A stretch of DNA of 41,538 nucleotides, from positions 1-41,538 of the forward strand of contig CALMZU010000306.1 of the NCBI GenBank assembly GCA_937870775.1. Direction: 5' to 3'. Source of the stretch: an uncultured Elusimicrobia bacterium (lineage in GTDB: Bacteria > Elusimicrobiota > Elusimicrobia > Elusimicrobiales > UBA9959). The stretch's first letter is position 1, and the number at the start of each line of letters is the position of its first letter. Both the position numbers and the translations under genes were made by a program. A model generated the notes under the pieces. It saw only the letters and a list, made by a program, of their open reading frames with translations, was not told where the DNA came from and ran no database searches. This document shows positions 1 to 41,538 of the stretch, in pieces.

Positions 1-11
1 TGATAATCATC

Positions 12-22
12 TAGAGGTCCCC
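12..22 (+). repeat. Left subterminal inverted repeat of IS1111-type element
   Basis: TAGAGGTCCCC, exact reverse complement of 1513-1523. Confidence 0.9.
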
Positions 23-79
23 TCCTGCAGGTTGTGTAAAATTGCTTTGTCGAGGAGCAAAGTTACAAACCTGAGGAGG
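21..79 (+). promoter_or_regulatory. 5' leader hairpin sequestering the transposase Shine-Dalgarno
   Basis: 21-26 cctcct pairs with 74-79 aggagg; 28-33 with 68-73; 35-39 with 63-67 (single-G bulges at 27 and 34); inner stem 45-49/58-62. The SD (73-79) is inside the stem. Confidence 0.65.
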
Positions 80-87
80 AGACACTT

Positions 88-1107
88 ATGAGATTATACG
101 CCGCAATCGACCTGCATTCCAACAACAGCGTACTGGTAATCCTGAACCAGAGCGATAAAGTCGTCTATGAGAAACGCCACCCGAACGACCTGCCGACGAT
201 CCTGGCGCAGTTGAAACCGCACAAAAAAAGCATCCAGGCAATAGCGGTTGAATCTACGTACAACTGGTACTGGCTGGTCGACGGTCTTCTGGAGGCCGGT
301 TACGAAGTGAAACTTGTAAACACGGTAGCAGTGAAGACATACGACGGGCTGAAGTACACCTCCGACGAGCACGACGCACGGCACCTGGCGCACCTGCTGA
401 GGTTGGGAATACTGCCGACGGCCTACATCTACCCGAAAGAAGAGCGCGCCGTGCGCGACCTGCTGCGCAAAAGGGCACAGTTAGTGCGGGACCGCGTCAC
501 GCATATCCTGAGCATCCAGAATCTGGTCACCCGCAACAGCGGCAAGCAGATAACGCAGGCCGGCATACGCAGGTTGGATGAAAATACGCTGGGGCTGTTC
601 TGCGGCGGAAACGCCTTCCGCGTAATGGCGATAAAAAGCAGTTTGGAGATTCTGCGCTGCCTCGACGGACAGATAGCGGTGCTTGAACGGAAAGCACTGG
701 AGCAGGCCAAGGTGAAGCCGGAGTTCAAGCAGGTGACGACAATCGACGGAATCGGGGAGATCCTCGGCATGACCATTATGTATGAAGCCGGGGACATGGA
801 GCGTTTTGAAGAAGTGGGGCAGTTCGCTTCGTACGCGCGGTGCGTGGGGAGTTCCCGCTGGAGCAACGGCAAGAAGAAGGGCGAGAACAACCGGAAAAAT
901 GGGAACAAGTACCTGGCCTGGGCGTTTGTGGAAGCGGCGCACCATGCCGTGCAGTATAACGAACGTGTCAAGAAGTTCTACCAGCGCAAGAAGGCACGCA
1001 CCAACAGCGTAGTAGCCTGGAAGGCGGTGGCGCACAAACTGGCGCGTGCCTGCTATCACGTGGTAAAGGATAGAATCGCTTTCGACGAGGCGCGGGCTTT
1101 CGCGTGA
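88..1107 (+). CDS. IS110-family transposase (DEDD N-terminal domain, Transposase_20 C-terminal domain)
   Basis: N-terminal AAIDLHSNNSV, conserved E in AVESTYNWYWLVDGL, DEHDARHLAHLL; C-terminal GSSRWSNGKKKG...RKNGNKYLAWAFVEAA typical of IS110 proteins; SD gaggagg upstream. Confidence 0.95.
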   Translation: MRLYAAIDLHSNNSVLVILNQSDKVVYEKRHPNDLPTILAQLKPHKKSIQAIAVESTYNWYWLVDGLLEAGYEVKLVNTVAVKTYDGLKYTSDEHDARHLAHLLRLGILPTAYIYPKEERAVRDLLRKRAQLVRDRVTHILSIQNLVTRNSGKQITQAGIRRLDENTLGLFCGGNAFRVMAIKSSLEILRCLDGQIAVLERKALEQAKVKPEFKQVTTIDGIGEILGMTIMYEAGDMERFEEVGQFASYARCVGSSRWSNGKKKGENNRKNGNKYLAWAFVEAAHHAVQYNERVKKFYQRKKARTNSVVAWKAVAHKLARACYHVVKDRIAFDEARAFA

Positions 1108-1512
1108 AGATTTGGTGCGGCAGGCGAGCTCGTGGGTTCGCTGGCAGAACCAGTAGCCTTGATTAGACGCCTGCCGCACCCGCTGTTTTAGGCGGAGACG
1201 CCCTGGTCGTGAGCCAATGAAGCGCTGGCGCGGCGCAAGCCGCAAGCCATAAACTTGTGGGCGGACATTTTGTTCGCCGTTAAATGGACACGACTGGGAA
1301 CCAACGGTTTTCTGGGCCCCGGTTACACGGGGCAGGGGCTTCGGCGGTAGTATTGCCGCGGCCTTGATCCTGATGGGTGCGTGGTGCGGCTTCGTCCGAC
1401 GCCACTTAAAGAGAACCAGGGAGCGGCTAAGCCTTGAGCAGCATGACAGAACGGATTTCTATGAGCGGAGAAACCACAAACCTGTGGTCGGAGAGGCTTT
1501 GCCTCTTGACTC
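1108..1512 (+). ncRNA. Candidate guide (seekRNA/bridge-RNA-like) non-coding region of the IS1111-type element
   Basis: No credible ORF; hairpins at 1114-1180 (13-bp perfect outer stem, internal loop, apical CTGG/CCAG hairpin), 1230-1243, 1260-1278, 1316-1333, 1344-1359, 1381-1405, 1473-1488, 1492-1506; 11-nt match to reconstructed target at 1371-1381. Exact RNA ends unknown. Confidence 0.6.
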
Positions 1513-1523
1513 GGGGACCTCTA
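1513..1523 (-). repeat. Right subterminal inverted repeat of IS1111-type element
   Basis: GGGGACCTCTA, exact reverse complement of 12-22. Confidence 0.9.
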
Positions 1524-1717
1524 ATGGGTGCGAACCCACTTCTCGCGGCAAGGAGCAGTGCGGGGCCGCGCTGCGTGGCCACGCCTGCGACGACATCTCG
1601 CGGATAAGCTTCCCCGTACCGCTGATCTAAAGACAGAAAGCAGCGTTTATATTGGGTTATCGGGGTTTTCGGCAAAGAAAAGTCGAACTTTAGTGCGAAG
1701 ACTCCGCCAGATTTCCC

Positions 1718-1755
1718 TAAACGAAGAACCCCGCCCATGCGGGGTTCTTCGTTTA
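1718..1755. terminator. Strong (bidirectional-capable) hairpin terminator
   Basis: 17-bp perfect stem TAAACGAAGAACCCCGC / GCGGGGTTCTTCGTTTA with CCAT loop. Confidence 0.75.
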
Positions 1756-1779
1756 TGTAAGGGTACGCCTTTGGGCGTC

Positions 1780-2367
1780 TCACCGGCACAGGGCCTGGTT
1801 GCAGGTGTAGCCCTCGTTGTAGGAACATCCTCGCTGGACGGGCCCCCCATCCTCCTCCGCGGCGGCCTCGCAGCTGGCGTTGCGCAACAGCGCCGGGCCG
1901 GAACGGGCCAAGGGCATGACAACTTTCAGTATCTCGCCGTACTTCGACGGGGGCACTGACCGCTCAAGGAGCGCCGTCCTCGCCGAGACGAAACCGCCGT
2001 CAAGCAACGTAAGGCTGTCCAGGAAATCCGCGGCGGCCGCCGGAGGAACGCCGCGCATGACCTCCCGCATATCCGACAGCGTTTTTCCGCCGGCCGGCAC
2101 AAAAGATTCGGCGTCGGCGGCGGAAGACTCGAAGGCCTTAAGAATGGAATCGGTCTTGGCTCCGGAGAAGCCGCGCTTCTTCAGCGTGGCATAGTTCATA
2201 GAGGCCACGCGCCCGTTTATCAGGCGCATGCCGGACATGAACTCGGTCCTGTCTTTTTGCGGCAGACCGCCGAGTATGTCTTTCACGGTCATGAGCCTGC
2301 CCCGGTACTGGCCTTCAGCCGCGGCGGCCGCGGCAAGGCATAGGCACAAGACCGCGGCCTTCTTCAT
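1780..2367 (-). CDS. Secreted tetra-Cys protein with two internal ~50-aa repeats (paralogue of 3313-4035)
   Basis: Signal peptide MKKAAVLCLCLAAAAAAEGQ; C-terminus NASCEA...RGCSYNEGYTCNQALCR; similar to 3313-4035 product throughout. Confidence 0.75.
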   Translation of the reverse strand: MKKAAVLCLCLAAAAAAEGQYRGRLMTVKDILGGLPQKDRTEFMSGMRLINGRVASMNYATLKKRGFSGAKTDSILKAFESSAADAESFVPAGGKTLSDMREVMRGVPPAAAADFLDSLTLLDGGFVSARTALLERSVPPSKYGEILKVVMPLARSGPALLRNASCEAAAEEDGGPVQRGCSYNEGYTCNQALCR

Positions 2368-3266
2368 GCCGGGTCCTTCCCGCCCAGCCCTATCAGCTTC
2401 AGGCCTTTGCGTATCTTTCCCAGGGAAACCTCGCCGTTGTCGTCGCTCCAGCCTTTAAAATCATACAGCACCTTCCCGTCCAGCAGGAAGTAGAAACGCG
2501 GGGAGAAGGTCAGGTCGAAACCGGGGAAGTCCCCCGACTTCCGGGCCACGTAGACCGGAATCGGGGCGAAGAGGGCTTTATCCGCTCTGACGGCGGCCGG
2601 GTCGAAAGACCGGGTTATGACCACCGTGTTGGCGCGCAGCGTCTCGGCCAGCCCTGGGCTGCGTTTTACGCCGGCTATGGCCGACACTACGGACCCGCAG
2701 CCGGGCAGTACCACTATTACAACCTTCGGCCCGGTGCCCAGCGGCAGGGTAAGCGCATCTGCCCGCCCGCCGTCGGCCGAAATATCGAAGACCTGCCACT
2801 GCCCCGCCGTTTTCCCTGCGCCGATCACGGCGGGGATATCCACGGCCTCCGCATCCGGGAAACGTCCCTTCAGCGAGGAGGCCTCGCTAAAAAGCCGAGC
2901 AGCCACCAGGCCTGAAATGGTCTTAGCCGCGTCTTCCGGGCCGGCCCGGCCGCGCCGCGCCTTCTCCTCGAAAACCGTCCTCACCTTAAGGGCCAGGCTT
3001 TCATCGTCGGGCGAATAGAACGACGCGGAACGCAGAAGCCGGAAGAGGGAATCTACGGCGCCGTCAGGATAACCTCGCAGGCTCTCCGCGGAGAGGTCCG
3101 CGCCACGAAGGCCGCCGGCGCAGGCGCTTATCGCGGGATTGTCCCGTCTCTGTTTTGCGTCGTCCACGCAGGCGGCGGCACGCGTTATACGCCGCTGCCC
3201 GCCGGCACAGCCGGCGGCTAGCAGCGCGCACAGTACCGGACAAAGAATGCCTCCGTGTCTATTCAT
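2364..3266 (-). CDS. Lipoprotein with thioredoxin/TlpA-like C-terminal domain (single Cys in place of CxxC)
   Basis: Start at internal Met MNRHGGILCPVL; lipobox LLAAGC; KVVIVVLPGCGSVVSAI...FYFLLDGKVLYDFKGW resembles a Trx-like fold. Stop overlaps start of 1780-2367 (ATGA). Confidence 0.65.
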   Translation of the reverse strand: MNRHGGILCPVLCALLAAGCAGGQRRITRAAACVDDAKQRRDNPAISACAGGLRGADLSAESLRGYPDGAVDSLFRLLRSASFYSPDDESLALKVRTVFEEKARRGRAGPEDAAKTISGLVAARLFSEASSLKGRFPDAEAVDIPAVIGAGKTAGQWQVFDISADGGRADALTLPLGTGPKVVIVVLPGCGSVVSAIAGVKRSPGLAETLRANTVVITRSFDPAAVRADKALFAPIPVYVARKSGDFPGFDLTFSPRFYFLLDGKVLYDFKGWSDDNGEVSLGKIRKGLKLIGLGGKDPA

Positions 3267-3312
3267 AAACTGCGCCCCTGAGCTAATGACTACGCGCACA
3301 CCACTTCCGTAC

Positions 3313-4035
3313 TTATTTGCAAACACTAGAATCGCAAGTCGAGTCCTCCGTGGAGGAACAGCCGTACTCGATCGTCCTGTCGTTAAATATCCAGGCCTCG
3401 CACGTAGCGTTCTTTACAACACTCCTGACGGCAGCACCATTAACGACCGACGGCAACACCGACTGAATTATCTGCTCCGCCCTTTCAGCGGGAACGGTCG
3501 CCCCCAACTGGCCGGTCTTTACCGACGCCACCTTGCCGTCGAGAACGCGCATGCTTTCAATGAACTCTAGCCGGGCTTCTTCCGGAAGGTCCTTCAGCAG
3601 CGCTCCAAGTTCTATACCGCCATTGCTGTCCGTCATGCCCTCGGTCCTGGCCGCTGAAGCGATGAACGGCTTCAGAACAGCGTCCACGCGCGAAGCGGGG
3701 AGACCTTTATCGATAAGAGCGGCCCTGTCCGCCGGGAAAATATTGCCGTCCGCTATGCGCATCCCGGACATCAGTTCGACGCGTTCCCCGGCCGAAAGCC
3801 CGGAAAGAAGGTTCTTAACCAGCACCAGCCGCCCCCTGTAGGGAGCCGCTGGCGCGGCATTAATTGCCGGCTCGCCGGCTTTCGGGCCGGCCTTCTCCTG
3901 ATCCGCCCGCTCCTGCAGGTAGGTGTTAACGCTTGTGCCGCTGGGGCCGTCGAACAGTACTTTAACGTCCGAAGCGTTAGCCGCGCCAGCCGCGAAGAAC
4001 GCAAAACCCGCCATCGCTATTATATGTCTTTTCAT
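3313..4035 (-). CDS. Secreted tetra-Cys protein with two internal ~50-aa repeats (paralogue of 1780-2367)
   Basis: Start MKRHIIAMAGFAFFAAGAANAS preceded by ggaggcggt; C-terminus NATCEA...YGCSSTEDSTCDSSVCK. Confidence 0.75.
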   Translation of the reverse strand: MKRHIIAMAGFAFFAAGAANASDVKVLFDGPSGTSVNTYLQERADQEKAGPKAGEPAINAAPAAPYRGRLVLVKNLLSGLSAGERVELMSGMRIADGNIFPADRAALIDKGLPASRVDAVLKPFIASAARTEGMTDSNGGIELGALLKDLPEEARLEFIESMRVLDGKVASVKTGQLGATVPAERAEQIIQSVLPSVVNGAAVRSVVKNATCEAWIFNDRTIEYGCSSTEDSTCDSSVCK

Positions 4036-4144
4036 TACCGCCTCCATAAAATTCCCGTCTATGCCGGTGACGGGGCATTTTTTATGCCAAGCGGCCATGA
4101 AAGGCTAAGAACTAGCGGAGCTTATTCCGGATTTAGGGGGATTT

Positions 4145-4207
4145 AGGGGACGCTTTTTACTAATTGATTATTTATCCACAATAGTCAAATTGTAAAAAGC
4201 GTCCCCT
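4145..4207. repeat. Fold-back (REP/MITE-like) element
   Basis: AGGGGACGCTTTTTAC (4145-4160) / GTAAAAAGCGTCCCCT (4192-4207) perfect; interior AATTGATTATT also pairs with AATAGTCAAATT with one bulge. Shares AGGGGACGCT-N11/12-GATTATTTATC with 15491-15523. Confidence 0.7.
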
Positions 4208-4228
4208 TCTTTTTTATAGAATCAGAAG

Positions 4229-5773
4229 GTGAGCTACAAAGCCAATATACTTGTGGTGGACGACGAAGAGGCGCTGCAGGAACTGATAACCGCGGCGCTG
4301 ACGCGGCTGGGTTACCGCGTTACCTGCGCCTCCGACGGCGCCGCCGGCGTGGAGAAGGTGCGGGCCGAAAGGTTCGACCTGGCCATCATGGACATCATGA
4401 TGCCCGGCATGGACGGCATCACGGCGCTGGGCGAGATAAAGAAGCTCGACCCCGAGCTGGAGGTCATCATGGCCACCGGCCACGGCACCATGGGCACCGC
4501 CGTGCAGAGCCTCAGGAAAGGCGCCTTCGACTACCTGCACAAGCCCTTCCAGGTGTCGCAGCTGGCGGCGGTGGTGGAACGGGCTCTCGAGAAGCGCAAA
4601 TTCAACGACATAGCCCGCGCCATCTTCTCTACGATAAAACCCGACGAACTGCCGCGCATAATAATAGATTCCGCCATGCGCATACTGAAGGCCGACGAGG
4701 CCTTCCTCGCGGTGGCCGGGCGCGACGGGCGGCTGGCCATGGACCTGGCCGAGGGCCTGGACTCGCCGGAGATGGCGGCCGCGCGGCTGGAGCTGTGCCG
4801 CCGGGCCGGGCCCCGGCTGGCGGCCGGCGGCGCAGTGACGCTGATAGAGAACCCCGCCGAGGACAAGGTCTTCGCCGGCATACCCGGCACGGAGGGCATA
4901 AAGGCCTCGCTGCTGCTGCCCCTCCGGGACGGCGATACGCTCGCCGGCCTGATAGGCATAAACCGCCGCCAGTCCGGCGAGTACTACGGCGAGAACGACC
5001 TGCAGCAGGCGCGGCTCTTCGGCTCGCTGGTGAACCTCTCTTTCAGGAACGCCAAGCTCTACCGCCAGCTGCAGGAGACGCAGGGGCAGCTGGTGCAGGC
5101 GGAGAAGATGTCGGCGCTGGGCCAGTTGGCCGGCGGCCTGGCGCACGAGATCAATAACCCGCTCTCCGGCATACTGGGCCTCACCCAGCTGGTCCTAGAG
5201 AACACGGAGAAGGACAGCCAGAACTACAAGGACCTCAAGGACATAGAGAGCTCGGTGTTCCGCTGCAAGAAGATCATCACCTCGCTGCTTTCGTTCGCGC
5301 GCCAGGAAAAGACCCGCCTGGAGCCCGTCAGCGTGAACGAGGTGCTGGAGGAGACGCTGACGCTTTGCGCGCGGCAGATGGAGCTGAAGCACATAAAGAT
5401 AGAGCGGGCCTTCGGCGAGGCGCTGCCGATGGTGAACGCCGATTTCCAGCAGCTGATGCAGGTGTTCCTCAACATCCTGACCAACGCCCGCGACGCCATG
5501 CCCGACGGCGGGGTGATAACCATAACCACCTCGCTCGCGCGCGACGCGGCCGGCCGCGAGACCGTAAGCGCCTCGGTGGCCGACACCGGCCCCGGCATAC
5601 CGCAGGAACTGCTGGGCCGCGTCTTCGACCCTTTCTTCACCACCAAGCCGGTGGGCAAGGGCACCGGCCTGGGGCTCTCCGTCTGCGCCGGCATAGTGCA
5701 GCGCCACAACGGCGCGATAAGGGCCGAAAGCGGCCCGCGCGGCTCGGTGTTCACGGTGACCCTGCCCGTATGA
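4229..5773 (+). CDS. REC-GAF-HisKA-HATPase_c soluble sensor histidine kinase
   Basis: ILVVDDEE...DIMMPGMDG...KPF receiver; GLAHEINNPLSGILG H-box; NARDAMPDGG N-box; DTGPGIP and GKGTGLGLSV G-boxes. GTG start. Confidence 0.9.
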   Translation: MSYKANILVVDDEEALQELITAALTRLGYRVTCASDGAAGVEKVRAERFDLAIMDIMMPGMDGITALGEIKKLDPELEVIMATGHGTMGTAVQSLRKGAFDYLHKPFQVSQLAAVVERALEKRKFNDIARAIFSTIKPDELPRIIIDSAMRILKADEAFLAVAGRDGRLAMDLAEGLDSPEMAAARLELCRRAGPRLAAGGAVTLIENPAEDKVFAGIPGTEGIKASLLLPLRDGDTLAGLIGINRRQSGEYYGENDLQQARLFGSLVNLSFRNAKLYRQLQETQGQLVQAEKMSALGQLAGGLAHEINNPLSGILGLTQLVLENTEKDSQNYKDLKDIESSVFRCKKIITSLLSFARQEKTRLEPVSVNEVLEETLTLCARQMELKHIKIERAFGEALPMVNADFQQLMQVFLNILTNARDAMPDGGVITITTSLARDAAGRETVSASVADTGPGIPQELLGRVFDPFFTTKPVGKGTGLGLSVCAGIVQRHNGAIRAESGPRGSVFTVTLPV

Positions 5774-6129
5774 AAAAGATACTGATAGTGGACGACGAGG
5801 CCGTGGTGAGGAACTACGTACGCCGCGCCCTCGCGAGCCGGGGCTTCGATGTGGAAGAAGCCGCCGGCGGCGGCGAGGCCCTGGCGAAGCTCGCGGCCGG
5901 CGCTTACGACGCCCTGATCTGCGACCTGAAGATGCCGGACATGCGCGGCGAGGAAGTAATAAAAAAAGCCGCGGCGCTGCGCCCCGGCATGAAGCTTATA
6001 GTTATAACCGGCTCGGTCTCCGACGTCCCCGACCCGGTGGCCCCCGGCGTGAAAGCCGACGGCTGCCTGATAAAGCCCTTCGGCATCGGCGAGATACGCG
6101 ACCTGGTGGCCAGCCTGCTGCCGGCCTAG
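5770..6129 (+). CDS. Single-domain (CheY-like) response regulator
   Basis: MKKILIVDDEAVV...LICDLKMPDM...VITGS...KPFG; ATG overlaps stop of upstream kinase. Confidence 0.88.
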   Translation: MKKILIVDDEAVVRNYVRRALASRGFDVEEAAGGGEALAKLAAGAYDALICDLKMPDMRGEEVIKKAAALRPGMKLIVITGSVSDVPDPVAPGVKADGCLIKPFGIGEIRDLVASLLPA

Positions 6130-7037
6130 TGCAGGCCGCAGTCGTCCGAGATAGCTTCCTCCTCCTTCATCAGCGCGAACACCGAGTCCATCTCGGCGGC
6201 GCTCAGCCGCGGCGCTTCCGCCGCCCGGTAATAGACGTTCACCAGCCTGTAAAAAGCCCGGCGGTCGGCCGGGTCCTGCAGTTCTCCGCCGGGGTTGCGC
6301 CGCAGCCGCGCCTTGTCGAAGCCCGGGTCGCGCATCTGCATGGCCCAGTAGCGGGCCTTGGCGTCCAGCGCGGCTATCTCGCGCGCGGCCAGCCTGGCCT
6401 TGCGGGCGTTGCAGTTCTCGGTGCTGAGGCTCGCCGGAGCGTCCCTGAAATCCACGAAGGCCGGCTTGAACTCCTGCTCGCCGAACATCGCGGCTATGGC
6501 CTCGAGGTCGGGCACCTCGAACTCGAACTCGGGACGCTCCGGCAGTATCTCCCACTGCCTCTCGGTCTGCGCTTCCACGGTATGCAGCACCGCCCCCGTC
6601 AGCGGGTCTATCATCTTGGCTATGATCTTCAGGTGATCGCGGGTGCCGAATATGGTGCCCACTATGATGGCGTCGGTGGGGTCTATCTTGGACCGGGTCC
6701 CCTCGGGCGCTTCCTCCGCGACGCCGGAGGCCGCCAGGCGCCGCTCCTCCAGCACCTTGTCCAGCTGCGAGCGCTCCAGCAGGTTCACCTTGCCCGACTC
6801 CACCAGGCAGGAAAGCAGTTTCTCGGAGATATACTCGCTCTCCTCGCGCGAGGTGCGGGCCTTACGCGCGAAGCCGAGCACGGCGAGGTTCTTGACCTTC
6901 TTATCGGCGGAATAGCTGGCGAAGTCGTCGGCCATCTTGGTGTACACGTCGGCGGGCCGCACCAGCGGGGGAGTAATGACGGTGAGCAGCAGCACCGAGC
7001 CTATTATCACCCACAAAGCGGTTTTGGCGGCCAGCAT
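6126..7037 (-). CDS. FlgO/CsgG-like protein
   Basis: N-terminal TM/signal; KNLAVLGFARKARTSREESEYISEKLLSCLVESGKVNLLERSQLDKVLEE...DAIIVGTIFGT pattern typical of FlgO/CsgG-like domains; SD aaggaggg. Confidence 0.65.
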   Translation of the reverse strand: MLAAKTALWVIIGSVLLLTVITPPLVRPADVYTKMADDFASYSADKKVKNLAVLGFARKARTSREESEYISEKLLSCLVESGKVNLLERSQLDKVLEERRLAASGVAEEAPEGTRSKIDPTDAIIVGTIFGTRDHLKIIAKMIDPLTGAVLHTVEAQTERQWEILPERPEFEFEVPDLEAIAAMFGEQEFKPAFVDFRDAPASLSTENCNARKARLAAREIAALDAKARYWAMQMRDPGFDKARLRRNPGGELQDPADRRAFYRLVNVYYRAAEAPRLSAAEMDSVFALMKEEEAISDDCGLH

Positions 7038-7085
7038 AACCCCTCCTTTCGCACTGATACTATACCAGCGCGCGGGAAAGCCGCC

Positions 7086-7114
7086 GACAAAAAAACGTCA
7101 AATTTCGGTCAAAT
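7086..7114. promoter_or_regulatory. Candidate OmpR/PhoB-type response-regulator binding repeats
   Basis: GTCAAAT at 7097-7103 and 7108-7114, 11-bp period; degenerate third copy GACAAAA at 7086-7092; upstream of a -10-like TATAGT (minus, 7064-7059) for 6126-7037. Confidence 0.45.
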
Positions 7115-7124
7115 CGGGGATCGC

Positions 7125-7814
7125 CTATTCGAGCTTGTAGCCGTGGCCGGTGACGCTGGTGATGCGGTCGCCGACGAAGGGGCCGAGCTTCTTGCGGAGG
7201 GAGGAGACGTGCACGCCGACGGTGTGCGGATCGTTGTAGCTGGCCGGGTCGTAGCCCCAGACGGTCTCCAGCAGGTAGGGCACGGAAAGCAGCCTGCCCT
7301 CCTCGGTGATCAGGGCCATCAGCAGGTCGAATTCCTTGCGGGTCAGGTCCACCACCTGCCCCTTCACGGTCACGGTGCGCCCGGCGGGGTCTATCACCAT
7401 GCCCAGTTTCTTTATCTTCTCGCCCTTTTCAACCGTCCCCTCGTAGCGGCGCAGCACCGCCTTTATCTTGGCCAGCAGCACCGGGAAAGAGAAAGGCTTT
7501 ATGATATAGTCGTCCGCGCCCTTGTTGTAGCCGGACAGTATGTCCTCGTCGGAGACCTTGCGGCCCGAGACTATGATCACCGGTATGTCGGAGAAACCCT
7601 TGGTCTCCTTTATGGCGCGGCACAGCGCGAAGCCGTCGAGGCCCTTCATCTCGGCGTCGGTTATTATCAGGTCCGGCCTGGACTCGCGGGCCAGTTCTAT
7701 GGCCTCGGAACCTCCGGAGGCGGCCGCCACCTTGAAACCCTGCCCCTCCAGGTAACGGCGGGCGGAGTTGAGCACAAGGGCGTCGTCGTCGACGAGCAGG
7801 ATCTTTTTGAACAT
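7125..7814 (-). CDS. OmpR/PhoB-family response regulator (REC + winged helix)
   Basis: ILLVDDDALV...IITDAEMKGLDG...KPFSFPVLLAKIKAVLRR; C-terminal LTRKEFDLLMALITEEGRLLSVPYLLETVWGYDP...TVGVHVSSLRKKLG. Confidence 0.93.
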   Translation of the reverse strand: MFKKILLVDDDALVLNSARRYLEGQGFKVAAASGGSEAIELARESRPDLIITDAEMKGLDGFALCRAIKETKGFSDIPVIIVSGRKVSDEDILSGYNKGADDYIIKPFSFPVLLAKIKAVLRRYEGTVEKGEKIKKLGMVIDPAGRTVTVKGQVVDLTRKEFDLLMALITEEGRLLSVPYLLETVWGYDPASYNDPHTVGVHVSSLRKKLGPFVGDRITSVTGHGYKLE

Positions 7815-8293
7815 TATTTCGCTATCCCCAGGGTGGCCAGCCGGGCCGAGAATTTTTCCTTATGAACGCGTGAATCGGCCGTCAGCCCGCCGGCCAGGGC
7901 CTTGTAGGCCGGGTCGGCGCAGGCCAGCAGCTGGTCGTAGCGGCTCTCTATTATGGACTGCTCGAGATCTCGCGACACGGCCATGGCGTTGGTCTTGTTG
8001 TAAACCATCCCGCGCACCTTGGCGGCGTTGGCCTTAACGCCCTCGATAAAAAGCCTTACCGGCGTCGGGCTGAGAGGCTTGAGCACCGCGAAAGAATCAG
8101 GGGACTTCGCCACCAGTTCCAGCATCTTGCGCACGGCCCCCGCGTGCACCGCCTCCTCGGCGGCTATCTTCGGCCACAGTTCCTCGTCGGGCCAGTACTC
8201 GTGGCATAGGGCGTAGAATTCCCCCACCGCCGCCTCGGCCTCCGCTACCGCGGAAAAATACTCGCGCACCTTGTTAAGTTCGATGTTGTCCAT
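7814..8293 (-). CDS. Ferritin-like (rubrerythrin-type) putative diiron protein
   Basis: Four-helix signature AEAAVGEFY, EEAVHAG (ExxH), DLEQSIIES, RVHKEKF. Confidence 0.55.
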   Translation of the reverse strand: MDNIELNKVREYFSAVAEAEAAVGEFYALCHEYWPDEELWPKIAAEEAVHAGAVRKMLELVAKSPDSFAVLKPLSPTPVRLFIEGVKANAAKVRGMVYNKTNAMAVSRDLEQSIIESRYDQLLACADPAYKALAGGLTADSRVHKEKFSARLATLGIAK

Positions 8294-8294
8294 A

Positions 8295-9038
8295 TTAAAG
8301 GTATCTCGCTGCCAGCGGGACGTCGTCGGTCCAGACGGCGCGCGCGCCCAGCTCGGCCAGGCGCCGCATGTCGCGCGGGTGGTTGGCTATGCCGGCGGAG
8401 ACCTCTATGCCGGCCAGCGCGGCCGCGCCGCACTGTTCGCGGAACTTGAAGGCCGCGGCGCCGGCGTAGAAGACCTGTTTAGCGAAGGGCCAGTCCAGCC
8501 AGCCGCAGCAGACGCGCGAGGCGCCCGCCGACCAGGCCGAGTTCAGCAGGTCGGACGGGAAGAAAGGCATTATGGCCAGGCCTATGTCCGGCGCGGCGGC
8601 GCGCGCGGCCGCCAGGAAGCGGCGGCGGTGCTGGAACTCCAGCAGGAAAGCGCGGTCCTGCACGCCGGCCCGGCGTATCTGCAGCGCGAGGTCGGCGGCG
8701 TCGGACTCCCGGGCCAGCGCCAGGTGGAAATAGAAATCCTTCCCGGGACGGAGTATCATCAGGTTAAGTATGTCGTCCAGGTGGGCTATGGGCTCGCGGC
8801 CGGTCACGCGCAGGCTCTTGAGGTGCGGCCAGGTGGTGGAGGAGATCTTCCAGTCGCGCACGCAGCTGCCGCCGGTGCGCGCGTCGTGGAAGGCCACGAA
8901 CTGGCCGTCGGCGGTGCGGCGGATGTCGCATTCCACGCCGGAGGCGCCGGCGGAGAAGGCGGCCTTGAAGGCCGCCACGGTGTTCTCCGGCTCGCCGGTC
9001 ATGCCGCCGCGGTGGGCGTATATCTTTATTCCCGCCAT
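8295..9038 (-). CDS. Glycerophosphodiester phosphodiesterase
   Basis: IYAHRGGMTGEPENTVAAFKAAFSAGASGVECDIRRTADGQFVAFHD. Confidence 0.9.
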   Translation of the reverse strand: MAGIKIYAHRGGMTGEPENTVAAFKAAFSAGASGVECDIRRTADGQFVAFHDARTGGSCVRDWKISSTTWPHLKSLRVTGREPIAHLDDILNLMILRPGKDFYFHLALARESDAADLALQIRRAGVQDRAFLLEFQHRRRFLAAARAAAPDIGLAIMPFFPSDLLNSAWSAGASRVCCGWLDWPFAKQVFYAGAAAFKFREQCGAAALAGIEVSAGIANHPRDMRRLAELGARAVWTDDVPLAARYL

Positions 9039-9110
9039 GAGATGATTTTAGTAAATATAAAGCGGAAAGAGCGGCCGCCGGGGCCGCTCTCATCGTAGAG
9101 GCGGATGACG

Positions 9111-10214
9111 TTATTCGCCGCGGTAGGCCTCGGCCAGGCGCTCGGGCGAGACCACTTTGTAGCCGTTCTCGGCCAGCCAGGCGGCCAGGCGCTTGGCGGC
9201 GGTGCGGCTCTGCGGGTGTATGTCGTGCATCAGTATGATGCCCTTGCCGCGCTGCTTTATCATCGATACGGTCTTCTCGAAGAGCGCCTCGGGGTCCTTG
9301 GTGGACCAGTCGAGGGTGTCTATGGTCCAGCCCACGGGCACCAGGCCGAGGTCGGAGGACAGGGCCTTCAGAGCGTCGGGGGTGATGATGCCGTAGGGCG
9401 GCCTGAAGAAGACGGGCTTGGCGCCGGTGGCGGACTTTATGGAATCGCTGACGCCGCCGAGCTGATCGAGTATTTTGGCGGTGGAATAGGCGGTGAGGGG
9501 CTTGCCGTTCTCGGTGGCGTGCCAGTAGCCGTGTACGCCGGGGAAGTTGCCGTCGGCGGCCTCGGCTTTAACGCGGGCCTTGCCGGCGGCGTTCAGCTTG
9601 GAGCCGAGCACGAAGAACACGGAAGGGGCGTTGTTGGCCTTCATCGCGGCCGAGACCTCCTCGGTCAGCGGGCCGGGGCCGTCGTCGAAGGTGATGATGA
9701 CCTCGCCCTTCTTCAGGAAGCGGTCGGACTGCACCAGGAAGGGCACGCCTTCCTTGACGAAATTGATGCGGCAGTAGCCGGCGCGTATCTCCACGCCGGG
9801 CGCGGCCGAGCGGCCGGCGGGGCCGCCGAAACCGAACACGTCGTTGAGCTCGCTTGAAACCCTCCACGAGAAGGAAGCGCCGCGGGTGGCGGGCACGGAG
9901 GGGACGGAACCGCCGAGGGCCTTTATGCGGGCGCCCAGTTCTTCCACGCGGCCGCGCAGGTACTGGCCGGCGGCCGAGGCCTGCATGGCCTCGGGGCTGC
10001 CCTGCGGCGCCATGAAGGCGGTGTTGGAATAGGAGTTCAGCGCGGAGAAAAATTCGGCGTACTCGGCGGACAGCGAGGACAGGTCCGGCGCGGCCGGCGA
10101 GACTTCGGGCACCTCCACCGTGGAGAGGGGCCGCTCCAGGCCGAAATTCTGGGCCTTCACCGGCATGGAAAATATCGAGACCGCCGCCGCCAGGACAAGG
10201 GTACGCTTTATCAT
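9111..10214 (-). CDS. Secreted polysaccharide deacetylase (NodB domain)
   Basis: Signal peptide; VIITFDDGPGPLTEEV; HGYWHAT; FFRPPYGIITPDAL; GIILMHDIH. Confidence 0.9.
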   Translation of the reverse strand: MIKRTLVLAAAVSIFSMPVKAQNFGLERPLSTVEVPEVSPAAPDLSSLSAEYAEFFSALNSYSNTAFMAPQGSPEAMQASAAGQYLRGRVEELGARIKALGGSVPSVPATRGASFSWRVSSELNDVFGFGGPAGRSAAPGVEIRAGYCRINFVKEGVPFLVQSDRFLKKGEVIITFDDGPGPLTEEVSAAMKANNAPSVFFVLGSKLNAAGKARVKAEAADGNFPGVHGYWHATENGKPLTAYSTAKILDQLGGVSDSIKSATGAKPVFFRPPYGIITPDALKALSSDLGLVPVGWTIDTLDWSTKDPEALFEKTVSMIKQRGKGIILMHDIHPQSRTAAKRLAAWLAENGYKVVSPERLAEAYRGE

Positions 10215-10309
10215 ACCTATATTATGGCCCGCGGGCGGCCGCGGCGGGAGCGTCCAAAGGGCAATAGAGAGGATTATTTAGGCCCAGTCAATTTAGGCCT
10301 TAAGGGCAA

Positions 10310-10408
10310 TCAGGCGCCGGCGGTGATGAAGTACCAGATCAGCAGGGCTATGACCAGCGACAGTATCTTTATCTGCCAGTTGCGGAGGAAAAGGTCCGGT
10401 ATGTTCAT
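10310..10408 (-). CDS. 32-aa CdaR/YbbR-like membrane microprotein (TM segment only), not in the supplied ORF track
   Basis: MNIPDLFLRNWQIKILSLVIALLIWYFITAGA*; begins 1 nt after the cdaA stop (TAA T ATG); resembles the N-terminal TM of YbbR/CdaR proteins. Confidence 0.6.
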   Translation of the reverse strand: MNIPDLFLRNWQIKILSLVIALLIWYFITAGA

Positions 10409-10409
10409 A

Positions 10410-11228
10410 TTAGGCCTGCGGGGGCTGCTGGGCCGGCGGCGGCGCCGGGGGCTCCTGGCGGGCGGAGCGCCTGAGCAGCGTGCGCTCGGCCTTGGAGCGG
10501 TACAGCTGGTACAGCATCGCTTCGAGGTCCTTCGGGTCCACGGCCTGCTGCAGCTTGCCGTTGCGGGCCACGGACAGCGTGCCGGTCTCCTCGGAGACTA
10601 TCACTATTATGGCGTCCGCCACCTCGCTCAGGCCGAGGGCCGCGCGGTGGCGCATGCCGAAGATCTTGGAAAGTTCCTGCTGCTCGGTGAGCGGCAGTAT
10701 GCAGCCGGCCGCCACCAGGCGGTTGTTGGCTATCACGGAGGCGCCGTCGTGCAGCAGCGTGTTCTCGTGGAACACCGTGAGCAGCAGCTCCTTCGACACC
10801 TCGCCGTTCACGCGCACGCCGGTCTCGACGATGTCGCGCAGCGCCATGTCCTGCTCCAGCACTATCAGCATGCCGGTCTTCTCGGCCATCGCGGCGCGCA
10901 CGGCCTCCATCATCTCGCCGATGAAGCGGTACTCCTGCGAGACCATGATGCGGCCGAGCGGGTTCGATCCTATGTTAGCGAGGGCGAAGCGTATCTCGGG
11001 CTGGAAAACTACGATCAGCAGGAAGATTCCGGCGAGCCAGAACTGCTGCATCAGCCAGACGGTGGCGCCGAGGTCCAGGAACTTGGCCACGGCGGTCACC
11101 ACGGCGAGTATGAACACGCCCCAGATGACCTGCATCGCCCGCGTGCCTTTCAGCAGCAGTATCAGGCGGTAGACTATGTAGTATACCGCCAGTATGTCCG
11201 CGAGCGTTTTAACGTAGTGCAGGTACAA
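10410..11228 (-). CDS. cdaA: Diadenylate cyclase (c-di-AMP synthase), membrane CdaA type
   Basis: Three N-terminal TM helices; DAC motifs LLHDGASVIANNRLVAAGCILPL and GMRHRAALGLSEVADAIIVIVSEETG. Confidence 0.95.
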   Translation of the reverse strand: MYLHYVKTLADILAVYYIVYRLILLLKGTRAMQVIWGVFILAVVTAVAKFLDLGATVWLMQQFWLAGIFLLIVVFQPEIRFALANIGSNPLGRIMVSQEYRFIGEMMEAVRAAMAEKTGMLIVLEQDMALRDIVETGVRVNGEVSKELLLTVFHENTLLHDGASVIANNRLVAAGCILPLTEQQELSKIFGMRHRAALGLSEVADAIIVIVSEETGTLSVARNGKLQQAVDPKDLEAMLYQLYRSKAERTLLRRSARQEPPAPPPAQQPPQA

Positions 11229-11244
11229 TATTCCCCCCGTCGGC

Positions 11245-13058
<1,814 letters not shown>

Positions 13059-13068
<10 letters not shown>

Positions 13069-13610
13069 GATTTATTTCCTTCGATGACTTCCTGCTTGAG
13101 GACCCCGATGTAGGGCAGGTTGCGGTACAGGCCGTTGAAGTCCAGGCCGTAGCCCACCACGAACTTGTCGGGGATCGAGAATCCGGAATATTTTATCGCC
13201 ACCTGGGAGCGGCGGCGGCTCGGCTTGTCGAGCAGCGTGCACACCTCGAGCGAGCGAGGCCGGCGCGTCTTCAGGTTCTGCAGCAGGTACTCCATCGTCA
13301 GTCCCGAGTCCACTATGTCCTCGACGATGATGACGTCGGAGCCCTCTATGCTCTCCTTGAGGTCCAGCAGCATCCTGACGACGCCGGTGGAACGCTCCCC
13401 CGAGTAGGAGGAGACCATCGTGAAATCCATGCGGACGTCGGTCTTTATCTCCCTGGCCAGGTCGGTCAGGAAGAACACGCTGCCCTTCAGCACGCCTACC
13501 AGCGTGATGCAGCGGCCGGCGTAGTCGGCGGAGATCCTTTCCCCCAGCCGCCTCACCCCGTCGCGCAGTTCAGCCTCGGAGAGCAATATCTCCCGCAGGT
13601 CGTTATGCAT
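13059..13610 (-). CDS. hpt: Hypoxanthine phosphoribosyltransferase
   Basis: ITLVGVLKGSVFFLTDLAREI; VIIVEDIVDSGLTMEYLL; YGLDFNGLYRNLPYIGVL. Confidence 0.96.
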
Positions 13611-13648
13611 ATATATATTTTAGATATTTTAGGGCGGATTAGCCATAA

Positions 13649-13680
13649 AAAAGCCGGGGCCCTCGCGGGTCCCGGCTTTT
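13649..13680 (-). terminator. Rho-independent terminator downstream of PLD-like gene
   Basis: AAAAGCCGGG / CCCGGCTTTT with GC-rich inner stem, followed on minus strand by T-rich tract. Confidence 0.75.
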
Positions 13681-13694
13681 CGGGTCGGTCCGGC

Positions 13695-15377
13695 TCAGTT
13701 GCCGGAGGCCAGGCCGGCGGCGCCGGGGACCTCTGCGCCGAGGTGGGCGTAGAACCAGCTGGACATGATCTGCGAGACCAGGCCGGGCTTGGCCTGCAGG
13801 TCCTGCACCGAGGCGGGCCTGGCGGCGGCTATGTCGCGGGAGAAGGCGGCGTCCAGTTCGGCCACGGTGTCGCGGCCCATCAGGTTGACGTTCATCTCGC
13901 TGTCGGAGCGCTCGCCGCGGGGGTGCAGGTTGTAGGAACCGAGGCTGGCGAACTCGCCGTCGACGGTCATGAACTTGGAGTGCAGCGTCTGCTCCGCGCC
14001 CTGCTTGAGGTATATCCTGGCGCCGGACTGCACCAGCGGGATCAGGCACTTGTTCATCGCGTCCACTATCGGCTTGCCCTCGGCGTCTATGCTCTCCTTG
14101 GAATTGGTCAGTATGGTCACCTCGACGCCGCGGGCGCGGGCGTCCAGCACGGCCTGGGTGACCACCGGTATCGCCACGAAGTAGGCGTTCTCTATGTTGA
14201 TGTTCCTGGTCGCGCCGTACATGGCCTTCACGATGCTTATGAGTATCGGGGAATCTACCGGGGGGTTCTCGAGGACGACGGCCACGCGGGCGGCGCCGGA
14301 CTCGTACTCGCCGCGGGAGCCGGTGTCGACCAGGCCGAAGCCGAGGCCCTTGGCCTTCACCTGGGCGTTCCACTCGGCGCCGAGCAGGGCCTTGGTGGCC
14401 GCCACGGCGGGGCCGGAGTACAGCACGTCGGTGTCGCGCCACTTTATGCTGCCGTTGCCCTTATGCGAGTAGACGTCGCCGAAATTCATGCCGCCGGTGA
14501 TCGCGTACTGGTCGTCGATGACCATGCTCTTCACGTGCCAGATGTCGGAGTACCTGTCGGCGTCGGTGTGCATCACGATCTCGATGCCGGCCTTCTTCAT
14601 CATCTTCACGACCTTTATGCCGTGGCTGTTGGAGACCATGCTGTCTATCATCACCTTCACGTCGAGGCCCTGCTGCTTCTTGGCTATCAGCATCTGCGCG
14701 GCCTCGTAGCCGGTGGTGTCGTCGTAGAAGGCCCAGCTGGAGACGAATATGCTCTTCTTCGCGTTCTTTATCAGCGAGTCCTTGGCGGCGAAGGAGTTCT
14801 CGCCGTCTATCAGGAAATGGGCGTAGTTGCCTTCGGAGAAGCGGGCGCCGGTGGCGCGCTCGAACTCGGAAACGAAGCCGGGGTCGGTGAACAGAGAGGG
14901 CTGGCCGGCCTGGCGGGCGGGATAAGCGCGGGAGACCGAGGCGTTCCTGACGCGGTCGGAGATCTCCTCGAAAGAGGGGGCGCCGGAGCCGGGGATCAGG
15001 TCGCCGACCTGCTGCGCCACGGCGTGCCAGATGGTGACCGCGGTGCCGGTATAGGAGGTGGACTCGCCGGCGGCGAAGTTCTGCGGGACATCGGCCTTGG
15101 GCTCGCTCAGCGCGGGCACCTGGTAGCGGGCCGCGGCGCGGGCGGGAGCGGAAACGGCGGGGACGGCGGAATTGGAAGCGGAGGCGGAGCCGCCGGCCTG
15201 TACGGGGTAGTCCTCGTACACGCTGACGCCCAGGGCCTCGGCGGTCCTGGCGATCTTGGCGTTGAATTTCTCGATCTTTGCGTCCGAGGTGTTGCCGTAC
15301 ACCGCCTGTGCGGCGGCGAAACCAGGGAGCATGACGCAGGAAACAAGCAGCGAGAGCGCGAGTTTTTTGTTGGTCAT
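13695..15377 (-). CDS. Secreted phospholipase D-like protein (two HKD-type motifs)
   Basis: Signal peptide; HVKSMVIDDQYAITGGMNFGD and LHSKFMTVDGEFASLGSYNLHPR. Confidence 0.9.
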   Translation of the reverse strand: MTNKKLALSLLVSCVMLPGFAAAQAVYGNTSDAKIEKFNAKIARTAEALGVSVYEDYPVQAGGSASASNSAVPAVSAPARAAARYQVPALSEPKADVPQNFAAGESTSYTGTAVTIWHAVAQQVGDLIPGSGAPSFEEISDRVRNASVSRAYPARQAGQPSLFTDPGFVSEFERATGARFSEGNYAHFLIDGENSFAAKDSLIKNAKKSIFVSSWAFYDDTTGYEAAQMLIAKKQQGLDVKVMIDSMVSNSHGIKVVKMMKKAGIEIVMHTDADRYSDIWHVKSMVIDDQYAITGGMNFGDVYSHKGNGSIKWRDTDVLYSGPAVAATKALLGAEWNAQVKAKGLGFGLVDTGSRGEYESGAARVAVVLENPPVDSPILISIVKAMYGATRNINIENAYFVAIPVVTQAVLDARARGVEVTILTNSKESIDAEGKPIVDAMNKCLIPLVQSGARIYLKQGAEQTLHSKFMTVDGEFASLGSYNLHPRGERSDSEMNVNLMGRDTVAELDAAFSRDIAAARPASVQDLQAKPGLVSQIMSSWFYAHLGAEVPGAAGLASGN

Positions 15378-15490
15378 GCCAATAGTATAGCCGCCGCCCG
15401 TTTCTTTTCAAAGGGCCGTAGAGGCCTAAAAAACCGAAAAAAGGACCCACCCCCATCTGGGCCCTCCGGCCCCGAACGCGCGCGCGTTAA

Positions 15491-15551
15491 AGGGGACGCT
15501 GCACGATAACTCGATTATTTATCAGGGACGTTGCGCAATAACTCAATAATT
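15491..15551. repeat. Second AGGGGACGCT-type element with tandem imperfect copies
   Basis: GGGACGCTGCACGATAACTCGATTATT (15493-) and GGGACGTTGCGCAATAACTCAATAATT (15525-), 32-bp period; shares AGGGGACGCT...GATTATTTATC with 4145-4176. Confidence 0.6.
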
Positions 15552-15579
15552 CGCAAAAAACGATGGGGTTTAAATAAAA

Positions 15580-15601
15580 AAGGCCGCGCAAAGGCGGCCT
15601 T
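15580..15601 (-). terminator. Rho-independent terminator
   Basis: AAGGCCGC/GCGGCCTT stem, loop GCAAAG, followed on minus strand by TTTTTTATTT. Confidence 0.8.
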
Positions 15602-15624
15602 ATCTATATTTATAAGTATACGAG

Positions 15625-15930
15625 TTAATCCAAGTCCAGCGGATTTATAGGCTTGGAGGTGTCGCCGGAGTCTTCTATGCGCTTCTTCTCCTCGGCGAAC
15701 TTGCGCTCCAGCTCCTTCTTCTTCTCCTCCATGGACTTGCCGGCATTGTTGAAATAATCGTCGAGGCGGCTCTTGTCGGCCTGCATCTTCTTCATGGCCT
15801 CCGCCATGAGGTCCCCCCCTTCCTTGACCTTGGGTTTCTCCCAGTGCTTTATCACCTTGCCGGTCTTGGCGTCCACCTCTATCCTCGCCTTGCAGCAAGG
15901 GCAGTCTATCAGAAAAGTCCCTTCGGCCAT
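15625..15930 (-). CDS. Hypothetical protein with N-terminal CPCC (zinc-ribbon-like) and charged coiled-coil
   Basis: MAEGTFLIDCPCCKARIEVDAKTGKVIKHWEKPK...; start set to internal ATG after SD-like ggaggtaggggtt. Confidence 0.65.
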   Translation of the reverse strand: MAEGTFLIDCPCCKARIEVDAKTGKVIKHWEKPKVKEGGDLMAEAMKKMQADKSRLDDYFNNAGKSMEEKKKELERKFAEEKKRIEDSGDTSKPINPLDLD

Positions 15931-15947
15931 AACCCCTACCTCCGTTT

Positions 15948-16646
15948 TTATTTCACGCCCCAGATGGGATGCTGCTGGGGCAGCACCTTCACGTGGGGCA
16001 GCAGCGCGGCAGCCAGACAGCTGGCCTCGGCCACGAAAGAGGCCGACGGCGGGCGCACGCCGCGCCGGGCGGTGGCCGGCTGTATGAAGAACGGCACGCC
16101 GTCCCAGACCGAGGCCGCCAGCCTTACGGCCCTGGCGAACTCGGGCAGCCCGGTCCTGTTGGTAACCACCGTCTTGATGAAAGTCTTTTCCGGAACCACC
16201 GAGAAAAAACGCTTGTGGTCCGCCCAGCGCGCGCGCTGGCCGGTGGCGGACGGCAATTTTATGTCCATGGCCACCACGTCCACCAGCGGCGCCACGGCCT
16301 TGAGTTCGCGATGCAGCACGCCGTTGGTCTCCAGGTGCAGGCGCAGGCCGGCTTTTTTCAGCAGCGGGGCCAGCGCCTTGATGAAGCGGTGGCGCAGCAG
16401 CGGCTCGCCTCCGGTCAGCGACACGTCGGACGCTTTCTTCGACCGGGCCAGCTTCACGACGGCGGCCGCGGCCTCCTGCGGTGTCATAGCGCGGGCGGCG
16501 GCGTCGTCGAGCGAGGCCGGCTCGTCGCAGTAGCCGCAGCGCAGGTTGCAGCCGGCGAAGCGCAGGAACACCTGACGCTGGCCCATGTAAAGTCCCTCGC
16601 CCTGCAGCGAGCAGAATATTTCGGCGACGGGAGCGGAGATCTTCAT
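15948..16646 (-). CDS. queE: 7-carboxy-7-deazaguanine synthase (radical SAM)
   Basis: EIFCSLQGEGLYMGQRQVFLRFAGCNLRCGYCDEP; VSLTGGEPLL; start overlaps queC stop. Confidence 0.92.
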   Translation of the reverse strand: MKISAPVAEIFCSLQGEGLYMGQRQVFLRFAGCNLRCGYCDEPASLDDAAARAMTPQEAAAAVVKLARSKKASDVSLTGGEPLLRHRFIKALAPLLKKAGLRLHLETNGVLHRELKAVAPLVDVVAMDIKLPSATGQRARWADHKRFFSVVPEKTFIKTVVTNRTGLPEFARAVRLAASVWDGVPFFIQPATARRGVRPPSASFVAEASCLAAALLPHVKVLPQQHPIWGVK

Positions 16647-17320
16647 TTGAGCGCGGGGTCCGCGAAGCCGGCCTCGGCGAAGCCCTTCGCACGCAGCTTG
16701 CAGGAATCGCAATGACCGCAGGGCCTCTTGCCGCCGAGATAGCAGCTCCAGGTAAGTTCAAGCGGGGCCTTCAGCTTCCTGCCGAGCTTCGCTATGCCGG
16801 CCTTGCTCAGCCTTATCAGCGGGGTCAGTATCTTTATCGGGCGGCCGTTGGCGCCGCGGCGGGTGCCGTAGGCCGCGGCCTTGCCCAGCGCGCGGTAGAA
16901 CTCCGGGCGGCAGTCCGGGTAGCCGGAATAGTCCACCACGTTGGGGCCCAGCACTATGGCGTCGGCGCCTATCGCGTCCGCCAGCGAGAAACCCACCGAG
17001 GCGAACACCAGGTTGCGGCCGGGCACGTAGGTGGAAGGGATGTCCCCCTTACGGCCTATCTTAGCCAGTTTCACGTCGGGCAGCTTCAGCTTCTTGTTCA
17101 CCAGCGAGCAGGTGTCGAACCACGGGAAATCCAGTTTTATCTCGTGCAGTTTCACGCCGAGCCTGCGGGCTATCGCGCGCGCGCTCCTGTTCTCCCGGTC
17201 ATGCCGCTGCCCGTAGTCGAAGGAGACCGCGACGCAGTCGTAGCCTCTAGACAGCGCCCAGCTCAGCGCCGTGGTCGAATCCAGCCCGCCCGAAAAAAGT
17301 ACTACCGCTTTCTTCTTCAT
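16643..17320 (-). CDS. queC: 7-cyano-7-deazaguanine synthase
   Basis: KAVVLFSGGLDSTTALSWAL (PP-loop); CYLGGKRPCGHCDSCKLRAKGF. Confidence 0.95.
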   Translation of the reverse strand: MKKKAVVLFSGGLDSTTALSWALSRGYDCVAVSFDYGQRHDRENRSARAIARRLGVKLHEIKLDFPWFDTCSLVNKKLKLPDVKLAKIGRKGDIPSTYVPGRNLVFASVGFSLADAIGADAIVLGPNVVDYSGYPDCRPEFYRALGKAAAYGTRRGANGRPIKILTPLIRLSKAGIAKLGRKLKAPLELTWSCYLGGKRPCGHCDSCKLRAKGFAEAGFADPALK

Positions 17321-18021
17321 ACCGCGTTCTCCACGTGGCCCACCCCCGCCTTGAACTTCACGCGGGGCACGGCCTTCATCCAGCCTTTCTTAAGCACCAG
17401 CTCCATGTCGCGCTTGCCGGTCTCCGGCCTGAAGGCCATGAAGTCCAGCACGCGGCCGCTATGGTGTATCTCCTCGAGCGCCGCGGGGAAGGAATCCTTC
17501 CCGTCCAGCTCGTCGACGAGGGCGCGCGCGCAGATCATATCCTCGACGTGCGCGGCGTTGTAGAAAAGGCAGGCCGGCACTATCAGCGTCGGCATCGGGT
17601 TGGCGCGGCAGTAGGCCGCCACCGCCGGGAAATTGGCGAAGCAGGCTATAAGCACTTCCTTCGCGAGCAGCAGCGAGGAGGCGGCCGGCGAGCCGGAGTT
17701 GGTGACCGACAGCGCGGTCTTCGCCGGGTCTGAGCCGTAAAGGGCCGTGTAAGGGGAATTGTCGTACTGCGGCACGCCAAGGTCTATCTCGGAGAAGAGG
17801 TCGGCGTCCTTCTCCAGGCGGCGCGCCGAAAGCGCGCGGTCCGGCGTGGGGAAAAGGCGTATGTCCTTACGGCCGCTCTCGACGAGGGCGCATACGGTGT
17901 TGGAGAACCGGAACAGGTCTATCACTATGCCGCGGCCGCGCCAGGTGTTGGACTCGGCGCGGTCCAGCGCAATGCGGACCTCAGTCCCGGACGATATCGG
18001 CTGTTGAGACGTTGACGACAT
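17317..18021 (-). CDS. 2-phosphosulfolactate phosphatase-like (ComB family)
   Basis: GIVIDLFRFSNTVCALVESG; TNSGSPAASSLLLAKEVLIACFAN; start uncertain (41-nt overlap with upstream gene). Confidence 0.7.
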   Translation of the reverse strand: MSSTSQQPISSGTEVRIALDRAESNTWRGRGIVIDLFRFSNTVCALVESGRKDIRLFPTPDRALSARRLEKDADLFSEIDLGVPQYDNSPYTALYGSDPAKTALSVTNSGSPAASSLLLAKEVLIACFANFPAVAAYCRANPMPTLIVPACLFYNAAHVEDMICARALVDELDGKDSFPAALEEIHHSGRVLDFMAFRPETGKRDMELVLKKGWMKAVPRVKFKAGVGHVENAV

Positions 18022-18379
18022 ATTTTATGGCCAGCGCGCTCAGGTACATCTCGGGCTCCGTGTACTGCCCCATCGCCGGGCCGGAGTCGGCCTGGTCCAC
18101 GGATATGATCACGGCGTCGGCGCCCATCGCGGCGGCCTGCCGGCGGGCCTGCGCCTTCATCCGCTCCATCTCGCGCTGGCCGCTTGCGGAGCTGACGCGC
18201 GGGCCGTGTATGATGCCTATGCCGCCCCAGGGCTTGCGGGTCTCCTCGCGGGACGTGAAGACCTCGACCTCGCGCCAGTCGCGCGGGCTGAACCAGGGGC
18301 CCACCTGTATCTCGTCCAGTTTGGCCGTCGCGCAGGCGCAAAGCGCGGCGAGCGCGGCCGGCAGCAGGAGTTTCCTCAA
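17981..18379 (-). CDS. Putative lipoprotein, unknown function
   Basis: MRKLLLPAALAALCACATAKL lipobox; start overlaps stop of HicA-like ORF. Confidence 0.55.
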   Translation of the reverse strand: MRKLLLPAALAALCACATAKLDEIQVGPWFSPRDWREVEVFTSREETRKPWGGIGIIHGPRVSSASGQREMERMKAQARRQAAAMGADAVIISVDQADSGPAMGQYTEPEMYLSALAIKYVVNVSTADIVRD

Positions 18380-18561
18380 GGCTGGTCTACTCCGAGGTCG
18401 CGGCAGATCTTGCGGACGGTGAAGTCGGCTATCTCGTTATGCCTGGTGACCGGGACTTCCTTGTTGGAAGCGGGGTTCAGGAAGACCGAGTACTTGCCGC
18501 CCTCGCGGGAAAGCACGCAGCCTTTGTCTATCAGGTGTCTAACCAGGTCCTTGCGTTTCAT
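18376..18561 (-). CDS. HicA-like (YcfA) family protein, orphan, catalytic His apparently replaced
   Basis: MKRKDLVRHLIDKGCVLSREGGKYSVFLNPASNKEVPVTRHNEIADFTVRKICRDLGV; no HicB-like ORF adjacent. Confidence 0.75.
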   Translation of the reverse strand: MKRKDLVRHLIDKGCVLSREGGKYSVFLNPASNKEVPVTRHNEIADFTVRKICRDLGVDQP

Positions 18562-18569
18562 ATCAACCT

Positions 18570-18601
18570 CTTACGGGCCGTGAACTGCTGCGGCCCGTAA
18601 G
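18570..18601 (-). terminator. Hairpin terminator
   Basis: CTTACGGGCC / GGCCCGTAAG 10-bp perfect stem between 18623-19132 and the HicA-like gene. Confidence 0.55.
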
Positions 18602-18622
18602 TATATTTTAGCAATTCCTGGG

Positions 18623-19132
18623 CTAGTCGGCGCTGCGGGGAATGCGGTCCAGCAGTTTCCAGGAGGCGCCCGCGCGGCCCAGCGTCAGCTGCACCAGCGA
18701 GATGGCCCCGTCGTCCGCGCTCTCGAACACGAGGACGGTGCGGCCGCCCTCGGTGACGACGCCCTTGCACTGGCCGTAGGAGGAAGGCAGGCCGCCAGGC
18801 ACCGCGGCGCGCTCCTCGGTCTCGCCCTCGGAGGCCGTATAGCGGTTCTCGTCTATCTCGGCCTTGTTGTCGATCATCACCATGGACTCCTCGTCCTGGT
18901 CGCCGGCCTTCGCGGCCTGCTTTGCCGGGGCGGCCTGCGCCGCCTGGGCCGGCTGTGCCGCCGGCTGGGCGGCCGGGGTCTTGGCGGCGGCCTTCGCTGC
19001 CGCTTTAGTGGCCGTCTTGGCCGCCGTCTTCGCCGCGGCGGCGTCGGAAGCCGTACCGGCCGCGCCGGCGGTCTGAGCGCACAACGGCGCGGCGCAGAAC
19101 AGCGCTATAACCACGATGATCAGTTTTTGCAT
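18623..19132 (-). CDS. Secreted/periplasmic Ala-Lys-Pro-rich hypothetical protein
   Basis: Start MQKLIIVVIALFCAAPLCAQ with SD ggaggtggg; low-complexity AAKTAAKTATKAAAKAAAKTPAAQPAAQPAQ linker. Confidence 0.6.
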   Translation of the reverse strand: MQKLIIVVIALFCAAPLCAQTAGAAGTASDAAAAKTAAKTATKAAAKAAAKTPAAQPAAQPAQAAQAAPAKQAAKAGDQDEESMVMIDNKAEIDENRYTASEGETEERAAVPGGLPSSYGQCKGVVTEGGRTVLVFESADDGAISLVQLTLGRAGASWKLLDRIPRSAD

Positions 19133-19142
19133 ACCCACCTCC

Positions 19143-19946
19143 TCAAAATCTTTTCACGGCGACGCGGCCGGTCCTTATGCCCAGCAGCCTGCCCGCGAGG
19201 TCGGAGAAGCGCTCGGGGGCGTCGCTGACGACGAACTCGCTGGCGCCGCGGCGGCCGCGGTTCAGCAGCCCGCGCGACTCCAGTTCGGCGCGGGCGGCCA
19301 GCGCGGCGGCCCGGGCGGAGTCCACTATCTTCACCTTCGGCCCCATCACGCGGGCTATCACGCGCTTCAGCATCGGGTAATGGGTGCAGCCCAGTATCAG
19401 GGCGTCTATCTTCCTGCGGCGGAAGGGGGCCAGGTATTCGCGGGCCACCAGGGCGGCCACCGGCTTGGAGCACCAGCCTTCCTCCACTATCGGCACGAAA
19501 AGCGGGCAGGCCTTCTCGGTCACGTCGAGCGCCGGGGCGGCGGCGGCCAGCGCGCGGCTGTAGGCGCGGCTGTTGACGGTGGCCGTGGTGCCGGTCACCA
19601 GCACCCTGCCGCCGTGCGGCAGCGCGGCGGCCGCGGCGTCCACGCCCGGCTTTATCACGCCCATCACCGGCACCGGCGAGATCTTCCTGATCTCGTCGAG
19701 CGCCAGCGAGGAGGCGGTATTGCAGGCCACGATCAGGAGTTTTATGCGCCGCTCCAGCAGGAAGCGCGTTATCTCCGACGAGAACGAGATCACCGCCTGC
19801 GCGGACTTGGTGCCGTAGGGCACGCGCGCGGTGTCGCCGAAGTAGATCAGGTTCTCGCCGGGCAGCAGGTCCCGGAGGGCCTTGAACACGGTCAGGCCGC
19901 CCAGTCCGGAATCGAAGATCCCTACGGGTCTGTCGCTGTCCTTCAT
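19143..19946 (-). CDS. murI: Glutamate racemase
   Basis: PVGIFDSGLGGLTVFKALRDLLPGENLIYFGDTARVPYGTKS; ACNTAS; LGCTHYP. Confidence 0.97.
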   Translation of the reverse strand: MKDSDRPVGIFDSGLGGLTVFKALRDLLPGENLIYFGDTARVPYGTKSAQAVISFSSEITRFLLERRIKLLIVACNTASSLALDEIRKISPVPVMGVIKPGVDAAAAALPHGGRVLVTGTTATVNSRAYSRALAAAAPALDVTEKACPLFVPIVEEGWCSKPVAALVAREYLAPFRRRKIDALILGCTHYPMLKRVIARVMGPKVKIVDSARAAALAARAELESRGLLNRGRRGASEFVVSDAPERFSDLAGRLLGIRTGRVAVKRF

Positions 19947-19947
19947 C

Positions 19948-21492
19948 CTATTGCCACTTCTTCATGTCCGCGTACTTCATCACCGCGCGGTAGATGGCGT
20001 TGGCTATCTTGGCGCGCACCTTCTTGTCGTTCATGTTCTTCTGGTCGTGCGAATTGGTCATGAAGCCCATTTCCACCAGTATGCCCGGCGCGTAGGTGCC
20101 GCGCAGCACGTAGAAGGCCGCCTGCTTCACGCCGCGGTTGGCGAAAGGGGTGCGCTTCTCCATCTCGCCGGCCACCAGGCCGGCCAGCTGGCTGCCCTCG
20201 TTGAGGTATTCGTTCCTGGCCATCGAGTGCAGCAGCATGGCCGCCGCGTCGCCCTGGCCGTTGTCCTCGAGACCGACGACGGAGTTCTCGTAGTCGGCGA
20301 CCGCGGCCGCGCCCGGGTCGGAGGCCTTCTCCGACATGAAGAAGACCTCGAAGCCCTTCTCGCGGCGGTCGCGGGTGGCATTGGCGTGTATCGAGATGAA
20401 GATGTCCGCCTTGTAATCGTTGGCGATCTTGGAGCGGTCGGCGAGCGGGATGAACTCGTCGGTGTAGCGGGTCATGATCACGTCGAACATGTCCTCCGCC
20501 TTCAGCAGGTCGTAAAGTTCCTTGGCCGCCAGCAGGTTAAGTTCCTTCTCCTTGTAGCCGAAGAGCTTCTTGCCGCCGGGGTCCTTGCCGCCGTGGCCGG
20601 CGTCTATCACGATCTTCTTGCGCCCGGTACCCCCCACCTCGAGCTTGTCGGGGATGTTGGGGGCGCCGGCCGGCACGGCCGCGGCCTGCGCAGGCTCGGA
20701 CGGGGCTATCACCCTGGCCTCGGACTCCTGCCCGACGCCCTGCGGCACCGCCATCTCCAGGCGGGACACGTCGGCCACGATGCGGTCGGGATCGGCCAGT
20801 TTGAACACGTTGACCTTCCCGAAGTTCTCGTCGGGGCTTATCACGACGCGCGCCATCTTGTTCTCCTGCTTCAGGTCCACGCCGCGCACCACGCCGTCGC
20901 CGATGATGAGGTTCTCCTCCTTCGACAGCACGCCTTCCATCACGCCGATCTTGAACAGGTTGTTCTCCTTCTGCGTGACCTGGTACTCCAGCGGCTCGTC
21001 GAGGTAGAGCACTATGCGGGTCTTGTCCGGATAGGTGTAGTAGTTCACCGCGGTGATGTTCACCTCGCGCTGCGCCGACAGCGAGTTGGAGGCCTTGTCG
21101 TAGGCCAGGCTGAAACCGAACGCGTCGGAGAAATGGCGGGACACGAAGAAGTCCAGCGACAGGAAGGCCTTGCCGCCGCGCACTATCATCGGGTTCGGGA
21201 ACTCCTCCTTCGCCTCGTTGACCGTGACCGAGTCGGACTTCAGGAAGAAGACCACCTTGCCGCCCTTTATCTGCAGCAGCAGCTTGCCGGACACGGGGTA
21301 CCAGTAGATCTTGCCGCCCATCAGTTTGGCGGCCTGCGAGGAGTCCAGATACGTCACGCCGTTGAGCGAGTACGTGCCGATCTTCCCCGAATACACGCCG
21401 TTCCGGGCGTACTTCACCTCGTCCACCCGCGCCTGCGCGGGCGCGCAGAACGCGGAGAACAGCAGCAGCGACACCGATAACCATTTCAGCAT
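19948..21492 (-). CDS. N-acetylmuramoyl-L-alanine amidase (AMIN-like + Amidase_3)
   Basis: KIVIDAGHGGKDPGGKKLFGYKEKELNL; FISIHANA; GILVEMGFMTNSHD. Confidence 0.93.
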   Translation of the reverse strand: MLKWLSVSLLLFSAFCAPAQARVDEVKYARNGVYSGKIGTYSLNGVTYLDSSQAAKLMGGKIYWYPVSGKLLLQIKGGKVVFFLKSDSVTVNEAKEEFPNPMIVRGGKAFLSLDFFVSRHFSDAFGFSLAYDKASNSLSAQREVNITAVNYYTYPDKTRIVLYLDEPLEYQVTQKENNLFKIGVMEGVLSKEENLIIGDGVVRGVDLKQENKMARVVISPDENFGKVNVFKLADPDRIVADVSRLEMAVPQGVGQESEARVIAPSEPAQAAAVPAGAPNIPDKLEVGGTGRKKIVIDAGHGGKDPGGKKLFGYKEKELNLLAAKELYDLLKAEDMFDVIMTRYTDEFIPLADRSKIANDYKADIFISIHANATRDRREKGFEVFFMSEKASDPGAAAVADYENSVVGLEDNGQGDAAAMLLHSMARNEYLNEGSQLAGLVAGEMEKRTPFANRGVKQAAFYVLRGTYAPGILVEMGFMTNSHDQKNMNDKKVRAKIANAIYRAVMKYADMKKWQ

Positions 21493-21532
21493 ATGACTTT
21501 CTCCGGCTTGATGTAGGGCGGCCAGGCCGCGG

Positions 21533-22978
21533 TCACTCCAGTATTATCCTGTAGTCCTCCCAGGTCAGCTGCGGGTCGGAGGTTATCTTCACCGCGCGGT
21601 GCACGTTCTTCTCTATCATCGAGGCCTTCTTCTTGAGCACCTCGCAGAGCATCGGGTGCGCGACGACGCGCAGGTTGCCGCCGGGGCGGCCCATCGTGAT
21701 GTTGTGGATCTCGCGCTGTATCTTTATGCGTATGCTCTCGCTGGAGAGCACGCGGCCCGAGCCGTGGCACTCCGGGCACTCCTCGGTCAGCAGGCTGACG
21801 GTGCTCTCGCGCTTGCGCTCGCGGGTCATCTCGACGAGGCCGAGGCGCGTGATGGGCAGTATGCGGATCTTCGCGCGGTCGTGCGCGACGGCGGTCTCGA
21901 GGGCCTGCACCACCTTGTGGCGGTTGGAGGCCTTCTTCATGTCTATGAAGTCGATGACGATGATGCCGCCTATGTTCCTGAGGCGCAGCTGGCGGGCGAC
22001 CTCGCCCGCGGCCTCTATGTTGGTCGCGGTGACGGTCTCCTCCTGCGATTTATTGCCGGTGAAGCGGCCGGTGTTCACGTCGATGGCGCACAGCGACTCG
22101 GCCTCCTGGATGATGATCGAGCCGCCGTTCGGCAGCGGCACCTTCACGCGGCGCAGCTCGTCTATCTCGCGCTCGATGTTGAACGCCTTGAAGACCGGCG
22201 TCTTGCTGTCGTAGAACTTCACGCGGTCCTTCAGTTCCGGCGAGATCTTGGACGCCAGCTCGACGACGTTGTGGTAGTCGTCCTTGTTGTCGAGCATGTA
22301 GATCGTGGTCTCCTCGGAGAGGATGTCGCGGGCCACCTGCATCGTCATGTCCATGTCCTTGTGCAGCAGCGCCGGCGGGCGGGAGGTGTCGAAGCGGCTC
22401 TGCACGGTTTCCCACATCCGGAGCAGGTACTTCACCTCGCGGTCCAGTTCCTCCTCGGTGGCGCCCTCGGCCTCGGTGCGCACTATGCAGCCCTTCGTGC
22501 CGAGCATCTTGGAGTCGGAGATCTTGCGCATGATCTCGGAGAGGCGCTTGCGCTCCTCGGGGTTCTCTATGTTCTTCGAGACGCCGACGAAATCCTGGAA
22601 CGGCGTCAGCACCAGGTAGCGGCCGGGCAGCGAGACGTCCATCGTCACCTTCATGCCCTTGGTGCCTATCGCGTCCTTCGTGACCTGCACCATGACCTCC
22701 TGGTCCTTCTTGAGCAGCTTGTCGATGCCGTCCTTCTGGTTGCCGAGCACGTCGGAGATGTAGATGTAGGCGTTCTTGTCGAGGCCTATGTCCATGAACG
22801 CGCTCGAGATGCCGGGCAGCACGTTCTCGACGCGGGCCTTGTAGATGTTGCCGACGATGTTGCCCGAGCTCCGGCGCTCCCAGAACAGCTCGCTGAGCTT
22901 GCCGTCCTCGAGTATCGCTATGCGGGTCTCCTCGAACGAGGTGTTCGCGAAAATCTCTTTCTTAACCTTGTTAGCCAT
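21533..22978 (-). CDS. rng: Ribonuclease G/E family
   Basis: S1 domain start; VLPGISSAFMDIGLDKNAYIYISD; LCAIDVNTGRFTG; NIGGIIVIDFIDM; CPECHGSGRVLS. Confidence 0.96.
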   Translation of the reverse strand: MANKVKKEIFANTSFEETRIAILEDGKLSELFWERRSSGNIVGNIYKARVENVLPGISSAFMDIGLDKNAYIYISDVLGNQKDGIDKLLKKDQEVMVQVTKDAIGTKGMKVTMDVSLPGRYLVLTPFQDFVGVSKNIENPEERKRLSEIMRKISDSKMLGTKGCIVRTEAEGATEEELDREVKYLLRMWETVQSRFDTSRPPALLHKDMDMTMQVARDILSEETTIYMLDNKDDYHNVVELASKISPELKDRVKFYDSKTPVFKAFNIEREIDELRRVKVPLPNGGSIIIQEAESLCAIDVNTGRFTGNKSQEETVTATNIEAAGEVARQLRLRNIGGIIVIDFIDMKKASNRHKVVQALETAVAHDRAKIRILPITRLGLVEMTRERKRESTVSLLTEECPECHGSGRVLSSESIRIKIQREIHNITMGRPGGNLRVVAHPMLCEVLKKKASMIEKNVHRAVKITSDPQLTWEDYRIILE

Positions 22979-23022
22979 ATTGTCTCCTTGAAACCTTAAC
23001 CCTTTAAAGTTAAACCTTGAAC

Positions 23023-23706
23023 CTAGAAAACCTCGAGCTTGCCGCCCGAGTCCAACCAGTAAAGTTCCTTGCGTACTATGCGCCTGAAGACCGGCGCGCC
23101 TCCGGACATCAGTTCGGCGACGGTCTCCGGCTTCACGTTCTTTCCCGGCTCCTGCTTCAGCGTAAGCCTGAGCAGGGACGAAGACTGATCATACGATGCG
23201 TGCAGCACGGGGGTCCTCGCGTCGAGCGTCCTGCGCTCCCCGGAAGGCTTCACCTTCTCGTAGGGCAGGCTCTTCTTCGCCATGAAGGCGTCCACCGCGG
23301 CCTGCGAGAAGCCGGCGGGGAACTCCCCCTCCATGAAGAACTCCGCGGCGTTCACCGCGGCCTCTATCGACGGGAAGAAAACGGGTATGCGCTCGGCCGA
23401 CAGGACGCGGAACATCCCGTCGTCGAGCGCGCGGAAGCTCTCCAGCGCGCGGGCGCCGGGCACGAATTCGTCCAGGTACAGGTCGGCGTACTCGCAGAGG
23501 CTCTCGTGCCCGACGGAGACCGCCGGGCCGAAGGCCATGCGGGGCGCCTGCGCGCCGCCGGCCTTCGCCGGGCTGAAGCGCAGGCCGGTCGCGGCAGCGC
23601 GGGCGCGCAGCAGCTTCAGCTGCTCGAGATGGCTCAGGTCCTTCGCGGGGGCGAGCCTCGCGAACTTGAGCCTTATGCGCGACCTTGGGCCTTCGTTCAT
23701 CATCAT
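23023..23706 (-). CDS. DUF2344-like protein without the usual radical SAM partner
   Basis: RSRIRLKFARLAPAKDLSHLEQLKLLRARAAATGLRFSPAKAGGAQAPRMAFGPAVSVGHESLCEYADLYLDE; adjacent to rng. Confidence 0.75.
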   Translation of the reverse strand: MMMNEGPRSRIRLKFARLAPAKDLSHLEQLKLLRARAAATGLRFSPAKAGGAQAPRMAFGPAVSVGHESLCEYADLYLDEFVPGARALESFRALDDGMFRVLSAERIPVFFPSIEAAVNAAEFFMEGEFPAGFSQAAVDAFMAKKSLPYEKVKPSGERRTLDARTPVLHASYDQSSSLLRLTLKQEPGKNVKPETVAELMSGGAPVFRRIVRKELYWLDSGGKLEVF

Positions 23707-25043
23707 GTGAGCGCGTAGCGCCGGGCGTACACCGACTGCGCTATCCCTATGGCGGCCAGCGTGGCCACCAGGTTCGAGCCGCCGTACGACAGCAGCGGCA
23801 GCGGCACGCCCGCCACCGGCGTCAGGCCGAGCAGCATGCCGAAGTTCATTCCGAAATAGACGAGGAACATCCCGAAGATCCCGCAGTTCACGAGGTAGCC
23901 GAACCTGTCGCGCGCCAGCCGCGCGCCCTGCATGATGCGGCCTATCAGCAGCACGTACAGGCCGTTCACCAGCATCATGCCCCAGAAGCCCAGCTCCTCG
24001 CCGACCACGGCGAGTATGAAATCCGTATGCCGCTCCGGCACGAAGCCGAGGCGCGACTGCGTGCCCGAGAACACGCCGCGCCCCAGTATGCCTCCGGAGC
24101 CTATCGCTATGCGGGCCTGCAGCAGGTTGTAGCCCGCGCCGCGCGGGTCGGCCTCCGGGGACAGGAAGACCTCGAGGCGCTTCTGCTGGTACTCCTTCAT
24201 CTGGTTCTTCACCATCACGCCGGAGAAGAAGCCGAGCATCAGCACCACCGCCGCGCCTACGAAATAGATGCCGGTGACGTTGGCGTAGAACTTCACCGAC
24301 ACTCGCCACATGCCCCAGGCGGCGGCGCCCACGGCCAGCACGAAGAGGCCGGCGCTCAGCCACGAATCGGACAGGTGGAAGAAATAACTTATCAGCGCGC
24401 TGTCGAGCAGTTCCGGGTTCAGCGTGATGATGGTCCAGAGTATCGGGAACAGCGCCGAGATGAACGCGTAGCCCACGATGATGCCGAGGTGGAAGACGCT
24501 CGCCCCGGCGGCGAACAGCATGATCAGCACCACGGGGAAGGTGAGCAGTATCGCCGAGAAGTCCGGCTGTTTTATCAGCAGCAGGAAAACCGGCAGGCAC
24601 AGCGCGAAGGCGCCGAGCACGGTCTGGAGCTCGCGTATCTTGCCTATGCGCTTGTCCAGGAAATTGGCCAGCACCAGTATCAGGCCGATGCGCGCGAACT
24701 CCGAGGGCTGCACCGAGAAGAAAGGCAGGCGGAACCAGGACCGCGCGCCCTTGTCGACCACGCCGAACATCAGCACCGCGACGAGGGACAGCAGTATCAC
24801 GCCGTAGACGTATTTCCACTGGTCCTGGTAGATCTGGTAGTTGAGGCTCCACGCGATAAGGAAGGCCGTGAGGCCGAACGGGATGGCTATCAGCTGGGTG
24901 CGTATGATGCGGGCCTGCTGCGGCAGCACGGCCACCGAGGAGAAGACCGCTATGGTGCCTATGGTTATCAGTACCAGCACGGCGAGGAGCAGCGCCCAGT
25001 CCATGCGGTTCTTCTTGAGGCCGGATTGGGAAGCCTGTATCAC
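23703..25043 (-). CDS. rodA: Rod shape-determining peptidoglycan glycosyltransferase RodA
   Basis: SEDS protein: MDWALLLAVLVLITIGTIAVFSS; QPSEFARIG; GRGVFSGTQSRLGFVPERHTDFILAVVGEELGF; GGSNLVATLAAIGI; GTG start. Confidence 0.95.
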   Translation of the reverse strand: MIQASQSGLKKNRMDWALLLAVLVLITIGTIAVFSSVAVLPQQARIIRTQLIAIPFGLTAFLIAWSLNYQIYQDQWKYVYGVILLSLVAVLMFGVVDKGARSWFRLPFFSVQPSEFARIGLILVLANFLDKRIGKIRELQTVLGAFALCLPVFLLLIKQPDFSAILLTFPVVLIMLFAAGASVFHLGIIVGYAFISALFPILWTIITLNPELLDSALISYFFHLSDSWLSAGLFVLAVGAAAWGMWRVSVKFYANVTGIYFVGAAVVLMLGFFSGVMVKNQMKEYQQKRLEVFLSPEADPRGAGYNLLQARIAIGSGGILGRGVFSGTQSRLGFVPERHTDFILAVVGEELGFWGMMLVNGLYVLLIGRIMQGARLARDRFGYLVNCGIFGMFLVYFGMNFGMLLGLTPVAGVPLPLLSYGGSNLVATLAAIGIAQSVYARRYALT

Positions 25044-26923
25044 AGGGCCTCCTTCACGGCCGGCATGGCCGGCAGGCGCGGGCCGGCGGGCGCGGCGGGG
25101 ACGGGCGACACGACCGCGGCGGTGGACTTCTGCGCGGCGGCCGCGGCCTTGGCGGCGTCCAGCTCGGGCCTCAGGATGGCCTCTATGACGGCCCTGGCTA
25201 TGGGCACGGCGGCGGAGGCGCCGTGCTCGCCGTGCTCGACGAGCACCGCGACGGCGACCTTGGAAGGTTCGTTGTTGACGGTGGCGTAGGACACGAACCA
25301 GGCGTGGTCCTTGCCCTGCGGGTTCTGCGCGGTGCCGGTCTTGCCGAACATCTCCACGCCCTGTATCTTGGCGGCCTGGCCGGTACCCTCGGACACGACG
25401 CTGCGCAGGCCGTCCCTTATCAGCGTCCAAGTGGTGTCCTTGAGCTCCACCCTGCTGAGCGTCTCGGACTTGCCCTTGTAGAAAAGCTGTCCGTCGCTCT
25501 TCACGATGCGGTCGACGTAATACGGGCGGTAGAAGACCCCGCCGTTGGCGACCGCGGTTATCATCATGGCGGCCTGCATCGGCGTCATCAGCGTCTCGCC
25601 CTGTCCTATGGCGAGGTTCAGGGTGTCGCCTATGAACCAGTAGCTCTTCTTCGCGGCGCGCGGGCCGGGGCCGAAGACGTTGCCGGATTTCTCGTCGGGC
25701 AGGGCTATGCCGGAGGTCTTGCCGAGGCGGAACGCGCGCGCGTACTTCTCTATCGTCAGCGCGCCGGCCCTCTGGCCGGTCACGTAGAAGTAGACGTCGC
25801 AGGACTTGGCGAGGCCGTTTATGAAATCCACCGGGCCGTGGCCCTTCTTGTCCCAGCACTTGAAGATGCGGCTGCCGGCGTCGTAATAGCCGGGGCAGCG
25901 CACGGTGTCCTGAGGCGGCACGCGGCCGGACTCCAGCAGCGCGGCCGCGGTGATGATCTTGAAGATGGAGCCGGGCGGGTAGCTGCCCTGCAGCGCCACG
26001 TTGAACTCGGGCAGCGTCTTGCCGGCGGGCAGGCCCTCCTTCTCCGAGCCGGACAGCACGAACATGTTGGGGTCGTAGTCCGGCATCGAGACGAAGGCCA
26101 GCACCTTGCCGTCGCGCGGGTCCAGCGCCACGACGGCGCCCTTGCCGCTTATGGATTTCTCCAGGCCTTCCTCGGCGGCGGCCTGCGCCTTGGAGTTGAT
26201 GGTCAGGAAGATGTCGGCGCCGGGGGTCCACTTGCGGCTCTCCAGCACGCGGTTAAGCTTGCCGCGCGAGTCCACCTCGAGGTAGATGCCGCCGTCCTTG
26301 CCCTTGAGCTCGCGCTCGTACATCTTCTCCAGGCCGGCCTTGCCCAGCCTCGAGTCCATCGAATAGTCCTTATCCTTGGAACGGGACGCCCAGTCCCGGG
26401 CGTCCATCTTGCCGATGTAGCCTATCAGGTGGCTCAGGTACGCGCCGAACGGGTAGTAGCGCCGCGCCTCGACGATGATGTCGATGCCGGGGTACACCGC
26501 CTTCAGCTCGGACAGCGAGAGCATGATATTGGAAGGCAGGTTCTCGGCGAGGCGCACCGGCTTCTCGCGGCTGGTGGACTTGTATATCGCCTTGCGCAGG
26601 TCCTCGTAGTCGGCGCCGAGCGGGCGCGCTATGGCGCGGGCCATGCGGTCGATCTCGGGGCCGGTGCGCTCCTGGCTGGGGAAATAGATGAGGCTGAAAG
26701 AGGGCTTGCTGGTGGCCAGCGCCACCTCGTCGGAGGAGAAGATGCGGCCGCGCGGCGCGGCCTGCGCTATGACCTGCGTGCGGTTCTTCTCGGCTATCTC
26801 GCGGTAATGCGAGGCGTTGAGCACCTGCAGGTTCACCAGCCGCAGCGTGAAGACCAGGGCGGCGCCGTAGGCGAGCACCCACAGCAGCTCCAGCCTCTCC
26901 TGCGGTATCTGGCGGTCGATCAT
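25040..26923 (-). CDS. mrdA: Penicillin-binding protein 2
   Basis: PAPRGRIFS-like dimerisation region; YPPGSIFKIITAAALLE (SxxK); SCD; GKTGTAQNPQ (KTG). Confidence 0.95.
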   Translation of the reverse strand: MIDRQIPQERLELLWVLAYGAALVFTLRLVNLQVLNASHYREIAEKNRTQVIAQAAPRGRIFSSDEVALATSKPSFSLIYFPSQERTGPEIDRMARAIARPLGADYEDLRKAIYKSTSREKPVRLAENLPSNIMLSLSELKAVYPGIDIIVEARRYYPFGAYLSHLIGYIGKMDARDWASRSKDKDYSMDSRLGKAGLEKMYERELKGKDGGIYLEVDSRGKLNRVLESRKWTPGADIFLTINSKAQAAAEEGLEKSISGKGAVVALDPRDGKVLAFVSMPDYDPNMFVLSGSEKEGLPAGKTLPEFNVALQGSYPPGSIFKIITAAALLESGRVPPQDTVRCPGYYDAGSRIFKCWDKKGHGPVDFINGLAKSCDVYFYVTGQRAGALTIEKYARAFRLGKTSGIALPDEKSGNVFGPGPRAAKKSYWFIGDTLNLAIGQGETLMTPMQAAMMITAVANGGVFYRPYYVDRIVKSDGQLFYKGKSETLSRVELKDTTWTLIRDGLRSVVSEGTGQAAKIQGVEMFGKTGTAQNPQGKDHAWFVSYATVNNEPSKVAVAVLVEHGEHGASAAVPIARAVIEAILRPELDAAKAAAAAQKSTAAVVSPVPAAPAGPRLPAMPAVKEAL

Positions 26924-27399
26924 AGTATGCCGGTCCGCCGTTTGAGCCCGTAGAAGACCTGGAAGATGACCGGCACCGCGATAGCGTTGAGGAAGGGCCC
27001 GGCGAGGAAGATCTTAAGGCCGAGCGGGTTGATCCTGGAGAACACCAGGCTCAGCCCCTGGTAGAAGAGCATGCACACCCACGACAGCGCGAGCGCGGCC
27101 ACGACCTGCGAGAACGGGCTGTCCATGTCGAAATGGTGCTTCATCACGTAGACGCCGTAGGCCATCAGGGAATAGGTCAGCGCGTAGCCGCCGAACATGT
27201 TGGCGCCGAGCATGTCGGCGTAGAGGCCGAGCGCGAAGCCCCAGGTTATGGCGCGCACGGGGCCGGCCAGTATCGCCACGGCGAGGGCCGCCGAGAAGAT
27301 CAGGTCGGGCGCCAGCCCGAAGAAGGCCAGGTTCTGCGTCCACCACCAGTAGAACACGCCCGTGGCGATGTAAAGTATGATCTCCAGTATCAGGCTCAT
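26920..27399 (-). CDS. mreD: Rod shape-determining protein MreD
   Basis: Small multi-TM protein between mreC and mrdA; MSLILEIILYIATGVFYWWWTQNLAFFGLAPDLIF. Confidence 0.85.
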   Translation of the reverse strand: MSLILEIILYIATGVFYWWWTQNLAFFGLAPDLIFSAALAVAILAGPVRAITWGFALGLYADMLGANMFGGYALTYSLMAYGVYVMKHHFDMDSPFSQVVAALALSWVCMLFYQGLSLVFSRINPLGLKIFLAGPFLNAIAVPVIFQVFYGLKRRTGIL

Positions 27400-28259
27400 T
27401 TCTTCTCCGCCATGACCGCGGCGGCCGCCGGCTCGGGCTGCAGGCCGCGCCTGATCACGAAAACTTCCTTGAGGGTGTTGACGTTGACGGCCGGAGCGAC
27501 GTCGGCCGTGACGAAGTTCATGAACGACTCGCGCGGATAGACCTTGGTCACCTTGCCCACCGGCACGCCCGACGGGAACAGCAGGCCGCCCGCGGCCGTG
27601 GTCAGCTCGGCGCCGGCGGCGAGCGAGCTCTCCTCGGGCACGTAGTTCACCTTCAGCAGCCAGGTGCCCTTGCCCTCGACGAGCGCCTCCATCCCGGACG
27701 GCGCGATGGAGCAGACCGCCGAGGCGGCGGCGTTCGTCAGCAGCAGCACCTTGGAAAATCTGGGGTACACCTCGAACACGCGGCCGGCGAGGCCGGCCCT
27801 GTCGTCCTGCATGCCGAGCACGGTGTCGTTGACGGCTATGCCGTCGTCGGAGCCCTTGTCGATGTAGAAGGAGCCGTACCAGTCGGAAGGGGTCTTGCCG
27901 ACGACGCGCGCCCAGGAACCGGACCACGGCATGGAACGCGACAGCTTCAGCTCGCGGGTCAGCCTGTCGTTCTCGGCGGTCAGCGCCGAGGCGTTCTGCA
28001 GGTTCACCTCGAGGTTGCGGAGCTTCTCCTTGAGCGCGCGGTTCTCCTGGTCGGTCTTAAGGATGCCTATGAAATTGGAGGGGACATTGCGGACGAAATG
28101 GCCGTACTTCGCGCCGTAATGCATCGACGGGTAGAAGCTGTAGCTCACCGCGACGCGCGCGGTGTGGGCCATCTTCGAAGCGGGGAACAACAGGATAAGT
28201 ACCGACAGGACGGCAAAAAATACTATCGCGTAGTTGGCTGCGTCTTTCTCTCTGCTCAT
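27396..28259 (-). CDS. mreC: Rod shape-determining protein MreC
   Basis: TM then coiled coil; VVGKTPSDWYGSFYIDKGSDDGIAVNDTVLG. Confidence 0.95.
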   Translation of the reverse strand: MSREKDAANYAIVFFAVLSVLILLFPASKMAHTARVAVSYSFYPSMHYGAKYGHFVRNVPSNFIGILKTDQENRALKEKLRNLEVNLQNASALTAENDRLTRELKLSRSMPWSGSWARVVGKTPSDWYGSFYIDKGSDDGIAVNDTVLGMQDDRAGLAGRVFEVYPRFSKVLLLTNAAASAVCSIAPSGMEALVEGKGTWLLKVNYVPEESSLAAGAELTTAAGGLLFPSGVPVGKVTKVYPRESFMNFVTADVAPAVNVNTLKEVFVIRRGLQPEPAAAAVMAEKK

Positions 28260-28264
28260 CGCAA

Positions 28265-28314
28265 GTCCCTGAAGGGACCCGCTTGAAAGACTACCCCCCC
28301 TTGCGGGGGGTTAG
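28265..28314 (-). promoter_or_regulatory. Tandem hairpins between mreB and mreC (one spans the mreB stop codon)
   Basis: GTCCC-TGAA-GGGAC (28265-28278) and CTACCCCCCC-TTGC-GGGGGGTTAG (28291-28314). Confidence 0.5.
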
Positions 28315-29351
28315 TTGCGGTAAGACTTGAGGAATTCGGGCCTCTGCTGGATCTTGTCCAGCTCTTCGAGATACTTGCCGCAGCCCAGCGCGACGCAGCT
28401 CAGGGGATCGGCGGCCCGGTGAACGGGCAGCTCGGTCTCCTGCCGGATGAGCTCGGGGAAGCCGCGGAGCAGCGACCCGCCGCCCGCCAGCACCATGCCG
28501 CGGTCCACGAGGTCCGACGACAGTTCCGGGGGCGTCTCTTCCAGCACCTGCTTTATGATGTCAACGATGAGCTGCACAGGCTCCATCAGGGCCTGCCTGA
28601 TCTCTTCCGAGGTCACTAGAATCGTCTTGGGCAGACCCTTGGCCTGGTCACGGCCCTTAACCTCAATAGTCTTCTCTTCTTTCAGCGGGAAAACCGAACC
28701 TATCTGTATCTTGACTTCCTCGGCGGTGGTCTCGCCCACGACGAGGTTGTGCTTGCGCCGGAAATACTGCACTATGCAGTCGTCCATCTCGTCGCCGGCA
28801 ACGTCGAGGGACTTGGCAACCACCATGCCGCCGAGGGATATAACGGCCACCTCGGTGGTACCGCCGCCTATGTCGCATATCATGCTGGCGTGAGGCTCCG
28901 AGACCGGCAGGTCGGAACCTATGGCGGCGGCCATCGGCTCCTCTATCAGCGCGACCTCGCGGGCGCCGGCCTGTTCGGCCGACTCCTGCACGGCGCGCTT
29001 CTCCACCTCGGTGATGCCGGAGGGAATGCCTATCACGATCCTCGGGTGCAGGAGGCTCCTCCTGTTGTGCACCTTGCGGATGAAATACTTTATCATCTCC
29101 TGGGTAACTTCGAAGTCGGCTATCACGCCGTTGCGCATCGGGCGCACGGCCGAGATGCTGGAAGGGGTGCGGCCGAGCATCAGCTTGGCCTCGGACCCGA
29201 CCGCCAGCACTTTCCGCCTGTTCTTGTCTATGGCGACGACCGACGGCTCGCGCAGCACGATACCCTTGCCCTTAACGTAGACAAGGGTGTTCGCGGTGCC
29301 GAGGTCTATGCCGATGTCGTTGGAGAACAGGCTGAAAAAGTAGTCGAACAT
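28311..29351 (-). CDS. mreB: Rod shape-determining protein MreB
   Basis: [47 protein letters not shown]. Confidence 0.98.
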
Positions 29352-29376
29352 TTTTCGTTCACCAGGCTCGCGTTCG

Positions 29377-29718
29377 TCAGACCAGTTTAACCAGGGCCAC
29401 CTCGGTGGCGTCGCCGCGGCGGGCGCCCAGCTTCAGTATGCGGGTGAAGCCGCCGTCGCGTTCCTTGTAGCGGGGGGCTATCACTTCGAACACCTTCTGG
29501 TACACGGCCTTGTCCTTTATGACGCGGCGGACCTCGACGCGGCGCTCGTTCTTGGCGTCGGCGATAACGCGCTCGACGACCTTGCGCAGCTCCTTGGCCT
29601 TCGGCAGCGTGGTCTCCACCTTCTCGTGGAGCAGCAGGCTGGAGGCCATGTTGGAGAACATCGCGCGGCGGTGAGAGCCGGTCCTGGAGAGTTTCCTTGC
29701 GCCTAAGTTTCTTGTCAT
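29377..29718 (-). CDS. rplQ: 50S ribosomal protein L17
   Basis: [38 protein letters not shown]. Confidence 0.98.
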
Positions 29719-29744
29719 AGCGGTTCCTTAAATGCTTCCTGTTG

Positions 29745-30719
29745 TCAGTCGATCTTCATCCCGAGGTCGAGGCCCATTTCCTTGAGCTTTTCCTTTATCT
29801 CGTCCAGGGATTTCTGACCGAAATTCTTCACGGCCAGCAGGTCGTCCTCGGACTTGCGGACCAGTTCGCCTATCGTGCGGATGCCGGCGACCTTCAGGCA
29901 GTTGGAGGCGCGCGACGAGAGCTCTATCATCTCGACGCCCTGCTCCAGCTTGGAGGCCAGTTCGCCGGCGGGCTCGGCCTTCGCGGCCTCGGCCTTCGCC
30001 GGTTCCTTGGCGGCCTCTTCGGCCGGCAGGAACGGCATGATCGAGCGGCGCAGCAGCGCGGCGGTGTTCTTCACGGCCTCGTCGGGGCTCATCGTCCCGT
30101 CGGTCCAGACCTCGAGCACGAGCTTGTCGTAGTCGGTGCGCTGGCCCACGCGGGCGTTCTCGACGTTGTAGTGCACCTTCTGGATCGGCGAGAATATCGC
30201 GTCCATCGGGATGAACTCCATCGGCAGGTTCATGCGGCTGCGGATCTCCTCGGAGGTCAGGTAGCCGGAACCCTTCGCTATCTCGAGCTCGGCCTCGAAC
30301 TCGGCGCCGCTCTCGACGTGGGCGATCACGAGGTCCTTGTTGATGATCTCGACGTTGGAATTCTCGCGGATGTCGGCGGCGGTCACCGTCTTCTTGCCCT
30401 TCACGCTGATCAGCACGGTCTCGGGGCCGTCGCTGTTCAGGCGCACGCGGAGCTTCTTCAGGTTCAGCACGACGTTGACCACGTCCTCCTGAACGCCGTT
30501 GACGGCGGCGTACTCGTGCTTGGCGCCCTTGATGCGCACGGCCACCACGGCCGCGCCCTCGAGGGAGGAGAGCAGGATGCGCCTGAGCGAGTTGCCTATC
30601 GTGTGGCCGTAGCCCTTCTCATAAGGCTCGGCCGTGAACTTCGCGTAATTGTCCGTTTTCGACTTTTCGTCGATGTTGAGAGCTTCGGGAATTACGAGCT
30701 GTTTAGTGAAAGTGGACAT
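29745..30719 (-). CDS. rpoA: RNA polymerase alpha subunit
   Basis: EPYEKGYGHTIGNSLRRILLSSLEGAAV; C-terminal LSSRASNCLKVAGIRTIGELVRKSEDDLLAVKNFGQKSLDEIKEKL. Confidence 0.98.
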   Translation of the reverse strand: MSTFTKQLVIPEALNIDEKSKTDNYAKFTAEPYEKGYGHTIGNSLRRILLSSLEGAAVVAVRIKGAKHEYAAVNGVQEDVVNVVLNLKKLRVRLNSDGPETVLISVKGKKTVTAADIRENSNVEIINKDLVIAHVESGAEFEAELEIAKGSGYLTSEEIRSRMNLPMEFIPMDAIFSPIQKVHYNVENARVGQRTDYDKLVLEVWTDGTMSPDEAVKNTAALLRRSIMPFLPAEEAAKEPAKAEAAKAEPAGELASKLEQGVEMIELSSRASNCLKVAGIRTIGELVRKSEDDLLAVKNFGQKSLDEIKEKLKEMGLDLGMKID

Positions 30720-30730
30720 TTAAACCTCGC

Positions 30731-31366
30731 TTACTTGGAATAGAACTCGACGATCAGCTGCTCGTCCACGGAGATGCTGGACTCTGCGCGGTCGGGCCAG
30801 CGCACGAGCTTGCCGGTCTTGGAGCCCGCGTCCCACGACAGGAAGCTGGGGCGCTGGGTCGTCTTCTCGGCGTGCTCGAGGCCCTGCTTCACCAGCGCGG
30901 TCTCGGAGGACTTCTGGTCGAGGGTCACCTCGTCGCCGGGCTTCAGCATGGCGGAAGGGATCGACAGGATGCGGCCGTTGACCTTCACGTGGCCGTGGTT
31001 CACGATCTGGCGGGCCGCTTTCAGCGACACCGCGAAACCGAGGCGGCGCACGACGTTGTCGAGGCGGACCTCAAGGAAGCGCAGCAGCGCGGCGCCGGTC
31101 TGGCCCTTGTCCTTCGAGGCGAGGGAGAAGAAGCGCTTGAACTGCGCCTCGCTCACCTGGGCGGACAGGCGGGCTATCTGCTTCTCGCGCAGGTGCTTGC
31201 CGTAGTCCGACATCTTGTTCTGCGGGCCGGAGGAGAAACGCTTCTCCTTGGCGGCCTTCGCGGCGCGGTCCACGAGGCAGTTCGTGTGGCACTTGGTGCC
31301 CTTCAGGAACAGCTTCTGGTTGATCTTCCTGCACTTCTTGCAGCTGGGTCCGGTATATCTCGACAT
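30731..31366 (-). CDS. rpsD: 30S ribosomal protein S4 (zinc-binding C+ form)
   Basis: CKKC...KCHTNC; S4 domain LDNVVRRLGFAVSLKAARQIVNHGHVKVNGR. Confidence 0.97.
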   Translation of the reverse strand: MSRYTGPSCKKCRKINQKLFLKGTKCHTNCLVDRAAKAAKEKRFSSGPQNKMSDYGKHLREKQIARLSAQVSEAQFKRFFSLASKDKGQTGAALLRFLEVRLDNVVRRLGFAVSLKAARQIVNHGHVKVNGRILSIPSAMLKPGDEVTLDQKSSETALVKQGLEHAEKTTQRPSFLSWDAGSKTGKLVRWPDRAESSISVDEQLIVEFYSK

Positions 31367-31395
31367 GTAAAAGTCTCCTTACGTTATCCTGTTGC

Positions 31396-31827
31396 TTACA
31401 CGCGGCGGGCTTTCGGGGGCCTGCAGCCGTTGTGCGGTATCGGGGTGACGTCCTTTATGGACACCACGTGTATGCCGCTCTGCGCGACGGCGCGGATGGC
31501 GGTCTCGCGGCCGGGGCCGGGGCCGCTGACGAAGACCATCGCCTGGCGCACGCCGTAGTCGGCGGCCTTGGCGGCGGCCTTCGAGGCGGTGATCTGCGCG
31601 GCGAAGGGGGTGCCCTTCTTGGTGCCGCGGAAACCGTTGCCGCCCGAGGTGGACCACGCTATCACGCCGCCCTTCTCGTCGGTGAAGGTGATGATGGTGT
31701 TGTTGAACGAGCAGTTCACGTACACGCGGGCGAAAGCCACGGTGCGCACGCGGCGGCGGGGGGCCGCCTTCTGCTCGGGTTTCTTAGCCCCTTCCTGGGG
31801 CTGCTGGTTCTTGTTCTCTTCTGCCAT
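31396..31827 (-). CDS. rpsK: 30S ribosomal protein S11
   Basis: [38 protein letters not shown]. Confidence 0.98.
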
Positions 31828-31851
31828 GTTAGATCTTCCTCCGTGTTATTT

Positions 31852-31873
31852 CCCCCCCGCCTGCGCGGGGGGG
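31852..31873 (-). promoter_or_regulatory. Perfect homopolymeric G/C hairpin between rpsM and rpsK
   Basis: CCCCCCCGC-CTGC-GCGGGGGGG, 9-bp perfect stem. Confidence 0.5.
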
Positions 31874-31880
31874 CTGGGCC

Positions 31881-32279
31881 TTAGGCCTTAGCCGGCGCGG
31901 CCGCGGCCTTGGCGGCCGAACCCACAGTGCGGCGGCGGCCGCGGCGGGTGCGCCCGTTGGTGCGGGTGCGCTGCCCGCGGACGGGCAGGTTGCGGCGATG
32001 CCTGTAGCCGCGGTAGCTGTTGATCTCAACGTACCGCTTCAGGTTAGCGGTGATCTCGCGGCGAAGTTCGCCCTCGACCTTGTACTCCTTGGAAATCACG
32101 TTGTTCAGAAGACCAACCTGGTCCTCGGTCAGGTCCTTGACCCGCATCTCGGGGTCGATCTGGGCGGAAAGGCCGGCCAGTATCTTCTTGGCCATCGGGC
32201 GGCCGATGCCGTACACATAGGCCAAAGCTATGCCTATCTTCTTGTCCCTCGGTAAGTCCACACCTGCTATACGTGCCAT
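31881..32279 (-). CDS. rpsM: 30S ribosomal protein S13
   Basis: [53 protein letters not shown]. Confidence 0.98.
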
Positions 32280-32345
32280 ACGTTCTCCTTAAGAACACTC
32301 AATCGGTGACAGCGACCGGTTAAAGCCAACAGTCACTGCTCGCTA

Positions 32346-32459
32346 TTAACCCTGGCGCTGCTTGTGGCGCGGGTCGTCGCATATCACGCGCACCACGCCC
32401 TTGCGCTTTACTATCTTGCACTTCACGCAAATCTTCTTGACGCTAGCTCTTACTTTCAT
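32346..32459 (-). CDS. rpmJ: 50S ribosomal protein L36 (not in supplied ORF track)
   Basis: [37 protein letters not shown], read directly on minus strand. Confidence 0.95.
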
Positions 32460-32470
32460 TGAAGCACCTC

Positions 32471-32692
32471 TTATTTTTCCCTGTAAACGATGCGGCCCTT
32501 GCTCAGGTCGTACGGCGACAGTTCCAGTTTCACCTTATCGCCGGGAAGGATCTTGATATGGTGTATGCGCATCTTGCCCGATATGATGCCCAGTATCACC
32601 TTGCCGGGAGCGATCTCCACCTTGAAGGTGGCGTTAGGCATGGACTCTTTGACTATGCCCTCAATTTCGATCTTTTCGCTGTTTTCCGCCAT
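32471..32692 (-). CDS. infA: Translation initiation factor IF-1
   Basis: [20 protein letters not shown]...[30 protein letters not shown]. Confidence 0.97.
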
Positions 32693-32731
32693 ATCTTGAG
32701 TATTATACTAAATATCGCCTCCGGAGCGAAA

Positions 32732-33481
32732 TCACGCCCTGCTGAGCACCTCGCAGCCGTCTTCCGTGACGGCCACGGTATGCTCGTAATGGGCGGCCAG
32801 GCTGCCGTCCGCGGAGACCGCGGTCCAGCCGTCATCCTTCACTATCACGCCGGCGTCGCCGAGGCAGAGCATCGGCTCTATCGCCAGCGTCATCCCCGCT
32901 TTCAGCAGCGGGCCCGAGCCCGGCCTGCCGTAATTCGGTATCGAGGGGTCCTCGTGCATGTGACGGCCTATGCCGTGGCCGGTGAACTCCTTCACCACGC
33001 CCATGCCCCGCCCCTCCGCGTACTGCTGCACCGCCCAGGAAACGTCGCCGAGCCTCGCGCCCGCCTTCACGACGGAGATGGCCCTCTCCAGCGACTCGCG
33101 CGTGACGTCCATCAGGCGCCTCGCGTCGGCGGAGACCTTGCCTATCGCGACGGTTATCGCGGCGTCCCCGTAAAATCCTTCCACCACCGCGCCGAGGTCC
33201 AGGCTGACGATGTCGCCTTCCTTTATCAGGCGCTTCGGGCTGGGGATGCCGTGCACGATCTCCTCGTTGATGGACACGCAGACCGTGGCCGGGTAGCCGC
33301 GGTAGCCGAGGAAGGCGGGCTTCGCGCCGCGGGCCCTGATCTGGGCCTCGGCGAACTTGTCCACGTCGGCCGTGGTCATTCCCGCTTTCACGTACGATTC
33401 GAGCTTTAAAAGAACCTGGGCCACCACGCGCGACGCCTTGCGCATGCTCTCGAGTTCGGACGGCGTCTTTATCTCTATCAC
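32732..33481 (-). CDS. map: Methionine aminopeptidase type I
   Basis: GTG start; SINEEIVHGIPS; VSLDLGAVVEGFYGDAAITV; GHGIGRHMHEDPSIPNYG. Confidence 0.96.
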   Translation of the reverse strand: MIEIKTPSELESMRKASRVVAQVLLKLESYVKAGMTTADVDKFAEAQIRARGAKPAFLGYRGYPATVCVSINEEIVHGIPSPKRLIKEGDIVSLDLGAVVEGFYGDAAITVAIGKVSADARRLMDVTRESLERAISVVKAGARLGDVSWAVQQYAEGRGMGVVKEFTGHGIGRHMHEDPSIPNYGRPGSGPLLKAGMTLAIEPMLCLGDAGVIVKDDGWTAVSADGSLAAHYEHTVAVTEDGCEVLSRA

Positions 33482-33483
33482 GA

Positions 33484-34128
33484 TCAGGCCCTGGACTTGA
33501 GGAGGGCCAGCACCTTCTCTTCCACCGCTTCGGGGGACTGCGCGCCGTCGGCCTCGAGGAAAACGCCCGACGAGCGGTAATAGGCCAGGAGCGGCTCCGT
33601 CTGGTCCTTGTAGACCTGCAGGCGGCGCGCTATGACCTCGGCCTTGTCGTCCTCGCGCGTGAACAGCGGTTTGCCGCACGCGTCGCAGACGCCTTCCTTG
33701 GCCGGGGGGTTGCTGATGACGTTGTAGATCTTCTTGCAGCCGCTGCACGTGCGGCGGGAGCCGAGGCGCTTCGCCACGACGTCGTCGGCGACGTTCAGGA
33801 ACACGACCGCGTCGATGTTCTGGCCGCGCGAGGTGAACCACGCGTCGAGCCCTTCGGCCTGCTCCACGGTGCGCGGGAAGCCGTCGAACATCAGGCCGCG
33901 CGTCTCGGCGGCGAGCCTGTTCTTGAGGACCTCGAGCACCAGCTTGTCGGGGACCAGGCGGCCCGACGACATGTAGGAGGCGACTTCCTGCCCGAGCGGG
34001 CTCTTCTTCGCGAGCTCCTCGCGGAAGATGTCGCCGGTGGAGACGTGGAACAGCGCGAGCTTGGTGACCAGGCCCTTCGCGAGCGTTCCTTTGCCGGAGC
34101 CGGGGGCTCCCAGGAGTATTATGTTCAT
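33484..34128 (-). CDS. adk: Adenylate kinase (zinc lid)
   Basis: MNIILLGAPGSGKGTLAKGL; FDGFPRTVEQAEGL; CSGCKKIYN...CDACGK. Confidence 0.97.
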   Translation of the reverse strand: MNIILLGAPGSGKGTLAKGLVTKLALFHVSTGDIFREELAKKSPLGQEVASYMSSGRLVPDKLVLEVLKNRLAAETRGLMFDGFPRTVEQAEGLDAWFTSRGQNIDAVVFLNVADDVVAKRLGSRRTCSGCKKIYNVISNPPAKEGVCDACGKPLFTREDDKAEVIARRLQVYKDQTEPLLAYYRSSGVFLEADGAQSPEAVEEKVLALLKSRA

Positions 34129-34136
34129 GTCAGTCC

Positions 34137-35465
34137 TCAGCTTCCGACGTTGAACCAGCGGCCCTTTATCCTGGAGTTCTTGTAGAACCCCTCGTAGTTG
34201 CGCATCACAAGATGGGCCTCGGTCTGCGCTATAGTGTCGAGGGCCACGCCCACGACGATCAGGAGCGAGGTGCCGCCGAAGTAGAACGGCACGTTGAACT
34301 TGGCGCGCAGGTAGTCGGGCAGCACCGCTATCGCGGAGACGAACAGCGCGCCGCCGAGCGTGATGCGGTTGAGCACCCACTCGATGTGCTGCGCGGTCGG
34401 CTCGCCGGGGCGTATGCCCGGGATGAAGCCGCCCCACTTCTTCATGTTCTCGGCCAGGTCCTTCGGGTTGATGCTGACGGAGTTGTAGAAGTAGCAGAAG
34501 AAGACGATCAGGGCCACGTAGGCCAGCTGGTACAGCAGGCTGGCGTGGTTCATGAAGGCCATCATCTTCTGCGCCCACGGGGCGTTCGGGTTGAAGGAAC
34601 CGATGGTGTAAGGCACGCTCAGGAGCGACACCGCGAAGATGACCGCGATGACGCCGCTCTGGTCCACCTTCAGCGGCAGGAACGTCGAGGCGCCGCCCAT
34701 CATCTTGCGGCCGACCATGCGCTGCGCGTACTGCACGGGGATCTTGCGCTGCGCGGTCTCCACCCAGATCACGAAGCCGATGATCAGGAGCACCATCGCC
34801 AGGATCAGGATGCCGGAGATCAGGCTTATTTCCTCTATCTGTATCAGTTTCACCATGCCCATCACGGCGGCGGGCAGGCGGTCCACGATGCCGGCGAAGA
34901 TGATCAGCGAGATGCCGTTGCCGATGCCGCGCTCGGTCACCTGCTCGCCAAGCCACATCACGAACACGGTGCCGGTCACGAGGGTCAGCACGGTGACGAA
35001 GTAGAAGCCGAACGTCGGGTTGGAGACGATCGCGGGGCCGCCGCCGGCGTTCATGCGGGTGAGCGCCAGCGTGAGGCCCAGGGACTGGAACGCCGCCAGG
35101 AACAGCGTGAACAGCCGGGTGTACTGCGTTATCCTCTTGCGGCCGCTTTCCCCCTCTTTAGCGAGGCGGTCGAGCACCGGGAAGATATGCGCGCCCTGCA
35201 CGAGGCTCATGATGATGGACGCGTTGATGTAGGGCATCACGCCCATCGAGAAGATCGAGAACCTTCCGAGGGCGCCGCCCGAGAAGATATCCAGGAAGCC
35301 GAGCAGCGAGCCCTTCTGAGATTCGAAAAGGGCCTGCAGCGCGGAGGTGTTGATCCCGGGTATCGGTATCGAGGCGCCGAGCCGGTACACGGCCAGCGCC
35401 CCGAGCACGAAGAATATCCGTTTCTTAAGATCCTGGATCTTGAAGATATCGGTTATCTGTTGCAT
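34137..35465 (-). CDS. secY: Preprotein translocase subunit SecY
   Basis: RLGASIPIPGINTSAL; GVMPYINASIIMSL; GGFIPGIRPGEPTAQHIEWVLNRIT. Confidence 0.98.
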   Translation of the reverse strand: MQQITDIFKIQDLKKRIFFVLGALAVYRLGASIPIPGINTSALQALFESQKGSLLGFLDIFSGGALGRFSIFSMGVMPYINASIIMSLVQGAHIFPVLDRLAKEGESGRKRITQYTRLFTLFLAAFQSLGLTLALTRMNAGGGPAIVSNPTFGFYFVTVLTLVTGTVFVMWLGEQVTERGIGNGISLIIFAGIVDRLPAAVMGMVKLIQIEEISLISGILILAMVLLIIGFVIWVETAQRKIPVQYAQRMVGRKMMGGASTFLPLKVDQSGVIAVIFAVSLLSVPYTIGSFNPNAPWAQKMMAFMNHASLLYQLAYVALIVFFCYFYNSVSINPKDLAENMKKWGGFIPGIRPGEPTAQHIEWVLNRITLGGALFVSAIAVLPDYLRAKFNVPFYFGGTSLLIVVGVALDTIAQTEAHLVMRNYEGFYKNSRIKGRWFNVGS

Positions 35466-35467
35466 TC

Positions 35468-36001
35468 TTATTTGTCCGTCTTGGGCTTCTTAGCCTTCGC
35501 CTTCGCGGGAGCCTTGGCCGGTTCGGCCTTGGGGGCCGGGGCGGCGGCTTCCTTGGAGAGCAGGTCGGCCTTGCCGCCGGCCTTCTCTATCTTCTCCTTC
35601 GCGGACGCGGAGAAAGCGTGGGCCTTCACGTTCAGGGCCTTCTTCAGCTCGCCGTCGCCGAGTATCTTCACCAGGTCGGTGTGCTTCACCAGGCGGGCTT
35701 TCACCATCGCCTCGGGGGTCACTTCCTCGCCGGACTTGAAGCACTTCTCGAGGGAGCTGATGTTCACCCACTCGTAGCGGGTCTGGAACTTAACGTTGCT
35801 GAAGCCGCTCTTGGGGATGCGCCTGAGCAGCGGCATCTGGCCGCCCTCGAAACCCACCGGCTTGGTGCCGCCGGAGGTCGCGCCCTGGCCCTTCTGGCCG
35901 CGGGTAGAGGTCTGACCGTGACCCGAGCCCTGGCCGGTGCCGAGGCGCTTCTTCTTGTGCACGGAACCGTACTTGGGTTTAAGATTGTTCATTCCGACCA
36001 T
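35468..36001 (-). CDS. rplO: 50S ribosomal protein L15
   Basis: KKRLGTGQGSGHGQTSTRGQKGQGA; Ala/Lys/Pro-rich C-terminal tail. Confidence 0.96.
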   Translation of the reverse strand: MVGMNNLKPKYGSVHKKKRLGTGQGSGHGQTSTRGQKGQGATSGGTKPVGFEGGQMPLLRRIPKSGFSNVKFQTRYEWVNISSLEKCFKSGEEVTPEAMVKARLVKHTDLVKILGDGELKKALNVKAHAFSASAKEKIEKAGGKADLLSKEAAAPAPKAEPAKAPAKAKAKKPKTDK

Positions 36002-36040
36002 AGTATTCTCCTGTTATGAATCGTCTGGCAGCGGGACCGC

Positions 36041-36601
36041 TTATTCGGCGCGGCCGCGGATCTTCATTATCTCTTCCTTGCTCTTGAGCCTCTTCAGCGC
36101 GTCGAGCGTCGCGTAGACGGTGTTGAACGCGTTGCGGGTGCCCAGGTTCTTGGTCAGGATGTTCTTGACGCCGCCGGCCTCGAGGACCGCGCGCACGCCG
36201 CCGCCGGCTATAAGGCCGGTGCCGCCCACGGCGGGTTTCATCCACACCTTGCCGGCGCCGAACTTGCCCTCGACCTCGTGCGGTATCGTCGAGTCGAGCA
36301 GCGGGAACTGGAACATCTCTTTGCGGGCCGCCGCGGTGCCCTTCTGGATCGCGCCCTGGACCTCGTTGGACTTGCCGAGGCCCACGCCGACCTTGCCGTT
36401 GTTGTCGCCGACGACGACGAGGGCGTTGAACGAGAAGCGCTTGCCGCCCTTGACCACCTTGGTCACGCGGTTGATCACCACGGTCACGACCTTCTCTTCT
36501 TTCGCGTTGGTGAGGTCGAGCTCCAGGGTCTCGGGGCCCTTGGGGCCGCCGGCCGCGTTGAGTTCCTTGCTGGTCTTGAGCTGTTTCTGGTTTCTGAGCA
36601 T
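36041..36601 (-). CDS. rpsE: 30S ribosomal protein S5
   Basis: [34 protein letters not shown]. Confidence 0.98.
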
Positions 36602-36614
36602 GTTCGCGTCTCCC

Positions 36615-36977
36615 TTAGAATTTGAGTCCCGCTTCGCGGGCGGCGTCGGCCAGGGCCTTTATGCGGCCGTGGTATATCCTGCCGCCGCGGTCGAAGCAGA
36701 CCTCCGACACGCCGCCGGCGATCGCGCGCTTCGCGAGAAGGGCGCCCACCTGCTTGGCGGTGTCGATGCTCTTGCCCGACTTCGCCTTGGCCTTCAGTTC
36801 CTTCTCCAGGCTGGAGGCGGAGGCTACGGTGGTGCCCTTCGCGTCGTCTATGACCTGGGCGTAGATGTACTTGGTGCCGCGGTACACGCTGAGGCGCGGG
36901 CGGACGATGCCGTTAGCCAGCAGCTTGCTCCTGGAACGGGCCTTGCGGAATTCGTAACGTTCTTGTTTGCTTATCAT
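36615..36977 (-). CDS. rplR: 50S ribosomal protein L18
   Basis: [56 protein letters not shown]. Confidence 0.98.
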
Positions 36978-36992
36978 ATTCGTTCTCCCGGG

Positions 36993-37562
36993 TTATTTCT
37001 TCGCGGCAGCGCCGGCGCCGGCGCCCGCGGCCGTCTTGCCGGCCTTGCGGATGATATGCTCGCCCTGGTACTTTATGCCGGTGCCCTTGTAGGGCTCGGG
37101 GCGCTTTATCCTCTTGATCTGCGCGGCCAGGTTGCCGACGGCCTCGCGGTCGATGCCCTTTATCGTCAGCACGGTCTGCTTCGGGTCGAAGGACATCTTT
37201 ATGCCGGCCGGTATGTCGACGAGCACCGGGTGGGAGAAGCCGAGCGTCAGCGACACGCGGTTACCCTCGACGGAGCCCTTGAAACCCACGCCGCTGATCT
37301 CCAGGACCTTCTCAAATTCCTTGGTCACGCCGGCGACCATGTTGTTGACGCGGGCGCGGGCGGTGCCGAACAGCGCGGACTTGTCAGCCGCGCCCTGGGC
37401 CACGCTTATGTTGATGACGTTGCCGGCCACGGCGGCGTTGATGCCGTCGGGCAGCGAGTAGCTCAGCTTGCCGAGCGGGCCCTCTACGAGGACCTTGCCG
37501 TTCTCCACCTTCGCCTTGACCTTCTCCGGCAGGTTGACCGGTTTCTTTCCGATTCTGCTCAT
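36993..37562 (-). CDS. rplF: 50S ribosomal protein L6
   Basis: [42 protein letters not shown]. Confidence 0.98.
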
Positions 37563-37610
37563 GTTTTTACCTCTTAAACTCTGGATTATAGTCTCGCGGA
37601 CGGTCCGCGG

Positions 37611-38018
37611 TTACCACACCTGGCAGAGAACTTCGCCGCCGAGCTTCTGCTTCTTGGCCTCGGCGTCGGTCAGAAGACCTTTCGAGGTCGAAACTATCGT
37701 CACGCCGAAAGCGGCGCGCACATGCGGCATCTCGTCGTGGCCGCGGTACACGCGCAGGCCCGGCTTGGACACGCGGCGCAGGCCGTTGATCACGGGCTGC
37801 TTGTCGGCGGTGTACTTCAGCGTGATGCGGATCACGCCGCGCCTGTCTATGGTCTTGTCCAGCTTGGGGTCGAGCACCTTGAAATTGGACACGAAGCCCT
37901 CGTCCTTGAGGACCTTCACGAGGCCGGCCTTTATTCCGGAGAACGGCACGTCCACGCGCTCTTTCTTCTTCGCGGTGGCGTTCTTTATCGCCGCCAGCAT
38001 GTTAGATATGGGATCCAT
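37611..38018 (-). CDS. rpsH: 30S ribosomal protein S8
   Basis: MDPISNMLAAIKNA; SKPGLRVYRG; GVTIVSTSKGLLTDAEAKKQKLGGEVLCQVW. Confidence 0.97.
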   Translation of the reverse strand: MDPISNMLAAIKNATAKKKERVDVPFSGIKAGLVKVLKDEGFVSNFKVLDPKLDKTIDRRGVIRITLKYTADKQPVINGLRRVSKPGLRVYRGHDEMPHVRAAFGVTIVSTSKGLLTDAEAKKQKLGGEVLCQVW

Positions 38019-38093
38019 CGTTTCTCTCCTTGCAACCGTTAATCTTTTTCCCGGCGCCCGCGGTCGGAATACCGCCGCGGCCGCCGCACGTCC

Positions 38094-38279
38094 TTACCAG
38101 CTGGACTTCTTCAGGCCGGGGATCAGGCCGTCGTGCGCCATCTTGCGCAGGCAGATCCTGCAGAGACCGAAGTCGCGGTAGTAGCCGCGCGGCCTGCCGC
38201 AGATCTGGCAGCGGTTGCGGAAGCGCGTCGAGAACTTCATCGGTTTGCGCATCTTCGCCATCCAAGCGTATGTAGCCAT
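38094..38279 (-). CDS. rpsN: 30S ribosomal protein S14 type Z
   Basis: [43 protein letters not shown]. Confidence 0.97.
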
Positions 38280-38306
38280 TTCTTTCTCCTGTTCCCTTTT
38301 GGAATC

Positions 38307-38984
38307 TTATTTCTTGACTTCGGGCTTCTTGAAAGGCATGCCCATGTACTCGAGCAGGGCCTTGCCCTTCTTGTCGTCGCCGGCGGTGGTCACGAACGTG
38401 ATGTTCATGCCGCGCGCCTTCGGGGATTTTTCCATGTTGATCTCGGGGAATATGTGGTGTTCCTTGAGACCGATGTTCATGTTGCCGCGGCCGTCGAAGA
38501 CCCTCGGGTCGAAGCCCTGGAAGTCGCGCATGCGCGGGACGCTCAGGGAGACGAAGCGGTCCAGGAACTCGTACATGCGGGCGCCGCGCAGCGTCACGCG
38601 GACGCCTATCGGCATGCCTTCGCGCAGTTTGAAGTTCGAGATCGACTTCTTGGCCTTGCGGACCTGCGGGGCCTGGCCGGATATGGCGGTCAGGTCCTCT
38701 TTCGCCAGGTCGAGCGCCTGGATGTTCTCGCGGGCCTCGCTGACGCCGATGTTGATGACGATCTTGGTCATCTTCGGGCAGGCCATCGGGGACTTCAGGC
38801 TGAAATCCTTCATCAGGGCCGGCTGCACCTTGGTCTTGTACAGCTCGCTCATGCGCACCTTGTAGCCCTTCGGCATCGGGGCGACCGCGCCCTTGGGGGC
38901 CTCGGTCACCTGCACCTTCTGGTGCTGTTCCTTCTTGTGAGCCTTCTGCTCTTTGCTGCCTTTTTCAGGGGTTTCCTTCGCCAT
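38307..38984 (-). CDS. rplE: 50S ribosomal protein L5 with N-terminal extension
   Basis: KMTKIVINIGVSEA; SISNFKLREGMPIGVRVTLRGARMYEFLDRFVSLSVPRMRDFQG; ~43-residue charged N-terminal extension. Confidence 0.96.
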   Translation of the reverse strand: MAKETPEKGSKEQKAHKKEQHQKVQVTEAPKGAVAPMPKGYKVRMSELYKTKVQPALMKDFSLKSPMACPKMTKIVINIGVSEARENIQALDLAKEDLTAISGQAPQVRKAKKSISNFKLREGMPIGVRVTLRGARMYEFLDRFVSLSVPRMRDFQGFDPRVFDGRGNMNIGLKEHHIFPEINMEKSPKARGMNITFVTTAGDDKKGKALLEYMGMPFKKPEVKK

Positions 38985-38997
38985 TGTAAATTACCTC

Positions 38998-39306
38998 TTA
39001 AACTATAGCCTCGCCGCACTTCTTGCAGGAGCGCAGCTTCTCGCCGCCCTGCATGGTGACCTTCACGCGGGCCGGCTTGCCGCACTTGGGGCAGACCAGC
39101 TGCACGTTGGAAATGTCCATCGGAGCCTCCACCTTGTGGATGCCGCCGGGCTTTTCCTTGGTGGTCTTCTTGTGCTTCGAGACGATATTGACGCCCATCA
39201 CGACGACCTTGCGGTCGGCGGGCATGACTTCTTTTATCTCGCCTTTCTTGCCTTTATCCTTGCCGGCGAGCACTATGACAGTGTCCTTCTTCTTGAGTTT
39301 CAGCAT
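38998..39306 (-). CDS. rplX: 50S ribosomal protein L24
   Basis: KKKDTVIVLAGKDKGKKGEIKEV; CPKC...CKKC. Confidence 0.97.
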   Translation of the reverse strand: MLKLKKKDTVIVLAGKDKGKKGEIKEVMPADRKVVVMGVNIVSKHKKTTKEKPGGIHKVEAPMDISNVQLVCPKCGKPARVKVTMQGGEKLRSCKKCGEAIV

Positions 39307-39321
39307 ATTGTTTTTCCGCCT

Positions 39322-39690
39322 TTAAATAACTTCGGGAGCGAGCGAGACTATCTTGAGGAAGTTCTTCGCGCGCAGCTCGCGGGCCACGGGGCCGAACACG
39401 CGCGTGCCCTTGGGCTCGCCGTTGTCGTCTATCACGCAGACGGCGTTGTCGTCGAAGCGGATATAGGAACCGTCGGGGCGGCGGGTTTCCTTGGTGACGC
39501 GCACGACGACCGCCTTCACGACGTCGCCCTTCTTTATGGCGGCGTGCGGGATAGCGTCCTTCACGGCGCAGACGATGGTGTCGCCGAGGAAGGCGTACTT
39601 GCGGTAGCTGCCGCCGTTGATGTGGAAGCACATCAGCTTGCGGGCGCCGGAGTTATCGGCGACGTTGAGCATGGTCCTTAACTGTATCAT
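39322..39690 (-). CDS. rplN: 50S ribosomal protein L14
   Basis: [39 protein letters not shown]. Confidence 0.98.
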
Positions 39691-39714
39691 GTTATATCTC
39701 CGTTAGGCCCGGCC

Positions 39715-39987
39715 TTACTTCGAGGCCTTCTCGACTATGCGGCTCACGCGCCAGCGCTTCAGCGCCGACAGGGGCCTGATGCTGACGATCTCGACCAGGT
39801 CGCCCATCTTCGACTCGTTGGCCTCGTCGTGGGCGTAGAATTTGTGGTGGCGGCGCAGCGTCTTGGAGTACACGTTGTGGCTGATAACGTGGTCCACGCT
39901 GATCACGCGGGTCTTGGCCATCTTGTCGGAGACGACCACGCCGCGCAGGACTTTCCTCTGGTTCCTATTCTCGGTATTCTCGGTCAT
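39715..39987 (-). CDS. rpsQ: 30S ribosomal protein S17
   Basis: RKVLRGVVVSDKMAKTRVISVD; RPLSALKRWRVSRIVEKA. Confidence 0.96.
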   Translation of the reverse strand: MTENTENRNQRKVLRGVVVSDKMAKTRVISVDHVISHNVYSKTLRRHHKFYAHDEANESKMGDLVEIVSIRPLSALKRWRVSRIVEKASK

Positions 39988-40208
39988 TTCTTCACCTCGG
40001 CCTTGGATTTAGCGAGCTCGCGCTGCCTGAGCCAGGTGTTGATCCGGGCTATCTTGCGGCGGGCGTTGCGAAGCTGCAGCGGGTTCTCGGTGGGAGAAGT
40101 GCTGCGCTTGAACTTTATCTGGAAGATCTGCTTCTTCAGGTCGGCGGCCTGCGCCTTCAGCTCGGCGTCGCCCATGTTCTTCAGGGACTCTTTCTCTTTT
40201 CTTTTCAT
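39984..40208 (-). CDS. rpmC: 50S ribosomal protein L29
   Basis: Position between rplP and rpsQ; LRNARRKIARINTWLRQRE. Confidence 0.93.
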   Translation of the reverse strand: MKRKEKESLKNMGDAELKAQAADLKKQIFQIKFKRSTSPTENPLQLRNARRKIARINTWLRQRELAKSKAEVKK

Positions 40209-40227
40209 AATTTCAGGCGGCTCCTTC

Positions 40228-40644
40228 TTAGTTCTGCTCGCGGCTCACGAAGCGGGTCAGTATCGGCAGCTTGTGGCCGGCGCGGGTGAAAGCTTCCTTC
40301 GCGGTGGCCAGGTCCAGGCCCTCCACCTCGAACAGCATGCGGCCCGGCTTCACGACGGCGACCCAGTACTCGGGGGCGCCCTTACCCTTACCCATGCGGG
40401 TCTCGGCGGGGTGCTTGGTTATGGCCTTGTCGGGGAATATGCGGACCCAGATCTTGCCCTTCTTGCGGAGGTAGCGCACGATGCACACGCGGCACGCCTC
40501 TATCTGGCGGGCGGTGATCCAGCGGGGCTCGAGGGCCTTCAGGCCGTACTCGCCGAAAGCGAGCGTCGTGCCGCGCTTCGCGCTGCCCTTTATGCGGGGC
40601 GCGGAGTGCATCTTGCGGTATTTTACTCTCTTAGGCATCAACAT
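40228..40644 (-). CDS. rplP: 50S ribosomal protein L16
   Basis: [40 protein letters not shown]. Confidence 0.98.
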
Positions 40645-40671
40645 AGTTATGCTCCTTGGTCAAAACTGCGT

Positions 40672-41406
40672 TCAGGCGGCCGGCTGTTCCTTGGCGGCGG
40701 CGGCCTCGTCCATCACCGGTATCTCGGTGGGGTTCTCGGCCTGCATCTTCTGCAGCTGCTCGCGCAGCTCGCGGGGGGTCTTCGCGAAGAACAGCTTCTT
40801 GAAGATCCACACCTTTATGCCGATCTTGCCCATCGAGGTGTGCGCCTCGGTGAGACCGTAATCGATGTCGGCGGAGATGGTCTGCAGCGGCACGCGGCCC
40901 TTGCGGTACCACTCGCGGCGGGCGATCTCGGCGCCGCCGAGGCGGCCGGAGGCCATGATCTTTATGCCGAGGGCGCCGGAGCCCATCGTGCGCTCCATCG
41001 CGCGCTTGATCGCGCGCTTGAAGGAGATGCGCTTCTCGAGCTGCTGCGCGACGTTCTGACCGACGAGGCGCGGGTCGAGCTCGGGGATCTTTATCTCGGA
41101 AACGTTGACGAAAACCTTGCGCTTGGTCAGCTTCTCGACGTCCTTCTTGAGGTTCTCGATGTCCGCGCCCTTGCGGCCGATCACCACGCCCGGGCGGGCG
41201 GTGTGGATCGTGACCTTCAGGTAGGCGCCGGCGCGCTCGATGTCGACCCAGCTGACGCTAGCCAGGTGGAAGCGCTCGGTCACCATCTGCCTGATCTCGA
41301 AATCCTCGCGGATCAGCTCGGGCATCTTCTTGGGGGAGAACCAGCGGGACTGCCAGTCCTGGATGTAGCCGAGGCGTAAGCCCTTAGGATGTATTTTCTG
41401 ACCCAT
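40672..41406 (-). CDS. rpsC: 30S ribosomal protein S3
   Basis: MGQKIHPKGLRLGYIQDWQSRWF; RPGVVIGRKGADIENLKKDVEKL. Confidence 0.98.
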   Translation of the reverse strand: MGQKIHPKGLRLGYIQDWQSRWFSPKKMPELIREDFEIRQMVTERFHLASVSWVDIERAGAYLKVTIHTARPGVVIGRKGADIENLKKDVEKLTKRKVFVNVSEIKIPELDPRLVGQNVAQQLEKRISFKRAIKRAMERTMGSGALGIKIMASGRLGGAEIARREWYRKGRVPLQTISADIDYGLTEAHTSMGKIGIKVWIFKKLFFAKTPRELREQLQKMQAENPTEIPVMDEAAAAKEQPAA

Positions 41407-41407
41407 A

Positions 41408-41538
41408 TTATTTGCTCCCCTTGGTGTCGGACACGGCCACGTGGATGTGGCACATCTTGCGCTTGAACGGCATCGCGCGGCCCTGCGGGCCGGGCTGCAG
41501 GCGGCGCAGGAACTTCATCGGGCCCTGGTCGGCGAAGC
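41408..41538 (-). CDS. rplV: 50S ribosomal protein L22 (C-terminal part; truncated by window end)
   Basis: [42 protein letters not shown] read on minus strand. Confidence 0.92.

What the first reader, a model, noticed from the sequence alone, without database searches (positions are those of the whole stretch)
1371..1381. IS1111-type element whose 3' non-coding region carries a match to its own insertion target: candidate programmable guide RNA
Seen in sequence: the IRs end at 12 and 1523. Removing 5-1525 (AT treated as shared core) rejoins the flanks as TGAT|GGGTGCGAACCCA. The exact string TGATGGGTGCG occurs inside the element's non-coding region at 1371-1381, between hairpins 1344-1359 and 1381-1405. 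The right-flank part alone (ATGGGTGCG, 1524-1532) is a 9-nt exact match, which is unlikely by chance in ~400 nt. Known: IS110/IS1111 transposases are guided by element-encoded bridge RNA/seekRNA with short target- and donor-matching segments; in IS1111-type elements this RNA lies 3' of the transposase. Inference: this is the target-recognition segment of this element's guide RNA. Limitation: only 4 nt of left flank are visible.
Basis: partly seen in the sequence, partly recalled or inferred. Interest (0 to 1): 0.78.

Follow-up and report, generated by a model that had tools for sequence, protein, structure and literature searches.

The report
Bridge RNA of an IS1111-type element
The matched segment is real, but it is the part of this jumping gene's guide RNA that recognises the element's own right end rather than the part that picks the landing site; that part lies about 220 bases upstream, and the whole looks like a bridge RNA of a kind already described.

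Summary
The window opens with an intact IS1111-type (IS110-family) element of an Elusimicrobia genome. TGATGGGTGCG is at 1371-1381 and is more than chance. The left flank was recovered from another contig, and about 20 uninterrupted copies of the target repeat read GCCT-TG-CGAACC or very near it, never TGATGGGTGCG. The element is 3-1528, between two TG cores (1-2 and 1529-1530).

The target guide is the hairpin just after the transposase gene (1114-1180): RTG 1132-1141 pairs with the right flank, and LTG 1155-1161 matches the left flank plus core.

Across relatives the end-matching letters agree 50/50. The handshake pair agrees in 15/16 close relatives and 41/50 overall (permutation means 5.9 and 24.6). 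The segment lies in a conserved multiloop, as reported for IS1111 bridge RNAs.

Its interest is natural evidence that IS1111-type donor loops are maintained, although an 82-nt target-only seekRNA moved ISEc11.

The parts
1..2 (+). left copy of the TG core dinucleotide (target/element junction; the contig starts here)
   Evidence: left flank GTGCCGAGCCT-TG-ATAATC in C299; empty sites GAGCCT-TG-CGAACC
3..1528 (+). the IS1111-type element (plus one core copy)
   Evidence: ends set from empty copies of the target repeat; same logic fits REP-targeting relatives
12..22 (+). left subterminal inverted repeat TAGAGGTCCCC
88..1107 (+). transposase, 339 aa, DEDD (D8, E55, D93, D96 invariant) and S259
   Evidence: Pfam PF01548 and PF02371; NCBIfam NF033542 'IS110 family RNA-guided transposase' 193 bits, cut-off 140; invariant residues in 8 relatives
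1114..1180 (+). target-binding hairpin/internal loop of the bridge RNA (corresponds to the seekRNA)
   Evidence: consensus fold of 14 relatives with compensatory changes in the stem; variable loop matches flanks
1132..1141 (+). right target guide GTGGGTTCGC, complementary to top strand of right flank 1530-1539
   Evidence: 10-nt exact match; guide-flank pairing across relatives beats permutation
1155..1161 (+). left target guide AGCCT plus core TG, same sense as left flank
   Evidence: 9-nt exact match with the following AT; anchored permutation, 0 of 20,000
1162..1163 (+). AT: target-loop handshake guide, matches first two bases of the left end (3-4)
   Evidence: follows LE in AA- and AC-type relatives
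1181..1443 (+). second domain of the RNA, with the donor-binding multiloop closed by 1306-1313/1410-1417
   Evidence: consensus fold
   Evidence: ATGAG/ATGGG agrees between segment and right end in 50 of 50 elements
1378..1379 (+). core TG of the donor guide
   Evidence: constant TG in the segment, compatible with TG or CG cores by wobble
1380..1381 (+). donor-loop handshake guide CG, matches first two bases of right target 1531-1532
   Evidence: 15/16 close relatives, 41/50 all; permutation means 5.9 and 24.6, 0 of 100,000 reached
1506..1511 (+). -35-like TTGACT; with GATAAT at 2-7 forms an 18-bp-spaced promoter only when the ends are joined in a circle
   Evidence: same arrangement in 12 of 15 close elements
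1513..1523 (+). right subterminal inverted repeat GGGGACCTCTA
1521..1528 (+). right end (left donor) CTAATGGG
1529..1530 (+). right copy of the TG core
   Evidence: empty-site comparison
1531..1632 (+). right part of the interrupted dispersed repeat (target)
   Evidence: found in 30 of 32 genomes searched in the genus

Best explanation
The element encodes a transposase and, 3' of it, a bridge RNA with two guide loops. [quoted passage not shown] Each guide strand runs two bases past the core into the sequence it will meet after strand exchange: AT in loop 1 matches the left end, CG in loop 2 matches the right target. Shown here: sequence matches, conserved fold, covariation, empty sites. Inferred: that the RNA is made, binds the transposase and acts this way.
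For: Empty sites define the ends and the TG core. Target guides match both flanks and follow the flanks across relatives. Segment vs right end: ATGAG or ATGGG agrees 50/50, including this element, which has ATGGG in both places while its close relatives have ATGAG in both. Handshake pair vs right target: 15/16 and 41/50. Target-loop handshake vs left end: 0 of 20,000 permutations in 45 elements. Consensus fold puts the segment in a multiloop, as Durrant et al. describe for many IS1111 elements (PMC11208160). Handshake guides are known from IS621 (PMC11208158). The corrected circle junction makes a TTGACT-18-GATAAT promoter. L031 is a natural test: it has two tandem target hairpins; the left flank matches the first and the right flank the second, as expected for a hybrid of two copies.
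Against: No right donor guide could be identified. Nine of 50 elements break the handshake match. A tree-aware pair test had only 4 supported pairs (about 2.6 concordant, none opposed), too few for significance. Siddiquee et al. moved ISEc11 with an 82-nt seekRNA that reads only the target (PMC11187229), so a donor loop was not needed in that assay. No RNA or activity data exist for this element.
Confidence: 0.87

Rival explanations
1. One reading: 1371-1381 is the target-recognition segment of the guide RNA.
Against: The rejoined site does not exist: empty copies read GAGCCTTGCGAACC and the string occurs once in the genome, in the element. The segment is near constant in relatives with different targets.
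Confidence: 0.03
2. A target-only seekRNA: only the first hairpin works, and the downstream segment is a conserved element for transcription, folding or protein binding whose likeness to the right end is incidental.
For: 82-nt seekRNA was enough for ISEc11 in a plasmid assay (PMC11187229).
Against: ATGRG agreement 50/50 and handshake agreement 41/50 between segment and DNA ends are not expected of an incidental likeness.
Confidence: 0.1
3. The segment and the right end are copies of one another made by gene conversion or duplication, not by selection for pairing.
For: The two stretches are near identical over 12 nt (CTGATGGGTGCG / CTAATGGGTGCG).
Against: The likeness stops sharply at the two handshake bases, crosses the element/target border, and recurs with different letters in many elements.
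Confidence: 0.03

Closest known systems
IS1111-group bridge RNAs predicted by Durrant et al. 2024 (ISCARN28, ISAzs32, ISPa11; PMC11208160)
   Same: RNA in the right end, target loop plus donor-matching letters in a multiloop, subterminal inverted repeats
   Different: different lineage (Elusimicrobia), TG/CG core; right donor guide not identified here. That paper shows predicted matches for six single elements of the two groups; here they are checked by covariation over 50 related elements
seekRNA of ISEc11, ISPa11, ISKpn4 (Siddiquee et al. 2024; PMC11187229)
   Same: hairpin downstream of the transposase, top-strand match 5' of bottom-strand match, promoter formed at the circle junction
IS621 bridge RNA with handshake guides (PMC11208160, PMC11208158)
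   Same: core dinucleotide in both loops; two handshake bases past the core in each loop
   Different: IS110 group, RNA in the left end, guide order reversed, simple internal donor loop

Membership tests
IS110 family, IS1111 group | DEDD transposase with IS110 N- and C-terminal domains, 330-350 aa | tested here: met
   339 aa; PF01548, PF02371, NF033542 above cut-off
IS110 family, IS1111 group | subterminal inverted repeats of 7-17 bp | tested here: met
   11-bp TAGAGGTCCCC / GGGGACCTCTA, inside the ends
IS110 family, IS1111 group | long non-coding region 3' of the transposase gene | tested here: met
   1108-1528, strongly folded, z -4.6
IS110 family, IS1111 group | conserved S(t)G in the C-terminal domain | tested here: inconclusive
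   every relative in which the motif could be read has S-N, mostly SNG. In the alignment to IS621 the N falls opposite the serine
bridge RNA / seekRNA | target guides matching top and bottom strand around a core, top-strand match first in IS1111 | tested here: met
   1132-1141 and 1155-1161
bridge RNA | left donor guide matching the element end plus core | tested here: met
   1370-1379 vs 1521-1530; 50/50 agreement of the variable letter
bridge RNA | right donor guide | tested here: inconclusive
   no covarying candidate seen in the multiloop
bridge RNA | handshake guides past the core in both loops | tested here: met
   donor loop 15/16 and 41/50; target loop 0 of 20,000 permutations in all, not informative in the close set alone
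bridge RNA | RNA expressed and bound by the transposase | not testable with these tools
   needs RNA data

The most novel reading that the evidence does not exclude
In IS1111-type elements the donor loop is functional and under selection, and a change of target needs three coordinated edits: both target guides and the two handshake bases of the donor loop. This would qualify the published view that an 82-nt target-only seekRNA is the complete guide.
Probability: 0.6. Interest if true: 0.55.

Novelty: new member of a known kind. Interest (0 to 1): 0.42.

Why it matters
Two 2024 papers describe IS1111 guides differently: one as a short target-only seekRNA, one as a bridge RNA with a donor loop. 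A set of natural elements with many different targets, in which the donor loop's letters follow the element end and the first two target bases, gives evidence from nature for the second view and says which bases would have to be edited together when retargeting. It also gives elements whose targets are known from empty sites.

Tried and rejected
Rfam: no hit on the element; the two sub-threshold hits at 1721-1760 are a terminator-like hairpin. Right donor guide: no candidate with covariation was seen. Viral contigs: no relatives. Tree-aware pair test of the handshake letters: concordant but too few pairs. First left-flank parsing failed on a wrong pattern and was redone; the anchors of L068 and L072 were still mis-parsed there, and L031 was scored with its first hairpin, which lowers the observed match. 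L005 (nearest intact relative) has an odd right end, CTAATGCCGCG, and dropped out of the test. The 55-bp overlap joins C299 to the window by assembly logic only, but the left guide and the repeat copies both support the join.

Full report
What the element is. The window starts two bases before an IS110-family element of the IS1111 type. The 339-aa transposase (88-1107) matches PF01548 and PF02371 and NCBIfam NF033542, 'IS110 family RNA-guided transposase', above its cut-off. Its RuvC residues D8, E55, D93 and D96 are invariant in eight relatives. Inverted repeats are at 12-22 and 1513-1523. Close relatives (70-87% transposase identity) were found in genomes of the same genus, family and class; named records of such elements are nearly all Elusimicrobia MAGs. 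Relatives at 52-61% occur in other phyla, mostly Proteobacteria and Nitrospirota.

The observation. TGATGGGTGCG is at 1371-1381. Contig C299 of the same genome ends with a 55-bp exact overlap with window 1-55 and gives the left flank GTAGTGCCGAGCCT-TG-ATAATCATC. The flanks belong to a dispersed repeat that was found in 30 of 32 genomes of the genus. Uninterrupted copies in the fetched loci read GCCTTGCGAACC or very near it, most often GTGCCGAGCCTTGCGAACC; two copies in the same genome are at C45 and C124. Hence AT (3-4) and AATGGG (1523-1528) belong to the element, the duplicated core is TG, and the target is GAGCCT-TG-CGAACCCAC. TGATGGGTGCG occurs once in the held genome, in the element. The same logic fits relatives that sit in REP-like palindromes: the flanks of L052 join to CCC-CG-ACACTACGC, and intact CCCGACACTACGCTGTCGGG (up to one mismatch) occurs in three genomes.

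The real target guide. Directly after the transposase stop lies a hairpin, 1114-1180, conserved in fold in 14 relatives with compensatory changes in the stem. Its 5' loop strand holds GTGGGTTCGC (1132-1141), complementary to right-flank bases 1530-1539. Its 3' loop strand holds AGCCTTGAT (1155-1163), equal to the left flank, core and first two element bases. This is the order reported for IS1111 seekRNAs (PMC11187229). In relatives these two stretches vary with the flanks. Position-anchored agreement beats permutation for the left guide (n=15 close, n=45 all; no permutation of 20,000 reached the observed value) and for the right guide (n=16 and n=49, likewise). A free longest-match test of the right guide gives the same answer.

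In relatives with quite different targets it reads CCTGATGRGTGnn, followed by TGG or TGA. Compared with each element's right end and flank (CTAATGRG-YG-nn), the segment agrees at ATGAG/ATGGG in 50 of 50 elements. This element is the informative case: it has ATGGG in both places while the other 15 close relatives have ATGAG in both. The core TG is constant in the segment and can pair with TG or, by wobble, CG. The last two letters equal the first two bases of the right target in 15 of 16 close relatives (expected 5.9) and 41 of 50 overall (expected 24.6); no permutation of 100,000 reached these values. The corresponding two letters in the target loop follow the left end of the element: AT, AA or AC. 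These are the positions called handshake guides in IS621 (PMC11208158). In the consensus fold the segment (1366-1381) is unpaired or weakly paired within a multiloop closed by 1306-1313/1410-1417 with hairpins 1316-1333, 1335-1365 and 1382-1404. Durrant et al. [quoted passage not shown]

Further support. With the corrected ends, the circle junction reads TTGACT-18 bp-GATAAT, and 12 of 15 close elements keep such a promoter; a junction promoter is known for ISEc11 (PMC11187229). L031 carries two tandem target hairpins. Its left flank GGTCG-TG matches the left guide of the first, and its right flank GCTTTCCT matches the right guide of the second. This is what recombination between two copies inserted at different sites would leave.

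Limits. No RNA or activity was measured. No right donor guide was identified. The elements are related by descent; a test on independent pairs of the tree had only four supported pairs, concordant on average in 2.6 and never opposed. ISEc11 could be moved with an 82-nt seekRNA that holds only target matches (PMC11187229), so the need for a donor loop in IS1111 elements is an open question which this data set favours answering with yes.

Verdict. The finding is real but its role was misassigned: donor guide, core and handshake bases of a bridge RNA, not the target guide. It is a new member of a known kind.

Noticed in passing
window 1531-1632; L036 1475-1664; L174 317-639 and 3882-4204; L175 364-693 and 10465-10794: The target is a dispersed repeat present in 30 of 32 genomes of the genus, with up to 26 matches in one genome. 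In the two places read it occurs as inverted pairs, about 320-330 bp arms at 97% identity, around 3-10 kb. No Rfam family matches it; its nature is unknown.
   Followed up: partly
L031 2600-3139 (G002 contig C62): Relative with two tandem target-binding hairpins; left flank matches the first, right flank the second, probably a recombinant of two copies.
   Followed up: partly
L052, L069, L014, L023, L040: Several relatives are inserted in REP-like palindromes (CCCGACACTACGCTGTCGGG); next to some lies an ORF that looks like a REP-associated tyrosine transposase by eye. In L014 a second element lies tail to tail in the other arm.
   Followed up: partly
L067; L002/L037 (C100); L018, L025: Other elements of this family sit at different positions and orientations in the same dispersed repeat, so it is a repeated landing site for several differently programmed elements.
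   Followed up: no
window 862-870 (S259-N260-G261) and relatives: The C-terminal motif is S-N (mostly SNG) throughout this subgroup, while the published motif is S(t)G; in the alignment to IS621 the catalytic serine falls opposite the N.
   Followed up: partly
L005 (G012 C109): Nearest intact relative has a right end CTAATGCCGCG lacking the usual ATGAG-YG, although its donor segment reads ATGAGTG; unexplained.
   Followed up: no
L036 3-1367: A group II intron with reverse transcriptase (PF00078; RF00029 domain at 1297-1367) ends shortly upstream of an empty copy of the repeat.
   Followed up: partly
window 1721-1760, - strand: Strong GC-rich hairpin resembling an intrinsic terminator just right of the repeat (sub-threshold RsmY/sX6 Rfam hits).
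   Followed up: no
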